Source of the DNA: Flagellatimonas centrodinii
Lineage (GTDB): Bacteria > Pseudomonadota > Gammaproteobacteria > Nevskiales > Nevskiaceae
NCBI RefSeq assembly: GCF_016918765.2
Contig: NZ_CP092104.1
Span: 2,418,001 to 2,482,000, forward strand
DNA: 64,000 nt
Direction of reading: 5' to 3'
Shown: one piece after another, positions 1 to 64,000 of the stretch
How the letters are laid out: every line of letters starts with the position of its first letter
Position numbering within the stretch: position 1 is the stretch's first letter
Position numbers and translations under genes: made by a program
The notes under the pieces: generated by a model
The model's input: the letters and a program-made list of their open reading frames with translations, nothing else
Told to the model about the DNA's origin: nothing
Databases searched by the model: none

Positions 1-1251
1 CTCGGCCAGATAGAGCCGCACGCTCAGCGGCGGCACGTCGTGTCGCAGGGCCTCCAGCAGGGCGCGCGCTTCGTCGGTCCGGCCCAGGCGGCCCATGACC
101 ACCGCGCGGCGGATGGCGGCGTCAAGGCCTGCGGGGCCGCGATTGACGCTGGCATAGAAGGCAAGCGCCTCTTCCCAGCGCGACTCGGACTCGGCCAGAC
201 GCCCCAGTTGCAGCGCGGCATCCTGCTTGCGATCGCTGTCAAGTAGCGGTGTCAGGCGCGCACGGGCGGTCTCGGTGTCACCCAGATTCAGTGCCAGCAT
301 GCCCAGCAGCAGCGCGGCTTCGGACTGCTCGGGCTGATCCGCCAGCACCTGTTCCAATTGCGCTCGTGCTGGCGTCAGCCGGTTGGCGTCGAGCAGAATC
401 CGGGCGAACGCCAGCCGCAGGTCGCTACGGGTTTCGGTCGGCTGATCGACCAGTTGGGCTTCGACCAGCTCGACGGCTTCGTCGATTCGCCCCTGTCGGA
501 CCCAGACGCCGGCCAGCAACAGGGCGTACTCGCGGGCCTCGGGAGCCAGTTCGCGCGCCTGCCGGGCGGCGGTCTCGGCCAGCGACAATCGTTCGAATTG
601 CAGTGCCAGCATGGCCATGGCGTAGTGGGCGCCAGGTTGCTGCGGGTAGTCGCGAAGCAACAGGTCGATCAGGCTGAGGGCGCGGTCCGAGCCGGCTGGC
701 GGCACCCGGGCCAGCAGCAGGCCGAGGTAGCGGAAGCCGTCGTCGATGCCGCCGGCATGTCCCTGCACGATGGCGCGCGCTTGCCGCAATGCCTGCTCGC
801 CGTCACCGTTGATCAGGCTGACCCGCAGGATGACCTCGCGCGGCTCCATCGCGGTGGGCTCCAGCCGCAGCCAATGACCGGCGGCTTCAAGCGCCAGATC
901 CTCATCGTTGGTGGCAAGCGCGAGTTGGGTGGCGCGGGTGGCCAGTTCGACGTCCGGCATCGATCGCAGGGCGGCGATGAAGGAGCGCGCGGCCACCTCC
1001 GGCTGGTCGCGGCGCAGGGCCAGCTCGCCGACCAGGACGTGGTACTGCGCCTCGGTCGACCGATTGATCGCCTGCGGACGCGGAGGTGGCGTGGGGCTCG
1101 GTAGCGGCTGCGTCACCGAGTCCTGACGTTGTTCCGCCTGCTGCCGTAGCGTTTCGGTGGTGGTGCGCTCGCTGGGGGTCACGGTCGCGCATGCGCTGGC
1201 GAGCGCCAGCGGCAGGGTCAGAAGCAAAAGGTGACGCGGGGCAAGAGACAT
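1..1251 (-). CDS. TPR-repeat lipoprotein, 3' end outside window
   Basis: An open frame runs from an ATG at 1251 down through base 1 without a stop, giving at least 417 residues. The N-terminus is a short hydrophobic signal ending in a lipobox (LASAC), so the protein is probably a lipoprotein. It continues with a Gln/Pro-rich linker and then repeated helical pairs typical of tetratricopeptide repeats, for example around the stretch with EAALLLGMLALNLGD. It is divergent from hemA, the position of the PA4667-type TPR gene in Pseudomonas. TPR lipoproteins of this kind are thought to be scaffolds, but the partner is unknown. An AGGAAG-like ribosome-binding site precedes the ATG. The C-terminus lies outside the window. 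Confidence 0.85.
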   Translation of the reverse strand, partial: MSLAPRHLLLLTLPLALASACATVTPSERTTTETLRQQAEQRQDSVTQPLPSPTPPPRPQAINRSTEAQYHVLVGELALRRDQPEVAARSFIAALRSMPDVELATRATQLALATNDEDLALEAAGHWLRLEPTAMEPREVILRVSLINGDGEQALRQARAIVQGHAGGIDDGFRYLGLLLARVPPAGSDRALSLIDLLLRDYPQQPGAHYAMAMLALQFERLSLAETAARQARELAPEAREYALLLAGVWVRQGRIDEAVELVEAQLVDQPTETRSDLRLAFARILLDANRLTPARAQLEQVLADQPEQSEAALLLGMLALNLGDTETARARLTPLLDSDRKQDAALQLGRLAESESRWEEALAFYASVNRGPAGLDAAIRRAVVMGRLGRTDEARALLEALRHDVPPLSVRLYLAE

Positions 1252-1425
1252 CCGGAACTTCCTGAAAATCAGGCGGGAAGCCTAGCGCAACTGGCCGTCT
1301 GAGGCATGAGCGGCGGCGTCATCGGGGCGGAAACCGCTCGGGCCCCGGTGGTGTCCGCTTGTGGCGCGGTGCGCTGTGACCGAAAATCGGCACATGGTCC
1401 CACCGGAAGCTGACCGGCCTGCCTT

Positions 1426-2691
1426 ATGGCGTTGATCACGCTCGGCCTGAGCCACCACACCACCCCGATCGCGCTGCGTGAGCGAATGGCCTTTGCCGAG
1501 GCTGATCTGCCCGAGGCGCTGGGGCGGTTGCGGGCGCTGGACGGGATCGACGAGGCCGCCATCCTGTCGACCTGCAACCGCACCGAGCTGTTTGCGGTGG
1601 CGGCGGCCGAGCATGAAGTGCGCCTGCTGGACTGGTGGCGACACGAGCGCGGGGCCGCGGATGCGCCGTTGGAGACGCACCTCTATTTTCATCGTGATCA
1701 GGGCTGTGTCACGCACACCCTCCGGGTCGCATCGGGGCTGGATTCAATGGTCCTCGGCGAGCCGCAGATTCTCGGTCAGATGAAACAGAGTTTTGCGCTG
1801 GCCAATGAGGTCGACAGTCTTGGGCCGGTGTTGTCACGGCTGTTCCAGCACGCGTTCGCGGTCGCCAAGCAAGTGCGCAGCCAGACCCAGATCGGCGCCC
1901 ACCCGGTGTCGGTAGCTTATGCCGCGATCCAGATGGCGCGGCGGATTTTCGACGACCTGCGGACGCAGACCGCGCTGTTGATCGGCGCCGGCGAGATGAT
2001 CACGCTGGTGGCCCGCTATCTCCAGCAGCAGGGGGTGCAGCGGATTATCGTGGCCAACCGCAGTCTCGAAAGGGCGCAGGCGCTGGCACGGGAGGTCGGG
2101 GGTCAGGCGATCGGCCTGGATGCGGTGGTCGGCGCACTGCCGAGCGCCGATCTGGTGGTGTCGTCCACCGCGGCCCGTGGCTTCATCATTGATGCGGCGA
2201 CCATGCGCCAGGCGGTCCGCAGCCGACGGCGCAAACCGGTGTTCATGATCGACCTGGCGGTACCACGCGATCTTGATCCGGCGATTGCCCGTCTCGAAGA
2301 CGTCTATCTCTACACCATCGATGATCTGCGCAATGTCATTGCCGAGAACATGAAGCTGCGCGAGGGCGCGGCATTGCAGGCGCAGGCCCTGATCGAGACC
2401 CAGTCGCAGGCGTTCTCGCGCTGGTTGGAGTCGCGCGATGCCGGCGACACCATTCGTGCCCTGCGACAGCAGGCGCGGACGCATCGCGACGAAGTGCTGG
2501 AGCGGGCACGGCGCAAACTGGCCTCGGGCGAGCCGGTGGAATCGGTCCTCGGCTTTGTCGCCGACACGCTCTCCAACAAGCTGTTGCACCCGCCGGTGTC
2601 CCGTCTGCGGCAGGCCGACGCGGTGGAGCAGGCGATGTTGCTCAATACGGTCAGGCGCCTGTTCGATCTCGACGACGAGGACGCCGGCTGA
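1426..2691 (+). CDS. hemA: Glutamyl-tRNA reductase
   Basis: HemA reduces glutamyl-tRNA(Glu) to glutamate-1-semialdehyde with NADPH, the first committed step of C5 haem biosynthesis. The 421-residue protein has the N-terminal catalytic signature STCNRTE with nucleophilic Cys50. A Rossmann NADPH-binding segment (LIGAGEM, near residue 190) and the C-terminal helical dimerization region follow. Length matches the family. It is the first gene of a hemA-prfA-prmC-moeB cluster, divergent from the TPR lipoprotein gene, with prfA 17 nt downstream. The ATG at 1426 lacks a strong ribosome-binding site but fits the conserved N-terminus. Confidence 0.98.
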
Positions 2692-2708
2692 CGGTATCCT
2701 CCGCGCCC

Positions 2709-3794
2709 ATGAAAGCATCACTGGTGTCGAAGTTGCAGCAGCTCGTCGAACGGCGGGAGGAATTGGCGCGTGAGTTGGGTGACCCCGCCATCGCCGGCGA
2801 TGGCGAACGATTTCGCCGACTGTCACAGGAGTACGCACAGCTTGGCCCGGTGGCCGAGGCCTACAGTGGCTGGCAACATATCGGCGAGGAGCTGACCTCG
2901 CTGGCGTCGATGGCCGGGGAGTCCGACCCCGAGTTGCGCGCCATGGCCGAGGCCGAGCGGCCGCTGTTGGAAGCCCGTCTGGCCACCCTCGAGGCCGAGC
3001 TGCAGGGCTATCTGGTCCCGCGCGATCCGCTCGATGGGAGCAATGTTTTCCTTGAGATTCGCGCCGGCACCGGCGGCGACGAGGCAGCGATCTTCGCCGG
3101 TGACCTGTTCCGGATGTACAACAAGTTCGCCGAAGCCCGCGGTTGGCAGGTCGAGATGTTGTCGGCCAGCGAGGGCGAGCACGGCGGTTTCAAGGAAGTG
3201 ATTTCGAGGGTGATCGGCTTTGGCGCATTCTCACAACTCAAGTTCGAGAGTGGGGCCCATCGTGTGCAGCGGGTGCCCGAGACCGAGGCTCAGGGGCGTA
3301 TCCACACCTCGGCGGCGACGGTGGCCGTGTTGCCGGAGGTGGCGGAATCGCAGGTGGAGATCAACCCGGCCGACCTCCGCTTCGACACCTTTCGCAGCTC
3401 CGGCGCTGGCGGCCAGCATGTCAACAAGACGGAGTCGGCCATTCGCGTGACCCACATCCCCACCGGTGTGGTGGTGGAGTGTCAGGAAGAGCGCAGCCAG
3501 CACAAGAACCGGGCCAAGGCGCTGGCGTTGCTGGCGTCGCGGCTGGTGGATGCGCAGCGCACCCGCCAGGCGGCCGAGCGCGCCGCCACCCGCAAGAGCC
3601 TGGTCGGCAGCGGCGACCGCTCCGAGCGAATCCGCACCTACAACTTCCCGCAGGGTCGGGTCACCGACCACCGCATCAACCTGACGCTGTATCAGCTCGA
3701 TCGGGTGATGGAAGGCGATCTCGACCCGGTCATCAGTCCGCTGCTGGCCGAGCATCAGGCCGAGTTGCTGGCCGAGATCGGCGAGCGCGCATGA
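2709..3794 (+). CDS. prfA: Peptide chain release factor 1
   Basis: RF1 recognises UAA and UAG in the ribosomal A site and triggers peptidyl-tRNA hydrolysis. The 361-residue protein has the tripeptide anticodon PxT as PET at residues 190-192, which separates RF1 from RF2. The catalytic GGQ is at 234-236 within [14 protein letters not shown]. The GGQ glutamine is the substrate of PrmC, encoded immediately downstream with a 4-bp ATGA overlap. A TATCCT hexamer ends 8 nt before the start and might be an internal promoter, but this is weak. Confidence 0.98.
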
Positions 3795-4633
3795 CCCTGG
3801 CGCAGGCGATCGCTGACGCATTGCCGCGGCTGGCGCCGGTCAGCGATGCGCCACGGCAGGATGCCGAGTTGCTGCTCGGCCGCCTGCTCGGGTTCTCGCG
3901 GGCGCAACTGTTTTCGCGGCTCGAGACGCCGATACCGCCCGCCACCGCTGCCGCGTTCGAGGTCGACCTGCAGCGGCGTGCCCGCGGGGAACCGGTTGCC
4001 TACATCCTCGGCGAATGGGGTTTCTGGACGCTGATCTTGAGTGTCAGTCCGGCCGTGCTGGTGCCCCGGCCTGAAACCGAGGTGCTGGTGGAATGGGCGC
4101 TGCAATGCCTGATGCCGCTGTCGACACCGCGGGTCGCCGACCTTGGCACCGGTAGTGGCGCCATTGCCCTGGCCCTCGCAAGTGAGCGATCTGACATCAG
4201 GATGACCGGCGTCGACCTCTGTGGCGATGCTCTGGCCGTGGCACGTGGCAATGGCGAGCGACTGCGGCTGCCGGTGCAGTGGGTCCAGGCAGACTTCGGC
4301 GAGTGGCTGGCGGCCGCCCCGGCACACGATCTGGTGGTCGGCAATCCGCCCTATATCGCGGCCCGCGATCCGCACCTGCCGGCCCTGCGGTTCGAGCCGG
4401 CAATGGCCCTGACCGACGGGCATGACGGCCTCAATGCACTGCGCGCCATCATTGCCGCCGCACCGGCGGCGCTGAAGCCGGGGGGCTGGCTGCTGTTGGA
4501 GCATGGCTACGATCAGGCCGAGCCGGTACAGAAGCTGTTGCGGGACGCCGGGTTCATCGATGTGGAGACGCGGCACGACCTCGGCGACCAGCCCCGGGCC
4601 AGTGGCGGCCGCTGGGCGGGGGCAGGCCGATGA
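3791..4633 (+). CDS. prmC: Release factor glutamine methyltransferase
   Basis: PrmC N5-methylates the glutamine of the GGQ motif in RF1 and RF2 using S-adenosylmethionine. The 280-residue protein has a helical N-terminal domain, the SAM-binding glycine-rich loop [11 protein letters not shown] (residues 117-127) and the diagnostic NPPY motif at 185-188 that binds the target glutamine amide. The same frame stays open far upstream inside prfA. The ATG at 3791, overlapping the prfA stop, gives the canonical N-terminus and family length. The next gene overlaps its stop by 4 bp, so translational coupling is likely. Confidence 0.97.
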
Positions 4634-5355
4634 GCGACTTCAGTCGCTACAGCCGGCAGGTGGTGCTGCCTGAAGTGGGGGTCAACGGCCAAGCGATCCT
4701 TCGCGATTCCACGGTGCTGTTGGTGGGGTTGGGAGGGCTGGGCAGCCTCAGCGCGCTCTATCTTGCCGGCGCGGGCGTCGGCCGGCTGCTGCTGTGTGAC
4801 CCCGACCACGTCACCCTGTCCAACCTGCAGCGGCAGGTCATCTATCGCAGCGACGACCTCGGTCGCAACAAGGCGGAGGCAGCCGCTGCGCAGCTGCGTG
4901 CGCTCAACCCCGAGGTCGAGACCGAGGTGATCGCGGCAGACACCTGGCCGACACGCCTGGCCGACGTCGACCTGGTCCTCGACGGAAGCGACAATTTCCC
5001 CACCCGCTTTGCCACCAATGCCGCCTGTGTTCAGGCGCGGGTGCCGCTGGCGTTTGCGGCGGCGATCCGCTTCGAGGGACAGCTGGGCCTGATTGATCCC
5101 GCACGCCGCGGTGGCTGCTACGCCTGTCTCTATCCGGAAACCGGGACGGCCGCCGAGCGCTGCGAAGACGCCGGCATCCTCGGTCCGGTGGTCGGCACCA
5201 TGGCGGCCCAGCAAGCGCTACTGGCATTGCGACGGTTGCTGGGGCTCGCCGACGACGCCGGAACCCTGCACACTTGGTGTGCCCGAACCCTGCAATGGCG
5301 CGCCCACTCGCTGCCGCGCGACCCCGACTGCTCCAGCTGTGCGACCCCACCATGA
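4630..5355 (+). CDS. moeB: MoeB/ThiF-family E1-like adenylyltransferase
   Basis: This 241-residue protein has the E1-like fold that adenylates the C-terminal Gly-Gly of ubiquitin-like sulfur carriers (MoaD or ThiS). Visible features are the nucleotide-binding loop VGLGGLGS, the conserved Asp in LVLDGSDNFPTR, and two CxxC pairs for structural zinc (CYAC and CSSC near the C-terminus). The conserved cysteine loop reads RCEDAGILGPVVG. No rhodanese domain is fused. It overlaps prmC and the downstream JAMM-like gene by 4 bp each. Sequence alone does not decide between molybdopterin and thiamine service, so moeB is the positional name by analogy with the Pseudomonas hemA cluster. Confidence 0.88.
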   Translation: MSDFSRYSRQVVLPEVGVNGQAILRDSTVLLVGLGGLGSLSALYLAGAGVGRLLLCDPDHVTLSNLQRQVIYRSDDLGRNKAEAAAAQLRALNPEVETEVIAADTWPTRLADVDLVLDGSDNFPTRFATNAACVQARVPLAFAAAIRFEGQLGLIDPARRGGCYACLYPETGTAAERCEDAGILGPVVGTMAAQQALLALRRLLGLADDAGTLHTWCARTLQWRAHSLPRDPDCSSCATPP

Positions 5356-5693
5356 ACGACGACCTGATCCTGCCCCGCCGCCTGGCCATTACCCTGCTGC
5401 ACGCGGCACAGCTGGCACAACCGGCTGCCGTCCGCGGTGTGGTGCTGGCGCACCAGGGCCAGCCGGCAACGTGGCGGGAGGGTGAGCCGCCCGAAGGCGT
5501 CACCCCCTGGGCTCGGCTGTGGTCGGTGCCGACCGCGCCCGCAGTGCCCACCGCCGCCGAGATTGCCGATGGCGGGCTGCATCTGGTGATCTCCCTGAAC
5601 ATCAAGGGCGTGCTGGAGATGCGCGCCTGGCAGCTACTGCAGGGGCAGCCGGTGGAGCGTCGCTTGAAGGTGCGCGACCCGGATGATCACTGA
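5352..5693 (+). CDS. Degenerate JAMM (Mov34/MPN) domain protein
   Basis: A 113-residue protein starting at an ATG overlapping the moeB stop. It aligns by eye with bacterial JAMM metalloprotease domains such as those that trim sulfur carriers beside ThiF-type E1 enzymes. The H-x-H-x(10)-D zinc motif is represented by WSVPTAPAVPTAAE, with spacing exactly kept but H to W, H to V and D to E. The upstream catalytic Glu region (usually P-x-E-x-C-G) reads PAAVRG. The following strand and C-terminus (LVISLNIKGVLEMRAWQL) keep the family pattern. It is inferred to be a catalytically inactive JAMM relative. Linkage to the E1 gene suggests a binding or regulatory role in sulfur-carrier chemistry. Confidence 0.6.
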   Translation: MNDDLILPRRLAITLLHAAQLAQPAAVRGVVLAHQGQPATWREGEPPEGVTPWARLWSVPTAPAVPTAAEIADGGLHLVISLNIKGVLEMRAWQLLQGQPVERRLKVRDPDDH

Positions 5694-5747
5694 CCTGCCC
5701 GGGCCTGATTCCCGATTCCTCGGGGCTGCCGCCCGTCTTCCGCGGGC

Positions 5748-5772
5748 TCAGAAGCGTCACGGGCGCTTCTGA
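5748..5772 (+). terminator. Perfect 9-bp inverted repeat after the hemA-moeB cluster
   Basis: TCAGAAGCG and CGCTTCTGA form a perfect 9-bp stem around a 7-nt loop, 55 nt after the JAMM-like gene. No T-tract follows, so this is at best a weak or Rho-assisted terminator. It separates the cluster from proS. Confidence 0.4.
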
Positions 5773-5792
5773 TAGCGTGCCCGCTACAAACT

Positions 5793-5818
5793 CCCGATTC
5801 CCGATTCCCGATTCCCGA
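5793..5818. repeat. Heptamer tandem repeat (CCCGATT)n before proS
   Basis: Three exact CCCGATT units (5793-5813) plus a partial fourth end 8 nt before the proS start. A related pair (CCTGATT, CCCGATT) lies at 5704-5717, on the other side of the 5748-5772 hairpin. Such short intergenic heptamers are not coding. Their role is unknown. Confidence 0.75.
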
Positions 5819-5825
5819 GCCCCCA

Positions 5826-7526
5826 ATGCGCCTGTCCCGTTTCCCGCTTGCAACCGCCAAAGAAACTCCGGCCGATGCCGAGGTCGTGTCACACCAGTTG
5901 ATGCAGCGTGCCGGCTACATCCGCAAGCTCGGCAGTGGCCTCTACACCTGGATGCCGATCGGGCTGCGGGTGCTGCGCAATATCGAGCGGATCGTGCGCG
6001 AGGAAATGAATCGCGCCGGCGCGGTGGAGTTGTTGATGCCGTCGATCCAGCCGGCCGAGCTGTGGCAGCAGTCCGGCCGTTGGACCCAGATGGGCGCCGA
6101 GATGCTGCGGATGCAGGATCGTCATGGCAACGACTTCTGTTACGGGCCGACCCACGAAGAGGTGATCGTCCATCACGTCAAGCAGGATGTGCGTTCCTAC
6201 AAACAGTTACCGGTCAACTACTACCAGGTCCAGACCAAGTTCCGTGACGAGCGCCGCCCCCGTTTCGGGGTGATGCGTGCCCGCGAATTCCTGATGAAGG
6301 ATGCCTACTCCTTCGACACTGACGAGGCCGGGCTGGTGGCGGCCTACGGTCGGATGCGGGAGGCCTATATCCGGATTTTCGACCGTCTGGGGATCGACTA
6401 CCGAATCGTCCAGGCGGATGCGGGCAACATCGGCGGCAACCAGTCGGAGGAGTTCCACGTGCTGGCGGGCTCCGGTGAAGATCTGCTGGCGGTCTCCGAC
6501 AGCGGGCCCTACGCCGCCAATGTCGAGGCGGCGGTCTGTGCCGCGCCGGGGCCTCGGGTCGCAGCGACCCGGTCACTCACCGATGTCGCCACGCCTGGCC
6601 AGAGAACCTGCGAGCAGGTCGCCACCTTCCTCAAGGTGCCGCTGAGCGGCAAGGTCAAGCTGCTGGTGGTGCGCACCGCTGAGGGTGTGCTGCGGGCGCT
6701 GGCGCTTCGCGGCGATCATCAGCTCAACGAGGTGAAAGCGGCGCGTCACCCGGCCATCGGCGCTGGCTTCACGCTGGCCGACCCGGACGAGGTCGCGACG
6801 CTGTTTGGCTGTGAAGTCGGGTACCTCGGACCGGTGAACTGCCCACTGCCGGTGATCGCCGATCACGCCGCGGCGGCGGTGGCTGATTTCGTCTGCGGTG
6901 CCAACCGCAAGGACTTTCACCTGCAGGGGGTCAACTGGGGGCGTGACTGTCCCGAACCGGAAACGGCTGACCTGCGCAATGTGGTGGAGGGTGACCCGAG
7001 TCCCGACGGGGTCGGTCAGATCCGCTTCTATCGGGGGATCGAGGGCGGCCACATCTTTCAGCTCGGCCGCAAGTACACCGAGGCGATGGGCCTGACCGTA
7101 CTCGACGAGCAGGGCCAGGCGCTGGTGCCCTGGATGGGGTGTTACGGCATCGGCGTGTCACGGTTGGCTGCCGCCATCATCGAGCAACGGCATGACGAGC
7201 GCGGCATGATCTGGCCACTGTCGGTGGCGCCGTTCCCCCTGATCATCTGTCCGATCGGCCTCGATAAGTCGGAGGCGGTGAAGACCGCGGCCGAGAGTCT
7301 TTACAGCGGCTTGCAGGCGGCGGGGGTTGATGTCCTCATCGATGACCGCGGCCTGCGGCCGGGCGGCATGTTTGCCGATGCCGAGCTGGTCGGGATTCCG
7401 CTGCGGGTGACCATCGGTGACAAGGCGCTGGCCGACAACCAGTTCGAGTTCAAGCGCCGGGACGCTGCCGATGCCGAACGCATTCCGGCCACCGTGGACG
7501 CCGTGCTGGCGCAGTTCCGGGGCTGA
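5826..7526 (+). CDS. proS: Prolyl-tRNA synthetase
   Basis: A class II aminoacyl-tRNA synthetase charging tRNA-Pro. The 566-residue length and the insertion between class II motifs 2 and 3 (roughly residues 220-400) match the bacterial type with a cis-editing INS domain that clears Ala-tRNA-Pro. Motif 2 is seen in the FRDERRPRFGVMRAREF region. Motif 3 is near GCYGIGVSRL, followed by the C-terminal anticodon-binding domain. The ATG at 5826 gives the canonical N-terminus MRLSRF. A TACAAA hexamer near 5785 is a possible -10. The stop is 2 nt from the next gene. Confidence 0.98.
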   Translation: MRLSRFPLATAKETPADAEVVSHQLMQRAGYIRKLGSGLYTWMPIGLRVLRNIERIVREEMNRAGAVELLMPSIQPAELWQQSGRWTQMGAEMLRMQDRHGNDFCYGPTHEEVIVHHVKQDVRSYKQLPVNYYQVQTKFRDERRPRFGVMRAREFLMKDAYSFDTDEAGLVAAYGRMREAYIRIFDRLGIDYRIVQADAGNIGGNQSEEFHVLAGSGEDLLAVSDSGPYAANVEAAVCAAPGPRVAATRSLTDVATPGQRTCEQVATFLKVPLSGKVKLLVVRTAEGVLRALALRGDHQLNEVKAARHPAIGAGFTLADPDEVATLFGCEVGYLGPVNCPLPVIADHAAAAVADFVCGANRKDFHLQGVNWGRDCPEPETADLRNVVEGDPSPDGVGQIRFYRGIEGGHIFQLGRKYTEAMGLTVLDEQGQALVPWMGCYGIGVSRLAAAIIEQRHDERGMIWPLSVAPFPLIICPIGLDKSEAVKTAAESLYSGLQAAGVDVLIDDRGLRPGGMFADAELVGIPLRVTIGDKALADNQFEFKRRDAADAERIPATVDAVLAQFRG

Positions 7527-7528
7527 AT

Positions 7529-8122
7529 ATGAGGCGGCGTTGGCTGCGGACTGTGGGCCTGACCGTGTGGGGGCTGATGTTGGCGCCTGCGCTGCACGCC
7601 CAGCCGCTGCCGGCGCCAACGCCGGATCCCGATCCAGCACTGCGTGTGGCGCTGATGGCGGCGGTCACCGAGGCCGACAGCTTTCCGCACCGTTTCGATG
7701 CCGAGGTGTGGCTGCTCGACATGTCGGTCCGGCTGCAGCGGTACCTGCCGGACGACGCCGAGCGCTTCGAGTTTCTGCGCCTGGTGCATGCGGAGGCGCG
7801 CCGCGCCCGACTGTCACCGGAGCTGGTGCTGGCGGTGATCGACGTCGAATCACGCTTTGACCGCTACGCGATCTCCCATGCCGGTGCGCTGGGGTTGATG
7901 CAGGTGATGCCGTTCTGGCTCAAGGAGCTGGGGCGCCCGGACGACAACCTGTTCAATGTGCAAACCAACCTGCGCTACGGCTGCACCATCCTCAGGCATT
8001 ACCTGGACCGGGAAAAAGGCAATTTGCTGCCGGCGCTGGCGCGTTACAACGGTAGCTATGGGCGGCCCCAGTACCCGGCATTGGTGACCCGCGCACTGTC
8101 GGCGCGCTGGACGGTCCGCTGA
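7529..8122 (+). CDS. Exported lytic transglycosylase, SLT domain
   Basis: A 197-residue protein with a Sec signal peptide (about residues 1-24, cleavage after LHA) and a C-terminal SLT-type domain that cleaves peptidoglycan between MurNAc and GlcNAc. The catalytic glutamate is Glu107 in VIDVESRFD. The GLMQVMP motif (residues 122-128) and the ARYNGSYG segment are typical. It starts 2 nt after proS and is probably co-transcribed with it. It is small for the family and lacks accessory domains. Confidence 0.9.
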   Translation: MRRRWLRTVGLTVWGLMLAPALHAQPLPAPTPDPDPALRVALMAAVTEADSFPHRFDAEVWLLDMSVRLQRYLPDDAERFEFLRLVHAEARRARLSPELVLAVIDVESRFDRYAISHAGALGLMQVMPFWLKELGRPDDNLFNVQTNLRYGCTILRHYLDREKGNLLPALARYNGSYGRPQYPALVTRALSARWTVR

Positions 8123-8140
8123 GCCGCTGTCGCGACGCCC

Positions 8141-8755
8141 TCAGGGCGTGGCGCCGGTGCGCAGGGTGCTGCCGATGACCTGACGGTTGTCGATGGCGAG
8201 GTCGACAATCCGCCCCTCGCGCGGGCTCACCGCACAGAACACCATGGTCGGTACCGGCGTACCGGTGGTGGTGGCCATCTGAACCAACGCCGAATTGGCA
8301 TTCCAGGCGAAGACGAAGTCCTCGCCATCGTTGATGTTTCGTACGTCGGGCACCACGGTGGCTTCGGGCACGGCGGCCTGCGCCAGAATGGTTTCGCGGC
8401 AGAGTGCCAGTGCATCCGCAGCGGTTTTCGGCCCGCGCGGCCACAGCAGGACCGCCAGCACAACTGCCAGCAACGCGGCTGCGCCCAGGACCATCAGCGG
8501 CAATCGTCGGGTGCGGTCCGGCGTTGGCGCGGCGGCCGTCGGCGAGGGCGGGACCGGCACCTCCTGGGTCTGCCCGCGACTGCGTTCCGCCACCAGCGCG
8601 CGTGCGCGCGCCTCTGCCGCTTCGAGATAGGCCGTGCCGCACGCGGGGCAGTTCAGCGGGGCGCTGTCGGGCGCTCGCCATTCCGCCACGTCGCCACAGG
8701 CCAGGCAGCGCCGGGTATGCGCCGCGCCTTGGGCATCGGGTGCCGAATCGTTCAT
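8141..8755 (-). CDS. Zinc-ribbon single-pass membrane protein of unknown function
   Basis: A 204-residue protein. It has an N-terminal zinc ribbon with two CxxC pairs (CLACG and CPACG, residues about 18-40), a Pro/Ala-rich linker and one transmembrane helix near residues 88-106. A C-terminal domain of about 95 residues follows, likely periplasmic, with one cysteine in CRETI and another in FCAVS. No function is recognised. The predicted topology puts the ribbon in the cytoplasm. A strong GGGGGAG ribosome-binding site precedes the ATG at 8755. It is convergent with the transglycosylase and divergent from msrB. Confidence 0.7.
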   Translation of the reverse strand: MNDSAPDAQGAAHTRRCLACGDVAEWRAPDSAPLNCPACGTAYLEAAEARARALVAERSRGQTQEVPVPPSPTAAAPTPDRTRRLPLMVLGAAALLAVVLAVLLWPRGPKTAADALALCRETILAQAAVPEATVVPDVRNINDGEDFVFAWNANSALVQMATTTGTPVPTMVFCAVSPREGRIVDLAIDNRQVIGSTLRTGATP

Positions 8756-8944
8756 GGTGCTCCCCCAGAGAAGCTTTTTCGTTGTGGACTGCTGCGGCGG
8801 TTATCGCCGAGTCATTGCCATCCGTCAACATTTGGTCAGATTGCCAGGCCCCGGCGCCTCGGGACTGAACCGCGGACGATCTGGGGCAGGCGCGGGAACC
8901 CGATTGCGGTAGCGTGGGTCCCCATAGCCTGATCGAGAACCCCG

Positions 8945-9448
8945 ATGACCCTGAATCGACGTGACCTGTTGACGACGCTGATGGCTGTTGGCGGCCTGGT
9001 GCTGACGGGGTGCGCCCGGGCGGCCGAGCGAGCGCCGCTCGGCAAGCCGCTGGCCCAGTGGCGCCAGCGGTTGTCACCCGAGGCCTTTGCCGTGCTGTTC
9101 GAAGACGATACCGAGCGCCCCGGCAGCAGCCCGCTCAATGGTGAGAAGCGCCCCGGAACGTACGTCTGTGCGGCCTGCTTTCAGCCGTTGTTCGATGCCG
9201 CCCACAAGTACGAAAGTGGTACGGGCTGGCCCAGCTTCTGGCAGCCGATCGCGGCGGCGGCTATCGGCACCCGACGGGACTACCTGTTGCTGGTGCCGCG
9301 AACCGAATATCACTGCAGCCGCTGCGGCGGGCATCAGGGCCATGTGTTTGAGGACGGGCCGGAACCCACCGGTCTGCGCTATTGCAACAACGGCGTTGCC
9401 CTCCGCTTCATCCCGGCGGATGAGGCCCTTCCCGAGTTGGTGAGCTGA
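8945..9448 (+). CDS. msrB: Peptide-methionine (R)-S-oxide reductase, exported
   Basis: MsrB reduces the R epimer of methionine sulfoxide in proteins. The 167-residue protein has the catalytic RYCNN motif (Cys147) and zinc-binding pairs Cys75/Cys78 and Cys124/Cys127. The N-terminus carries twin arginines (NRRDLL), a hydrophobic stretch and an LTGC lipobox, which predicts a Tat-type lipoprotein signal. The enzyme would therefore work in the envelope. It is followed by msrA with a 1-bp TGATG overlap, so the two form a unit repairing both sulfoxide epimers. Confidence 0.95.
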   Translation: MTLNRRDLLTTLMAVGGLVLTGCARAAERAPLGKPLAQWRQRLSPEAFAVLFEDDTERPGSSPLNGEKRPGTYVCAACFQPLFDAAHKYESGTGWPSFWQPIAAAAIGTRRDYLLLVPRTEYHCSRCGGHQGHVFEDGPEPTGLRYCNNGVALRFIPADEALPELVS

Positions 9449-10086
9449 TGAACACGACGATCAAAACCTTGCGGCGCCGCGTGGCGTCCGCCCTGTCCCC
9501 GCTGCTGTGGCTGGTCTTGCTGCCCGCCTGCATGGTTCAGGCTGAAGACGCACGTCCCACCGGGGCGGAGGCGGCGACCGCGACCTTTGCTGGCGGTTGC
9601 TTCTGGTGTGTCGAGGCCGATTTCGACAAGGTCGAGGGCGTGTTGTCGACGGTGTCGGGCTACATGGGCGGGCATGTGGAAGATCCGACCTATGAGCAGG
9701 TGGCGGCCAAGCACACCGGCCATGCCGAGGTGGTGCAGGTGCGTTACGACCCGCAGCAGGTGAGCTACGCGCAATTGGTGGAGTACTTCTGGCGCCACAT
9801 CGATCCGACCGTGAAGGACCGTCAGTTCTGTGACATCGGCAGCCCGTACCGCACGGCCATCTTTACCCACTCCCCTGAGCAGCGCGCCATCGCCGAAGCC
9901 AGCCGCAAGGCCTTGGACGACAGCGGGGTTCTACCAGCGCCGGTGGTCACCGAGATCACCGACGCCGGGCCGTTCTATGCGGCCGAGGACTACCATCAGG
10001 ACTACTACACCAAGAACCCGCTGCGTTATCGCTACTACCGTCTCAGCTGTGGCCGCGACGCGCGGCTGCAGGAGCTCTACGAGTAG
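9448..10086 (+). CDS. msrA: Peptide-methionine (S)-S-oxide reductase, exported
   Basis: MsrA reduces the S epimer of methionine sulfoxide. The 212-residue protein has the catalytic signature GGCFWC with nucleophile Cys51 and a C-terminal cysteine (Cys201 in LSCGRD) suited to act as resolving residue. An N-terminal signal with an LLPAC box (Cys28) or an alternative cleavage after VQA predicts export, as for the upstream msrB. No clear terminator follows. The 107 bases to the tRNA gene hold nothing I can identify. Confidence 0.95.
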   Translation: MNTTIKTLRRRVASALSPLLWLVLLPACMVQAEDARPTGAEAATATFAGGCFWCVEADFDKVEGVLSTVSGYMGGHVEDPTYEQVAAKHTGHAEVVQVRYDPQQVSYAQLVEYFWRHIDPTVKDRQFCDIGSPYRTAIFTHSPEQRAIAEASRKALDDSGVLPAPVVTEITDAGPFYAAEDYHQDYYTKNPLRYRYYRLSCGRDARLQELYE

Positions 10087-10193
10087 CTTTCACAGCTCAG
10101 GAAGCGTCGGGTGTTCGCCGCTGAGCAGGGGCCTGATCACCGTCCCGGGCGGTGCCTGCAGGCGGTTCGCGATGTCACGAACGCGGGGAAATG

Positions 10194-10269
<76 letters not shown>

Positions 10270-10285
10270 TTTGGTGAGGGCGCGA

Positions 10286-10314
10286 ATTATAGGCGGGCGC
10301 CCCCGGCGCCACAA
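10286..10314 (-). promoter_or_regulatory. Promoter of tRNA-Thr
   Basis: On the minus strand a consensus -10 TATAAT (10291-10286) lies 17 nt from a -35 TTGTGG (10314-10309). The GC-rich discriminator after the -10 is typical of stringently controlled stable-RNA promoters. Confidence 0.75.
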
Positions 10315-10328
10315 CCGGATGCAACGGT

Positions 10329-10748
10329 TCAGCGCGGAGGGTCGTCGGTGCGCCGGTAGTCGCCCTCGAGCGTGACCGGCGGGCGCAGGTGTGGCTGGCG
10401 CTGTTGCATGCGCTGTTGCACCTTGCCGGCCAGCCACAGCCGAAGCCCGCCCAGGGCCAGCACGCCGAAGGCAAAGAGATCCAGGAGTACGCCCGGCAAC
10501 AGAAACAGGAGGCCTGCCAGCAACAACAGCATGTCGCCGAGCAAATCGGTGTCAGGCAACTCGCCGCGGGCGGTGGCCTCCTGCATGCGGCGCATCACGG
10601 CGAGGCCGGTGCGTCGGATCAGCCACAGCCCGAGCATGCCGCTGAACAGGATCCACAGCACGGTGGGGATCACGCCGATGGCATCCACCAGGCTGACCAG
10701 CAGGCTGATCTCGCAGACCAGCAGAATGAGCAGGATCAACAGCGGCAT
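10329..10748 (-). CDS. fxsA: FxsA-family membrane protein
   Basis: A 139-residue inner-membrane protein with about three to four hydrophobic helices and the FxsA pattern near the N-terminus (LLILLVCEISLLV, then the G-x-x-P-T region). The cytoplasmic C-terminus is charged. FxsA in E. coli relieves exclusion of phage T7 by F; its normal role is unknown. The ATG overlaps the valS stop by 1 bp (TGATG), so it is the last gene of the pepA-holC-valS-fxsA run. Confidence 0.85.
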   Translation of the reverse strand: MPLLILLILLVCEISLLVSLVDAIGVIPTVLWILFSGMLGLWLIRRTGLAVMRRMQEATARGELPDTDLLGDMLLLLAGLLFLLPGVLLDLFAFGVLALGGLRLWLAGKVQQRMQQRQPHLRPPVTLEGDYRRTDDPPR

Positions 10749-13558
10749 CAGAGCTGCTCGATGCGCAGGCGCTGCTCGCGCAGACGTTCCAGGTCGGCGT
10801 CCTGCTGAGCCAGCAGGTCACGCGCCTGTTGCTGCACGGCCTCGGGCGCCTTGCCGAAATTGGGGTTCTGCACCCGGGTGGCGGTCTTTTCGCGGTCGCT
10901 GCCCAGTTTGGCGATCTGCTTGTCGAGCCGCGACAGTTCGGCGTCCTTGTCGATCAGGCCGGCCATTGGCACCAACAGCTTCATGTCGCCACACAGGGCC
11001 ACCGCCGAAGGAGGGGCTTCGGCGCCGAGGATCTCGATGCTGTCGACCCGCGCCAGGAAGCGGATGGAGCCGTCCAGGCGCCGCAGGCGCTCGTCGTCGA
11101 CGGCGGTTGCGTTCTGGACCTTGAGGGGCAGGGGCTTGGCGGGCGACAGATCCATCTCGCCACGGATCTGGCGGACGCCGAGGATCACCGTCTTCAACCA
11201 TGCGATGTCGGCTTCGGCCCGGTCGTCGAGACGGGCAGTATCGGCCTGCGGGTAGGGCTGGTGCATCAGCAGCCCGTCGTTGATACCGGCCAGCGGTGCC
11301 ACGCGTTGCCAGATGTCCTCGGTAAGGAAGGGCATCAGCGGGTGCAGCAGGCGCAGGCTGGTTTCCAGCACCCGCACGAGGGTTCGCCGGGTGCCCCGCT
11401 GCTCCTCGACGCTGCCCTGCTGCAGTGCCGGTTTCGAGAGTTCCAGATACCAGTCGCAGTACTCGTTCCAGATGAACTGGTACAACGCGGCCGCCAGTAG
11501 GTCGAAACGATAGTCGGCGAAGTGCTGGGCGGCTTCGGTCTCCAGGCGCTGCAGCTGCGAGATGATCCAGCGGTCAGCGCTCGACAGCACCACTTCGGCA
11601 CCGGCATCGAGACCGGTGTCCTGGTCCTCGCACTGCATCAGCACGAAACGGGCTGCGTTCCAGATCTTGTTGCAGAAGTTGCGATAGCCCTCGGCACGCG
11701 AGGCATCGAAGCGGATATCGCGCCCCTGGGTGGCCAGCGCGGCAAAGGTGAACCGCAGGGCATCCACCCCGACAGCGGCGATGCCGTCGGGGTAGTCCTT
11801 GCGGGTCTTCTTCTCGATGCGCTTGGCCATCTCTGGTTGCATCAGGCCGGTGGTGCGCTTGGTCAGCAACGCCTCCAGCGAAATGCCATCGACCACGTCC
11901 AGCGGGTCCAGCACGTTGCCCTTGGACTTGGACATCTTGTTGCCCTCGGGGTCGCGTACCAGACCGGTGATGTAGACCTCGCGGAACGGCACCTCCTGGT
12001 GGAAGTACAGGCCCATCATCATCATCCGGGCGACCCAGAAAAAGATGATGTCGAAGCCGGTCACCAGCACCGCGCCGGGGTAATACTTCTGCAGCTCGGG
12101 CGTGGCCTCGGGCCAGCCGAGGGTGGCGAAGGGCCAGATGTCGGAAGAGAACCAGGTATCGAAGACGTCGTTGTCCTGGTGCAGCTTGGTGTCAGTCGGT
12201 AACCCGTGTTTGCGGCGCACTTCTGCCTCGTCGCGACCGACATAGACCTGTCCGTCGGCGTCATACCACGCCGGTATACGGTGACCCCACCACAACTGGC
12301 GGCTGATGCACCAGTCCTGGATGTTGTGCAGCCAGTGGAAGTAGGTGGTTTTCCAGTTGTCGGGCACGAAGCGCATGCGGCCGGACTCGACCGCCTCGAG
12401 GGCCGGCCGGGTGATGGTCGCCCGTCCGCCGGGACGGCCGTCGGGCAGGGTGTCTCGGGTCAGGTCGACGAACCACTGGTCGGTCAGCCAGGGCTCCAGC
12501 ACCACGCCGGTACGGTCCCCGCGTGGCACCTTGAGCACGTGGTCCTGCACCTTGTCCAGCAGGCCCTGGACCTCGAAGTCGGCGACGATGCGCTGGCGGG
12601 CCTCGAAGCGGTCTAGGCCGCGATAAGCCACGGGCACGTCGTCGGTGAGGTTTGCCGTGCGGGTCAGCACATTGATCAGCGGCAGACCGTGGCGCTGGCC
12701 CACCTGGTAGTCGTTGAAGTCGTGCGCCGGCGTGATCTTGACGCAGCCGGTGCCGAATTCAGGATCGACGTAGTCGTCGGCAATAATGGGGATCTCACGG
12801 TCGCATAGGGGTAGGCGAATCATTCGGCCAACCAAGTGCCGGTAGCGTTCGTCCTCCGGATGCACCGCCACTGCGGTATCGCCGAGCATGGTTTCCGGCC
12901 GGGTGGTGGCGACCACCAGATGTCCGCTACCGTCGGTCAACGGGTAGCGGAAGTGCCAGAGAAAGCCCTTTTCCTCCTCGCTCACCACCTCCAGATCGGA
13001 GATGGCGGTCTGCAGCACCGGGTCCCAATTGACCAGCCGCTTGCCGCGGTAGATCAGCCCGGCGTCGTGCAGGCGCACAAAGTGCTCGATGACCGCGGTG
13101 CTGTAGCCGGGGTCCATGGTGAAGGCTTCGCGTGACCAGTCCACCGAGGAGCCCATGCGGCGAATCTGGCCGCTGATGGTGCCGGCGGAATACCGCTTCC
13201 ATTCCCATACCTTGTCGAGGAATCGGTCGCGTCCCAGTTCGGCGCGGCCGGGTTCGCCGGCCTGCTTGAGATTGCGCTCCACCACCATCTGGGTGGCGAT
13301 GCCGGCATGGTCGGTGCCCGGCTGCCAGAGGGTGTCGCGGCCGCGCATCCGCTGATAGCGGATCAGCGCATCCATGATGGTGTGCTGGAACGCATGCCCC
13401 ATGTGCAGCGTGCCGGTCACATTGGGCGGCGGGATCATGATGCTGTAGGGCTGGCCGTCGCCGGGGGCGTGCTGGCCGGCCGCGTAGGCGTCCTGCTGTT
13501 CCCAGGTCTCGCGCCAGCGGGCTTCCACAACGGCGGGGTCGAAAGTTTTGTCCATCAA
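10748..13558 (-). CDS. valS: Valyl-tRNA synthetase
   Basis: A class I synthetase charging tRNA-Val. The 936-residue protein shows the HIGH-equivalent in [15 protein letters not shown], the CP1 editing domain in the middle and the KMSKSKGN motif. The C-terminal end is rich in Leu, Gln and charged residues ([15 protein letters not shown]) and forms the usual coiled-coil arm. It lies 24 nt after holC on the same strand, in the common pepA-holC-valS order of gammaproteobacteria. Confidence 0.98.
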
Positions 13559-13582
13559 TCTCGGGCGGTCAGGGGCTCGGGG

Positions 13583-14014
13583 TCAGGCTGTGAGCTCGTG
13601 GGTCTGCAAGGGGAAGCCGCGGTCGCGGTAGCGCTTGAATCGCGCCCGGCACCGACGGCGGGTGTCGGCATCACCACTGACGATTTCGAGGACGCGCTCG
13701 AAGCGGCTGAACCAGGCGGGAATGTCGTCACCAAGGTTGAGCAGCACCTGATGGTGGCTGTCAGGCGGCTCGCCGTCGCCCAGCAGCACCATCGGCAGCG
13801 GTGCGGTCGGCGGTTGGCCCTCGAAGCGTTCATGCGACAGGAAGCTGCCTTGGCGAAAGCTCCACAGCGCGCCATCAAGTGCCTCCAACTGCGCGGGCCC
13901 CGCGTGCACATACACGCGCAGGCCCTGGCCCGCCGCCTTGTCGCAGAGCTTGCAGGCAGTGGCGACCGCATCAGTCACGGTCTCCGGCAGCACGTAGAAG
14001 TCGACCCGGGTCAT
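13583..14014 (-). CDS. holC: DNA polymerase III chi subunit
   Basis: Chi links the clamp-loader complex to single-stranded DNA-binding protein. The 143-residue protein has the conserved start TRVDFYVLP, the Cys in ACKLCDKA and the LWSFRQGSFLSHE segment. Position between pepA (10 nt upstream) and valS is conserved in gammaproteobacteria. The psi partner (holD) is not in this window. Confidence 0.93.
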   Translation of the reverse strand: MTRVDFYVLPETVTDAVATACKLCDKAAGQGLRVYVHAGPAQLEALDGALWSFRQGSFLSHERFEGQPPTAPLPMVLLGDGEPPDSHHQVLLNLGDDIPAWFSRFERVLEIVSGDADTRRRCRARFKRYRDRGFPLQTHELTA

Positions 14015-14024
14015 CGCGTCAGGC

Positions 14025-15536
14025 TCAATGCTCGCCGCGAACCGACTGGTTCAACAGAAACTGGGTCAGCATCGCCACCGGCCGGCCGCTGGCCTTCTTG
14101 CCGGTCCAGGCGGTGCCCGCGATGTCGAGGTGGGCCCACTTCAGTTTGCGGGTGAAGCGATGCAGGAAGGCGGCTGCAACGGCGGCACCGGCTTCGCCGA
14201 CCCCCTTGGTGGCGATGTTGGCGACATCGGCGAACTCGCTGGCGAGCTGTTCGTCATATTCCGGCCAGAGTGGCAGTTCCCAGGCGCGGTCGCCGGCGCT
14301 GTCACCGGCCGCCAGCAGTTGCCGGGCCAGCGTCGGATGGTTGCTAAACAGGCCGGTCGCCGGGCTGCCCAGGGCCACCACACAGGCCCCGGTCAGGGTG
14401 GCCATGTCGATGCACAGGCTCGGTTCGTAGGTGCGCTCGGCATAGGTCAGCGCATCGCAGAGGATCAGGCGCCCCTCGGCGTCGGTATTGAGCACCTCGA
14501 TGGTGATGCCGGCCATCGAGGTGACGATATCCCCGGGTTTGTTGGCATCGCCATCCGGAAGATTTTCCGACGCCGGGACGATGCCCACCACGTTGATCGG
14601 AAGCTTCAGTTCGGCGATGGCACGGAGGACGCCGAATACGGTGGCGCCGCCGCACATATCGAATTTCATCTCGTCCATCTTGCCGGCCGGCTTGATGGAA
14701 ATGCCGCCGGCGTCAAAGGTCAGACCCTTGCCCACCAACACCATCGGCTTGTCGTCGGCGCCGCCGTGCAGGTATTCCATGACAATCAGCTTTGGGGGCT
14801 GGCGCGAGCCGCGCGACACCGACAGCAGTGCGCCCATGCCGAGGGATTCCATGTCCGCCTGTTCGAGCACGCGGGTGGTAATCGGCCACTCGCGTGCCAG
14901 CACCTCGGCCTGCTCGGCGAGATAGCTGGGGGTGCAGCGGTTGCCCGGCAGGTTGCCAAGATCCTTGGTCAGGCTGATGCCGTGGGCCATCGCCAGGCCC
15001 TCGGCGAGGCCCCGTTCCCCGGCTGCCAGATCGGAGCGTTTCGGAACATCAAAGGTGAGACGTTCGAGTTTGATCCCCGGCAGCTCCTCCCGCGCCTTGT
15101 CGCCGCGACAGCTGTCCATGCGATAGAGCACGTCAGCATGCGCGATGACGGCCTGTTGCAGCATCCAGCTGGTATCCCGTCCCTTCAGCCCGAGGTGGGT
15201 GAGGTAGCTCACGGCGTCGAGGCTACCGGTATTGCGCAGTGCGCGGCCGGCTGCCGCCTGGGCCTTGCGGAAGGCGTTGTCGTCAAAGCTGCGCTCTTTG
15301 CCCAGGCCCACCAGCATGACGCGGTCGGCCAGGGTGCCCGGCACGCTATGCAGTATCAGGGTTCCGCCCAATTTGCCGTCCATGTCGCCGCGTCGGAGGA
15401 CGGCCGACAGCAGCCCGTCGCTGGCCGCGTCGATCACCTGAGCGGCGTCACTGAGGGTTCGGCGGTCGTAGACACCGACGATGACGCAGGCGACACGCTG
15501 CTTTTCGGGGTGGCCGCTCTTGACGAAATACTCCAT
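14025..15536 (-). CDS. pepA: Leucyl aminopeptidase
   Basis: A di-zinc M17 aminopeptidase. The 503-residue protein has the metal- and substrate-binding segments KGLTFDAGGISIKP and the M17 signature NTDAEGRLILCDAL. The N-terminal alpha/beta domain is present; in E. coli PepA this domain also takes part in DNA binding. The gene is divergent from lptF, as in E. coli. The ATG at 15536 is preceded by GAGG. A TACACT hexamer about 100 nt upstream on the minus strand is a possible -10. Confidence 0.97.
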   Translation of the reverse strand: MEYFVKSGHPEKQRVACVIVGVYDRRTLSDAAQVIDAASDGLLSAVLRRGDMDGKLGGTLILHSVPGTLADRVMLVGLGKERSFDDNAFRKAQAAAGRALRNTGSLDAVSYLTHLGLKGRDTSWMLQQAVIAHADVLYRMDSCRGDKAREELPGIKLERLTFDVPKRSDLAAGERGLAEGLAMAHGISLTKDLGNLPGNRCTPSYLAEQAEVLAREWPITTRVLEQADMESLGMGALLSVSRGSRQPPKLIVMEYLHGGADDKPMVLVGKGLTFDAGGISIKPAGKMDEMKFDMCGGATVFGVLRAIAELKLPINVVGIVPASENLPDGDANKPGDIVTSMAGITIEVLNTDAEGRLILCDALTYAERTYEPSLCIDMATLTGACVVALGSPATGLFSNHPTLARQLLAAGDSAGDRAWELPLWPEYDEQLASEFADVANIATKGVGEAGAAVAAAFLHRFTRKLKWAHLDIAGTAWTGKKASGRPVAMLTQFLLNQSVRGEH

Positions 15537-15700
15537 GAATGCCTCGCAAGCGGGCGGACGGCCTCGGGGCGGGCATTGCCGGCCACCGCGACGTCACGCC
15601 GGGTGATGAATGGGGCGGGCGCCACAGCGCCCACCGCGAAGTGTAGACCTGACGCTCGCCGATGACCATGAACCGCCCCCGGATGGTGGCGTCGTGCAGG

Positions 15701-15712
15701 CATAATTGCGGC
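15701..15712 (+). promoter_or_regulatory. -10 element 6 nt before lptF ATG (predicted leaderless)
   Basis: CATAAT at 15701-15706 is followed by exactly 6 nt and then the lptF ATG at 15713. A start site 7 nt past the hexamer would be the A of the ATG. No good -35 is visible. The same geometry occurs at several other genes in this window. Confidence 0.5.
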
Positions 15713-16789
15713 ATGCGTGCCCCCCGACTGGAGCGTTACCTGCTGCGTGAAGCCGCCCTGACCTGGGCGGGGGTCACGCTGGTTCTGCTGGCGATCATGC
15801 TGGCGACGCGGTTTGCGCGATTCCTCGGCGAGGCGGCCAAGGGGCGACTGCCCGAGGAGCTGCTGTTCCAGGTGGCCGGCCTGTCGAGCCTGCAGTACCT
15901 GATCGTGCTGACACCGATCTCGTTGTTGCTGGCGGTGATGATGGCGCTGGGGCGTCTCTACCGCGATCAGGAAGTGACCGCCATGCTGGCCTGTGGTGCG
16001 CCGCTGTCGGGGTTGTATCGGCCCTGCCTGTGGTTGGCGGTGGGGGTGGCACTGTTGACCGCGACGCTGTCGTTCGAGCTCGGCCCCTGGGCCGGGCGCA
16101 CGGCCGATGCGCTGGTCGCCGATGCGGCGCGCGCCAATCGCTACAACCCGTTCGAGGCCGGTCGCTTCAAGGAACTGCCGGAGGCCGGTGCGGTGCTCTA
16201 TACCGGACGTCTCAGTGACGATGGTCGCGACATCAGCCAATTCTTCGGCGTGCAGACCGATGCCCGCGGCAGGGACAGCGTACTGGTGGCGGAGCGGGGG
16301 CGCAGTGATGCCGATCCGGTGACCGGCGAACGGGTGTTGATGCTGGCTGAGGGGCACCGGTACCAGGGGACGCCCGGTGACGGCGCGTTCGAGATCACCG
16401 GCTTCGACACCCTCACGACCCGTATTGCGCCGCCGCAATTTTCGGAGCTGAGTGGCAAGCGCAAGCTGGCCACCACCGGCGCTCTGTGGGCATCGCAGTC
16501 ACCGGAGGACCTCGCCGAACTCAACTTCCGAATCGCCGTGCCGATGTCAGTGTTGGTGCTGGTGGTACTGGCGGTGCCACTGTCGCATGTCAAACCGCGT
16601 GCCGGGCGCTATGGGCGGCTGGTGCTGGGCGTGGTGCTGTACCTCGTCTACTCGCAGCTGATCACGCTGGCCCAGGTGTGGGTGGCGAAAGGGCAGGTGC
16701 CGCCGCTGATCGGCATCTGGTGGGTCCACCTGCTGTTTGCCGGGCTCGCCGGGATTCTCATCATGCGCCAGGCCGGGCGGCTGCGATGA
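15713..16789 (+). CDS. lptF: LPS export permease LptF
   Basis: LptF pairs with LptG to form the membrane part of the LptB2FG ABC exporter that pulls lipopolysaccharide from the inner membrane. The 358-residue protein has N-terminal helices starting LERYLLREA, a periplasmic beta-jellyroll in the middle (about residues 120-260) and C-terminal helices. The open frame extends further upstream, but the ATG at 15713 gives the canonical N-terminus. Its stop overlaps lptG by 4 bp. Confidence 0.95.
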   Translation: MRAPRLERYLLREAALTWAGVTLVLLAIMLATRFARFLGEAAKGRLPEELLFQVAGLSSLQYLIVLTPISLLLAVMMALGRLYRDQEVTAMLACGAPLSGLYRPCLWLAVGVALLTATLSFELGPWAGRTADALVADAARANRYNPFEAGRFKELPEAGAVLYTGRLSDDGRDISQFFGVQTDARGRDSVLVAERGRSDADPVTGERVLMLAEGHRYQGTPGDGAFEITGFDTLTTRIAPPQFSELSGKRKLATTGALWASQSPEDLAELNFRIAVPMSVLVLVVLAVPLSHVKPRAGRYGRLVLGVVLYLVYSQLITLAQVWVAKGQVPPLIGIWWVHLLFAGLAGILIMRQAGRLR

Positions 16790-17853
16790 AGCGCTACGAC
16801 CGCTACATCTCACGGCACGTGCTGGGCATGAGCGCCATCGTCGCCCTGGTGCTGATCGCGCTGTTCAGCTTCATCAGTTTTGTCTCCGAGGTTGACGATA
16901 CCGGCCGGGGCGGTTTCGGCTTGCTGCAGCTCGGCGTCTACACGGTGCTGATGATGCCGAGCGCGCTCTACACGCTGTTCCCGGTTATCGCCCTGTTGGG
17001 CACGCTGGCGGGTCTCGGTGTGCTTGCCAGTCAGGGCGAACTCACCGCGCTGCGCGCTGCCGGGGTGTCCTCGGTACGGCTGGGTGGCTCCGCCCTGGCG
17101 GCCGGGCTGGTGATGGCGGTGCTCACGGTCGGTATCGGCGACTGGTTGGCACCCTGGGGCCAGACCGAGGCCGAGCGCCTGCGGACCACGGCGCGCTCCG
17201 GGGTCGATGCCGGCCAGGTGCTGCGGCCCGTCTGGCTGCGGGCGGGGTCGGATGTTCTGCATATCCGGCGCATCGCCGACCCCGGCCACCTGGAGCACGT
17301 CGACCTTTTCCGGTTGGATGGCAAAGGCGGACTTACACGGTGGGCGCGCGTCGACGAGATGGTGTTGGCCGGTGATGATCAGTGGGATCTCCGCGGGTTG
17401 TCGGACTCCCGCTTCGACGATCGTGCGGTGACGGTACGTGACGATGTCGAGGAACGTTGGGATGGCCGCCTGTCGCCGGAGGTGCTGCGGCTGCTGGTGC
17501 TGGAGGCGGAAAGTGCCTCGATTGCGGGTCTGATGCGGCTGGTGCACTACCTGGAGGCCAATGCGCTTGATGCCGGCGAAGCCGAACGGGCGCTTTGGCG
17601 CAAATTGATGGCGCCATTCACGGTGTTGGCGATGACCTTTTTCGCGGTGCCCTTCGTGTTCGGATCACTGCGCGACAGCGGCATGGGGCAGCGCCTGTTT
17701 TTCGGTGTCCTGATCGGCGTCGGGTTCTTCGTCATCAACGAAGTCAGTGGCAGCCTCGGCCAGCTCTATGGCTGGCCGCCGCTGCTGGGCGCCGGCGCGC
17801 CCAGTGCGGTGTTGGTGGCAGTCGGGTTCTGGCGCCTGCGACGCGCCCGCTAG
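16786..17853 (+). CDS. lptG: LPS export permease LptG
   Basis: The second permease of the LptB2FG exporter. The 355-residue protein starts KRYDRYISRHVLG, a typical LptG N-terminus. It shows about six membrane helices and the periplasmic jellyroll domain between roughly residues 130 and 270. The TAG stop lies in the palindrome CTAG (17850-17853), whose other strand provides the TAG of the convergent RDD gene. Confidence 0.95.
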   Translation: MKRYDRYISRHVLGMSAIVALVLIALFSFISFVSEVDDTGRGGFGLLQLGVYTVLMMPSALYTLFPVIALLGTLAGLGVLASQGELTALRAAGVSSVRLGGSALAAGLVMAVLTVGIGDWLAPWGQTEAERLRTTARSGVDAGQVLRPVWLRAGSDVLHIRRIADPGHLEHVDLFRLDGKGGLTRWARVDEMVLAGDDQWDLRGLSDSRFDDRAVTVRDDVEERWDGRLSPEVLRLLVLEAESASIAGLMRLVHYLEANALDAGEAERALWRKLMAPFTVLAMTFFAVPFVFGSLRDSGMGQRLFFGVLIGVGFFVINEVSGSLGQLYGWPPLLGAGAPSAVLVAVGFWRLRRAR

Positions 17854-18266
17854 GTCTTGGGCAGGACCACCACCCGGGTGCCGGCGATGCGGTCGTGCAG
17901 TGCCCGGTGTTCGCGGTCGAACAGGCACCAGATCATGCCCAGTGGCAGCCAGGTGACGCTGGCGGCAAACCGCAACATCGCATCCGGCAGGCGCAGGGGT
18001 TCGCCGTCGCTGCGCTGGACTTGCAGGCGCCAGGCGCGGCCGCCGAGCGTCTGCCCGCCATGGGTCCAGAACCACCCGAAAAAGCCGAACGCCAGGGACA
18101 GCAACACCAGCCGTGTCATTTCGGGTGCACGCTGCACGCCGATGGCGTCGGTGATCAGAACTTCGACGAGCAACGCTGACATCCACATGGCCAGCAACAA
18201 CAGGCCGTCGTAGACACTGGCCAGCAGTCGGCGCCACAGCGGTGCTGGTAGGGCGGTCGCGCTCAT
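17850..18266 (-). CDS. RDD-family membrane protein
   Basis: A 138-residue inner-membrane protein of the RDD family. The start at 18266 (MSATALPAPLWRRLLASVYD) contains the conserved N-terminal R...D, and the later Asp/Arg pattern DREHRALHDRIAGTRVV closes the domain. About three hydrophobic helices are visible. Function in the family is mostly unknown, with ion transport shown for some members. The frame is open further upstream, but that would run into the upstream hydrolase. The ATG overlaps the hydrolase stop by 4 bp. Convergent position after lptG is common in Pseudomonas-like genomes. Confidence 0.85.
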   Translation of the reverse strand: MSATALPAPLWRRLLASVYDGLLLLAMWMSALLVEVLITDAIGVQRAPEMTRLVLLSLAFGFFGWFWTHGGQTLGGRAWRLQVQRSDGEPLRLPDAMLRFAASVTWLPLGMIWCLFDREHRALHDRIAGTRVVVLPKT

Positions 18267-18964
18267 GCAGCGGCAGCCAGTTCGGTGGCGACGGCCCTCA
18301 GCACCTCCGGCGACAGGCACATCCCGAGGTGCGAACTGCGCACTTCCTGATGCCGCACGTTGTCGTGATAGGGATCAATGCTGGCGCCGCAGTGCACCAT
18401 GCCGTCGTGACGGCTGTAGAGCGACAGCAGCGGGCAGGGCAGCGGGGTGGTCCGTTCGCGCGCCGCCACCTTTTGTTCGGCTCGCTCGAGGTCCAGCCCC
18501 TGACGTGCGTACCAGCTGGCGGTGAAGGTGTATTTGGGGCCGCCGACCAGTGGCGAGCCGAGGGTAATCACGCGCCGCGTGGCGGTCGGTCGCAGGCGTG
18601 CCAGCTCACGGGCGATGACGCCGCCGAGGCTCCAGCCGACGAGACTGACCGGTGTGTTGCCTGCTGCCGCGTGCAAGGCGTCGAAGTGGGGCAAGAGTCG
18701 CTGCAGATCGCGCTCCACGGCACCGCGATTGCGACCCAGCTGCCAGCCGCTGACGACGTAGCCGAGGCGTGTCAGCCGATTTCGGAGGGTGCGCGTGGCG
18801 GCGTCGGTGGCGCCGAAGCCCGGAATCACCATCACCGTTTCACCGTGCCCGCGCGGCAGGTCCGCTGGGATGCCCTGCAGCGCGGAGGCCGCGAGGTCTC
18901 GGACGACGCGCCACTCGCGCAGGAGTTCGAGGGCGGACAGGCGTCGGGGTTGCGGCAGGCGCAT
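18263..18964 (-). CDS. Alpha/beta hydrolase, lipase/esterase-like
   Basis: A 233-residue alpha/beta hydrolase. The nucleophile elbow is GWSLGG, the oxyanion region is VMVIPGFGATD, and candidate acid and histidine residues lie in LYSRHDGMVH and SSHLGM. The pattern is close to PGAP1/triacylglycerol-lipase-like predicted hydrolases. No signal peptide is seen, so it is probably cytoplasmic. The substrate is unknown. The ATG at 18964 is preferred because upstream extension would cross the pcnB promoter region. It is followed by the RDD gene with an ATGA overlap. Confidence 0.75.
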   Translation of the reverse strand: MRLPQPRRLSALELLREWRVVRDLAASALQGIPADLPRGHGETVMVIPGFGATDAATRTLRNRLTRLGYVVSGWQLGRNRGAVERDLQRLLPHFDALHAAAGNTPVSLVGWSLGGVIARELARLRPTATRRVITLGSPLVGGPKYTFTASWYARQGLDLERAEQKVAARERTTPLPCPLLSLYSRHDGMVHCGASIDPYHDNVRHQEVRSSHLGMCLSPEVLRAVATELAAAA

Positions 18965-19097
18965 GGAGGTGGCGTTCTCCGGGGCTGTTTGAAGCGGGCA
19001 GGTGCGTCGCCCGGCAGGGCCGCGTAATATAGGCGTTTGGCCGTTCAGCCACCACGCCGGACGGCCGACGACGCCCCACCGGACGCCAGCAGAGGTC

Positions 19098-20399
19098 TTG
19101 ACCATCGAACCCAAGCGTATTTCGCGCGCCGAGCACCCCATCTCGCGCTCGCTACTGTCGTCCGCAGCGCTGCGGACCCTGTACACGCTCAAGGATGCCG
19201 GGTACGAGGCCTACATGGTGGGCGGTGGCGTACGCGACATCCTGGCCGGCTTCACGCCCAAGGATTTCGATGTCGCCACCAATGCACACCCCGAGCAGGT
19301 CAAGCCGCTGTTCCGATCCTGCCGCCTGATTGGTCGGCGCTTCGTCATCTGCCATGTCCGCTTTGGTGGCGAGGTGATCGAGACCACGACCTTCCGCGGC
19401 GCCATCAGCGACAGCCATGAGCGTGACGAGACCGGACGTATCCTCTCGGACAACGAGTACGGCACGCTGGAAACGGACGCGTTTCGACGCGATTTCACTG
19501 TCAACGCGCTCTATTACGACATCAGCGATTTCAGCATCGTCGATTTCTGTGGGGGCCTCGAAGACCTCGACGCCAAGGTGATTCGTCTTATCGGTGAGCC
19601 CGAGGCCCGGTACCGGGAAGATCCGGTACGGATGCTGCGGGCGGTCCGCATTGCCAACAAGCTCGGCTTCGAGATCGCGGAGGATTCAGCGCTGCCGATT
19701 CCTCGGCTGGCGCACCTTTTGGGGGAAATCCCGCCGGCGCGATTGTTTGATGAGGTGATCAAGATCCTGCAGTCGAAGGAGGCCGTCGCCAACTACGAGA
19801 GCCTGGCGCACTTCGGGCTGTTCGCACAGCTGTTCCCTGAGACGGATCGTCTCTGCGAAACCCAGGACCACGCCGACGATTTCGTGTCCTTGGCGCTCGC
19901 CAATACCGCTGATCGCATCGACAACGAACTGCCGGTTTCGCCCGCATTTTTGTACGGAGCGCTGTTGTGGCCGCCGGTATGGGCCCGCTACCAGGCCTTG
20001 ATGCGGCGCGAGGGGTGTACGCCGGCGATGGCCATGCAGCAGGCTGCAGATGAAGTGCTGGCCCGCGCGGTTGGCCGGGTCGCGATTCCCAAGCGGTTCT
20101 CGCTGCCGATGCGGGAGATCTGGCTGCTGCAAACCCGTTTTGACCAGCAGTCGCCCGGGCGCGCTCGGCGCTTGATGACGCATCCACGGTTTCGTGCCGC
20201 GTACGACTTTCTGTTGTTGCGCGCTGAAGTCGGCGAGGTCGACACGGCGCTGGCCACGTGGTGGACCGAGGCGCAGAACGGCCTCGACCTGAATGTCGGC
20301 GGCGACGATGACCCCGACGATGATGCTTCGGCGCCGCGCAAGCGTCGTCGCCGCCGTGGCGGTCGCAACCGGCGCTCGGCGCCTGCTGCGGCGGAGTGA
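19098..20399 (+). CDS. pcnB: Poly(A) polymerase I
   Basis: PcnB adds 3' poly(A) tails that promote RNA decay. The protein has the nucleotidyltransferase signature GGGVRDILAG with catalytic acids in FTPKDFDVAT, the PcnB-specific RRFVICHVRFG region, and a very basic C-terminal tail (RKRRRRRGGRNRR). No ATG sits at the expected N-terminus. A TTG at 19098 gives 433 residues beginning TIEPKRISRAEHPISR. An in-frame GTG at 19002 would add 32 residues but lies upstream of a TAATAT -10-like element (19025-19030), so it is less likely. folK starts 7 nt after the stop. Confidence 0.9.
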   Translation: MTIEPKRISRAEHPISRSLLSSAALRTLYTLKDAGYEAYMVGGGVRDILAGFTPKDFDVATNAHPEQVKPLFRSCRLIGRRFVICHVRFGGEVIETTTFRGAISDSHERDETGRILSDNEYGTLETDAFRRDFTVNALYYDISDFSIVDFCGGLEDLDAKVIRLIGEPEARYREDPVRMLRAVRIANKLGFEIAEDSALPIPRLAHLLGEIPPARLFDEVIKILQSKEAVANYESLAHFGLFAQLFPETDRLCETQDHADDFVSLALANTADRIDNELPVSPAFLYGALLWPPVWARYQALMRREGCTPAMAMQQAADEVLARAVGRVAIPKRFSLPMREIWLLQTRFDQQSPGRARRLMTHPRFRAAYDFLLLRAEVGEVDTALATWWTEAQNGLDLNVGGDDDPDDDASAPRKRRRRRGGRNRRSAPAAAE

Positions 20400-20406
20400 T
20401 CGGCGG

Positions 20407-20901
20407 GTGAGTGGGGGGTGGCGCGCCTGGGTCGCCCTCGGGGCCAACCTGGGGCAGCCGGCGGCGCAGGTTCGGCAGGCGCTTGAGGCACTGGCGGCCA
20501 CCGATGGCATCGACATCGTGACCGTTTCGCCGTTCTATCGCACGGCGCCACTGGGGCTGCCGGGCCAGGCCGACTATTGCAACGCCGTGGCGGCGATCCA
20601 CACACAACTGCCACCCGAGCCTTTGATGGCAGCCCTGCTGCGGATCGAACGCGAGGCCGGCCGGATCCGCGGAGGTGACCGCTGGGGGCCGCGTGTGCTC
20701 GACCTTGATCTGCTGCATGTCGATGGCGAAATCCGCGATACCGACAGCCTGCGTCTGCCGCATCCCGAAGCCGGGCGCCGGGTCTTCGTGATGGTGCCGT
20801 GGGCCGACATCGCGCCGGAGCTGGTCGTGCCGGGGATCGGCCGGGTGGGGGCGCGCGCAGTCGAACTCGGGCGTGACGGCATCGCCCCCTGGGCCGACTG
20901 A
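20407..20901 (+). CDS. folK: 6-hydroxymethyl-dihydropterin pyrophosphokinase
   Basis: FolK transfers pyrophosphate from ATP to 6-hydroxymethyl-7,8-dihydropterin in folate synthesis. The 164-residue protein starting at GTG 20407 (SGGWRAWVALGANLG) has the HPPK signature RWGPRVLDLDLL. The frame is open upstream inside pcnB, but the GTG fits family length and has GGAG about 10 nt before it. The pcnB-folK-panB-panC order is typical of gammaproteobacteria. Confidence 0.95.
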   Translation: MSGGWRAWVALGANLGQPAAQVRQALEALAATDGIDIVTVSPFYRTAPLGLPGQADYCNAVAAIHTQLPPEPLMAALLRIEREAGRIRGGDRWGPRVLDLDLLHVDGEIRDTDSLRLPHPEAGRRVFVMVPWADIAPELVVPGIGRVGARAVELGRDGIAPWAD

Positions 20902-20902
20902 G

Positions 20903-21529
20903 GTGTATGTCGTCATCGAGGGGGCCATCGGGGTCGGCAAGACCACTCTGGCGCCGGTGCTGGCACAACGTCTTGGCGCGCGGCTGCTGCTGGAGCGCCC
21001 CGAGGACAATCCCTTCCTTCCCCGGTTCTACCGCGAGGCGGCGCAGGCCGCCTTCTCGACACAGCTCAGTTTCCTGTTGCAGCGTGCCGGGCAGGCCGAG
21101 CAGCTGCGTCAGCGCGAATTGTTCGGCAGCGGCTGCGTGTCCGATTTCTTGTTCGACAAGGACCGACTGTTTGCCGAGCTCACCCTGTCGCGTACCGACT
21201 TCGCGCTCTACGAGCGGGTATTCGAGCGACTGGCCTGGGGGTTGCCGGTGCCCGATCGGGTGATCCTGCTGCAGGCGCCGGTGGCGGTCCTGAAGGGTCG
21301 CGTCGACGCCCGTGGCCGGGAATATGAACGGGATCTGGCGCCGGATTATCTGGCGCGGCTGATCGACCACTATGGGCGATTTTTTCGTGACTACCGACAG
21401 GCGCCGGTGATCGAAGTCGACACGACCGTGCTGGACCCGGCGCACGTACCCGACCACCTCGAACAGCTGTTGGCGGCGCTGACAGATCCAGCCCCCCATC
21501 AGCGCCTGCCCGCGCGCCGTTTACTATAG
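20903..21529 (+). CDS. Deoxynucleoside kinase family protein
   Basis: A 208-residue P-loop kinase of the dCK/dGK type that phosphorylates deoxynucleosides. It has Walker A GAIGVGKTT, the DRY-like region replaced by FLFDKDRLF, and the lid region with arginines (GRVDARGREYERD). The GTG at 20903 (MYVVIEG) starts 1 nt after the folK stop. An alternative GTG at 20873 overlaps folK. Genes of this family often sit between folK and panB, possibly as nucleotide salvage. Exact substrate cannot be told. Confidence 0.85.
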   Translation: MYVVIEGAIGVGKTTLAPVLAQRLGARLLLERPEDNPFLPRFYREAAQAAFSTQLSFLLQRAGQAEQLRQRELFGSGCVSDFLFDKDRLFAELTLSRTDFALYERVFERLAWGLPVPDRVILLQAPVAVLKGRVDARGREYERDLAPDYLARLIDHYGRFFRDYRQAPVIEVDTTVLDPAHVPDHLEQLLAALTDPAPHQRLPARRLL

Positions 21530-21554
21530 CGCTGCCGACCCGGAGTCCTTCCTC

Positions 21555-22376
21555 ATGACCGTTGAAAACCGCAAGCCCGTCAACATTGCCGAGCTGCACC
21601 GCATGCGTGCGGATGCCGAGCCGATCGCCTGCCTGACCTGCTACGACGCCAGTTTCGCACTGATCGAAGACCGCGCCGGGATCGATCTGGTGCTGATCGG
21701 TGATTCGCTGGGGATGGTCCTGCAGGGGCACGCCACCACCACGGCGGTGACGGTAGACGACATTGCGTATCACAGTCGTTGCGTGGCGCCACATCTACAG
21801 CGGGCATTTCTGGTGGCCGATCTGCCATTTCTGTCGTATGCCACGCTCGAGCGGGCTCTCGACGCCAGCCAGCGCCTGATGCAGCAGGGCGGCGCCAAGA
21901 TGGTGAAGCTGGAGGGCGGGCGCGAGCAGGCTGCCATCGTCGAGTACCTGGCGGTTCGGGGCGTTCCGGTATGCGCGCACCTCGGACTGCGGCCCCAGTT
22001 CATTCACAAGATGGGGACTTTCAAGGTGCAGGGTCGGGACGAGGCCGACGCCGAGGTGATGCTGCAGGATGCCCGTATCCTCGCCGAGGCCGGTGCTGAC
22101 CTGTTGTTGGTGGAATGTGTCCCTGCGGCGCTCGGGGCGCGATTGGCAGCGGCCTCGCCGGTCCCGGTGATCGGGATTGGCGCCGGTCCCGATGTCCACG
22201 GCCAGATCCTGGTGCTACACGACCTGCTGAATATTTCGCCGATGGTGACGCTGGGGCGTCGACCACGGTTCGCCAAGCACTACATGGATGACGGGCGCGA
22301 CATCGAGGGCGCGATCCGCGCCTATGTCGAAGAAGTGAAACAGCGCGTCTACCCCGCGCCCGAGCACTGTTTCTAG
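21555..22376 (+). CDS. panB: 3-methyl-2-oxobutanoate hydroxymethyltransferase
   Basis: PanB makes ketopantoate from alpha-ketoisovalerate and 5,10-methylene-tetrahydrofolate, the first step of pantothenate synthesis. The 273-residue protein has the conserved CLTCYDASFA, VLIGDSLGMVLQGH, KLEGG and IGIGAG motifs. A TATAGC element about 35 nt upstream and GGAG before the ATG suggest its own promoter. It is followed after 3 nt by panC. Confidence 0.97.
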   Translation: MTVENRKPVNIAELHRMRADAEPIACLTCYDASFALIEDRAGIDLVLIGDSLGMVLQGHATTTAVTVDDIAYHSRCVAPHLQRAFLVADLPFLSYATLERALDASQRLMQQGGAKMVKLEGGREQAAIVEYLAVRGVPVCAHLGLRPQFIHKMGTFKVQGRDEADAEVMLQDARILAEAGADLLLVECVPAALGARLAAASPVPVIGIGAGPDVHGQILVLHDLLNISPMVTLGRRPRFAKHYMDDGRDIEGAIRAYVEEVKQRVYPAPEHCF

Positions 22377-22379
22377 GCC

Positions 22380-23234
22380 ATGGAGGTCATTCACGCCGTC
22401 AGCGCGCTGCGGGCCCAGGTCAACCAATGGCGTCGGCAACACCAGCGTGTGGCCCTGGTGCCGACCATGGGCAACCTGCACGAGGGGCACTTGCAGCTGG
22501 TCGATGTGGCGCGACAGCAGGCGGATCGGGTGCTGGTGAGCGTGTTCGTCAACCCGCTGCAATTCGGTCCCGGCGAAGACTTCGATCGCTATCCGCGCAC
22601 GCTGGCCGCCGATACCGAGGCTCTGATCATGGCTGGCGCGGACCTGCTGTATGCACCGACCTTACGTGAGATGTACCCCCGCGGCGCAGCGCCAGTGACG
22701 CAGGTCTGCGTGCCGGAGATCACGGAAACGCTGGAGGGCGCGCATCGGCCGGGTCATTTTGACGGTGTCACCACCGTGGTCAGTCTGCTGTTTCATCAGG
22801 TACAGCCCGACGTGGCCTGTTTCGGGCAGAAGGATTACCAGCAACTGGCGGTGGTGCGGCGCATGGTTGCCGACCAACAGATGCCGGTGACCATCGTCGG
22901 CGTGCCGACTTGCCGGGCCGAGGACGGACTGGCGCTGTCATCCCGCAATCAGTACCTGTCGCCGCAGGCGCGTGCGCGCGCTCCGGGCCTCAAGCAGGTG
23001 CTGGATCGGGTGGCAGCACAGCTGCGCGGGGGGCGACGGGACTACCCGGCGATCGAGACGGAGGCGCTTGCCGCGCTGGTCGAGGGTGGGTTCGCCCCCC
23101 AGTATCTGGCGATTCGCGGGCCGGACCTGGAGACGCCGGCCGTCGCGGCCCGGGCCTGGGTGGTCCTGGTGGCGGCGGTGCTTGATGGCACCCGATTGAT
23201 CGACAACCTCGAAGTCGCGGTTGATATGGGGTAA
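22380..23234 (+). CDS. panC: Pantothenate synthetase
   Basis: PanC condenses pantoate with beta-alanine using ATP. The 284-residue protein has the nucleotidyl-transferase motifs PTMGNLHEGH (HxGH) and, later, FGQKDYQQL and LSSRNQYLSP. It lies 3 nt after panB and is surely co-transcribed. beta-Alanine comes from PanD, encoded next after a 192-nt gap that contains a promoter and structured leader. Confidence 0.97.
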   Translation: MEVIHAVSALRAQVNQWRRQHQRVALVPTMGNLHEGHLQLVDVARQQADRVLVSVFVNPLQFGPGEDFDRYPRTLAADTEALIMAGADLLYAPTLREMYPRGAAPVTQVCVPEITETLEGAHRPGHFDGVTTVVSLLFHQVQPDVACFGQKDYQQLAVVRRMVADQQMPVTIVGVPTCRAEDGLALSSRNQYLSPQARARAPGLKQVLDRVAAQLRGGRRDYPAIETEALAALVEGGFAPQYLAIRGPDLETPAVAARAWVVLVAAVLDGTRLIDNLEVAVDMG

Positions 23235-23252
23235 CACCGATGTCAGGACGGT

Positions 23253-23280
23253 TTGCGCGGGCGACCGAATGTTTTACACT
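23253..23280 (+). promoter_or_regulatory. Promoter of panD
   Basis: A -35-like TTGCGC (23253-23258) and -10-like TACACT (23275-23280) are 16 nt apart. Transcription from here would begin near 23287 and give a leader of about 140 nt before panD. Confidence 0.5.
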
Positions 23281-23320
23281 CCCGCCTCTTGCGGAGTACC
23301 GTGAGTTGCCTCGCGGAAAC

Positions 23321-23401
23321 GGGTGCATGTCTTAGTGGGCCACCCTGAATCGAAACTGCCGCGTACGCTGGGTGCATGTCTTAGTGGGCCACCCCGTACG
23401 C
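23321..23401 (+). ncRNA. Structured panD leader with two identical 25-nt repeats
   Basis: Two exact 25-nt copies lie at 23321-23345 and 23370-23394, 49 nt apart, inside the predicted panD 5' leader. Each begins GGGTG and ends CACCC, which pair around a 15-nt loop (CATGTCTTAGTGGGC). The second copy is extended by GCGTACG (23361-23367) pairing with CGTACGC (23395-23401), with a 2-nt bulge on the 5' side, giving a 12-bp hairpin. The tandem layout upstream of a pan gene recalls the pan RNA motif described upstream of panB, panC and panD genes in other phyla. Identity with that motif is inference. Confidence 0.6.
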
Positions 23402-23426
23402 AACCCGATAGACGAGGTTCCCTGCC

Positions 23427-23810
23427 ATGCAATTGAACATGCTCAAGTGCAAGTTGCATCGTGCCCGTGTGACCCATGCCGAGCTGGATTACGACGGTTC
23501 CTGCGCCATCGACGGCAAGCTGCTCGATCTCGCCGGTATCCTCGAGTTCGAACAGATCGACATCTACAACATCACCAATGGCGAACGGTTTACCACCTAC
23601 GCCATTCGGGCGGATGAAGGTTCGGGCGTCATCTCGGTCAACGGGGCGGCGGCACACAAGGCGCGGGTTGGTGACCGCGTGATCATTGCCGCGTTTGCCA
23701 CGATGGACGAGGCATCCGCCCGTGGTTACAAGCCACGACTGGTGTATTGCACCGACGAAAATCGGGTGGCCCGCACGGCCAACACGATTCCGGTGCAGAA
23801 GGCCGCCTGA
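23427..23810 (+). CDS. panD: Aspartate 1-decarboxylase
   Basis: PanD decarboxylates aspartate to beta-alanine for PanC. The 127-residue proenzyme has the self-cleavage site Gly24-Ser25 (YDGSC) that creates the pyruvoyl group, and the conserved [14 protein letters not shown] segment. It follows panBC but has its own predicted promoter and structured leader, so it may be controlled separately. A hairpin with a T-tract lies 10 nt after the stop. Confidence 0.98.
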
Positions 23811-23820
23811 GCCCTCCTGC

Positions 23821-23851
23821 AAGCCTGCAGCCGTCAAGGTTGCGGGCTTTT
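23821..23851 (+). terminator. Intrinsic terminator after panD
   Basis: A 12-bp stem (23821-23832 with 23838-23849, including two G-T pairs) encloses loop GTCAA and ends in a run of T to 23851. The next gene's ATG is at 23853, directly after the T-tract. Confidence 0.75.
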
Positions 23852-23852
23852 C

Positions 23853-24470
23853 ATGGCCACGATCCAACATCATTTCGCCACTCCGATCTATCAGGCGCCG
23901 CTGATCACCCGGGGGCGCCCGGCGTTCAATGCCGATCTGGCTGAAGAGTGCGAGAAGATTAGGGCCTTCGACGTTCCCGGACAGCGCTGGTCCGAGGCCT
24001 TCTACCCCGGGGGATATACCAGCTACGGGTCGATGGACCGCCTGCATCGGTTCTCATCAACCTTCGATCTCCTGCGCCAGCGGATTGATCGTCATGTGCG
24101 ACGTTTCGCCGAGACCCTGGAATGGTCGCTGGATCACGGCGAGCTGACGATGACCGACTGCTGGATCAATCTGATGCCACGCGGCTGCGCGCACAGCTTT
24201 CATCTGCATCCGCAAGCGGTGATCAGTGGGACCTATTACGTGCAGACCCCCCCGGGCGCCAGTCCGTTGAAGTTCGAAGACCCTCGGCTGAGCCGCATGA
24301 TGGCGTCACCGCCGCGGCGTGCCGACGCGCGTCAGACCGCCCATGTCAGCGTCAAGGCGCGTGCCGGGCAGGTGATCCTGTTCGAAAGCTGGCTTCGCCA
24401 TGAGGTGCCCGCGAGCCGGATCGATGCACTGCGAATTAGCGTCAGTTTCAACTACCACCTGATCCGTTAG
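23853..24470 (+). CDS. 2-oxoglutarate/Fe(II)-dependent oxygenase family protein
   Basis: A 205-residue protein matching the putative 2OG-Fe(II) oxygenase family that often sits in housekeeping regions (TIGR02466-like from memory). The core double-stranded beta-helix is visible as DCWINLMPRGCAHSFHLHP, then GTYYVQTPPGASPLKFEDPR. The distal part GQVILFESWLRHEVPA contains the second iron-binding His, with Arg in LRISVSFNY as the likely 2OG ligand. Substrate unknown. Its ATG abuts the panD terminator with no ribosome-binding site in between, so its expression needs an internal start, read-through coupling or a different start codon. Confidence 0.75.
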   Translation: MATIQHHFATPIYQAPLITRGRPAFNADLAEECEKIRAFDVPGQRWSEAFYPGGYTSYGSMDRLHRFSSTFDLLRQRIDRHVRRFAETLEWSLDHGELTMTDCWINLMPRGCAHSFHLHPQAVISGTYYVQTPPGASPLKFEDPRLSRMMASPPRRADARQTAHVSVKARAGQVILFESWLRHEVPASRIDALRISVSFNYHLIR

Positions 24471-24505
24471 CTGTCTGCTGGCGCGCACCCCTGCCGATTC
24501 GGCGG

Positions 24506-24517
24506 TAATCTGGGGAC
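24506..24517 (+). promoter_or_regulatory. -10 element 6 nt before pgi ATG
   Basis: TAATCT (24506-24511) lies exactly 6 nt before the pgi ATG (24518). No clear -35 and no ribosome-binding site are seen. This predicts a leaderless mRNA, as at several other genes here. Confidence 0.45.
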
Positions 24518-26182
24518 ATGAACTCCGATATCGACCGATCCTCCCCGGCGCCATCGCGTTCTGCCGCCTGGGCGGCACTGACGCCGCTGGCCGGGTCACT
24601 GCCCCGATTGAATGAACTGTTTGCCGCCGACCCGGGACGCGCGGAACGGATGACGGTGACAGGGCCCGGCTGCGCCCTCGATTTCAGCAAGCAACGCGTC
24701 ACCCCGGAGGCGTTGGAGAGTCTCCTGGTGCTCGCCGACGCCTGTGACCTGCGCACCGCCATCGGCCGATTGTTCGCGGGTGAGCGTGTCAACCTGACGG
24801 AAGGGCGTGCGGCGTTGCACATGGCGCTCCGCGCGCCACCGGAGGCCGGATTCTCGGTCGATGGAGAACCGGTCGGTGACGCGGTGGAGTCGGTGCTGCA
24901 ACAGATGACCCGTTTTGCCGATGCCGTGCGCCAGGGTCGTTGGCGTGGGCATGGCGGCGCGCCGATTAAGGATGTGGTGAATATTGGGATTGGCGGCTCG
25001 GACCTGGGGCCACGGATGGTCTGCGAGGCGCTGCAGGATCAGGCCGACGGCCCGCGCACCCATTTCGTTGCCAATGTCGATGCCGGGCAGTTGTCGCGGG
25101 TTCTGCGTGCACTCGATCCGCAGAGCACCCTGTTCATCATTACCAGCAAGACTTTCACCACGCAGGAGACCATGGCCAACGCCCGCGCTGCCCGCGCCTG
25201 GTGTCTTGCGGCGCTGCCCGAGGCGGCCATCGCTGATCACTTTGTCGCGGTGTCGACCAATGCCGAGGCGGTCGTCGAATTCGGTATCGCGCCCGACAAC
25301 ATGTTCGCCTTTTGGGATTGGGTCGGGGGGCGCTATTCAGTCTGGAGCGCGGTGGGGTTGCCGGTCATGTTGGCGCTGGGGCCGCCGCAGTTCCGCAAGC
25401 TGCTGGCCGGCGCCCGCGCCATGGATCGTCATTTTGTCGAAACGCCCTTCGCCACCAATTTGCCCGTACTGATGGGGCTGTTGGCGGTCTGGAATCACAA
25501 CCTGCTCGGAGCCGGTTCGCAGGTGGTCGCCCCATATGCCCAAGCGCTAGAGCGTTTCGTCAACTGGTTGCAGCAGTTGGAGATGGAGTCCAACGGCAAG
25601 TGTGTGAGCCTCGACGGTGAGGCCGTTTCGCGTCCAACCACTCCGGCCCTGTGGGGTGATGTGGGCAGCAACAGTCAGCACGCGTTCTTCCAGATGCTGC
25701 ATCAGGGGACCCAGGTGCACCCGGTGGATTTCATCCTGCCGATGGCGGTCACGCATCGGTATCCCGACCAGCACCGCATGCTGGTGGCGAATTGTCTGGC
25801 GCAGAGTGCTGCATTGATGCGGGGACGCGATGCCGACACCGTTCGCCGTGAGCTGACCGATCAGGGGCTCAGGGGCGACGCGCTGGAGGCCGCCATCCCC
25901 CATCGGGTTTTCCCCGGCGACCGACCCAGTTCGACCCTGTTGCTCGATCGCCTCGACCCCTGGCATCTGGGGGCGCTGATGGCGCTCTACGAACACCGGA
26001 CCTATGTGCTGTCCGTGTTGTGGGACGTGAATGCCTTCGATCAGTGGGGGGTGGAACTCGGCAAGCAGCTGACCCGTACCGTACTCGGCGCGCTGGCCGG
26101 CGGCGAAGCTGGCACACTCGACCCATCAACCTTGGCACTGGTGCGACGGTTTCGCGCTGTGGTCACCGAATCCGCCCGCTGA
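24518..26182 (+). CDS. pgi: Glucose-6-phosphate isomerase
   Basis: Pgi interconverts glucose-6-phosphate and fructose-6-phosphate. The 554-residue protein has the phosphate-binding IGIGGSDLGPRM, TSKTFTTQET and the signature region GSNSQHAFFQMLHQGT, plus the C-terminal NAFDQWGVELGK. The length fits the bacterial family. Downstream after 20 nt is the PA2779-like gene. Confidence 0.98.
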   Translation: MNSDIDRSSPAPSRSAAWAALTPLAGSLPRLNELFAADPGRAERMTVTGPGCALDFSKQRVTPEALESLLVLADACDLRTAIGRLFAGERVNLTEGRAALHMALRAPPEAGFSVDGEPVGDAVESVLQQMTRFADAVRQGRWRGHGGAPIKDVVNIGIGGSDLGPRMVCEALQDQADGPRTHFVANVDAGQLSRVLRALDPQSTLFIITSKTFTTQETMANARAARAWCLAALPEAAIADHFVAVSTNAEAVVEFGIAPDNMFAFWDWVGGRYSVWSAVGLPVMLALGPPQFRKLLAGARAMDRHFVETPFATNLPVLMGLLAVWNHNLLGAGSQVVAPYAQALERFVNWLQQLEMESNGKCVSLDGEAVSRPTTPALWGDVGSNSQHAFFQMLHQGTQVHPVDFILPMAVTHRYPDQHRMLVANCLAQSAALMRGRDADTVRRELTDQGLRGDALEAAIPHRVFPGDRPSSTLLLDRLDPWHLGALMALYEHRTYVLSVLWDVNAFDQWGVELGKQLTRTVLGALAGGEAGTLDPSTLALVRRFRAVVTESAR

Positions 26183-26202
26183 GGGCGTCAACAGGAGCTC
26201 CC

Positions 26203-26583
26203 ATGCAAATCCTCTTCCGTCAGTCCCTCGCCGCCGTGATGGCCTTCAGTCTCCTGGTCGTCGGCCTGCTGCAACCGGCGCATGCCGCCATGATGGCGAC
26301 CGACGCCCTGGTGCAGGAAAGCCGAAACGAACTGACTCGCAGTGCGCTGCAGGCGCAGTTGGATGCGAGCGACGTGCAGGCCCGGCTCGCCGATTGGGGC
26401 GTGAGTCCAGAGCAGGCCCGTACGCGGGTCGCCCATCTGACTGACGCCGAATTGCAGCAGCTGGCCGCCGAGATGGAAACCTTGCCCGCCGGTGCCGGTA
26501 TTGCCGCCGCGCTGGGGATCGTCTTCGTGGTGCTGCTGGTGCTGGAGCTGGTCGGCATCATCAACATCTTCAACGCCATTTGA
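26203..26583 (+). CDS. PA2779-family small membrane protein
   Basis: A 126-residue protein with a strong AGGAG ribosome-binding site. It has an N-terminal signal-like helix ending PAHA, a helical middle with DALVQESRNELTR and a C-terminal transmembrane helix (about residues 101-122). This layout matches the PA2779 family of Pseudomonas, which is nearly always followed by a PA2778-type cysteine peptidase, as here with a TTGA overlap. Function is unknown. The pairing suggests it is a substrate or partner of the peptidase. Confidence 0.75.
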   Translation: MQILFRQSLAAVMAFSLLVVGLLQPAHAAMMATDALVQESRNELTRSALQAQLDASDVQARLADWGVSPEQARTRVAHLTDAELQQLAAEMETLPAGAGIAAALGIVFVVLLVLELVGIINIFNAI

Positions 26584-27509
26584 GGCTTTCCGCTGCGGCG
26601 CTGATCCTCGGCGCCCTGATGCTGTCCGGCTGTGCCCGCCAGCCGCTGCTGCGCCCGGCGGGGGTCGTGGCGCCGCTGGAATTGGCGGCGACTCCGTTCT
26701 TTCCGCAGGACGCCTACCAGTGCGGGCCTGCGGCGCTCGCCACGGTGCTTGCCGCCACCGGTGTCACGGTGACCCCAGCGGCGTTGGTCCCGGAGGTGTA
26801 TGTCCCGGCACGGCGGGGGAGTCTGCAGCCCGAGCTGGTTGCCGCTGCCCGTCGCCGCGGTCGACAGCCGGTGCCGTTACCTGCGGAACTCTCGGGTTTA
26901 CGGAGCGCCCTTGCGTTCCGGGCGCCGGTGCTGGTGCTGCTGAACCAGGGGTTGGGAATCTGGCCGGTCTGGCACTACGCGGTGGTGGTCGGACTCGACC
27001 CGGTGACCGACGCCGTGGTCCTCCGGTCGGCCGAGACCCGACGTGCGGTGGTCCCGGCCGAACGGTTTCTGCGCCAGTGGCGCGCCGCCGGTGCCTGGGG
27101 TGTGACCTTGCATGCGGCCGACGCACCACCGCCGTGGGCCGAACTTGCAGACTGGCTTGATACCGTCTCGGTCTGGGCGCGAACCGGTCAGACCTCCCTG
27201 GCACTGACGGCCACCGCCACGGCCGTTCGACGTTGGCCGCGAGCGGCCTCCGCCTGGCTGGCGCATGGCAATGCCCTGTACGCCCGGGCACGTCCGGGCG
27301 CTGCAGCTACCGCGTTCGAGCGTGCGCTGGCGCTTCAGCCAACCGCCGGCGGCTACAACAATTTGGCCCACGTGCTGACCGAACTCGGTTGCCGTGATGC
27401 CGCATTGGCGGCGGTATCAACCGCGCGCAGCCGCTATGGCGAGTATCCGTTGCTGGCGCAGACAGCGTCTGCGGCGGCGGCGCTGCCGGCCAACAACTGC
27501 GCCCGCTGA
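26580..27509 (+). CDS. PA2778-family C39-like cysteine peptidase, TPR lipoprotein
   Basis: A 309-residue lipoprotein starting at a TTG that overlaps the previous stop. The signal ends in the lipobox LSGC. The peptidase domain has the C39-type nucleophile QCGPAALATVL and the His in WHYAVVVGLD. The C-terminal third holds TPR-like helices (SAWLAHGNALYARARPGAAATAFERALALQP is within this part; about residues 200-290). Known family members are predicted peptidases of unknown substrate. The end overlaps the convergent queG by 76 bp. Confidence 0.75.
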   Translation: MRLSAAALILGALMLSGCARQPLLRPAGVVAPLELAATPFFPQDAYQCGPAALATVLAATGVTVTPAALVPEVYVPARRGSLQPELVAAARRRGRQPVPLPAELSGLRSALAFRAPVLVLLNQGLGIWPVWHYAVVVGLDPVTDAVVLRSAETRRAVVPAERFLRQWRAAGAWGVTLHAADAPPPWAELADWLDTVSVWARTGQTSLALTATATAVRRWPRAASAWLAHGNALYARARPGAAATAFERALALQPTAGGYNNLAHVLTELGCRDAALAAVSTARSRYGEYPLLAQTASAAAALPANNCAR

Positions 27510-28543
27510 CGGGCAACCGCCCAGGCGATGTGCTCGCGTACCATCGGGTCGTCGTCATCTGCGGCCGCCAGCGCCTCCACCACCGCGGCTGCCGCAGGGG
27601 CGTTGCCGAGCGCCACGGCGAGGTTGCGTCGCCAGCCAGTCCACCCTGCGCGGCGCAGGGCCATGCCCTCGGTACGCTGCAGCCAGCGGGCATGATCCCA
27701 CTGCCAGAGGTCGAGCAGCCGGACGTCATCGAGGCCATGGCGGGGGGCGAAGTCCGCCTCCACGCTCGGGGTTGCATGGCGGTTCCAGGGGCAGATCAAC
27801 TGGCAGTCATCGCAGCCGAAGATGCGATTGCCGATGCGTGTGCGCAGGGCCTCGGGGATCGATCCGCGCTGTTCGATGGTGAGGTAGGAAATGCAGCGCC
27901 GTGCATCCAGCCGATAGGGACCGACGAAGGCATCGGTCGGGCAGATCTTCAGGCACGCCTGGCAGCCGCCGCAGCTGGCGGCGACCGCGTCTGCCCGATC
28001 GGGCTCGAGCCAGGCATCGGTGAACAGTTCCCCGAGGAAAAACCACGAGCCGGCATCGCGTTTCAACACCAGGGTGTTCTTGCCGATCCAGCCGAGGCCC
28101 GCGTTGCGCGCCAGCGCTTTCTCGAGTACTGGCGCGCTGTCGCAGAAGACCCGGTAGCCGTGGGGGCCGACGGCGGCCTCGAGGACATCCGCGAGTTGTC
28201 GCAGGCGGGCCCGCATCAGCTTGTGGTAGTCGCGCCCGAGGGCATACCGGGAGATGTAGGCGCGATCACCGTCAGCCAGCACGGCGTCGGCGGCGGTGAC
28301 GTCATGACGGTAGTCCATCCGCACCGAGATGACGCTGACGGTGCCGGGTTGCAACTGCGCCGGATCGGCCCGGAGACCGGTGTTGCGGTCGAGATAGCCC
28401 ATCTCGCCGTGGTGACCGTCAGCGAGCCAGCGGCGCAGGTGTGCCATATCCTCATCCAACTGCAGATGCGCCACGCCGAGATCGGCGAAGCCCAGGCGGT
28501 GTGCCGCCTGACGCAGGTGCGCTACCAGCGGTTGGGTGGACAT
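27434..28543 (-). CDS. queG: Epoxyqueuosine reductase
   Basis: QueG reduces epoxyqueuosine to queuosine in the wobble position of certain tRNAs, using cobalamin and two [4Fe-4S] clusters. The 369-residue protein starting at 28543 has the catalytic region FCDSAPVLEKALARNAGLGW and two ferredoxin-type clusters, CGGCQACLKICPTDA and CDDCQLICPWN. The frame extends upstream, but the ATG at 28543 fits the family start and sits 6 nt after a TATAAG -10. The final 76 bp overlap the convergent peptidase gene. Confidence 0.96.
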   Translation of the reverse strand: MSTQPLVAHLRQAAHRLGFADLGVAHLQLDEDMAHLRRWLADGHHGEMGYLDRNTGLRADPAQLQPGTVSVISVRMDYRHDVTAADAVLADGDRAYISRYALGRDYHKLMRARLRQLADVLEAAVGPHGYRVFCDSAPVLEKALARNAGLGWIGKNTLVLKRDAGSWFFLGELFTDAWLEPDRADAVAASCGGCQACLKICPTDAFVGPYRLDARRCISYLTIEQRGSIPEALRTRIGNRIFGCDDCQLICPWNRHATPSVEADFAPRHGLDDVRLLDLWQWDHARWLQRTEGMALRRAGWTGWRRNLAVALGNAPAAAAVVEALAAADDDDPMVREHIAWAVARQRAQLLAGSAAAADAVCASNGYSP

Positions 28544-28549
28544 GGGGCT

Positions 28550-28557
28550 CTTATACT
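28550..28557. promoter_or_regulatory. Overlapping divergent -10 elements of queG and nnr
   Basis: On the minus strand TATAAG (28555-28550) ends 6 nt before the queG ATG. On the plus strand TATACT (28552-28557) ends 6 nt before the nnr ATG. The two hexamers share four base pairs, so the genes cannot both be initiated at once. Both would give leaderless mRNAs. Confidence 0.55.
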
Positions 28558-28563
28558 TCAGCG

Positions 28564-30042
28564 ATGAGCGAAATAGAGCAGCCATTGTATGAAAGCGCCG
28601 CGGTTCGCGAGCTTGATCGACGTGCGATCGAAGGCGGAATCGACGCCGCCGAGCTGATGCGCCGCGCCGCCGCCGCAGCCTGGCGCATCGCCTGTGATCG
28701 CTGGCCGCGGTGCCGGCGCCTGGTGGTGGTCTGTGGGAGTGGCAACAACGGCGGCGATGGCTATGCGCTGGCCGCGCTGGCGGCCGCGGCAGGCTGCACG
28801 GTGCAGCTGGTGCAGTTCGGGGCGCCGCCGGACAGTCCGGCAGCACGCGCCGCGCGCGCCGCGTGGACACCTTTCGGGCAGCCGCAACCGTGGCCGGTCG
28901 CCTTTGATCCGCTGGCGGATCTGGTGGTCGACGCGGTGCTGGGTATCGGCCTGCAACGACCGGTGACGGGTGCGATGGCTGCGATGCTGGCCGCCATGAA
29001 TGCACATGCGGCGCCGATCCTGGCGCTGGATGTGCCGTCGGGGCTGGATGCGGACACCGGGCGCCCGCGGGGCGCCGCAGTACGTGCAGCGGTCACCGTC
29101 AGCTTTATCGCCCACAAGGCCGGGCTGTGGACCGGTGTTGCAGCGGACTATTGCGGAGATCGACTGCTGGACACCCTGGGCGTGCCGGTCGATCTGGCCA
29201 AGGCACCGGGCCCGCGAGCCTGGTTGATGCCGTTGCGTATCGGCCCCGAAGCATTGCCACCGCGCCGTCCGGCCGCGCACAAGGGCGAGCACGGCCACGT
29301 TCTGGTGGTGGGTGGGGCGCCCGGCATGGCCGGGGCAGCATTGCTGGCATCGCGTGCGGCACTGCGGTCCGGCGCTGGCTGGGTGAGTCTGGCAACGCAC
29401 CCGGATCATTCAACCGCGCTGGTGGCGGCCCAGCCGGAGCTGATGGTGCACGCAGTGAACGGCGCCGATGAGCTGCAGCCGCTGCTGGCCCGGGCGCGGG
29501 TGGTGGTGCTCGGACCGGGCCTGGGGCAGAACGCCTGGAGCCAGGCGCTATTCGATACGGTGCTCGCCAGTGGGCGGCCACTGGTGCTGGATGCCGACGG
29601 TCTCAACCTGCTGGCGCGGCGGCCACAGGTCCTCGGCGGGGCCGTGCTCACCCCGCATCCAGGTGAGGCCATGCGATTGATGGACGCCGCCGCGGTTGAC
29701 GAAGTCGAGGCCGACCGTTTCCAGAGTGCTGAGGTGCTACGCGACCGGTTCGGCGCGGTCGTCGTGCTCAAGGGCGCGGGTTCCGTGATCGCCGGTCGCC
29801 GGCTATGGGTCTGTCCGGCCGGCAATCCCGGGATGGCGGTCGGCGGCATGGGTGATGTCCTGTCCGGCATCATCGGTGCACTGATGGCTCAGGGCCTGGC
29901 GCCGGAGGCAGCCGCCGCCACGGGGGTGCTGGCGCATGCTCTGGCGGCCGATGCGATTGCGCGCCGCCGTGGCGGCCGCGGCCTGCTGCCGAGCGATGTT
30001 GTCGACGCGCTCTGGCAGCCCCTGAACCCGGGATTACGGTGA
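28564..30042 (+). CDS. nnr: Bifunctional NAD(P)H-hydrate epimerase/dehydratase
   Basis: This enzyme repairs hydrated NADH and NADPH. The N-terminal YjeF_N domain (residues 1 to about 210) epimerises the hydrate and has GSGNNGGDGYA. The C-terminal carbohydrate-kinase-like domain dehydrates it with ADP and has KGEHGHVLVVGG, TPHPGEAMRL and GGMGDVLSGIIGA. The 492-residue length fits the fused form. The ATG at 28564 is chosen over the longer frame because it lies 6 nt after the -10 TATACT. It overlaps tsaE. Confidence 0.97.
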   Translation: MSEIEQPLYESAAVRELDRRAIEGGIDAAELMRRAAAAAWRIACDRWPRCRRLVVVCGSGNNGGDGYALAALAAAAGCTVQLVQFGAPPDSPAARAARAAWTPFGQPQPWPVAFDPLADLVVDAVLGIGLQRPVTGAMAAMLAAMNAHAAPILALDVPSGLDADTGRPRGAAVRAAVTVSFIAHKAGLWTGVAADYCGDRLLDTLGVPVDLAKAPGPRAWLMPLRIGPEALPPRRPAAHKGEHGHVLVVGGAPGMAGAALLASRAALRSGAGWVSLATHPDHSTALVAAQPELMVHAVNGADELQPLLARARVVVLGPGLGQNAWSQALFDTVLASGRPLVLDADGLNLLARRPQVLGGAVLTPHPGEAMRLMDAAAVDEVEADRFQSAEVLRDRFGAVVVLKGAGSVIAGRRLWVCPAGNPGMAVGGMGDVLSGIIGALMAQGLAPEAAAATGVLAHALAADAIARRRGGRGLLPSDVVDALWQPLNPGLR

Positions 30043-30524
30043 TGCAGTACCAGACGCTTTCGTTGCCGACGCCGGCCGCCACCGATGCCGCCGGCGCCGC
30101 CCTGGCCGCTGCGCTCGCCGATGACCTGCGGGGGCTGGTGACGCTTGAGGGCGACCTTGGCGCCGGCAAGACCCATCTGGCGCGGGCAATGCTGCGTCAT
30201 CTGGGGGTCAACGGCGCCATTCGCAGTCCGACCTACACCCTGGTCGAGCCGTATGAAGTGAACGCCGGTCGGGTGCTGCATCTGGACCTGTACCGCTTGT
30301 CGGCTCCCGAGGAATTGCTGTCGCTGGGCCTGGATGATGATCCGCCGACCCAATCATTGTGGCTGCTGGAGTGGCCCGACCGGGCGGCAGAGCTGCTTCC
30401 ATCGCCGCGAATCGCGGTGCGTCTGACGATGTCCGCGGCTGGTGGCCGTCAGCTGCATCTCCGGTGGGGCACCGACCAGCCGGCTGCAGCGGCATTCAGC
30501 AACTACATTAAGAATGCTGCCTAA
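30042..30524 (+). CDS. tsaE: tRNA threonylcarbamoyladenosine synthesis ATPase TsaE
   Basis: TsaE is the ATPase that acts with TsaB and TsaD in forming t6A37 of ANN-decoding tRNAs. The 160-residue protein has the P-loop LEGDLGAGKTHLAR, the SPTYTLVEPYE motif and the HLDLYRL and LEWPDR segments. The ATG at 30042 overlaps the nnr stop; a GTG one codon earlier (30039) is an equal alternative. The nnr-tsaE-amiC-mutL order is the usual gammaproteobacterial one. Confidence 0.95.
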   Translation: MQYQTLSLPTPAATDAAGAALAAALADDLRGLVTLEGDLGAGKTHLARAMLRHLGVNGAIRSPTYTLVEPYEVNAGRVLHLDLYRLSAPEELLSLGLDDDPPTQSLWLLEWPDRAAELLPSPRIAVRLTMSAAGGRQLHLRWGTDQPAAAAFSNYIKNAA

Positions 30525-30549
30525 TTATTTGCAATTAAATGAAAAAGTC

Positions 30550-30578
30550 TTGTAATAAGATGCTGATGGCGGTATAAG
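30550..30578 (+). promoter_or_regulatory. Promoter of amiC-mutL region
   Basis: In an AT-rich gap after tsaE, TTGTAA (30550-30555) and TATAAG (30573-30578) are 17 nt apart, a near-consensus sigma-70 promoter. A strong GGGGAGG ribosome-binding site (30594-30600) precedes the amidase ATG. Confidence 0.7.
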
Positions 30579-30607
30579 GCCGGAGAGTTGCCCGGGGAGG
30601 TACCGAC

Positions 30608-31795
30608 ATGTCGGCATGTCGAATGGTGGTGTGGTTGCTGGTGTCGCTGTGGAGTGGCGTGGTCGCTGCGGCCGAGTTGCGCGACGTCCGGCTGTGGGCA
30701 TCACCCGATGGCACCCGCGTTGTATTCGATCTTTCCGGCGCGGCCCACCACAACGTTTTTGCGCTGCAGAATCCCGATCGCATCGTCGTCGACCTCGAAC
30801 AAGTCGACCCCGCCGGCGTGCGGGTGGCGAACGCGGCCACCGGCAAGGGCTTGGTACAGCGGGTCCGTTCTGCGGCCCGCGGCGACACCGGGGTGCGGGT
30901 GGTACTGGATCTGACCCAGCCGGTTGATCCGCGCAGCTTCGCTCTCGCGCCGAACGATCAATATGGGCACCGCGTCGTCCTCGACCTCGATCGGCCCGTC
31001 GCGACGCAGCTGCCGTCGACTCCAGGCCCGCTGCCGTCGCCGCAGATGACGCTGGACGACAAGCCGGTGATCGTGGCTGTAGATGCCGGGCACGGCGGGG
31101 AAGATCCGGGTGCTCGGGGCCGCAGCGGGGTTTATGAGAAGGACGTGGCGATGGCGATGGCGCGTCGCTTGGCGCGGATGATTGATGCAGAGCCCGGAAT
31201 GCGGGCGGTGCTGACCCGCGATGGTGATTACTATCTCGGGCTGCGCCAGCGGGTCGAGATTGCGCGCAAGCATCAGGCGGACCTGTTCGTGTCGGTGCAC
31301 GCCAACGCCTTTCGCGATCCCAAACTGCGGGGCTCGGCGGTCTATGTCCTGTCCAACCGCGGCGCCACGAGCGAGCATGCCCGCTGGTTGGCACAGCGTG
31401 AAAATGCCGCTGACCTGGTAGGCGGCATCGAAATCGCCGACAAGGATGGCGATTTGGCCTCGGTTCTGATCGACCTCTCGCAGAGCGCGACAATGGAGGC
31501 CAGTTTCGATGTCGGCTCTCGCATCCTCAAATCAATGGGGCAGGTCAATACGTTGCAGAAGTCGGCAGTCCAGCAGGCGGGCTTCATGGTGTTGAAGGCG
31601 CCCGATATTCCCTCGGTGTTGGTGGAAACGGCGTTCATCACCAACAGCGAGGAAGAACGCATGCTGCGTGACGAAAAGCATCAGGAGCGGTTTGCCCGCT
31701 CGATGCTGGCCGGCATCAAGGGCTATTTCGCCAGTTATCGTCCGCAGCAGCAGATCGTTCGCGGCGAGCTGCAGCAGGTCAGTTACCGCGAATAG
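30608..31795 (+). CDS. amiC: N-acetylmuramoyl-L-alanine amidase, AMIN domain
   Basis: A periplasmic zinc amidase that splits septal peptidoglycan during cell separation. The 395-residue protein has a signal peptide (to about residue 22) and an AMIN peptidoglycan-targeting domain (about 25-130). The Amidase_3 domain has zinc ligands His162 (AGHGG), Glu177 (YEKD) and His231 (VHANA), and catalytic Glu340 (LVETAF). An inserted helix around residues 280-320 is the EnvC/NlpD-type control helix in AmiA, B and C. No C-terminal LysM is seen, so AmiC-like is closer than AmiB with LysM. Confidence 0.93.
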   Translation: MSACRMVVWLLVSLWSGVVAAAELRDVRLWASPDGTRVVFDLSGAAHHNVFALQNPDRIVVDLEQVDPAGVRVANAATGKGLVQRVRSAARGDTGVRVVLDLTQPVDPRSFALAPNDQYGHRVVLDLDRPVATQLPSTPGPLPSPQMTLDDKPVIVAVDAGHGGEDPGARGRSGVYEKDVAMAMARRLARMIDAEPGMRAVLTRDGDYYLGLRQRVEIARKHQADLFVSVHANAFRDPKLRGSAVYVLSNRGATSEHARWLAQRENAADLVGGIEIADKDGDLASVLIDLSQSATMEASFDVGSRILKSMGQVNTLQKSAVQQAGFMVLKAPDIPSVLVETAFITNSEEERMLRDEKHQERFARSMLAGIKGYFASYRPQQQIVRGELQQVSYRE

Positions 31796-31924
31796 GGTAT
31801 TGTCGAGAGACCCTTGCGCGAGGCACTGTAGTCCTATAACGGGCTCCACATCGTGACCGTTTTCGCAGTATGCGCAGCCACGCTCGTGCATGCTGTAGCC
31901 ACATTGCCTACAAGGAGAGTATTC

Positions 31925-32809
31925 ATGAAATCCCTTCGCCTGCCGTTGCGTCATGCCCTGGCTGTTGCGTGTATGGCCCCGGCCCTAGTCTGGGCGGGTG
32001 GAACCGCAGTGATGGAGGTCACCGACGGCACCGACCGCCAACAGGTCACATACGAGTTTGATGGCAGCAACGTACGTATGTCACTGCCGGAGGGCGCCGA
32101 GGGTTATGCGCTGATTCGCGGCGAAACACCGTACATGGTGATGACCGGCGATCAGCTGATGGTGATGGATCTCAGCCAGGCCATGAAGATGTTGGGTGGC
32201 ATGGTGAAAGTGCCGGAAGGTCCGGCCGAGATGGATGGCTTCGTCGGCCTCAAGGACACCGGGCGCAGCGAGACGGTCGCTGGCGTTGCCGGCAAGGTCT
32301 ACCTCGCCACCTATACCGAGGATGGCCAGCAGAAGACAGCCGAGATGGTGTTGTCCAGCGATCGCCGGGCACGCGAATTTACCAACGCCATGATGGGCTT
32401 CGCCAGAAGCATGGTGAAGGCGGGTGGCCGCAGCATGCCGGAGGGCTCCACCGAGCTGGAACGGCAGATGGCCGCCGGTAAATTGGGGATTCTGCGGATG
32501 GGAACCGAGATGCGCCTGACGCGTCTTGACGGCGATACGCCGTCTGCGTCGCGTTTCGAATTGCCGGCCGCACCCACCCAGATGCCGTCACTCGAAGGTT
32601 TGTTCGGTGGCGCCGGCGCTGGTGCCAACGTTGAAGCTGGCAGTGAGGCGGGTGGGGGCGGGTTCAATCTCGGCGGCATGTTCGGCAAGAAGATCGAGCG
32701 GCAACAGCAGCGTGTCGAGGGGCGCACCGATCAGGAAGTCGATGAGGTAACCGACAGCGCGGTCGACAAGGCGCTCGACAAGGCATTCGGCAAGCTTTTT
32801 GGGGGATGA
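31925..32809 (+). CDS. Exported DUF4412-like protein of unknown function
   Basis: A 294-residue protein with an AAGGAG ribosome-binding site and a signal peptide cleaved near VWAGG (about residue 24). The mature N-terminal part alternates beta strands (AVMEVTDGTDRQQVTYEFDG, then a Met-rich MVMTGDQLMVMDLSQAMKML) and ends in a helix near residue 170, resembling DUF4412 beta-sheet proteins. The C-terminus is Gly-rich, then charged and helical (EVDEVTDSAVDKALDKAFGK). No catalytic motif is seen. A TTGCGC/TATAAC pair at 31814-31840 could be its promoter, though the spacer is only 15 nt. Confidence 0.65.
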   Translation: MKSLRLPLRHALAVACMAPALVWAGGTAVMEVTDGTDRQQVTYEFDGSNVRMSLPEGAEGYALIRGETPYMVMTGDQLMVMDLSQAMKMLGGMVKVPEGPAEMDGFVGLKDTGRSETVAGVAGKVYLATYTEDGQQKTAEMVLSSDRRAREFTNAMMGFARSMVKAGGRSMPEGSTELERQMAAGKLGILRMGTEMRLTRLDGDTPSASRFELPAAPTQMPSLEGLFGGAGAGANVEAGSEAGGGGFNLGGMFGKKIERQQQRVEGRTDQEVDEVTDSAVDKALDKAFGKLFGG

Positions 32810-32824
32810 CCCGGGGGCGGGTTC

Positions 32825-32859
32825 ACGGGCGGGCTATCCTATGCGGGTGGCCCGCCCGT
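32825..32859 (+). terminator. 10-bp GC-rich hairpin upstream of mutL
   Basis: ACGGGCGGGC (32825-32834) pairs perfectly with GCCCGCCCGT (32850-32859) around a 15-nt loop. It lies 15 nt after the previous stop and 22 nt before the mutL ATG. No T-run follows, so it may attenuate rather than terminate. Confidence 0.45.
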
Positions 32860-32881
32860 TCCATTTCCGACACCGAAACTG

Positions 32882-34690
32882 ATGACCGCCATCCAGATGC
32901 TGCCCGATGCCCTGATCAACCAGATCAAGGCTGGCGAGGTTGTCGAGCGCCCCGCGGCTGTGCTCAAGGAACTGGTTGAGAACAGTCTCGATGCCGGTGC
33001 CGACCAGATTCTGGTCGAGTTGGAGGAGGGCGGCTTGCGTCGGCTTAAGGTCACCGACAGCGGGCGGGGGATTGCCCGCGAGGAACTGGTACTTGCGCTG
33101 TCCCGTCACGCCACCAGCAAGATCCGGGCGCTGGATGACCTCGAGTCGGTCGCCAGCCTCGGATTTAGAGGCGAGGCCTTGCCCAGCGTCCTGGCAGTAT
33201 CGCGGCTGACCCTGATTTCACGTGTCGAGGGTGCCGAAATGGCCTGGCAGCTGGCGGGCGCCGGCGAACTCGGTGCAGAAGCGCCTCAGCCGGCCGCGCA
33301 CCCCTGCGGGACGACCGTGGATGTGCAGGATCTGTTTTTCAACACGCCAGCGCGGCGCAAGTTTCTGCGCACCCCGGCGACCGAACTGCGGCATGCGCAG
33401 ACGGCACTTACCCGGCTTGCCATGTGGCGGCCCGAGTGTCGTTTCGAACTGCGGCATCAACAGCGTCGCAATCTGGCGCTGCCGGTACAGTCTGCTGCAG
33501 CGCGTGTGGCCGCGCTGGTTGGGGACGGGTTTGTCTCCGACAGCATCGAACTGGACGAACATCGGGACGGTTTGCGGCTGCAGGGCTGGGTCGGGTTACC
33601 CAGCGCCGCGCGGGCCCAGAGCGACTTGCAGTACGTCTATGTCAACGGCCGCCATGTCCGCGACCGGCTGGTGGCAGCGGCGATCCGTCGGGCCTACGCC
33701 GATGTGATGCATAGCCAGCATCATCCCGCCTTCGTGCTGTCATTGGTGTTGGACCCGGCCACGGTCGATGTGAATGTCCACCCACAAAAGACCGAGGTGC
33801 GGTTCAGGGACGCAGCGCGCGTTCATGATTTTCTCTTTGGCGCCATTCACCAGGTGCTGCGGCGGGTACGACCGGATCCGCTTCAGCACCATCGGGTCGA
33901 CCCGGCGCGGGCTCAGGTGCCGTCCCTGCCGGTTCGTTTCGGCTCGGCGGCGGGCGCCCGGCCGGTGGCGGCGGCACGTCCGCTTTTCGCGCGCGAACCT
34001 GCCGCAACCTGGGCGGATATTGCGCAGCTTGATTCTTCCGCGCGTCAGTCGCCTGAAGCCTCGCTGCCTTCCGGCAACGTTGAGTCCCAGGCCGACACAG
34101 AGGCCTTGATGCAGCCGTTGGGGCAGGCGCTGGCCCAGTTGCACGGTGTTTTCATCCTCGCGCAGAACGCGCGAGGCCTAGTGGTGGTTGACGCCCATGC
34201 GGCCCATGAGCGGGTGCTGTACGAGCGTCTCAAGGCCCAGCTGAGCGAAGACGGCATTCCCGGCCAGCACCTTCTGATGCCGGAGGTGATCAATCTGGCT
34301 GAAGATCAGGTCGAAACGCTGATGGCGCGACAGGCGGCATTGCAGCGCCTCGGCCTGTCGTTTGATCGCAGTGGTCCGGCCAGCGTTACGGTACGCAGCC
34401 GCCCTCAGTTGTTGGGGCGAGAAGACCTGCGCGCGCTGCTGCTGCAGCTGCTTGATGATGACGGTGCGCATCACCTTGATGGCATCCGTGACGCGCAGGA
34501 CCGGGTGCTGGCTGATGTCGCCTGTAAAGCGGCGGTCAAGGCCAACCGGCGTTTGACCGTGCCGGAAATGGATGCGCTGTTGCGCGACATGGAGCGGACC
34601 GAGCTCGCCGGGCAATGCAACCATGGTCGGCGGACCTGGGTGCAACTCGATCTCGACGCGCTCGACCGCCTGTTCCTGCGCGGGCGCTGA
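32882..34690 (+). CDS. mutL: DNA mismatch repair protein MutL
   Basis: MutL couples MutS mismatch recognition to strand excision. The 602-residue protein has the GHKL ATPase motifs ([26 protein letters not shown]). The C-terminal domain carries [12 protein letters not shown] (residues 437-448), which fits the endonuclease motif DQHA(X)2E(X)4E except for Q to A, and a conserved ACKAAVKAN segment. This indicates the nicking type of MutL found in bacteria lacking MutH. The usual C-x-HGRPT motif reads CNHGRRT. miaA follows. Confidence 0.96.
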
Positions 34691-34718
34691 GCGCCGGCCC
34701 ACGGCAGCGATCCGGATC

Positions 34719-35675
34719 ATGGCGCCGACGCTCCCGTTGTTGGTTGTGACCGGACCCACCGCGTCCGGAAAATCGAGCTTCGCATTGGCGCTCGCCAGCC
34801 GGCTACCGGTGGAGATCATCACAGTCGATTCAGCCCAGGTCTATCGCGGCATGGATATCGGGACTGCCAAGCCGAGTGCGGATGAACGGGCCTCGGTGCA
34901 GCATCACCTGATCGACGTCGTCGACCCGTCGGAGCCCTATTCAGCGGCGCGATTTGCTGCCGATGCGGCGCCACTGATCGACGACATCCGCGGGCGCGGC
35001 CGGCTGCCGCTGCTGGTGGGCGGCACGATGTTGTATCTGCGCGCGCTGCTCGAGGGGCTGAGCGTGCTGCCGCCGGCCGACCCTGCGCTGCGTCGCGCCT
35101 TGTCGGCCGAGGCCGAAACCCTGGGCGTCCCGGCGTTGCATGCACGCCTCGCTGCCATCGACCCCGAAGCCGGCACCCGGCTACACCCCAACGACTGGCA
35201 GCGGATCCAGCGCGCGCTCGAGATTCACGCCGTGACCGGGCGTCCGGCCACTGCGGCCTACGGCGCGGCGACGACGGTGCCCCGGCTTGGCCCGATCTTG
35301 CGTTTCGTCTTCGAAGGGCCGGAGCGGGCGGTCCTCCACCAGCGTATCGCTGACCGTTTTCACAGGATGATGCGTGAGGGTCTGTTGGACGAGGTGCGTG
35401 CACTTCATCGGCGGGCGGATCTGCACCCGCAACTACCGTCCATCCGCAGTGTTGGCTATCGCCAGCTCTGGCGTCATCTTGACGGTGAGCTGGATCTTGA
35501 GGACGCCGTCGAGGCCGGTATCGCTGCCACCCGGCAATTGGCCAAACGACAATTGACCTGGCTTCGCCGCCAGCCACGGGACCGCCGACTGCCAGAGGAT
35601 CGCGATCTGGCCATTGCCCATGTCATCGAGGATGTTGGGCGGCTTGCAAGCGAGCGCCCGCCGCGTCAGGCTTGA
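34719..35675 (+). CDS. miaA: tRNA dimethylallyltransferase
   Basis: MiaA transfers a dimethylallyl group to A37 of tRNAs reading UNN codons. The 318-residue protein starting at 34719 has the P-loop [10 protein letters not shown], the substrate-binding [17 protein letters not shown], and [18 protein letters not shown]. The C-terminal part [11 protein letters not shown] is typical. The open frame extends back into mutL, but the ATG at 34719 gives the conserved N-terminus. hfq lies 106 nt downstream, the canonical order. Confidence 0.96.
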
Positions 35676-35711
35676 AAGGCGGGGGATTTGGCCCAAGCTC
35701 GCAGGGACGGG

Positions 35712-35720
35712 TGATACACT
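35712..35720 (+). promoter_or_regulatory. Extended -10 element upstream of hfq
   Basis: TGATACACT has an extended -10 (TG-n-TACACT). A -35 is not obvious. It would start hfq transcription near 35727, with a leader of about 55 nt that contains AAAGGA just before the ATG. Confidence 0.4.
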
Positions 35721-35781
35721 GGCTGGACCTGTAGCGGCCCGTTCCGTCACGTCGCACCACAACAACTAAAGGATGGCAACA

Positions 35782-36042
35782 ATGTCCAAAGGTCACACCC
35801 TTCAGGAACCCTTTCTCAATGCGCTTCGGAAAGAGCGGATTCCAGTTTCCATCTACCTGGTCAATGGCATCAAGCTGCAGGGTCAGATCGAGTCATTTGA
35901 CGCCTTTGTAGTGCTGTTGAAGAACACCGTGAGTCAGATGGTTTACAAGCACGCCATCTCGACAGTGGTGCCCTCGCGTCCGGTGCGAATTTACGATCCC
36001 GAGTCCGACGAGGCTGCGCCGGAAGACGATGCCGCGAGCTGA
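35782..36042 (+). CDS. hfq: RNA chaperone Hfq
   Basis: Hfq forms a hexameric Sm ring that pairs small RNAs with mRNAs. The 86-residue protein starting [10 protein letters not shown] has the Sm1 and Sm2 motifs including [14 protein letters not shown] and [13 protein letters not shown]. Proximal-face residues Gln8, Phe42, Lys56 and His57 and distal-face Tyr25 and Lys31 are present. Residue 41, usually Gln, is Ala (codon GCC). The rim is R16 K17 R19. The tail is short and acidic. An ATG at 35773 would add three residues, but the AAAGGA spacing favours 35782. Confidence 0.97.
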
Positions 36043-36064
36043 TTCCGCGTTGATGACCGGAGAA

Positions 36065-36083
36065 GGATGCGCTCAGCGCATCC
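36065..36083 (+). other. 8-bp hairpin between hfq and hflX
   Basis: GGATGCGC and GCGCATCC pair perfectly around TCA. The hairpin ends 9 nt before the hflX ATG, covering the place where a ribosome-binding site would be. No T-tract follows, so it could damp hflX translation or act on 3' ends of hfq mRNA. Confidence 0.5.
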
Positions 36084-36092
36084 GCCGCCGGC

Positions 36093-37415
36093 ATGTTTGA
36101 ACGGCCGAAATCAGGGCAGCAGGCGGTTCTCGTGCATCTGGAACTGCCGGGCGCGGATTACGCATCGGATCGTCAGGAGTTCATCGAGTTGGCGCACGCT
36201 GCCGGCGCCTCGGTGCTGTCGGTGATCGGCGGTAGCCGTCGGCAACCGGATCCCGGATTGTTCGTCGGCAGTGGCAAGGCCGAGGAAGTCGCCGCCAGCG
36301 TCGCCGAGCAGCAGGCCGAACTGGCGATCTTCAACCATGATCTGTCACCGAGCCAGGAGCGCAACCTCGAACGCCTGCTGAAGTGTCGGGTGGTGGGCCG
36401 TGGTGGCCTTATCCTCGATATCTTCGCCCAGCGGGCGCGGTCTCACGAGGGCAAGCTGCAGGTGGAGTTGGCGCAGCTGCAGCACATGTCGACCCGGCTG
36501 GTACGAGGGTGGACCCACCTCGAGCGGCAACGTGGCGGCGGCATTGGCCTGCGGGGGCCCGGCGAGACCCAGCTGGAGCTCGACCGGCGGATGATTCGCG
36601 ACCGTATCGCGACGCTCAAGCGTCATCTTGAAGCGGTGCGGGGCCGGCGTGCCGAGAACCGGCGGGCGCGGCAGCGCAACGAGACGCCCGTGGTCTCTCT
36701 GGTCGGCTATACGAATGCTGGAAAATCAAGCCTGTTCAATGCGTTAACGGCCGACGACAGTTTCGCCTCACGGCAATTGTTCGCCACCCTCGACACCACC
36801 ATTCGCAAGCTGAGTCTGCCGACGGTGGACCAGGCGGTACTGGCCGACACGGTGGGCTTCATCCGGGACCTTCCGCATGATCTGGTGGCGGCCTTCCGGG
36901 CGACGCTCGAAGAAGCTCGCGAGGCCGACCTGCTGTTGCATGTCATTGATGTGAGCGATCCTGAGCGGATGGCGCGTGTCGAGCAGGTCAACGAAGTGCT
37001 GGAGGCGATCGGCGCCGATACCGTGCCCACCCTGCAGGTGTTCAACAAGATTGACTTGCAGCCTGACCGGCTGCCTGGCATCGAGCGGGACGCGCAAGGC
37101 AGGCCTCATCGGGTTTCGGTGTCGGCACTCTCCGTCACCGGAATCGGGGCGCTGCGTGAGGCGATTGCCGAGCGACTGACCCCAGACAGTCATCAGGCGT
37201 TTTCACTGAGGGTTCCGGCGCGTGCCGGCCGGCTGCGCGCGCAATTGTTCGCGCACCGGGCCGTGCGAGCTGAGGTGCTTGACGACCAGGGGGCTTTCCA
37301 GCTGCAGGTGGAGATGGACTACCCCCGCCTCCGCGGCCTCTGTGAGGCTGCAGGTGTGACACCGCCTCCCGCGCCGGGCGAAGTTGAGGATTGGGAGCGC
37401 GAAGGCGTAAAATAG
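36093..37415 (+). CDS. hflX: Ribosome-associated GTPase HflX
   Basis: HflX splits stalled ribosomes, notably after heat stress. The 440-residue protein has the N-terminal HflX domain with LFVGSGKAEEV and a glycine-rich linker (RGGGIGLRGPGETQLE). The GTPase domain has P-loop GYTNAGKSSLFNAL, switch DTVGFIRDLP and NKID. It sits in the conserved hfq-hflX-hflK-hflC order. No convincing ribosome-binding site precedes its ATG. Confidence 0.96.
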   Translation: MFERPKSGQQAVLVHLELPGADYASDRQEFIELAHAAGASVLSVIGGSRRQPDPGLFVGSGKAEEVAASVAEQQAELAIFNHDLSPSQERNLERLLKCRVVGRGGLILDIFAQRARSHEGKLQVELAQLQHMSTRLVRGWTHLERQRGGGIGLRGPGETQLELDRRMIRDRIATLKRHLEAVRGRRAENRRARQRNETPVVSLVGYTNAGKSSLFNALTADDSFASRQLFATLDTTIRKLSLPTVDQAVLADTVGFIRDLPHDLVAAFRATLEEAREADLLLHVIDVSDPERMARVEQVNEVLEAIGADTVPTLQVFNKIDLQPDRLPGIERDAQGRPHRVSVSALSVTGIGALREAIAERLTPDSHQAFSLRVPARAGRLRAQLFAHRAVRAEVLDDQGAFQLQVEMDYPRLRGLCEAAGVTPPPAPGEVEDWEREGVK

Positions 37416-37417
37416 CC

Positions 37418-37437
37418 TGATTATTCAATCATTTTTT
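37418..37437 (+). terminator. Weak AT-rich hairpin with T6 after hflX
   Basis: TGATT and AATCA pair around ATTC directly after the hflX stop, followed by six T (37432-37437). The stem is only 5 bp, so termination would be partial. A second inverted repeat, TCGACCG (37437-37443) with CGGTCGA (37462-37468), follows in the hflK leader. Confidence 0.35.
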
Positions 37438-37507
37438 CGACCGAACGACGTCGCTTCTCCGCGGTCGAATGCGGTCTTCCGCAGAATCAACAAAGGATGC
37501 ATCTCCC

Positions 37508-38668
37508 ATGGCTTGGAATGAACCCGGCCCCAATCGTGACCCGTGGAATCAGGGCCCCAAGCGGGGTGGTGGACCGCCCGACCTCGACGAACTCGTGAAG
37601 CGTCTGAAAGGACGGCTGATGGGCAAAGGTGGCAACGGCGGTTCTGGTGGTGGTGATGGCGGCCCCTCGGCAGGCGGGGGTGTGCCCAAGGGTTTGGTCA
37701 CCCTGCTGGCGGCCGGTCTGGCGGTGTTGTGGGGGCTTTCGGGCTTTTACGTGGTCGATGAGCAGCAGCAGGGTGTCGTGCTGCGATTCGGTGAATACGT
37801 CAAGACCAACGAGGCCGGGCTGCGGTGGCATGTGCCGTGGCCGGTGGAGCAGGTTGAAGTCGTCAACGTTACCGGCGTGCGGTCGATTTCCGAGTCATCG
37901 ACCATGCTCACCCAGGACGAGAACATCGTCGATTTGGATCTTACCGTGCAGTACCGCCTGTCCGATGTTGAGGACTATCTGTTTTCAGTTGCCGAACCGG
38001 ACCGGACCCTGAGGCAGGCGACGCAGTCGGCTGTTCGTGAGGTTGTCGGCACGTCAGAGATGGACTACATCATCACCGGCGGCCGTCAGGAGGTTGCGGA
38101 TCGCACCAAACAACTGCTGCAGGAGAAGCTCGACGACTACCAGGCAGGTCTGTTCGTGACGGAAGTGAACCTGCGCACGGCGAAGCCACCGACACCGGTA
38201 CAGAGTGCTTTCGATGACGCCATCAAGGCGCGCGAGGACCAGGTGCGTCTGGTTAACGAGGCGCAGGCCTATGCAAGCGATCGACTGCCAAGAGCGCGCG
38301 GTGCGGCGGCACGCCTGGTGGAGGAGGCCAAGGCCTACCGTGAGCAGGTGGTGTCCAAGGCGGAAGGTGATGCTTCCCGATTCTCGTCGCTGTTGACTGA
38401 ATATCGTCAGGCGCCGCAGGTAACCCGCGAGCGTCTGTACCTGGACGCGATGAGTCAGGTATACGGCAGCACCAGCAAGGTGTTGGTGGATGTCGACAGC
38501 AATGCCCCGATGTTCTACCTGCCGCTGGATCAACTCAATCGTGCGGGCGGTACAACGCGAGGTGCCGTGGCGCCCTCAACCGGATCATCGGGCAGCAGCG
38601 CAGTGACCGCACCATCGGTGCCATCGCTGACGCGCGATCCCTCCCGTGATCGCGACCGCTCACGATAG
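37508..38668 (+). CDS. hflK: FtsH modulator subunit HflK
   Basis: HflK forms with HflC a large membrane cage around the FtsH protease. The 386-residue protein starting at 37508 has a Gly-rich cytoplasmic N-terminus, one transmembrane helix (about residues 60-80), the SPFH/band-7 domain starting FYVVDEQQQGVVLRFGEY and a coiled coil (NEAQAYASDRLPRARG). The C-terminus is Ser/Thr/Arg-rich and low in complexity. hflC follows after 9 nt. Confidence 0.95.
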   Translation: MAWNEPGPNRDPWNQGPKRGGGPPDLDELVKRLKGRLMGKGGNGGSGGGDGGPSAGGGVPKGLVTLLAAGLAVLWGLSGFYVVDEQQQGVVLRFGEYVKTNEAGLRWHVPWPVEQVEVVNVTGVRSISESSTMLTQDENIVDLDLTVQYRLSDVEDYLFSVAEPDRTLRQATQSAVREVVGTSEMDYIITGGRQEVADRTKQLLQEKLDDYQAGLFVTEVNLRTAKPPTPVQSAFDDAIKAREDQVRLVNEAQAYASDRLPRARGAAARLVEEAKAYREQVVSKAEGDASRFSSLLTEYRQAPQVTRERLYLDAMSQVYGSTSKVLVDVDSNAPMFYLPLDQLNRAGGTTRGAVAPSTGSSGSSAVTAPSVPSLTRDPSRDRDRSR

Positions 38669-38677
38669 GACGAACTC

Positions 38678-39541
38678 ATGAACAATACCTCCATGGTCTG
38701 GCTGGCGATTGCGCTGGTGTCGCTCGTCACGCTCAGCAATGCCTTTTTCGTCGTTGATGAGCGCGAGCGCGCCGTGATTCTCCAGCTGGGTGAGTTCCAG
38801 GGCACCGATTTCCAGCCCGGCTTGCATGTCAAAATTCCGTTCATCCAGGACGTTCGCAAATTTGATCGTCGTCTGCTGATGCTCGACAGCGATACCGAGA
38901 GTTTCCTCACCTCGGAGAAGAAGAACGTTCAAGTCGACTACTACGTTAAGTGGCGGATCGACAATGCCGCTGCTTACTACCGTGCCACGGGTGGCCAGAG
39001 CCTGGTCGCGGCGGATCGCCTTTCCTCCATCGTCAACCGTGGCATGCGCGACCAATTCGGCTCGTTGACGATCCAGCAGGCGGTCTCGGGGGAGCGCGAC
39101 CAGATCACCAAGGCGGTGATGGAAAGTGCCGGTGAGAACATCCGTGATCTCGGCATCGAGCTAAAGGATGTGCGGGTCAAGCGTATTGATCTGCCGACCG
39201 AGGTCAGTGAGTCTGTTTACGACCGCATGCGCGCGGAGCGCAAACGGGTCGCCTCCGACCTCCGTGCCCGCGGCGCCGAAGAGGGCGAACGCATCCGGGC
39301 CGATGTTGATCGCGAGGCGCAGGTGGTTCTGGCGCAGGCTTACAAGGAGGCTGAAACGCTCCGCGGTGAAGGCGATGCCAAGGCAACCGAGGTTTACGCC
39401 CAGGCCTACGGTCGGGATACCGAGTTTTACCGGTTCTACCGGTCGCTCAATATCTACCGTGACAGCTTCAGCAGCGGCGACGACATGCTGGTGCTCGAGC
39501 CTAAAGGGGAGTTTTTCCGCTACTTCAACCCTTCACGCTGA
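38678..39541 (+). CDS. hflC: FtsH modulator subunit HflC
   Basis: Partner of HflK in the SPFH complex controlling FtsH. The 287-residue protein has one N-terminal transmembrane helix, the VVDERERAVILQLGEF start of the band-7 domain, and the C-terminal helix with LRGEGDAKATEVYAQAYG. The length and position after hflK are typical. Confidence 0.95.
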   Translation: MNNTSMVWLAIALVSLVTLSNAFFVVDERERAVILQLGEFQGTDFQPGLHVKIPFIQDVRKFDRRLLMLDSDTESFLTSEKKNVQVDYYVKWRIDNAAAYYRATGGQSLVAADRLSSIVNRGMRDQFGSLTIQQAVSGERDQITKAVMESAGENIRDLGIELKDVRVKRIDLPTEVSESVYDRMRAERKRVASDLRARGAEEGERIRADVDREAQVVLAQAYKEAETLRGEGDAKATEVYAQAYGRDTEFYRFYRSLNIYRDSFSSGDDMLVLEPKGEFFRYFNPSR

Positions 39542-39553
39542 CCTGGGCCGACG

Positions 39554-39735
39554 GTGGACTGGGCCGAACTGCTGCGGGCCCTCGCGCTGGTACTGGTCAT
39601 CGAGGGGCTGATGCCGTTTGTTGCTCCTGGCCGGTGGCGCCAGGCTTTGATTCATATCGTCGGTCTCGGTGACCGAGCCCTGCGAACTGTGGGGTTCCTG
39701 CTCATCGGCGCGGGCGTCATCCTGTTGAATTTCTC

Positions 39736-39739
<4 letters not shown>
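39554..39739 (+). CDS. DUF2065 small membrane protein
   Basis: A 61-residue protein from a GTG start, with two hydrophobic helices (ALALVLVIEGLMPFVAP and the C-terminal GFLLIGAGVILL). It matches DUF2065 (YjeT-like), whose genes lie between hflC and hisZ or purA in many proteobacteria. Function is unknown. The conserved position suggests a link to HflKC. The stop overlaps hisZ by 4 bp. Confidence 0.85.
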
Positions 39740-42101
<2,362 letters not shown>

Positions 42102-42164
42102 GCCCCGACGGCATCGTGCACCACCGCGCAGCCTGACGTCCGGGCGCGATTACAGGAGAATCGG

Positions 42165-43025
42165 ATGCGTAGCCTTGCAGGCAAGACCGTCTTCATTTCC
42201 GGCGCCTCCCGCGGCATCGGACTGGCCATCGCCGAGCGCGCGGCGCGCGATGGCGCCAATGTTGTCATCGCTGCCAAGACCGCTGACCCGAATCCAAAAC
42301 TGCCGGGCACGATCTATTCGGCGGCCGAAGCCGTCGAGGCCGCCGGAGGTCGGGCACTGCCGGTCGTTTGTGACATCCGCGATGCCGGGCAGATCGAGGC
42401 GGCGGTGGCGGCGGCGGTTGCAACCTTCGGCGGCATCGACATTTGCGTCAACAACGCCAGTGCCATCAGCCTCAGTGGCACGCTCGCCACCGAACCGAAG
42501 CGTTACGATTTGATGCACCAGATCAATGCCCGTGGCACCTTCTTTGTCTCGCGGGCTTGCATCCCGCATCTGCGTCGGTCCGCCAACCCGCACGTATTGA
42601 ATCTGTCGCCGCCGCTGGACCTGAATCCGGCCTTTTTTGCACCGCACGCGGCGTACACGCTCGCCAAGTTTTCGATGAGCCTTTATGCCATGGCGATGGC
42701 AGAAGAGTTCCGTCGCGACGGTATTGCTTTCAATACGCTGTGGCCCCGGACCCTGGTGGCGACAGCGGCGTTGCAGGCGATTCCGGGTGCCAGCGGTGTA
42801 GTCGATCAAGCGCGAACACCGGCGATCATGGCCGATGCTGCCCACGTGATCCTGACGCGCGACAGTCGCAGCTTCAGTGGCCAGCATTGCATCGACGATC
42901 AAGTGCTCGCCTCGGTCGGCGTGACCGATCTGTCGGGCTATCGGGTCAAGGCCGGCGACGGGCCGCTGATGGAGGACCTGTTCATTCCGGCGTCGATGCC
43001 ACCGCCGGCGGGCGTCAAGTCCTGA
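42165..43025 (+). CDS. Short-chain dehydrogenase/reductase, HSDL2-like
   Basis: A 286-residue NAD(P)-dependent SDR. It has the cofactor motif SGASRGIGLAIAE, NNAS, the catalytic Ser in NLSPP and YTLAK (Tyr-x3-Lys). The sequence after the cofactor loop (AAKTADPNPKLPGTI) and the C-terminal ILTRDSRSFSGQHCIDD are typical of the HSDL2-like branch, which has fatty-acyl or steroid-related substrates. The true substrate is unknown. CAGGAGA precedes the ATG. A two-way terminator follows. Confidence 0.88.
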   Translation: MRSLAGKTVFISGASRGIGLAIAERAARDGANVVIAAKTADPNPKLPGTIYSAAEAVEAAGGRALPVVCDIRDAGQIEAAVAAAVATFGGIDICVNNASAISLSGTLATEPKRYDLMHQINARGTFFVSRACIPHLRRSANPHVLNLSPPLDLNPAFFAPHAAYTLAKFSMSLYAMAMAEEFRRDGIAFNTLWPRTLVATAALQAIPGASGVVDQARTPAIMADAAHVILTRDSRSFSGQHCIDDQVLASVGVTDLSGYRVKAGDGPLMEDLFIPASMPPPAGVKS

Positions 43026-43094
43026 ACCGGCGAACATCGCCGCAAGCCTCACCGCAATCGTGTAAGGTGCCGCTCATGCAGTCCTTCAGGCAAC

Positions 43095-43122
43095 AAAAAA
43101 CCCGGCACGAGGCCGGGTTTTT
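43095..43122. terminator. Bidirectional terminator
   Basis: CCCGGC (43101-43106) and GCCGGG (43112-43117) form a stem with A6 on one side and T5 on the other. It can terminate the SDR gene on the plus strand and tRNA-Leu on the minus strand. Confidence 0.85.
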
Positions 43123-43126
43123 CAAT

Positions 43127-43211
43127 TGGTGCCGAGAAGAGGACTCGAACCTCCACGGTGTTACCCGCCAGTACCTGAAACTGGTGCGTCTACCAATTCC
43201 GCCATCTCGGC
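43127..43211 (-). tRNA. tRNA-Leu (anticodon CAG)
   Basis: An 85-nt class II tRNA read on the minus strand. The acceptor stem is GCCGAGA/TCTCGGC, the anticodon stem CCAGT/ACTGG encloses TTCAGGT-type loop with anticodon CAG, and the long variable arm (GCGGGTAACACCGT region) is typical of leucine tRNA. The T-arm has GGTTCGAGTCC. CCA is encoded. Confidence 0.96.
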
Positions 43212-43253
43212 ATGAGCAGCATCCGACGTGGTTGTCACGTCGACAGGGCGCGC

Positions 43254-43282
43254 ATTGTGTCCACCCGAAACTCAAAAGTCAA
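43254..43282 (-). promoter_or_regulatory. Promoter of tRNA-Leu, overlapping rnr start codon
   Basis: On the minus strand TTGACT (43282-43277) and CACAAT (43259-43254) are 17 nt apart, followed by a GC-rich discriminator. The outermost -35 base is the A of the divergent rnr ATG. A 6-bp inverted repeat (GACGTG/CACGTC, 43225-43241) lies between the promoter and the tRNA. Confidence 0.7.
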
Positions 43283-45636
43283 TGAAAAAAAAGCAGCCTC
43301 CAACGTCTGATCGTCCCCGTCGCAAGGGCCCCGCATCCAAGGTCGAGAAGGCCGGCATCGCGCCGTCGCGCACGCCACGTGGCGGGGCGCCCGCCTGGCA
43401 GGCTGCAGACCAGGCATTTGAAGCCGAACAGCAACGCTATGAAGATCCCATTCCCAGCCGTCAGCTGATCCTTGAGGTCCTGGGTGCGGCCGATGGGCCG
43501 ATGACGGTCGACGAGCTGATCGGTCATTTCGGGCTCGGCAAGCTGTCGCAGCAAGATGCCCTCGGCAAGCGCTTGGGGGCGATGACGCGTGACGCCCAGG
43601 TGGCGCAGAATCGTCGTGGAGCCTTCGGTCCCGTGACGTCGATGCACCTGATTCCCGGTACGGTGCAGGCGCACCGCGACGGTTTCGGCTTTCTGGTGCC
43701 GGATGCCGGTGGCGGCGACCTGTTCCTGCCGCCGCGGCAGATGCGCGAGCTGATGAATGGCGACCGGGTGCTGGTGCGCCCTGGGGTTCAGGATGAGCGC
43801 GGGCGCACCGAGGGCATCGTGGTGGAGGTGTTGGAGCGCGCCAGTCGCAGCATCGTTGGCCGTCTTCATGTCGACCAGGGTATTGCCTACGTCATCCCGG
43901 ATCATCCCCGTATTCAGCATGACCTGTTGATTCCGGAGGACGCGTTGGCCGGTGCCGAGCATGGCCAGATGGTGATGGCCGACATCATCGAGCCGCCGGG
44001 CCGGCGGACGCTGCCGGTCGGCCGTGTCACTGAAATTCTCGGGGACCATCTGGCTCCGGGCATGGAGATCGCGGTCGCGGTGCGTGCGCACAACCTTCCT
44101 CACCAGTGGCCGGAGGCGGTGGAGCGCGAAGTGGCCGCCATCCCCGATACCGTGCGCCCGCAGGATTGCGAGGGGCGCGTAGACCTCCGGGATCTCCCAT
44201 TGGCAACGATCGACGGGGCAGATGCCCGCGACTTCGATGATGCTGTCTATGCGCGCAAGACGCCGACCGGTTGGCGATTGTGGGTAGCCATCGCCGATGT
44301 ATCAGCCTATGTGGTGCCGGGGACCGCACTTGACCGGGAGGCATTCGAGCGGGGCAACTCGGTCTACTTCCCCCGGCAAGTGATCCCGATGCTGCCGGAA
44401 AAGCTTTCAAACGGGCTGTGCTCGCTGAACCCTCAGGTCGACCGTTTGTGCATGGTCTGCGAGATGCGGGTGCTGGCAGACGGCGAGGTGGCGCAGTCGC
44501 GTTTCTACCGCGCCGTCATGCGTTCACATGCCCGGCTGATCTACGACGATGTCGCCGCCGCCCTGGCGCAGCCCGATGGAGCGGCGGCCCAGGCGATGGG
44601 GCCCCTGATGGAGCCCTTGCAGACGCTGTCAGGGATGTTCGATGCCCTGTTTTCCGCCCGTCAGCGACGCGGCGCGATCGATTTCGACAGCACCGAGACC
44701 AAGATCGTGTTTTCCGAGGCGCGCAAGATCGAGGCGATTGTGCCGGTCACCCGCAACCGTGCCCATCGGATGATCGAGGAATGCATGATCGCGGCCAACG
44801 TTGAAGCGGGTCGCTACATCGAGAAGACCAAGCTGCCGACGCTGTATCGTATCCATCAGAAGCCCGATCCCCTGAAGGTGCAGACCTTGCGGGACCTGTT
44901 GGCGGTTCGCGGCCTCAAGCTTGGGGGGGGTGCCGAGCCGGAGGCCTCGGACTACGCCGCCATGCTCGCCAGCGCCCAGGGGCGCGAGGATACTCAGGTG
45001 CTGCAGACCTTGATGCTGCGGTCCTTGATGCAGGCACGTTATGAGCCGGGCAATGCCGGACATTTCGGGCTTGCGCTGACGCACTATGCTCATTTCACCA
45101 GCCCCATCCGCCGCTATCCGGACCTTTTGCTGCACCGGGGCATTGCCCATGCGATCGAGCGCCGCAAGGTCGCGGACTTTGCCTATAGCGAGCAGGAAAT
45201 GACGGCGGCGGGTGCACATTGCTCGATGACCGAGCGCCGTGCCGATGAGGCAACGCGCGATGTCGCCACCTGGCTCAAGTGTGAGTTCATGCGCCATCGC
45301 GTTGGCGAAGAATTCGACGGCACAGTCACCAGCGTGGCCAGCTTCGGTCTGTTCGTCGAGCTCGACGGCCTCTACATCGATGGCCTGGTGCATGTTTCCA
45401 ACCTGCGCAACGACTACTATGAATTCGATCCGGCGCGGCAGCGCCTCGTCGGAAGCCGCAGCAAACAGACTTATGCGCTCGGGCAACCGGTGCGAATCAA
45501 GGTGGTCCGGGTCAATCTCGACGAACGCAAGATCGACCTCGAGCTGCTGCCGATGGCCGGGGGTTCATCCGATGTTAAGCTCGATAAAGAACAATCTCGC
45601 CCATCGCCCAGGGGCAACAAGAGGAAGCGCAAATGA
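43282..45636 (+). CDS. rnr: Ribonuclease R
   Basis: A 3'-5' exoribonuclease that degrades structured RNA. The 784-residue protein starts MKKKQPPTSD with a basic N-terminus. It continues with a helix-turn-helix-like region, cold-shock domains, the RNB catalytic domain (DGADARDFDDAVYA with the catalytic Asp cluster), a C-terminal S1 domain (FDGTVTSVASFGLFVEL) and a Lys/Arg-rich tail. rnr followed by rlmB and rpsF is the conserved order. Here an OmpA-like lipoprotein gene is inserted. No ribosome-binding site is evident before the ATG. Confidence 0.96.
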   Translation: MKKKQPPTSDRPRRKGPASKVEKAGIAPSRTPRGGAPAWQAADQAFEAEQQRYEDPIPSRQLILEVLGAADGPMTVDELIGHFGLGKLSQQDALGKRLGAMTRDAQVAQNRRGAFGPVTSMHLIPGTVQAHRDGFGFLVPDAGGGDLFLPPRQMRELMNGDRVLVRPGVQDERGRTEGIVVEVLERASRSIVGRLHVDQGIAYVIPDHPRIQHDLLIPEDALAGAEHGQMVMADIIEPPGRRTLPVGRVTEILGDHLAPGMEIAVAVRAHNLPHQWPEAVEREVAAIPDTVRPQDCEGRVDLRDLPLATIDGADARDFDDAVYARKTPTGWRLWVAIADVSAYVVPGTALDREAFERGNSVYFPRQVIPMLPEKLSNGLCSLNPQVDRLCMVCEMRVLADGEVAQSRFYRAVMRSHARLIYDDVAAALAQPDGAAAQAMGPLMEPLQTLSGMFDALFSARQRRGAIDFDSTETKIVFSEARKIEAIVPVTRNRAHRMIEECMIAANVEAGRYIEKTKLPTLYRIHQKPDPLKVQTLRDLLAVRGLKLGGGAEPEASDYAAMLASAQGREDTQVLQTLMLRSLMQARYEPGNAGHFGLALTHYAHFTSPIRRYPDLLLHRGIAHAIERRKVADFAYSEQEMTAAGAHCSMTERRADEATRDVATWLKCEFMRHRVGEEFDGTVTSVASFGLFVELDGLYIDGLVHVSNLRNDYYEFDPARQRLVGSRSKQTYALGQPVRIKVVRVNLDERKIDLELLPMAGGSSDVKLDKEQSRPSPRGNKRKRK

Positions 45637-46331
45637 CGCACATCAGACATCTTTCCGTCGTATTGGTGACAGCGACCGCTGTCGGACTCAGTGCCTGTGC
45701 CAGTGATCCGAACCGCGACACCAAGCGCGGGGCCGCCATTGGTGCGGTGCTTGGCGCCGTCGCCGGCCATCAGGTCGATGGTGACAAGGGCCGCTACATT
45801 GGGGCCGTCGTTGGTGCCCTCGCGGGCGGTGCTGCCGGCAACTACATGGACAAGCAGCGTAAAGAGCTGGAGCAGAAGCTAGCGGCTGAAGCCGCGCGCG
45901 ACGAACTGCAGATCGTGCAGCTGTCCGGTGACGCATTGAAGATCGGCGTTGCCAGCGACATCAGCTTTGAGACCAACAGTGCCACGCTGCAGTCTGGCGC
46001 CCTGAACACCTTCGCCAAGATCGCCAATGTCCTGAAGGACTACGACAAGACGGTGATTCATGTGGTGGGCCACACCGATTCCACCGGCAGTGCCCAGTAC
46101 AACCAGAGCCTGTCGGAACGACGCGCGGCAGCCGTCTCGACCTTCCTCGCCAGCCAGGGCGTTCCGCCCAGCCGCGTGCGGGAAGAGGGTCGTGGTGAGC
46201 GTGAGCTGCTGATTCGGACTGGTGACAATGTCAACGAGGCACGCAATCGCCGCGTCGACATCATCATCAAGCCGGTTATCGAAGGGCAGGAAAACCAGGC
46301 CTGGACGCCGCCGCCCTACCTCGGCGGCTGA
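45633..46331 (+). CDS. OmpA-family glycine-zipper lipoprotein
   Basis: A 232-residue lipoprotein whose ATG overlaps the rnr stop. The signal ends in LSAC. A glycine-zipper segment (GAAIGAVLGAVAG and later GALAGGAAGNYM, residues about 33-72) follows, then a short coiled coil and a peptidoglycan-binding OmpA domain (VGHTDSTGSAQYNQSLSERR, then EARNRRVDI). It resembles YiaD-like lipoproteins that tether the outer membrane to peptidoglycan. A strong terminator follows 11 nt after the stop. Confidence 0.88.
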   Translation: MTHIRHLSVVLVTATAVGLSACASDPNRDTKRGAAIGAVLGAVAGHQVDGDKGRYIGAVVGALAGGAAGNYMDKQRKELEQKLAAEAARDELQIVQLSGDALKIGVASDISFETNSATLQSGALNTFAKIANVLKDYDKTVIHVVGHTDSTGSAQYNQSLSERRAAAVSTFLASQGVPPSRVREEGRGERELLIRTGDNVNEARNRRVDIIIKPVIEGQENQAWTPPPYLGG

Positions 46332-46342
46332 GGTCTCGCGGT

Positions 46343-46379
46343 ACCGACAACGGGGCCTTCGGGCCCCGTTGTCGGTTTT
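46343..46379 (+). terminator. Strong intrinsic terminator with TTCG tetraloop
   Basis: A 14-bp perfect stem from CCGACAACGGGGCC (46344-46357) and its complement (46362-46375) encloses TTCG and is followed by TTTT; one more A-T pair extends it. It ends the rnr-OmpA transcript, so rlmB needs its own promoter. Confidence 0.92.
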
Positions 46380-46389
46380 GGGCTCAGGC

Positions 46390-46401
46390 TACACTTCGCG
46401 C
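46390..46401 (+). promoter_or_regulatory. -10 element 6 nt before rlmB ATG
   Basis: TACACT (46390-46395) ends 6 nt before the rlmB ATG (46402). A possible -35, TTGTCG (46369-46374), lies in the terminator stem with a 15-nt spacer. A start at the A of the ATG is predicted. Confidence 0.5.
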
Positions 46402-47169
46402 ATGGCATCTCAAGACCTCATCATCGGCGGCTTCCATGCCGTCCTCGCGGCCCTCGAAGACGCGGCCGAAAAGCCCGGCCAGATCTGGTTGCTCGACAGT
46501 CGCAACGATGATCGTGCGCGCCGGGTGTTGGCAGCGGCGGCGGCGTTGCAGATTCCGGTTCAGCGCTGTTCGCGCGGCGAAATGGATCTCAAGCAGCCCG
46601 GCTTGCGTCATCAGGGGGTGATGGCGCAATTACCGCCACAACGATTCGAGGGGGAGGCGGCGCTGGAGCGGCCGGCGACCCCCGAACGTCTGCTGCTGGC
46701 GCTTGATGGTGTTCAGGACCCGCACAACCTTGGGGCCTGCCTGCGCACGGCCGAAGCGGTGGGTGTAGATGCCGTGATCATCCCACGAGACCGTAGCGCC
46801 AGCCTGACCGCAGTCGCTCGCAAGGCGGCGGCAGGCAGTGCCGAACGGGTGCCGGTGATCGCTGTCACCAATCTGGCCCGCAGCCTGGAACGCCTACAGA
46901 CCCTGGGCTACTGGTTGACGGGGTTGGCCGGTGAAGCCGAGCAGACGCTTTTTGAGGCTGACCTGACTGGGCCGACGGTGCTGGTGATGGGCGCAGAGGG
47001 CGATGGCATGCGGCGGCTTACCCGTGAGCGCTGTGATCGACTGGTACGGATTCCCATGACCGGCAAAGCCGAAAGTCTTAATGTTTCGGTCGCGACGGCC
47101 GTGTGTCTGTACGAAGCCTGGCGTCAGCGCCAGCTCGCAGCTTGCAATCGGCCCGTGCGGCCGACATAA
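46402..47169 (+). CDS. rlmB: 23S rRNA (guanosine-2251-2'-O)-methyltransferase
   Basis: RlmB methylates G2251 in the peptidyl-transferase P loop. The 255-residue SpoU/TrmH-type protein has an N-terminal L30e-like domain (IIGGFHAVLAAL) and the SPOUT motifs LDGVQDPHNLGACLRTAEA, VMGAEGDGMRRLTRE and IPMTGKAESLNVSVA. The ATG at 46402 is after the terminator; the longer upstream frame would cross it and is rejected. The stop overlaps a CATAAT element for rpsF. Confidence 0.96.
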   Translation: MASQDLIIGGFHAVLAALEDAAEKPGQIWLLDSRNDDRARRVLAAAAALQIPVQRCSRGEMDLKQPGLRHQGVMAQLPPQRFEGEAALERPATPERLLLALDGVQDPHNLGACLRTAEAVGVDAVIIPRDRSASLTAVARKAAAGSAERVPVIAVTNLARSLERLQTLGYWLTGLAGEAEQTLFEADLTGPTVLVMGAEGDGMRRLTRERCDRLVRIPMTGKAESLNVSVATAVCLYEAWRQRQLAACNRPVRPT

Positions 47170-47170
47170 T
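47140..47170 (+). promoter_or_regulatory. Candidate promoter of rpsF operon
   Basis: TTGCAA (47140-47145) and CATAAT (47165-47170) are 19 nt apart, a long spacer. The -10 overlaps the rlmB stop codon. Transcription would start near 47177 and give a leader of about 85 nt. Confidence 0.4.
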
Positions 47171-47184
47171 CCGCGCCCTTCGCG

Positions 47185-47226
47185 CCCGCCCGGGCGTGAA
47201 TCACTTGCTTCACCGCATTGGGCGGG
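47185..47226 (+). promoter_or_regulatory. rpsF leader hairpin, S6:S18-type autoregulatory candidate
   Basis: CCCGCCC (47185-47191) pairs with GGGCGGG (47220-47226). Inside, GTGAA (47196-47200) pairs with TTCAC (47209-47213). The asymmetric 3' bulge is CGCATT; with the preceding C it holds a CCG. A bulged CCG in an rpsF leader hairpin is the hallmark of the S6:S18-binding motif that mimics the 16S rRNA site. Confidence 0.5.
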
Positions 47227-47262
47227 AAGCCGCGCCCTTGGGCGTGTCCACAAGGAGATTCC

Positions 47263-47679
47263 ATGCGTCACTACGAAATCGTGGTCATGGTGCATCCGGA
47301 CCAGAGCGATCAGGTTCCGGCAATGACCGAGCGTTACAGCAACATGGTGACCACCAATGGTGGCACCGTACATCGTCTCGAAGACTGGGGCCGTCGCCAG
47401 CTGGCGTATCCCATTCTCAACGCGCACAAGGCCCACTACGTGCTTCTGAACGTCGAATGCGACGAAGCCACCCTCAACGAGATCGAGGGCGCTTTCCGCT
47501 TCAACGACGCCGTGCTGCGCCGTCTGATCGTCCGCAAGGATGCCGCCGTGACAGTGCCTTCTCCTTTGTTCAAGGAACAGGAAGAAGAAAAGAAGCCGGA
47601 GCGCACTGAGCGCCGCCCGGTCGCCGAGACCGCCGAAGGCGGGGACGACGACAACGCTGACGACAGCTCTGGAGAATAA
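47263..47679 (+). CDS. rpsF: Ribosomal protein S6
   Basis: Small-subunit protein S6, which binds 16S rRNA with S18. The 138-residue protein starts [14 protein letters not shown] after AAGGAG and has the LAYPI and AHYVLLNVE segments. The C-terminus carries a long acidic tail, as in gammaproteobacterial S6 proteins that RimK can extend with glutamate. rpsR follows 2 nt later. Confidence 0.97.
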
Positions 47680-47681
47680 GA

Positions 47682-47909
47682 ATGGCAGCCTTTTTCCGTC
47701 GCAAGAAGTCTTGCAAGTTTTCCGCCGAAGGCGTCGACCAGATCGACTACAAGGATCTCGCCACGCTCAAGCAGTACGTGGGTGAGAACGGCAAGATCGT
47801 TCCGGCCCGTATCACCGGCACCAAGTCGCGCTATCAGCGTCAGCTGAACACCGCGATCAAGCGCGCGCGCTTCCTGGCGCTGTTGCCCTACACCGACAAG
47901 CACGAGTAA
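47682..47909 (+). CDS. rpsR: Ribosomal protein S18
   Basis: The 75-residue S18 has the expected [10 protein letters not shown] start and [13 protein letters not shown] core. It pairs with S6 on the platform of the 30S subunit. It lies between rpsF and rplI in the usual operon; priB is absent, unlike in enterobacteria. Confidence 0.98.
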
Positions 47910-47920
47910 GGAGCGCCCTC

Positions 47921-48385
47921 ATGGAAGTGATTCTGCTCGAGAAGATCAAGAAGCTGGGTGACCTCGGTGAAACCGTGAAGGTCGCACCGGGTTATGGTCG
48001 CAATTTCCTGCTGCCGCAGGGCAAGGCGCTGCCGGCTACCGAAGGCAACAAGGCGGTTTTTGAGGCACGCAAGAGCGAGCTGGTGAAGAAGGCGTCGGAT
48101 AGCCTCAACGCCGCTCGGGTGCGGGCGCAGACCCTGGTTGGCAAGACGCTGACCATCCGCGTTCTGGCATCGGAAGAAGGCAAGCTCTACGGGTCAGTGG
48201 GCGTCACCGAGATCATCGAGGCGGCGCTTGCCGACGGTCTCGACCTGCATCGCAACGAAATCGACCTGGTGACGCCATTCCGCGAGATCGGCCGTTTCGA
48301 CGTCGCGGTCTCGCTGCATTCCGAAGTCGAGGCCAGCATTGCGGTGGTGGTCGAGTCCCAGCGGTCGGCCAACGCTGCCGACTGA
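47921..48385 (+). CDS. rplI: Ribosomal protein L9
   Basis: The 154-residue L9 has the N-terminal rRNA-binding domain (MEVILLEKIKKLGDLGETVKVAPGYGRNFL region), a long connecting helix and the C-terminal domain ending near VVVESQ. It is the last gene of the rpsF-rpsR-rplI operon and is followed by a terminator before dnaB. Confidence 0.97.
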   Translation: MEVILLEKIKKLGDLGETVKVAPGYGRNFLLPQGKALPATEGNKAVFEARKSELVKKASDSLNAARVRAQTLVGKTLTIRVLASEEGKLYGSVGVTEIIEAALADGLDLHRNEIDLVTPFREIGRFDVAVSLHSEVEASIAVVVESQRSANAAD

Positions 48386-48410
48386 AGCCGACCGGCTCGC
48401 GTAAACTGGA

Positions 48411-48440
48411 CGGCCCGCTGCTTGCGCAGCGGGCCGTTTT
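48411..48440 (+). terminator. Intrinsic terminator after rplI
   Basis: An 11-bp GC-rich stem (48411-48421 with 48426-48436) encloses TTGC and is followed by TTTT. It separates the ribosomal operon from dnaB. Confidence 0.88.
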
Positions 48441-48474
48441 CGTTGAAGACCCCGTAATACGCCGACAGGCCCCG

Positions 48475-49830
48475 ATGTCAACTGACCCTAAGCTGCCGCC
48501 TTACGCCATTGAGGCCGAGCAATCCGTGCTGGGCGGCCTCATGCTGGACAACCGCACCTGGAACGATATCGCCGACCGTCTTACTGCTGAAGATTTCTAT
48601 CGCGAAGATCATCAGCTGCTGTTCAAGGCGATTGCCGAACTGGTCAACAATAACCGGCCTTGCGATTTCGTCACCCTCAGCGAATACCTGCGCAATCGGA
48701 ACCAGCTTGAGGCTGCCGGCGGGTTGGCGTATCTGGGCAGCCTGGCCAACGACACCCCCAGCGCCGCCAATGTGCTGGCCTATGCCGATATCGTGCGGGA
48801 ACGTGCGGTGCTGCGGAGTCTGATCACGGCTGGTGGGGAGATCGCCGATTTCGGCTATCGCCCGGACGGGCGGCCACCGCCAGAGCTGATCGACCAGGCG
48901 GAGCAGAAGGTCTTTGCCATCCGCAATCGCACCGAACATGCCCAGTCGAGCTATTTCGACATGGCGCAGATCATGACGAAGGTCGAGCACAAGATCGAAC
49001 TGCTGCGGGCCAATGAAGGCAGCGTCGCCGGACTGTCGACCGGCTTTACCGAGCTTGATCGCATGACGACCGGTTTGCACGCGGGAGACCTGGTGATCCT
49101 GGCAGGCCGACCGTCCATGGGCAAAACCTCGCTGGCCCTGAATATCGCAGAGCACGTGGTGCTCTACGAGCGCAAGGCGGCGGCCGTGTTCTCGATGGAA
49201 ATGCCTGCAGAACAGTTGGGGCTGCGTATGCTGTCCTCGTTCGCCCGCATTGATATGACCCGCCTTCGCAGTGGTGACCTTGAGGACCGCGACTGGGATC
49301 GGTTGGTCAGCCAGGGGGGGTTGATCCGTGAAGCCCCGCTCTATATCGACCAGACCGGGGCGTTATCGCCGCTCGAGCTGAGGGCTCGCGCCCGACGCAT
49401 GAAGATGCGCCATGACATCCAGTTGATTGTGGTCGACTACATCCAGCTCATGCAGGTGCCCGGCACCCGCGAGAACCGCACCAACGAGATTTCCGAGATC
49501 TCCCGCAGTTTGAAGGCGCTGGCAAAGGAACTGGAGGTGCCGGTGATTGCGCTGTCCCAGCTCAATCGTGGTGTCGAGCAACGCGACAACAAGCGCCCCC
49601 GCATGAGTGATCTGCGTGAATCCGGAGGCATCGAGCAGGATGCTGATCTCGTCATGTTCATTTACCGCGACGAGGTCTACAACAAGGAATCGCCCGACAA
49701 GGGCACCGCGGAGATCATCATCGTCAAGCAGCGTAACGGACCGCTGGGGACGATACGGACGGCGTTTCTCGGCCAGCACACCCGGTTCGAAAACCTCGCT
49801 CAGGGCTACGACGACGGTTTCGCGCCGTGA
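48475..49830 (+). CDS. dnaB: Replicative DNA helicase
   Basis: DnaB is the hexameric 5'-3' helicase at the replication fork. The 451-residue protein has the N-terminal primase-interacting domain (PYAIEAEQSVLGGLML) and the RecA-like domain with Walker A GRPSMGKTS, VDYIQLM and the LSQLNRGVEQR loop. The length shows that no intein is inserted. alr overlaps its stop by 4 bp (GTGA). Confidence 0.98.
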   Translation: MSTDPKLPPYAIEAEQSVLGGLMLDNRTWNDIADRLTAEDFYREDHQLLFKAIAELVNNNRPCDFVTLSEYLRNRNQLEAAGGLAYLGSLANDTPSAANVLAYADIVRERAVLRSLITAGGEIADFGYRPDGRPPPELIDQAEQKVFAIRNRTEHAQSSYFDMAQIMTKVEHKIELLRANEGSVAGLSTGFTELDRMTTGLHAGDLVILAGRPSMGKTSLALNIAEHVVLYERKAAAVFSMEMPAEQLGLRMLSSFARIDMTRLRSGDLEDRDWDRLVSQGGLIREAPLYIDQTGALSPLELRARARRMKMRHDIQLIVVDYIQLMQVPGTRENRTNEISEISRSLKALAKELEVPVIALSQLNRGVEQRDNKRPRMSDLRESGGIEQDADLVMFIYRDEVYNKESPDKGTAEIIIVKQRNGPLGTIRTAFLGQHTRFENLAQGYDDGFAP

Positions 49831-50912
49831 TTCCCCGCGTCACCGCGACGGTCGATCTGTCGGCGATCCGGCACAACCTCGGGGTGGTCCGCCAGATGGC
49901 GCCCGGCGCCCGGGTGATGGCGGCCGTCAAAGCCGATGGCTACGGCCATGGCGCCGTGCCCGTTTCTCGAGCGCTGGCGGCGGCCGGCATTGACTGCCTC
50001 GCGGTGGCCTGCATGGAGGAGGCAATACGACTTCGGCAGGCGCGGATCAGCACCCCCATCGCCGTGCTTGAGGGCATCATCTCGCGGGAAGAGGCGGCGC
50101 TGGCGGTGTATGAGGAGCTGGTGGTGGTGGTGCACGACCACTGGCAGCTCGATATCCTTGACCAACTCGGGCCGCAGGCCCGCGTGACGCTGTGGTTCAA
50201 GCTCGACAGCGGGATGCATCGGTTGGGGTTCCCTCTGGCGGACGTGCCGCGGCTGCAGGCCACCCTTGCCGCGCACCCCGGGTGGACCCTGGCCGGGTGG
50301 ATGACCCATCTGGCCTCGGCCGACGAGACCGAGAATCCCTTTACTCTGGAGCAGATTGCCCGTTTCGAGGCAGCGCTTGTGGGGGTGCCGGGGCCGCGGT
50401 CGGTTGCCAACTCGGCCGGGCTGATCGCCTGGCCTCAGGCGCGGCTGGACTGGGTGCGCCCCGGGCTGGCCCTGTATGGGGCCAGCCCGTTGCCGGATCG
50501 CACTTCACAGGCGCTGGGTTTGCGGCCTGCGATGACCCTGGAGAGTCGGCTGATTGCGGTACGCGAGTTCGAGGCGGGGGATACCATCGGCTACAGTCAG
50601 GCATACCGCTGCCCTGAGCGCATGCCGGTGGGCGTGGTGGCGATGGGTTATGCCGACGGCATCCTGCGGAGCCTCCCGAACGGGACGCCGCTGCAGATTC
50701 GCGGCACGACGGTGCCGATGGCCGGGCGGGTGTCGATGGATATGGTGACGGTGGATCTGCGAACCTGCCCCCACGCTGCGGTGGGTGACCCGGTGCGGCT
50801 ATGGGGTCCGGGCCTGCCGGCCGAAGCCATTGCTGCCCATGCCGGCACCATCGCCTATGAATTGTTCTGCGGCCTGACCCAGCGGGTCCGTTTCGTTCAC
50901 ACCGACGCCTGA
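49827..50912 (+). CDS. alr: Alanine racemase
   Basis: A PLP-dependent racemase making D-alanine for peptidoglycan. The 361-residue protein starts at GTG 49827. It has the PLP lysine Lys35 in MAAVKADGYGHG and the catalytic tyrosine region DTIGYSQAYR. The C-terminal beta domain (AGRVSMDMVTVDL) is complete. The dnaB-alr overlap is typical of gammaproteobacteria. It is convergent with the FHA gene, with a 24-nt gap and no terminator that I can see. Confidence 0.97.
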   Translation: MIPRVTATVDLSAIRHNLGVVRQMAPGARVMAAVKADGYGHGAVPVSRALAAAGIDCLAVACMEEAIRLRQARISTPIAVLEGIISREEAALAVYEELVVVVHDHWQLDILDQLGPQARVTLWFKLDSGMHRLGFPLADVPRLQATLAAHPGWTLAGWMTHLASADETENPFTLEQIARFEAALVGVPGPRSVANSAGLIAWPQARLDWVRPGLALYGASPLPDRTSQALGLRPAMTLESRLIAVREFEAGDTIGYSQAYRCPERMPVGVVAMGYADGILRSLPNGTPLQIRGTTVPMAGRVSMDMVTVDLRTCPHAAVGDPVRLWGPGLPAEAIAAHAGTIAYELFCGLTQRVRFVHTDA

Positions 50913-50936
50913 GTGCAGACCCTGGCGCAAACGCGT

Positions 50937-51629
50937 TCAGGTCACCACGATGAACCGCATCTCGGTGCCGGCAAGTTCGATCTGGTCGCCGTCTTGTAAG
51001 CGTTGTGCAGTGGAGCCGACTTCCGCCCCATTGACTCGGGGGCGCTGGCCGTCACGACTGCCACCGACATGCACGATGTAGTAGGCATCCACTCGACGGG
51101 TGATCGCGGCGACCTGTACGCCAGGGCGGCCAATGGTGGTCAACGCCTTCGACAGCTCCAGTTCTTTGCCTGCATTGCCGCCGCTGGTGACCTGGAGCTT
51201 GCCGAGGATCGGCTTGCTCGCGGTCGGGGCACCGGGTTCGGTTCCTGCCGTCGCCGTTGCCACCTGCGCATCGAATGCGGCGCCGAACTGGCCCGGCTTG
51301 AGAATCATGGTCTTCTCGAAGTCGTCCTCGGCGGCCGGTGCCGCGCCTCCCTCATAGCGCAGAGTGTGGCGGCCCAGCGTGATGACGTCACCATTGCTCA
51401 GCGGGTGCTTGCTGATCGGCTGCCCGTTGACCAGGGTGCCGTTGGTCGACTGCAGGTCTTCCAGGAAGCTGTCGTCGAGGATGGTGATGATCGCGGCATG
51501 TCGACCGGACGCAGCACGGTCGTCGAGCACGATATCGTTGTCGGGATGTCGCCCGAGGGTCATGCGCTCCTTGTCGAGCGGGATGTCCCGGGACTGGCCA
51601 TTGCCGTCGGTGAGGATGAGCTTGCCCAT
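50937..51629 (-). CDS. FHA-domain phosphopeptide-binding protein
   Basis: A 230-residue protein. The N-terminal FHA domain (about residues 24-82) has canonical TLGRHPDNDIVL, SGRHA and STNGTLVNG. A linker contains EKTMIL with Thr107 in a context often phosphorylated by Hanks-type kinases. The second FHA-like domain (about 162-228) has TIGRPG but lacks the SxxH pattern (TRRVDA), so it may not bind phosphothreonine. It is the third gene of a kinase-phosphatase-FHA operon and is a likely substrate or reader of the kinase. Confidence 0.88.
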   Translation of the reverse strand: MGKLILTDGNGQSRDIPLDKERMTLGRHPDNDIVLDDRAASGRHAAIITILDDSFLEDLQSTNGTLVNGQPISKHPLSNGDVITLGRHTLRYEGGAAPAAEDDFEKTMILKPGQFGAAFDAQVATATAGTEPGAPTASKPILGKLQVTSGGNAGKELELSKALTTIGRPGVQVAAITRRVDAYYIVHVGGSRDGQRPRVNGAEVGSTAQRLQDGDQIELAGTEMRFIVVT

Positions 51630-51682
51630 GCGCGTATCAACCTGGTCTGTGGTTGCAAGAAGTATTCATAGCGGGTGGCTAC

Positions 51683-52504
51683 TCAGAACCACTCCAGCAA
51701 ACGTTCGTACCAACGGCGACCGCGAGCGAATGAAGCATCGGCCCGCAGCAGAATCACCGACACATTGTCACGACCGCCGGCGGCCAGTGCGGCGTCCACC
51801 AGTGCATTGGCCGTCATCTCCAGCACGGTACCCGACGTCGAAAGGATATTGGCGATCCCCTCATCGGGAACCATATCACTGAGCCCGTCGGAACAGGCAA
51901 GGAAAATGTCGCCGACTTCCACCGGTTCCTCCAGCACATCGACGGCGACCCGTTCCTCGACGCCAAGCGCCCGAGTGACGATGTTCTTGCGGACAAGGCG
52001 GGTCGCATCCTCGCGGCTGTAATGGCCGCGGGCCACCAACTCTTCCAGCAACGAGTGGTCGCGGGTGATTTGCTCCAGACGACCATCCCGCCACCGGTAG
52101 AGCCGGGAGTCGCCGACATAGGCGATCGACACCCGGTCATCATGGAAGGCGGCGCAGACCACCGTGGTGCCCATGCCGGCGCACTGCGGTTGTGACTGGG
52201 CGACCTGAAAGATGGTGTTGTGGGCCAGTGTGATGGCGTCGCGGAGTGCCAAGGTTTCGACCGAGTAGCCGCTGGCGACATCGATCTCGCCTGCCCGAAG
52301 GGCGGGCCAGGCTCGTCGCACGCTGTCGAGAATGGTGGCGATGGCAAGGCCGGCGGCAATTTCGCCGGCGTTGTAGCCCCCCATGCCATCGGCCAGCACG
52401 ATCAGACCAAGGTCGGCATCGTCGGCGACGGCATCTTCGTTGTTGCCGCGTACCCGACCAACATCGGTACGCATGGCCACGGTCAGTTTGTCCTTCAGCG
52501 CCAT
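51683..52504 (-). CDS. PP2C-family Ser/Thr phosphatase
   Basis: A 273-residue Stp/PrpC-type phosphatase. Metal-binding motifs are present: RGNNEDA, LADGMGGYNAGE, YVGDSRLYRW, SDGLSD and GGRDNVSV. It has no membrane segment. It follows the kinase gene by 9 nt and precedes the FHA gene. It would reverse phosphorylation by the linked kinase. Confidence 0.93.
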   Translation of the reverse strand: MALKDKLTVAMRTDVGRVRGNNEDAVADDADLGLIVLADGMGGYNAGEIAAGLAIATILDSVRRAWPALRAGEIDVASGYSVETLALRDAITLAHNTIFQVAQSQPQCAGMGTTVVCAAFHDDRVSIAYVGDSRLYRWRDGRLEQITRDHSLLEELVARGHYSREDATRLVRKNIVTRALGVEERVAVDVLEEPVEVGDIFLACSDGLSDMVPDEGIANILSTSGTVLEMTANALVDAALAAGGRDNVSVILLRADASFARGRRWYERLLEWF

Positions 52505-52513
52505 GGGCGGTGA

Positions 52514-55171
52514 TCAGCCCAGGTTCGCCAGCAACGGCCGCAGCGCAGCGGCCAGTTCGGCCCCCCGCGGGTAGCGAAGCTCCGGGTCCTTGGTCATCGC
52601 CCGGTCCAGCACCTCGCTGAGGCCCCCGGGGAGCCCGGGACAGACCACGGCCAACGGCGCATGGGGCTCGTTGGCGATCTTGAACATCAGCGTTGCCATG
52701 GAATCGGCCTGGAACGGCAGGCCGCCACTCAATAGCTGATACAGCGTGACGGCCAGCGAAAACAGGTCGGACCGACCGTCCACCCGCTTGCCAGCGAGTT
52801 GCTCCGGGCTCATGTAGCTGGGGGTGCCGAGCACCATGCCGGTCTTGGTTTTGGAAGAGTCGGCGATGCGTGCGATACCGAAGTCCATCAATTTGAGCGT
52901 CCGGCTGCTCTCCACCAGCATCATGTTGGCGGGCTTGATGTCCCGGTGGATGATGCCGTTGCCATGGGCATAATCCAATGCATCGGCGGCGTCGGCGACG
53001 AAGCGGATTGCTTCTGCTGGCGTCAGCAGCGCATTCGGTTTGGTGTAGCGGGTGAGGTCGTGCCCGTGGATGAACTCCATGGCGATGTAGGCCAGGTCAT
53101 GCTCCTCACCAGCATCGAAGATCTGCACGATGTTGGGGTGTGACAGCCGCCCGGCGGTCTCGGCTTCACGGAAAAAGCGCTCCTTCACACCCGCCAGCTC
53201 GTCGGGTTCGAATTCCTGGGTCAGCGCCATGGTCTTGATCGCGACCTGACGACCGATTTTCGGGTCACGGCCGAGATAGACGATCCCCATCGCACCCTTT
53301 CCGAGCTCCTTTTCGACCTGATAGCGCCCCAGCATCGGCTTTTCGATCTGCTGGGTGGCATCCAGGAGCAGGGTGGCGCCGGCGTGCGACGACCCGCCAC
53401 CGCCGATGATCACGGTCTCCGACAGCTTGCGGGCGCGGCCCAGCTTCTGCTGCACGTCACGGAAGTCCCGGTTCTGGCCGGCGATGAACTGATAGACGTT
53501 CTCGGCCTTGTTGAACTGCCGTTTGCGCTCGAAGTCCAGCGCCAGGTTGTAGAGCAGATCGAGCAGTTTGTCGTCGACCGGCTGCACCCGTTTGAATTTC
53601 TCGAACGCCATGTCCAACTGTCCCTGACCCTGGAAGGCCAGGCCCAGCATACGGTTCGATTCGGCGCCTTCGACTTCAGAGCTCTGTTTCAGGCGCTCGG
53701 TCAGGTTGAAGCGCTTGAGCAGCATGACACCGTGACCGAGCACCACGAAAAGGGCGGGTAGGGCGAGCTTCAGCCACACTGCATTGGTGGTCAGCAGCGA
53801 GTACTGGGCAACCAGCAGCAAGGCCGCCAGGGCGATCGTCACCCCTGCAGCCAGGGTGCCGGACAGGGCTGGCACCCCGAATGCCAGCCACAGCAGCAGA
53901 ACCGCGAAGACGCCCAGTTCCGCCCAGGGCGCCCATGCGGGACGCTGGTAATAGTCAAGCTGCAGCAGTGTTGAAACGCTGTGGGCCAGCTGCAGAACGG
54001 GTGCCATCGCGGGTGAAACGGGCGTCGGAAAGGTGTCGCCGATGCCGCGCGCGGTGGCGCCGATCAGGACGATCTTGTCGGCAAAGTTCTCGGGGCGGAT
54101 CTTGCCTTCCTGGACGTCATAGAACGAGTACACCGGGAAGGCCGGGCGATCGTCGCGGTCACGATAGAAGTGTGTGCGCAGCAGCAAACGCGGGCTGGTG
54201 TCGATGCGCAAACCGCCGAGCTGAACGCCTTCGCCCAGCCGCACTTCAATGTCCTCCGGGCCAAGGTTGAGTGCGGTTGCCGCGAGCTGCAGCGCCAGCG
54301 ACGGAAACAGTGCATCGAAGTAACTGAGCACCAGCGGCTCGAAGCGTACGGCGCCGTCGCTGTCCAGCGTCGTGTTGAGATATCCGACCGCCGCAGCCGC
54401 CTGGCCGAGCTCCATCACCGGGGGCTGTGCCGACTGTGTCGGCAGCGGCAGGTCGCCGGCTGCCCGTGCCCCGATCCGGTCGCTGACCTGTGTCAGCTGG
54501 GCGCTGCTGACGTACGGCGGGAGTGGTGCGTCAGGACGACCATGCGGGCGCCCCAGGGTGAAGCTCATGGGGAGCAACACCCGGCCGAAATCGCGGATCG
54601 CCCGGGACAGCCGGGCGTCACCCGATTCTGTCGCGAGCGCCTGCTGCAGGGCTGTTTCCAGCGCGTTGAGCGCGCCGGGATACTGGTTGACCAGCGCCGA
54701 CTGTCGCCAGCTTTCGGCAATCCCCGCCGCTGCCGGCAGTTGCAGTGCCAGATCGTCGAGCATGATGCCGAAGACTTCAATCTCCTGGGGGATGTCGGTG
54801 GTCAGTGACGAGCGTTGCAGGGTTTCGGCCAACCCTCGCAGTGTGGCTTCACCAGCGGGTTCCTGGGGCTCGCTGTAGAAGACGGTGCTGCCGATGGCGC
54901 GCGCCTTGCTCTCGCGCAAGCGGTCGATCATGTCGGCCTGCAGTTCCCGCGGCCACGGCCAGCGCCCGAGATTGCGAATCGACTCGTCGTCGATAGCGAT
55001 CACCGCAATGCGGTCGGAGGGCGCCCGATCACGCGCGCGCACGCCGACGTCGTATGCGGCCCGCTCAACCTGTTGAAAGGCATCCCCGGCGACGAGCCCC
55101 GCCACCAGTGCGAATCCGATCCCAAATGCCAGCGCTGCAAACCAGTCTTTCGACCATACCGAGGCTTTCAC
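52514..55171 (-). CDS. CHASE2-domain membrane Ser/Thr protein kinase with TPR
   Basis: An 885-residue protein starting at GTG 55171, preceded by GGGGAG 6 nt away; an ATG at 55225 would add 18 residues but lies close to the radA start. Order: N-terminal membrane helix; extracytoplasmic CHASE2 sensor (about residues 25-400, with IDDESIRNLGRWPWPR and GDTFPTPVS); membrane helices about 420-510; a TPR-like helical segment (VDDKLLDLLYNLALDFERK); and a Hanks-type kinase from residue 614. The kinase has the G-loop GKGAMG, Lys646, HRDIKPAN with Asp744, DFG Asp763 and SPE. The sensor ligand is unknown. Confidence 0.92.
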   Translation of the reverse strand: MKASVWSKDWFAALAFGIGFALVAGLVAGDAFQQVERAAYDVGVRARDRAPSDRIAVIAIDDESIRNLGRWPWPRELQADMIDRLRESKARAIGSTVFYSEPQEPAGEATLRGLAETLQRSSLTTDIPQEIEVFGIMLDDLALQLPAAAGIAESWRQSALVNQYPGALNALETALQQALATESGDARLSRAIRDFGRVLLPMSFTLGRPHGRPDAPLPPYVSSAQLTQVSDRIGARAAGDLPLPTQSAQPPVMELGQAAAAVGYLNTTLDSDGAVRFEPLVLSYFDALFPSLALQLAATALNLGPEDIEVRLGEGVQLGGLRIDTSPRLLLRTHFYRDRDDRPAFPVYSFYDVQEGKIRPENFADKIVLIGATARGIGDTFPTPVSPAMAPVLQLAHSVSTLLQLDYYQRPAWAPWAELGVFAVLLLWLAFGVPALSGTLAAGVTIALAALLLVAQYSLLTTNAVWLKLALPALFVVLGHGVMLLKRFNLTERLKQSSEVEGAESNRMLGLAFQGQGQLDMAFEKFKRVQPVDDKLLDLLYNLALDFERKRQFNKAENVYQFIAGQNRDFRDVQQKLGRARKLSETVIIGGGGSSHAGATLLLDATQQIEKPMLGRYQVEKELGKGAMGIVYLGRDPKIGRQVAIKTMALTQEFEPDELAGVKERFFREAETAGRLSHPNIVQIFDAGEEHDLAYIAMEFIHGHDLTRYTKPNALLTPAEAIRFVADAADALDYAHGNGIIHRDIKPANMMLVESSRTLKLMDFGIARIADSSKTKTGMVLGTPSYMSPEQLAGKRVDGRSDLFSLAVTLYQLLSGGLPFQADSMATLMFKIANEPHAPLAVVCPGLPGGLSEVLDRAMTKDPELRYPRGAELAAALRPLLANLG

Positions 55172-55227
55172 GCGCGGCTCCCCTTTATAGTGTCCCCGAA
55201 TCCTAACGGTTTTGACGGCCCGCACAA

Positions 55228-56580
55228 ATGGCGAAGACGCGAACCCAGTATGTCTGTCAGCGCTGTGGCGCCGCCAGCCCCAAATGGGCGGGGCAATGTG
55301 GCGACTGTGGCGAGTGGAACACCCTGGTCGAGGTGGAGGCGGCGGGGCCGCGTCGAAGCGGTTTTGCGCCGCTGGTGGCAGGTTCGGCGGTGGAGCAGCT
55401 CGACCAGGTCTCGTTGGCCGATGTCCCGAGGGCCTCCACCGGGTCTGCCGAGATGGACCGGGTGCTCGGCGGCGGTGTGGTGCCGGGCGGCGTCACCCTG
55501 ATCGGCGGCGATCCGGGCATCGGCAAGTCGACCCTGCTGTTGCAATTGCTGGCGCATATGCAGGGTTTGTACCGCACCCTGTATGTCACCGGTGAGGAAT
55601 CGCTCACACAAGTGCGCCTGCGTGCCGAGAGACTGGGGCTGCCGCGAATGGACCTGCCGGTGCTGGCGGAAACCCGGGTCGAGGCGGTGCTGGCACAGAT
55701 CGAGGCACAGAAGCCGGGCTTCGTCGTGCTCGATTCGATCCAGACGCTGTACACCGATGCGCTCGACTCCGCGCCTGGAAGCGTTTCCCAGCTGCGCGAG
55801 TGTGCCGCCCAGGTGGTGCGCCATGCCAAGCGCAGCCAGACCGCCGTGGTGCTGGTCGGACACGTCACCAAGGAAGGGGCGATCGCCGGTCCTCGGGTAC
55901 TCGAACACATGGTCGACACGGTGCTGTACTTCGAGCACGACGAAGGGAGCCGCTATCGGATCGTGCGGGCGGTCAAGAACCGGTTCGGGGCTGTCAATGA
56001 GCTGGCGGTGTTCGCGATGACCGACGGGGGGTTGAAGGAGGTCAACAACCCCTCAGCGCTGTTCCTGTCCAGACACGCACAGCCGGTCCCTGGTAGCGTC
56101 GTCACGGTGACGCGTCAGGGCAGCCGGCCGATGCTGGTGGAAGTCCAGGCGCTGGTTGACCGGTCCCTGCTGGGCACGCCGCGACGGGTGACCCTGGGGT
56201 TGGAGAGCAATCGGCTGAATCTGCTGCTGGCGGTGTTGCACCGGCATGGCGGGGTGGCGCTGGGTGATCAGGATGTCTTTGCCAACGTCGTCGGCGGCAT
56301 GAAGATACAGGAGCCTGCGGCCGATCTTCCGCTATTGCTGGCTGCGCTGTCGTCGATGCGCGGGCGGCCGGTCCCGACGGGCTGGGTGGTGTTTGGCGAA
56401 GTGGGCTTGGCGGGCGAAATTCGACCGGTTCAGGCGGGCGAGGAGCGGCTGTTGGAAGCAGCTAAACAAGGCTTCACCCACGCCATCGTGCCGGAGGCCA
56501 ACAAACCGCGAAAATCGGCCAAGCTGGGCATTGAGGTCATGGCCGTGAGCCGGCTTGAACAGGCGATCGCCCTGGTGTGA
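55228..56580 (+). CDS. radA: DNA repair protein RadA
   Basis: RadA is a RecA-like branch-migration ATPase. The 450-residue protein has an N-terminal zinc finger (Cys10, Cys13, Cys24, Cys27), Walker A GDPGIGKST, the RadA-specific KNRFG and a C-terminal Lon-protease-like domain (EVGLAGEIRPV). It is divergent from the kinase operon with 56 bp between starts, so the promoters overlap. Confidence 0.97.
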   Translation: MAKTRTQYVCQRCGAASPKWAGQCGDCGEWNTLVEVEAAGPRRSGFAPLVAGSAVEQLDQVSLADVPRASTGSAEMDRVLGGGVVPGGVTLIGGDPGIGKSTLLLQLLAHMQGLYRTLYVTGEESLTQVRLRAERLGLPRMDLPVLAETRVEAVLAQIEAQKPGFVVLDSIQTLYTDALDSAPGSVSQLRECAAQVVRHAKRSQTAVVLVGHVTKEGAIAGPRVLEHMVDTVLYFEHDEGSRYRIVRAVKNRFGAVNELAVFAMTDGGLKEVNNPSALFLSRHAQPVPGSVVTVTRQGSRPMLVEVQALVDRSLLGTPRRVTLGLESNRLNLLLAVLHRHGGVALGDQDVFANVVGGMKIQEPAADLPLLLAALSSMRGRPVPTGWVVFGEVGLAGEIRPVQAGEERLLEAAKQGFTHAIVPEANKPRKSAKLGIEVMAVSRLEQAIALV

Positions 56581-56589
56581 TAGCCGGTT

Positions 56590-57846
56590 TCAGGTTGCCG
56601 GGCGGATGCGAACCGCCTTCACCGCGTTCGAGCGCGCCTCGATGATCTCGAACTCATAGCCGGCAATGCGCGCCTTCTTGCCGGTCTGGGGAATGCTCTC
56701 CAACTGCTCCAGCAGCAGCCCGTTGACCGTCTTCGGGCCGCTGATCGGCAGCTTCCAGCCCAGATTGCGATTGAGGCTGCGCAGGGTGACATTGCCCGCC
56801 ACCCGAAAGCTGCCATCGTCGTCCGCGTAGACATTCTTCAGGCGGGTGGCAGGATCTGAAGTGAACTCTCCGACGACCTCCTCGAGGATGTCCTCCAGGG
56901 TTACCAGCCCCTGAATGTCGCCGTACTCGTCGACGACGAAGCCAATCCGGCGCTTCTGATTCTGAAAGTTCAGCAATTGCTGGTTGAGGGGAGTCCCCTC
57001 GGGGATGAAGTAGGGCTCCCGCGCCAAGGACATCAAGCTGTTGGCGTCGAGTTGGTTGTCGGCAGCCAGCCGCACCACGCGGCGCAGGTGAAGCACCCCC
57101 TTGAGCTGGTCGATTGAGCCGTCGTACAAGGGCAGGCGGGTATGCTCGCTCTCGATGATTGAGCTGCGGATATCACCCCACGGCTCGGACAGATCGATGC
57201 CCAGAATCTCGTTGCGGGGCACCATGATGTCCTCCACGGTCGCCTTTTCCAGGTCGAGAATCGACAACAGCATCTTTTGGTGGCGCTGGGGAATCATGGC
57301 GCCGGCTTCGGCGACGATGGTGCGCAGCTCCTCGGAGCTGATGTTGTGCTCCGCCGCATCTTCGGGAGAGACGCCGAACCCCCGCAGGATGGCGTTGCTG
57401 ACCAGGTTGACGGCGTACACCAGCGGGTAGAGCAGCCGCTGTAGTGGCCACAACACGTAGGCGGCCGGGAAGGCGATGCGCTCGGGGTGCAGCGCCGCCA
57501 TGGTCTTCGGCGTGACCTCGCCGAAGATCAGGAGTAACAGGGTCAGGGCGCCAGTGGCGATCGCGATACCGTCATCGCCGAACAGTCGCAGACCGATCAC
57601 CGTTGCCACCGATGCCGCCAGCACATTGATGAAGTTGTTGCCGAGCAGAATGGTGCCGATCAGACGGTCCGGTCTTTGCAGTAGGGACCAGGCCAGCCGC
57701 GCGCCGCGATCACCCTGTTTCGCGCGGTGGCGCAGCCGATAGCGGTTGAGCGTCATCAGCCCCGTCTCGGAGCTGGAGAAAAATGCCGACAACAGCAGAA
57801 GGACCAGCAGAAGCGCGAACAGCGCCGATAACGGAATGTCGTTCAA
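56590..57846 (-). CDS. HlyC/CorC-family membrane protein (CNNM-CBS)
   Basis: A 418-residue protein. It has an N-terminal CNNM (DUF21) domain with about four helices and the SAFFSSSETGLMTLN motif, a CBS pair (about residues 205-330, MVPRNEI to LEDILEEVVGE), and the C-terminal transporter-associated domain (FRVAGNVTLRSLNRNLGW). YfjD-like members are linked to magnesium or cobalt efflux. The start is TTG at 57846, preferred from the family N-terminus MNDIP. It follows the CcsA-like gene on the same strand. Confidence 0.9.
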   Translation of the reverse strand: MNDIPLSALFALLLVLLLLSAFFSSSETGLMTLNRYRLRHRAKQGDRGARLAWSLLQRPDRLIGTILLGNNFINVLAASVATVIGLRLFGDDGIAIATGALTLLLLIFGEVTPKTMAALHPERIAFPAAYVLWPLQRLLYPLVYAVNLVSNAILRGFGVSPEDAAEHNISSEELRTIVAEAGAMIPQRHQKMLLSILDLEKATVEDIMVPRNEILGIDLSEPWGDIRSSIIESEHTRLPLYDGSIDQLKGVLHLRRVVRLAADNQLDANSLMSLAREPYFIPEGTPLNQQLLNFQNQKRRIGFVVDEYGDIQGLVTLEDILEEVVGEFTSDPATRLKNVYADDDGSFRVAGNVTLRSLNRNLGWKLPISGPKTVNGLLLEQLESIPQTGKKARIAGYEFEIIEARSNAVKAVRIRPAT

Positions 57847-57925
57847 GACGGGGGAGGTCAGGGCCGTGGCCGATCACATTTACGGAAGTTTCCGACTGTC
57901 GTCAATCATCGAGGTGTTGACGGGC

Positions 57926-58720
57926 TCAGTCGACGGTCCAATGTGCACCCAACATCAGCTCCAGCACCAGCTTGCTGCCGAAGTAGGCCAGGATCAACAC
58001 GGCATAGCCCGCAAGCGTCCAGCGCGTCGCGACGCGGCCGCGCAGGCCGAATTGCCACCGCCCCCACAGCAGGCCGCCAAAGATGACCCATGCGGTGATC
58101 GACAGCACCGTTTTGTGCGCCAGATGCTGTGCCAGCCAGTCATCCAGGAACCAGAGGCCGCTGAGCAGGGCGGCCGACAGCAGGATGAAACCCACCGACA
58201 CCAGCTGAAACAACAGCCGCTCCATGGTCAGCACCGGCGGCAACTTGCGCATCAACGCCGGCGCCTGATGCTGGTGCAGCCACTGTTCCTGCGCCGCCAG
58301 CAGGGTCGCCTGCATCGCCGCCAACGTCAGCAGCCCGGCCGACAGCAGGGACAACAGGATGTGGACGCGGACGGTCCAGTCGCCCTCCACGGCAGTTGCT
58401 GTGGACGGCCAGAGCGCCGCAATGAGCACGAACGCACCGGCCACCGGGTAGACCCCCAGTCCGAGCTGGCGCAAGGGTGACTGCCTGAGGCTGAAGACGA
58501 ATAACAGGACCGATGATTGCCAGGCGAACAACGCCAGTGCCTCGGTCCAGCCGATCGCCAGTCCGTCAGGCCGCAGCAGCAGCAGACCGAGCGCGGCAGT
58601 GTGCAGCATCAGCGCCACCACGACCGCCCAGCGTTCGTCTGGCGCCCCTGGGGTGCGCCATACCCACAGCGTTGCCGTGCCGTAGCACAGGGCCGCGAGC
58701 AGGGCGAGGGAGATGATCAT
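57926..58720 (-). CDS. CcsA/HemX-like inner-membrane protein
   Basis: A 264-residue protein with about eight hydrophobic helices, matching the YpjD family of the cytochrome c assembly (CcsA) fold. Conserved histidines are in RVHILLSLLS and HLAHKTVLS, and the WVIFGGLLWGRW segment is also family-typical. YpjD-like genes usually lie beside ffh and a CorC-type gene, as with the CorC gene downstream here. It probably does not act in cytochrome maturation itself; its function is unknown. The ATG at 58720 is chosen over the longer frame. Confidence 0.85.
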   Translation of the reverse strand: MIISLALLAALCYGTATLWVWRTPGAPDERWAVVVALMLHTAALGLLLLRPDGLAIGWTEALALFAWQSSVLLFVFSLRQSPLRQLGLGVYPVAGAFVLIAALWPSTATAVEGDWTVRVHILLSLLSAGLLTLAAMQATLLAAQEQWLHQHQAPALMRKLPPVLTMERLLFQLVSVGFILLSAALLSGLWFLDDWLAQHLAHKTVLSITAWVIFGGLLWGRWQFGLRGRVATRWTLAGYAVLILAYFGSKLVLELMLGAHWTVD

Positions 58721-58768
58721 GACGCCAAGCGTACCACCGGGGTAGCATGCGCGAGGAGGTGGTAATTC

Positions 58769-59536
58769 ATGCAGATGACGGTCCTGGGGTGCAGTGGCGG
58801 CATTGGTCCGGGGCTTCGGACCACAAGTCTGCTGCTGGGCGACGCCATACTGATCGATGCGGGGACCGGGGTCGGCGAGCTGAGCCTGGCGGAGCAGCGT
58901 TGTCTGCGGCAGGTGTTCCTCACGCATGCCCACCTGGATCATGTCTGTGGCCTCGCGTTTCTGGCCGACAATCTGCTCGATGAGATCGAAGCTCCGCTGA
59001 CGGTTTCAGCCCGCCCGGAAGTGATCGAAACCCTGCGCACCCATCTGTTCAACTGGCAGCTGTGGCCCGACTTCGCTGCACTGCCGAATGCCGAACAGCC
59101 ACTGATCCGTTGGCAGCCGATGGCGCCGGGAACCGTGATCGAGCTTGACGGCGGCCTGCGACTGCACAGTTTCTCGGTGCTGCACACCGTGCCCGCCGTC
59201 GGCTATGCCATCGAGGGCCCGGCGGGGGTGATCGCCTTTTCCGGCGACACCACCGACTGCCCGGAGCTGTGGGCAGCGCTGAATGCCTTGCCACGGCTTG
59301 ATCGTCTGATCATCGAGATCGCCTTCGCCGATGAGGAAGCGGCGCTCGGTGTGGTGTCACGGCATTTCACCCCGGCACGCTTGGGAAATGCCCTTTCCGG
59401 GCTCCGGCATCGGCCGGAACTATTGCTGACGCATCACAAGCCCGGAGAGGAAGCGCGTATTGAGGCGCAGTGCGCCACCGCGCTAGCGGGTTGGTGTTAT
59501 CAGCACCTCCGTCGCGGGATGCGTTTCGCGCTTTGA
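58769..59536 (+). CDS. Metallo-beta-lactamase-fold, class II cyclic nucleotide phosphodiesterase-like
   Basis: A 255-residue MBL-fold protein with the metal motif THAHLDHVCGL and further ligands in LHTVPAVGY (His), AFSGDTTDC (Asp) and LLTHHKPGE (His). The ordering matches class II cAMP phosphodiesterases, but RNase Z-like or other esterase roles are not excluded. A strong GAGGAGG ribosome-binding site precedes the ATG. No signal peptide is seen. It is divergent from the CcsA-like gene. Confidence 0.7.
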   Translation: MQMTVLGCSGGIGPGLRTTSLLLGDAILIDAGTGVGELSLAEQRCLRQVFLTHAHLDHVCGLAFLADNLLDEIEAPLTVSARPEVIETLRTHLFNWQLWPDFAALPNAEQPLIRWQPMAPGTVIELDGGLRLHSFSVLHTVPAVGYAIEGPAGVIAFSGDTTDCPELWAALNALPRLDRLIIEIAFADEEAALGVVSRHFTPARLGNALSGLRHRPELLLTHHKPGEEARIEAQCATALAGWCYQHLRRGMRFAL

Positions 59537-59569
59537 GCCCGACGGCAGGCGGTTGTGTGAAGGTTTTAT

Positions 59570-59581
59570 TACAATCCGCGC
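59570..59581 (+). promoter_or_regulatory. -10 element 6 nt before the DUF47 gene
   Basis: TACAAT (59570-59575) ends exactly 6 nt before the ATG at 59582. No ribosome-binding site and no clear -35 are seen, predicting a leaderless mRNA. Confidence 0.5.
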
Positions 59582-60265
59582 ATGCCACTCAAAAGTACGA
59601 TCGCGGAAATGCTCGGCGGTTCGCCGATTCAGCCGCTCAAGCATCACATGGCCCGCGTCGCGGCCTGTGTCGACCATCTCCCTGCCTTCGTTGAGGCGGC
59701 CATTGCCGGCGATTGGACCGCTGCCGCAGCGCTGCGCGACCAGATTGCCGAGGGGGAAGGTGAGGCGGACACGCTGAAGAAGGACCTGCGGCGTCAGCTG
59801 CCCTCGCACCTGTTCATGGCGGTCGACCGCCGCGATCTGCTCGACATGCTCCAGATGCAGGACAAGGTAGCCAACAAGGCCAAGGATATCGCCGGGCTGA
59901 TGCTCGGGCGTCGGATGGGAGTGCCGCAGCCTCTTGAGGGCGCATTCCGCGCCTTCGTCCAGCGCACCGTCGATGCCTGTCATCAGGCGCACCGGGCCAT
60001 CGGCGAACTGGACGCCTTACTCGATACCGGTTTTCGGGGGCGGGAGACCGCCGTGGTCTCCACCCTGCTGGGGGAACTCGACCGGATCGAGCACGAGACC
60101 GACCGCTTGCAGATCCGCTTGCGGGAACAGTTGCTGGCGCTCGAACGCGAGCTGCCGCCGGTCGATGTGATCTTCTTCTACCAGATCATCGACTGGTTCG
60201 GAGACCTCGCCGACCGCGCCCAGCGGGTCGGTGCGCGGCTGCAAGTTCTCGTGTCAGCGCGCTAG
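59582..60265 (+). CDS. DUF47/PhoU-like phosphate transport accessory protein
   Basis: A 227-residue all-helical protein of the TIGR00153/DUF47 family, related to PhoU, with two three-helix bundles. Conserved acidic metal-cluster motifs are ALRDQIAEGEGEADTLKKDL (first bundle) and ELDRIEHETDRLQ (second). The gene is 8 nt before a PiT transporter gene, and such pairs are common; DUF47 proteins are thought to control their PiT partner. Confidence 0.92.
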   Translation: MPLKSTIAEMLGGSPIQPLKHHMARVAACVDHLPAFVEAAIAGDWTAAAALRDQIAEGEGEADTLKKDLRRQLPSHLFMAVDRRDLLDMLQMQDKVANKAKDIAGLMLGRRMGVPQPLEGAFRAFVQRTVDACHQAHRAIGELDALLDTGFRGRETAVVSTLLGELDRIEHETDRLQIRLREQLLALERELPPVDVIFFYQIIDWFGDLADRAQRVGARLQVLVSAR

Positions 60266-60273
60266 GTCTGACC

Positions 60274-61524
60274 ATGGATCTCGCCACGGTCTACATTGCG
60301 CTGGCCTGTGTCTTCGGCCTCTTCATGGCCTGGGGCGTGGGCGCCAACGATGTCGCCAATGCCATGTCGACGTCGGTCGGCTCCAAGGCCGTCACCATCC
60401 GCCAGGCGATCATCATCGCCGCCATTTTCGAGTTTGCCGGGGCCTATCTCGCCGGAGGCGAGGTCACCGCCACCATCCGCAACGGCATGATCGATACCCG
60501 ATTGCTGGCGGACCGTCCCGACTTGCTGATCTACGGCATGTTGGCCTCATTGCTGGCGGCTGGCACCTGGCTGACCGTCGCTTCCTTCTTCGGCTGGCCG
60601 GTGTCCACCACCCATTCGATTGTCGGCGCCATTGTCGGGTTTGCCGCCATCGGTATCGGTATGGAAGCGGTGCACTGGGGCAAGATCAGTAACATCGCGC
60701 TGAGTTGGGTGATCTCGCCGCTGCTGTCCGGTACGCTGGCCTACCTGCTGTTCATGAGCGTCCAGGGGTTGATTCTCAACACCGCCGAACCCCTGAAGGC
60801 GGCCATACGCTATGTGCCGGGATACATTTTCGTGACGGCCCTGGTGACCGCGCTGGTGACGTTGACCAAGGGTCTCAAGCACATAGGACTGGACCTGGGT
60901 GCGGCCGGAGCCATCGGCTGGTCACTGATGCTGGCGGCGGTGGTGGCCGCCTTCGGCCTGCTGGCGATCCGGCGTCTGCGGCTGGATCCGGCACTCGACC
61001 GCACCTTCCAGTTTGCCAACGTGGAGCGGGTGTTCGGGGTGCTGATGATCGTGACCGCATGCGCCATGGCCTTTGCTCACGGCTCCAATGATGTCGCCAA
61101 TGCCGTCGGCCCGGTGGCCGCCATCGTCGGCATCGTTGCCAGCGGTTCGGTGGCGGCGCAGTCCGCCGTTCCACCCTGGGTGTTGCTGCTGGGCGCCGTG
61201 GGAATCGTGCTGGGGCTGATCACCTTTGGCCGTCGGGTGATCGCCACGGTCGGCTCTCGGATCACTGATCTCACGCCGTCGCGTGGCTTTGCGGCGACCC
61301 TGGCAGCGGCCACCACCGTGGTGGCCGCCTCCGGAATCGGCCTGCCCATTTCCACCACTCATACCCTGGTGGGGGCCGTCCTTGGCGTCGGGCTTGCACG
61401 CGGCATCGCCGCCCTCAACCTGTCGGTGATCCGCACCATCTTCGTTTCATGGGTGATCACCTTGCCCGCTGGCGCGGTGTTGTCGATCATCTTTTTCTAC
61501 ATCCTCCGCGCCAGCTTCAGCTGA
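60274..61524 (+). CDS. Inorganic phosphate transporter, PiT family
   Basis: A 416-residue transporter with about 10-12 helices and the duplicated PiT signature: GANDVANAMSTSVGSKAV near the N-terminus and GSNDVANAVGPVAAI in the second half. It moves phosphate with a cation, mostly as a metal-phosphate complex with protons in PitA. Co-transcription with the DUF47 gene is likely. It is convergent with desB with a 9-nt gap. Confidence 0.95.
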   Translation: MDLATVYIALACVFGLFMAWGVGANDVANAMSTSVGSKAVTIRQAIIIAAIFEFAGAYLAGGEVTATIRNGMIDTRLLADRPDLLIYGMLASLLAAGTWLTVASFFGWPVSTTHSIVGAIVGFAAIGIGMEAVHWGKISNIALSWVISPLLSGTLAYLLFMSVQGLILNTAEPLKAAIRYVPGYIFVTALVTALVTLTKGLKHIGLDLGAAGAIGWSLMLAAVVAAFGLLAIRRLRLDPALDRTFQFANVERVFGVLMIVTACAMAFAHGSNDVANAVGPVAAIVGIVASGSVAAQSAVPPWVLLLGAVGIVLGLITFGRRVIATVGSRITDLTPSRGFAATLAAATTVVAASGIGLPISTTHTLVGAVLGVGLARGIAALNLSVIRTIFVSWVITLPAGAVLSIIFFYILRASFS

Positions 61525-61533
61525 CCCGCCCCT

Positions 61534-62661
61534 TCAGGCCGCCGCGGCCAGAGGGTTGCGGGAGGGTAGGGCCAGTCGGAATACCCGTTTCATGGTGGTG
61601 CCGAACTGGCGACGCAGCGGTGCGCTGTTGTAGGGCAGGCCGTAGCGTTCGCAGATCTCCTGCACCTTCGGCGACAGCTCGGCATAGCGGTTGCTCGGCA
61701 GATCGGGGAACAGGTGGTGCTCGATCTGGAAGCTGAGGTTGCCGCTCATCAGGTGCAGTAGCGGGCCCCCTTTGATGTTGGCCGAGCCCAACAGCTGGCG
61801 CAGGTACCAGCCGCCGCGGCTCTCGTTGGCGACTTCTTCCTCGGTGAACTGGTGGACACCCTCCGGGAAGTGGCCGCAGAAGATGATCATGTAGGTCCAC
61901 AGGTTGCGGATCAGGTTGGCGACCACGTTGGCGATCAGCACCGGCAGAAAGAACGGGCCGGCCAGCGCTGGAAACAGCACGTAGTCCTTGAGGACCTGCT
62001 TGCGCGCCTTCTTCCACAGCCCGCGCAGCTTGGCGCGGGATTCCGGCTTGATCCGTCCGGTGCGGGCCAGCTGGTCCATTTCGGAGTCGTGCAGCCCCAC
62101 GCCCCATTGGAAGAACACCGCAAGCAGGGCGTTGTTGATCGGATTGAGCAGGTGCGCCGGATGCCACTTTTCGGCCTCGCTCATGCGCAGGATGCCGTAA
62201 CCGACGTCACGATCCTTGCCCAGCACGTTGGTCCAGGTGTGATGTTCGACGTTGTGGGTGTTCTTCCACTGATCGGCGGGGCAAACCGTGTCCCACTCCC
62301 AGGTGCTGGAGTGAATGGCGGGATCGCGCATCCAGTCCCACTGGCCGTGCATCACGTTATGGCCGATCTCCATGTTCTCGAGAATCTTGGCCAGCCCCAG
62401 GCCGACCGCGCCGACCACCAGTGCAGGCGGGAACAGGATCCCACCGTAGATGATGCCGCGACTGGTGATCTCAATGCCGCGCTGCAGGCGGATGACCCGG
62501 CGGATGTAGGCGGCGTCAGCAGCACCACGGTTGCCGATCACCTCTTCACGCAGGGCATCCATCTCGCGGCCGAAGGCGTCGACCTGTTCGGCGGTCATGC
62601 GCGGCAGGCCGATCGGCCAGGCGCTGTCGGGACGATGTTGGGGGCGGGTATCGAAGGCCAT
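61534..62661 (-). CDS. desB: Acyl-CoA/acyl-lipid delta-9 desaturase
   Basis: A 375-residue di-iron membrane desaturase. The three histidine boxes are GHNVMHGQWDW, HNVEHHTWTN and FQIEHHLFPDLPS. Hydrophobic helices lie around residues 75-95 and 205-235. GGGAG precedes the ATG at 62661. A frame extension to 62733 overlaps desC and is rejected. It follows the reductase gene by 31 nt, which with the divergent TetR gene matches the desT-desCB locus of Pseudomonas, where DesB desaturates acyl-CoA derived from exogenous fatty acids. Confidence 0.88.
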   Translation of the reverse strand: MAFDTRPQHRPDSAWPIGLPRMTAEQVDAFGREMDALREEVIGNRGAADAAYIRRVIRLQRGIEITSRGIIYGGILFPPALVVGAVGLGLAKILENMEIGHNVMHGQWDWMRDPAIHSSTWEWDTVCPADQWKNTHNVEHHTWTNVLGKDRDVGYGILRMSEAEKWHPAHLLNPINNALLAVFFQWGVGLHDSEMDQLARTGRIKPESRAKLRGLWKKARKQVLKDYVLFPALAGPFFLPVLIANVVANLIRNLWTYMIIFCGHFPEGVHQFTEEEVANESRGGWYLRQLLGSANIKGGPLLHLMSGNLSFQIEHHLFPDLPSNRYAELSPKVQEICERYGLPYNSAPLRRQFGTTMKRVFRLALPSRNPLAAAA

Positions 62662-62692
62662 GGGAGTCTCCCGTTGGTTCGTTGGGGTGGGT

Positions 62693-63790
62693 TCAGAGTT
62701 CGATCGCGACGTCGCCCGCAGGGGCGCAGACACAGATCTGAATCAGGTCATCTTCGTCGCCGAAGCACTGGCCGGTTCGCAGATCGCGGACCTGGCCCTG
62801 CTTCAACTTGACGGTGCAGCCGTGACAGATGCCCATGCGGCAGCCGTGTTTCGGCATCAGGCCGGCGGCTTCGGCGGTTTCCAGCATCGAGGTGCGGCCA
62901 TCGCTGTCGACGCCACCGCCACTGCTGAGGAACGTGAGGCGACCGCCGGTCACGTCGGACAGCGGCACCGCACGGGGGCGGAACCGCTCAACCGTCAGCG
63001 GCGCGGCGTCGGGGGTTTCGGCCCACAGGGCCTCCACCGTTTCCAGCAGTGCCGTCGGTCCGCAACTCCAGGCCGGGCGCGTCGTCCAGTCCGGGCACCG
63101 GGATGCCAGGTCTGCCGGGGTGAGATGTTGGCCGCCCTCGCGGGTGCAGATCAGCTGCAGGTCAATCTGTGGGTGGGCGTCCGCAAGTGCCTGCAGCGCC
63201 GTGCCCAGAATGACGTCGTTCTGACGCGGTGCATAGTGCAGCCAGGTCAGCGCAGGCAGGCGACCCTGGGCGGCGGCATCGCGCGCCATGCTCATCAACG
63301 GCGTGATGCCGCTGCCGGCACTGATGAACAGCGCCCGTTGCGGGATCGCCTCGGGCCAGCAAAAGGCGCCCTCGGCGTCGCTGATCTCGAGGTAGTCGTT
63401 CACCCGGGTCTGGTGGGCCAACGCCTGCGACACACGGCCGTCGGCAATCGCCTTGACGGTGATCTGGATGTCGCCGCCGGCCGTCGTCGGCGCCGACGAG
63501 ATTGAATAGCAGCGGGAATGACGCACGCCGTCGACCACAGCGCCTACCCGCAGATACTGGCCGGCGCGATGGCCGCCCCAGCGCGCCGGGGGCCGCAGTG
63601 TCAGGGTGGTGGCATCATCGGTTTCTCGGTCGACGGCGACGATGCGGGCCTGCAGGGTCCGTTGCGACCATTGCGGATTGAACAGGGTCAGATAGTCGTC
63701 CGGCAGCAGCGGCGTGGTCAGGCGGTGCAGCAGTCGCTGTGCGAGGGGGGCGATGGCGGACATGGTCCGGCGGTCTCCGTTGGTGAACAT
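62693..63790 (-). CDS. desC: Ferredoxin-NAD(P)H oxidoreductase partner of desaturase
   Basis: A 365-residue electron-transfer protein. The FAD domain has RCYSISSAP, the NAD(P)H domain has ISAGSGITPLMSM, and the C-terminal plant-type 2Fe-2S domain has CRMGICHGC plus the distal cysteine in QICVC. It feeds electrons to DesB. The start at 63790 lies 6 nt after a -10 TACAGT and predicts a leaderless mRNA; an ATG at 63763 with GGAG upstream is the alternative start and would remove nine residues. Confidence 0.9.
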   Translation of the reverse strand: MFTNGDRRTMSAIAPLAQRLLHRLTTPLLPDDYLTLFNPQWSQRTLQARIVAVDRETDDATTLTLRPPARWGGHRAGQYLRVGAVVDGVRHSRCYSISSAPTTAGGDIQITVKAIADGRVSQALAHQTRVNDYLEISDAEGAFCWPEAIPQRALFISAGSGITPLMSMARDAAAQGRLPALTWLHYAPRQNDVILGTALQALADAHPQIDLQLICTREGGQHLTPADLASRCPDWTTRPAWSCGPTALLETVEALWAETPDAAPLTVERFRPRAVPLSDVTGGRLTFLSSGGGVDSDGRTSMLETAEAAGLMPKHGCRMGICHGCTVKLKQGQVRDLRTGQCFGDEDDLIQICVCAPAGDVAIEL

Positions 63791-63798
63791 GTGTACAC
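63783..63798. promoter_or_regulatory. Operator 2 of desCB/TetR intergenic region
   Basis: GTGAACATGTGTACAC is an imperfect palindrome of the form GTSAACA-nn-TGTWCAC. It covers the desC transcription and translation start. It is a likely TetR-family (DesT-like) site. Confidence 0.55.
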
Positions 63799-63825
63799 TG
63801 TAGGGGTGATTTCCCTTTGAGTCAA
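63797..63825 (-). promoter_or_regulatory. Promoter of desCB
   Basis: On the minus strand TTGACT (63825-63820) and TACAGT (63802-63797) are exactly 17 nt apart. The predicted start site coincides with the desC ATG at 63790. Both hexamers overlap palindromic operators. Confidence 0.7.
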
Positions 63826-63836
63826 CACCTGTTCAC
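63821..63836. promoter_or_regulatory. Operator 1 of desCB/TetR intergenic region
   Basis: GTCAACACCTGTTCAC is an imperfect palindrome, part of a 22-bp one at 63818-63839 with 9 of 11 positions symmetric. It overlaps the desCB -35. Its centre is 38 bp from that of operator 2, and both share the same half-site. Confidence 0.6.
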
Positions 63837-63900
63837 TCAAATGGCGAAATCGGCTCGCCGGAACGCGGCGGTCAGGCCGCCGGACGGGATAAAATGCGCC

Positions 63901-64000
63901 ATGCGCAGAAAGAAAACAGAGCCTGCCGGCGACCCCGGAACCCGCGACGAGCGCAAGCAGCGCACTCGGCGCGCCCTGATGGATGGCGCGCTGCAGTTGC
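63901..64000 (+). CDS. desT: TetR-family regulator, N-terminal fragment (DesT-like)
   Basis: Only the first 33 codons are in the window. They encode a basic N-terminus then RDERKQRTRRALMDGALQL, the start of a TetR helix-turn-helix domain. Divergence from desCB fits DesT, which senses acyl-CoA saturation in Pseudomonas. A TAAAAT hexamer (63890-63895) lies 5 nt before the ATG. An in-frame ATG at 63841, directly after operator 1, is an alternative start adding 20 residues. Identification as DesT rests on context. Confidence 0.7.
   Translation, partial: MRRKKTEPAGDPGTRDERKQRTRRALMDGALQL

Follow-up and report, generated by a model that had tools for sequence, protein, structure and literature searches.

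The segment described here lies in a stretch of 64,000 nucleotides of the Flagellatimonas centrodinii genome (the window; contig NZ_CP092104.1, positions 2,418,001 to 2,482,000), in the gap between the pantothenate genes panC and panD. Upstream of panD the window also encodes folK and a kinase-like gene for which no family model scored over its cut-off. The features of the locus are, in window coordinates:

21555-22376, + strand: panB (TIGR00222)
22380-23234: panC, confirmed by a family model
23252-23257, + strand: possible -35 box TTTGCG, from sequence
23275-23280, + strand: -10-like box TACACT, probable panD promoter, from sequence
23299-23316, + strand: 5' hairpin P0 (CCGTGAG-TTGC-CTCGCGG), from folds; sequence variable between species
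23321-23345, + strand: copy 1, hairpin P1, with a 5-bp GGGYG/CRCCC stem, a 3-nt bulge YAU, an inner helix and the loop UNKU
23361-23401, + strand: outer stem of P2, GCGTACG (23361-23367) with CGTACGC (23395-23401) and a bulge CT (23368-23369), enclosing copy 2
23370-23394, + strand: copy 2, hairpin P2, conserved
23414-23417, + strand: Shine-Dalgarno-like GAGG, 9 nt before the panD start, from sequence
23427-23810, + strand: panD, aspartate 1-decarboxylase (TIGR00223, E 9.4e-49), the gene putatively controlled by the leader

Directly 3' of panD a TIGR02466 family protein is encoded (23853-24470, + strand), which stands beside panD in many, not all, relatives.

The 25-mer GGGTGCATGTCTTAGTGGGCCACCC occurs twice in the panC-panD gap, at 23321-23345 and 23370-23394, and the preliminary description of two exact copies with a period of 49 nt was correct (100% identity). 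Allowing up to three mismatches, the 25-mer was found in the whole genome (3.6 Mb) only at these two sites, with 2 forward and 0 reverse matches. By this search panB of the same genome is without the element; part of the family has a panB copy. The extension of copy 2 by GCGTACG/CGTACGC to a bulged hairpin of 12 bp was likewise confirmed by coordinates and fold, with a folding energy of -21.7 kcal/mol (z -2.79). Folding energies were unremarkable for copy 1 alone (z -0.07) and for the whole window leader (z -0.23). The promoter that had been predicted 5' of the repeats was recovered in part: the -10-like TACACT is present, and a regular-expression search located a box of TANNNT type at the same place 5' of copy 1 in all 17 panB leaders and in 46 of the 51 unique panD leaders, but a promoter scan of the window gave no site over threshold for the panD promoter. 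Purine-rich runs occupy the place of the Shine-Dalgarno sequence in most of the relatives listed.

A DNA search of 146 genomes (the own genome and relatives) showed that the panD leader aligns across the window's family, with additional matches about 2 kb upstream in some genomes. We then used a covariance model of the single hairpin (R1), built from 50 distinct copies; the alignments A1 (29 leaders) and A2 (50 distinct copies) were drawn from 30 loci (L003-L032), not from all carriers. At E <= 0.001, R1 gave 145 matches, which are spread over 57 of the order's 85 genomes: 56 of these belong to the window's family, sampled with 58 genomes, and one (G061) to another family. Genome G002 is of the same genus as the window. 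None of the 26 genomes of four other families of the order gave a match. In the two family members without the element (G026 and G045, 90 and 91% complete), panD was not detectable either. Among genomes sampled from the class and from the phylum, only the own genome matched at E <= 1e-4 with strict filters (1 of 369 and 1 of 398, respectively, the two samples overlapping).

All 145 matches precede panD or panB, as judged by comparing positions with genes by hand, and those before panB come from 18 genomes, nine of genus g3 and nine of genus g11. The repeat is thus present in relatives and is not scattered over unrelated loci, and the proposal of a cis-regulatory RNA tied to pantothenate genes, with tandem hairpins of conserved bulge and loop, held across the family. 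When the threshold was relaxed to E <= 0.3 in 21 genomes, two weak second copies were added (G018 and G044). Three isolated weak matches from the same search (one each in G015, G002 and G022, E 0.02-0.19) lie away from pan genes, are single and by eye do not resemble pan leaders, and were rejected as a third genomic site.

A tandem-pattern search of named genomes found 44 stretches, 43 of which adjoin panD or panB. These 43 are mostly labelled Nevskia, Solimonas, Hydrocarboniphaga, Sinimarinibacterium, Stagnimonas, Panacagrimonas, Fontimonas, Polycyclovorans, Algiphilus or unclassified relatives. The remaining stretch (L105:1-8000, Proteobacteria bacterium Co191P4bin16) matches in the core pattern only and has neither hairpin arms nor pan genes; we excluded it as a tandem repeat of another kind. 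Four loci labelled Rhodospirillales, Verrucomicrobia or Lysobacteraceae (L084, L092, L096, L106) carry pan loci of the window's family, and their labels look wrong. Some loci (L073, L097, L101, L110, L124, L128) have about 1.6 kb of extra sequence between panB and panC, some of them being the same contig under two identifiers. The element is absent from three loci of another family of the order (L138, L142, L144; panC-panD intergenic region of about 170 nt). These three share a different conserved panD leader, with GGCTGGTGCGGGG followed by an arm pair of CACCAG/GCGCCAG type and a common start region GGCGAGGTTCGCCCTATGAAC, which is possibly another leader RNA.

For comparison between leaders, identical ones were counted once, giving 51 panD and 17 panB leaders; G015 is outside the 17 panB leaders and enters only as locus L160. 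In one locus (L106) the first motif copy is cut by the contig end. Two scored copies were found in 50 of the 51 unique panD leaders, the exception (L118) having a second copy with insertions, and the spacing from copy to copy was 46-53 nt in all 50 two-copy leaders. Statistics on copy 2 leave out L118 (panD; one scored copy) and L063 (panB; one extra loop base). The exact identity of the copies seen in the window did not prove general: the two copies are identical in 3 of 50 unique panD leaders and share an identical 15-nt loop in 11 of 50.

The consensus of 57 unique ungapped copies reads GGGYG-YAU-GYCU-UNKU-GGGC-CRCCC. Within the bulge Y-A-U of these copies, A is kept in 54 and U in 56, and a second conserved bulged A is absent. 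Pair 4/22 covaries (n=57), with C-G in 23 copies, U-A in 16, U-G in 15, C-A in 1 and other mismatches in 2. U-G thus outnumbers C-A by 15 to 1 (two-sided binomial p 0.0005, for rows that are related and not independent); since T-G and C-A are equivalent in a double-stranded site, this ratio points to RNA of the + strand. In alignment A2, 96.7% of paired cells were pairs and the covariation score was 0.178; shuffling gave a mean of 0.092, with none of 500 shuffles scoring as high, and sliding the structure gave no more than 0.111. Two of five covariation measures were weak, that is, pair changes on both sides (3 versus 1.1; 15 of 500 shuffles as high) and further pair types (6 versus 5.2; 177 of 500 as high), and RNAalifold found double changes in no more than 2 of 16 pairs. 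In the inner helix hardly any position varies; its support is limited to U-to-C changes opposite G and a single length variant of the loop, copy 2 of L063/L123 being longer by one loop base.

Covariation was also found around copy 2. We exchanged flanks between species on a neutral scaffold, and the outer stem of P2 was seen to covary without conservation of its sequence: in 46 panD leaders own flanks folded at a mean of -19.3 kcal/mol versus -16.4 for swapped flanks (z -7.7, 0 of 200 swaps as good), and 15 panB leaders gave z -4.3 (0 of 200 as good). A duplex version of this test agreed for panD (z -3.1, 1 of 1000) and was weak for panB (z -0.8). For copy 1 own flanks paired no better than swapped ones in the same swap test (z +2.4 for panD, +3.2 for panB), and its end GGG/CCC is fixed in 50 of 50 panD leaders. 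The two outermost core pairs of copy 2 are often non-standard, in 37 and 45 of 50 panD leaders and in 9 and 10 of 16 panB leaders. Judged by these comparisons, the two copies are not equivalent, copy 1 appearing as a bare hairpin with a fixed end and copy 2 as one clamped by a stem of free sequence. The comparative evidence further indicates that the element is a real conserved RNA, preserved as RNA structure across the family.

The segment before copy 1 (P0) also folds better than its dinucleotide shuffles, with a mean z of -2.11 in panD leaders (43 of 51 below -1) and of -1.58 in panB leaders (13 of 17 below -1). In three panD leaders (L064, L091, L095) this 5' hairpin is TGTGACC...TCACA or close to it and lies 3' of the -10 box; in other species its sequence is unrelated. 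This form of the hairpin is like a CRP/FNR-type site.

The element keeps its place relative to start codons. In 49 of 51 unique leaders the distance from the start of copy 2 to the panD AUG is 49-58 nt, of the other two one having a distance of 65 nt (L079) and one being L118, with copy 1 only; the modelled end of the P2 outer stem lies at a median of 22 nt before the AUG. In the panB leaders of genus g3, mostly labelled Nevskia, copy 2 is followed by a panD-like start, which reads ATGCAA in seven leaders, ATGCAG in one and GTGCAA in one, at 37-53 nt after the copy 2 start (49-53 nt in 8 of 9). The reading frame that it opens has 22-38 codons, shows little protein conservation past the first residues and, in nine of nine genomes, has a stop codon that shares bases with the panB start (ATGA or GTGA). 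The search for this frame, ATG or GTG followed by CA within the interval, was defined after the pattern had been seen; locus L160 (G015), which was retrieved after the pattern had been noticed, fits it too. In the simplest reading, the panD leader would have been copied in front of panB together with its start codon, and panB would be reached by translational coupling. Such an arrangement makes sense if the leader acts on translation initiation, and the g3 spacing, leading to an open reading frame that overlaps panB, points to control at this step. It also suggests how a regulatory leader may spread to a second gene of a pathway, bringing its own start codon along.

The layout of the nine genus-g11 panB leaders is not explained by this translation-initiation model. 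Here panB starts 75-105 nt after the copy 2 start, and no common leader reading frame was seen in the nine, one frame (L085) ending 5 nt before panB. Five of these leaders (L064, L077, L091, L093, L102) show by eye a further stem after copy 2, like CGAAAACG.../...CGTTTTCC, with a GGGAG ribosome site directly 3' of it, and differ in this from the g3 leaders and their overlapping frame.

Among unique loci with both panD and panB, a panB copy of the element was found in 16 of 35 without a detected kinase gene beside panB and in 0 of 16 with the kinase; for carriers of the element alone the counts were 16 of 30 and 0 of 9. CoaX, the type III pantothenate kinase (PF03309), was detected in 73 of the order's 85 genomes, in carriers and non-carriers alike, and its presence therefore does not separate the two. 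This type of kinase is not known to be subject to feedback by CoA, which would make control at panB and panD useful.

Taken together, we consider it likely from the comparison of leaders that the panD mRNA has this segment as its untranslated leader and that the segment acts in cis, as RNA, at translation initiation, whatever its partner may be. Its hairpins probably act as a switch on the amount of these enzymes that is made. The proposed cis-regulatory RNA would set the frequency of translation starts at panD and, in those relatives that have a panB copy, at panB as well. The comparison supports this with an RNA of the + strand, two recognition hairpins of nearly fixed sequence, P2 clamped shortly 5' of the ribosome binding site, and an occurrence at panB and panD only. 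A single partner might read both hairpins jointly and report that pantothenate or CoA is plentiful; when bound, it would deny the 30S subunit access to the start site beside P2, and both entry reactions of the pathway, to pantoate by PanB and to beta-alanine by PanD, would be lowered together. Beta-alanine or ketoisovalerate is a less likely signal, because both branches carry the element.

Folding tests bear on how such a block could work. In a thermodynamic model the Shine-Dalgarno sequence was unpaired with a mean probability of 0.51 when the hairpins were forced and of 0.50 when they were forbidden, the forced value being higher in only 20 of 50 leaders; there was thus no sign in this model that the hairpins alone mask or free the Shine-Dalgarno sequence. 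Left unconstrained, the model formed P1 with a mean probability of only 0.40 and P2 of 0.62. Apart from the P2 outer stem, segment swap tests did not clearly show any other pairing that covaries. A 5' segment paired with the Shine-Dalgarno region was rejected (z -0.9, 170 of 1000 swaps as good), and pairing of hairpin 1 with the same region gave z -1.8 for panD (24 of 1000 swaps) and the reverse for panB (z +1.8). A switch in which CGCGG of the 5' segment pairs with CCGCG had been suggested earlier; this pairing can form in the window, but it shows no covariation between species (5' segment versus linker z +0.7, 748 of 1000 swaps as good) and was dropped. Intrinsic termination was rejected as well, no terminator-like site having been found near the window copy. 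As the model gave no sign that the hairpins alone mask or free the ribosome site and no clear alternative pairing is seen, the mechanism would be either a block by bulk, as by a protein, or a docking in three dimensions, as around a metabolite.

The partner would more likely be a protein dimer with one subunit per hairpin than the metabolite itself, and for such a tandem protein-binding site we put the chances at slightly below even. The protein could be a dedicated RNA-binding regulator or PanB or PanD itself, bound as a dimer to both hairpins. The constant pairing of two bulge-plus-loop hairpins at 46-53 nt in all 50 two-copy panD leaders would suit such a protein, and binding of a dimeric protein has likewise been proposed for the pan motif (PMC2864571).

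A metabolite riboswitch is possible, at a clearly lower probability. Here the hairpins would dock mutually, bind pantothenate, CoA or a precursor directly, and block translation in the docked form, in the manner of guanidine-II. Tandem hairpins with nearly invariant bulge and loop, attached only to biosynthetic genes of one vitamin, are consistent with it; the guanidine-II riboswitch is a precedent for cooperative pockets built from two small hairpins (PMC9481103), and a GGCC common to both hairpins could in principle pair between them. A hairpin of 25 nt is, however, small for a ligand the size of CoA, neither the swap tests nor the thermodynamic model gave an alternative fold that sequesters the Shine-Dalgarno sequence, and the distribution is narrow. 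The more specific idea of a natural pantothenate or CoA sensor, with two docked 25-nt hairpins forming a binding site and shutting off translation of panB and panD, is doubtful. If true, the docked hairpins would be among the smallest aptamers known and would fill the missing place of a CoA-family riboswitch. Passages of two 2022 reviews name coenzyme A as conspicuously missing among riboswitch ligands (PMC9971707, PMC10043782), and searches of the open-licence literature with pantothenate or CoA riboswitch phrases found no paper titled as reporting one.

A DNA operator, in which a transcription factor would bind the repeats as double strands, is very improbable. The closeness of tandem repeats to a promoter would suit operators, and copy 1 of the window alone is not an unusually stable RNA fold, but double-stranded DNA does not favour a 15 to 1 excess of U-G over C-A at the varying pair, the extended stem covaries without conserved sequence, a variant in loop length exists, and the element keeps its distance to start codons. 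Very improbable, too, is a small regulatory RNA that pairs with the conserved 15-nt loop as its target, which would account for a long nearly invariant stretch within the hairpin: with the whole 25-mer as query and 3 mismatches the genome has no further or antisense copy, and two loop positions vary (AG, GG, TT, AT, TG, CG, AA) with the paired stem kept.

No description of the element was found in the main text of open-licence papers, and a word search of the available text of motif-discovery papers from 2019, 2021 and 2024 gave no mention of panB, panD or pantothenate. In Rfam 15 the leader (23200-23480) had no match at E <= 10, and at gathering thresholds the element in the pan loci of 14 relatives was unmatched, the one match being to a tRNA. 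The hairpins that bind PyrR in pyr operons are similar in being repeated short bulged hairpins. They are bound by a protein that senses the pathway product and act by transcription attenuation; the element differs in being without a terminator-like site at the window copy and in a position tied to start codons. The guanidine-II riboswitch is also a pair of adjacent, similar small hairpins whose loops are conserved (PMC9481103), but its target genes differ; the element has no Rfam match and is followed only by pan genes.

The closest counterpart is the pan RNA motif (RF01749), for which Weinberg et al. 2010 suggested, in the passage on this motif, a dimeric protein-binding motif with a partner not identified there (PMC2864571). 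The element shares with it the mostly tandem arrangement and the position upstream of panB or panD. Pan has two bulged As, as stated in that passage (PMC2864571), whereas the element has one 3-nt bulge YAU, a bare copy 1 and a copy 2 clamped by a variable outer stem. We searched with the RF01749 model and found no match in the own genome at E <= 1 and, with strict filters and E <= 0.1, none in the 85 genomes of the order; as a control, the same search was run on 14 known genomes and gave matches in two, Bacillus subtilis and Bacteroides ihuae, one of which exceeded the cut-off. The idea of a gammaproteobacterial form of the pan motif is therefore not supported by covariance-model matches or bulge pattern. 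A diverged form, which would explain the same target genes and the tandem bulged hairpins, is very improbable, R1 having found no intermediates in the other 368 class or 397 phylum genomes (overlapping samples). What survives of the preliminary description is its other half, a new element at pan genes only and without Rfam match, which may sense metabolites of the pantothenate pathway. The element thus appears to resemble the pan motif in use and arrangement and, on these tests, to be a non-member. It would be a second, differently built tandem hairpin on pantothenate genes, in another bacterial group than that of the pan motif; being small and well defined, this RNA would lend itself to mutational analysis, for instance in Solimonas or Nevskia.
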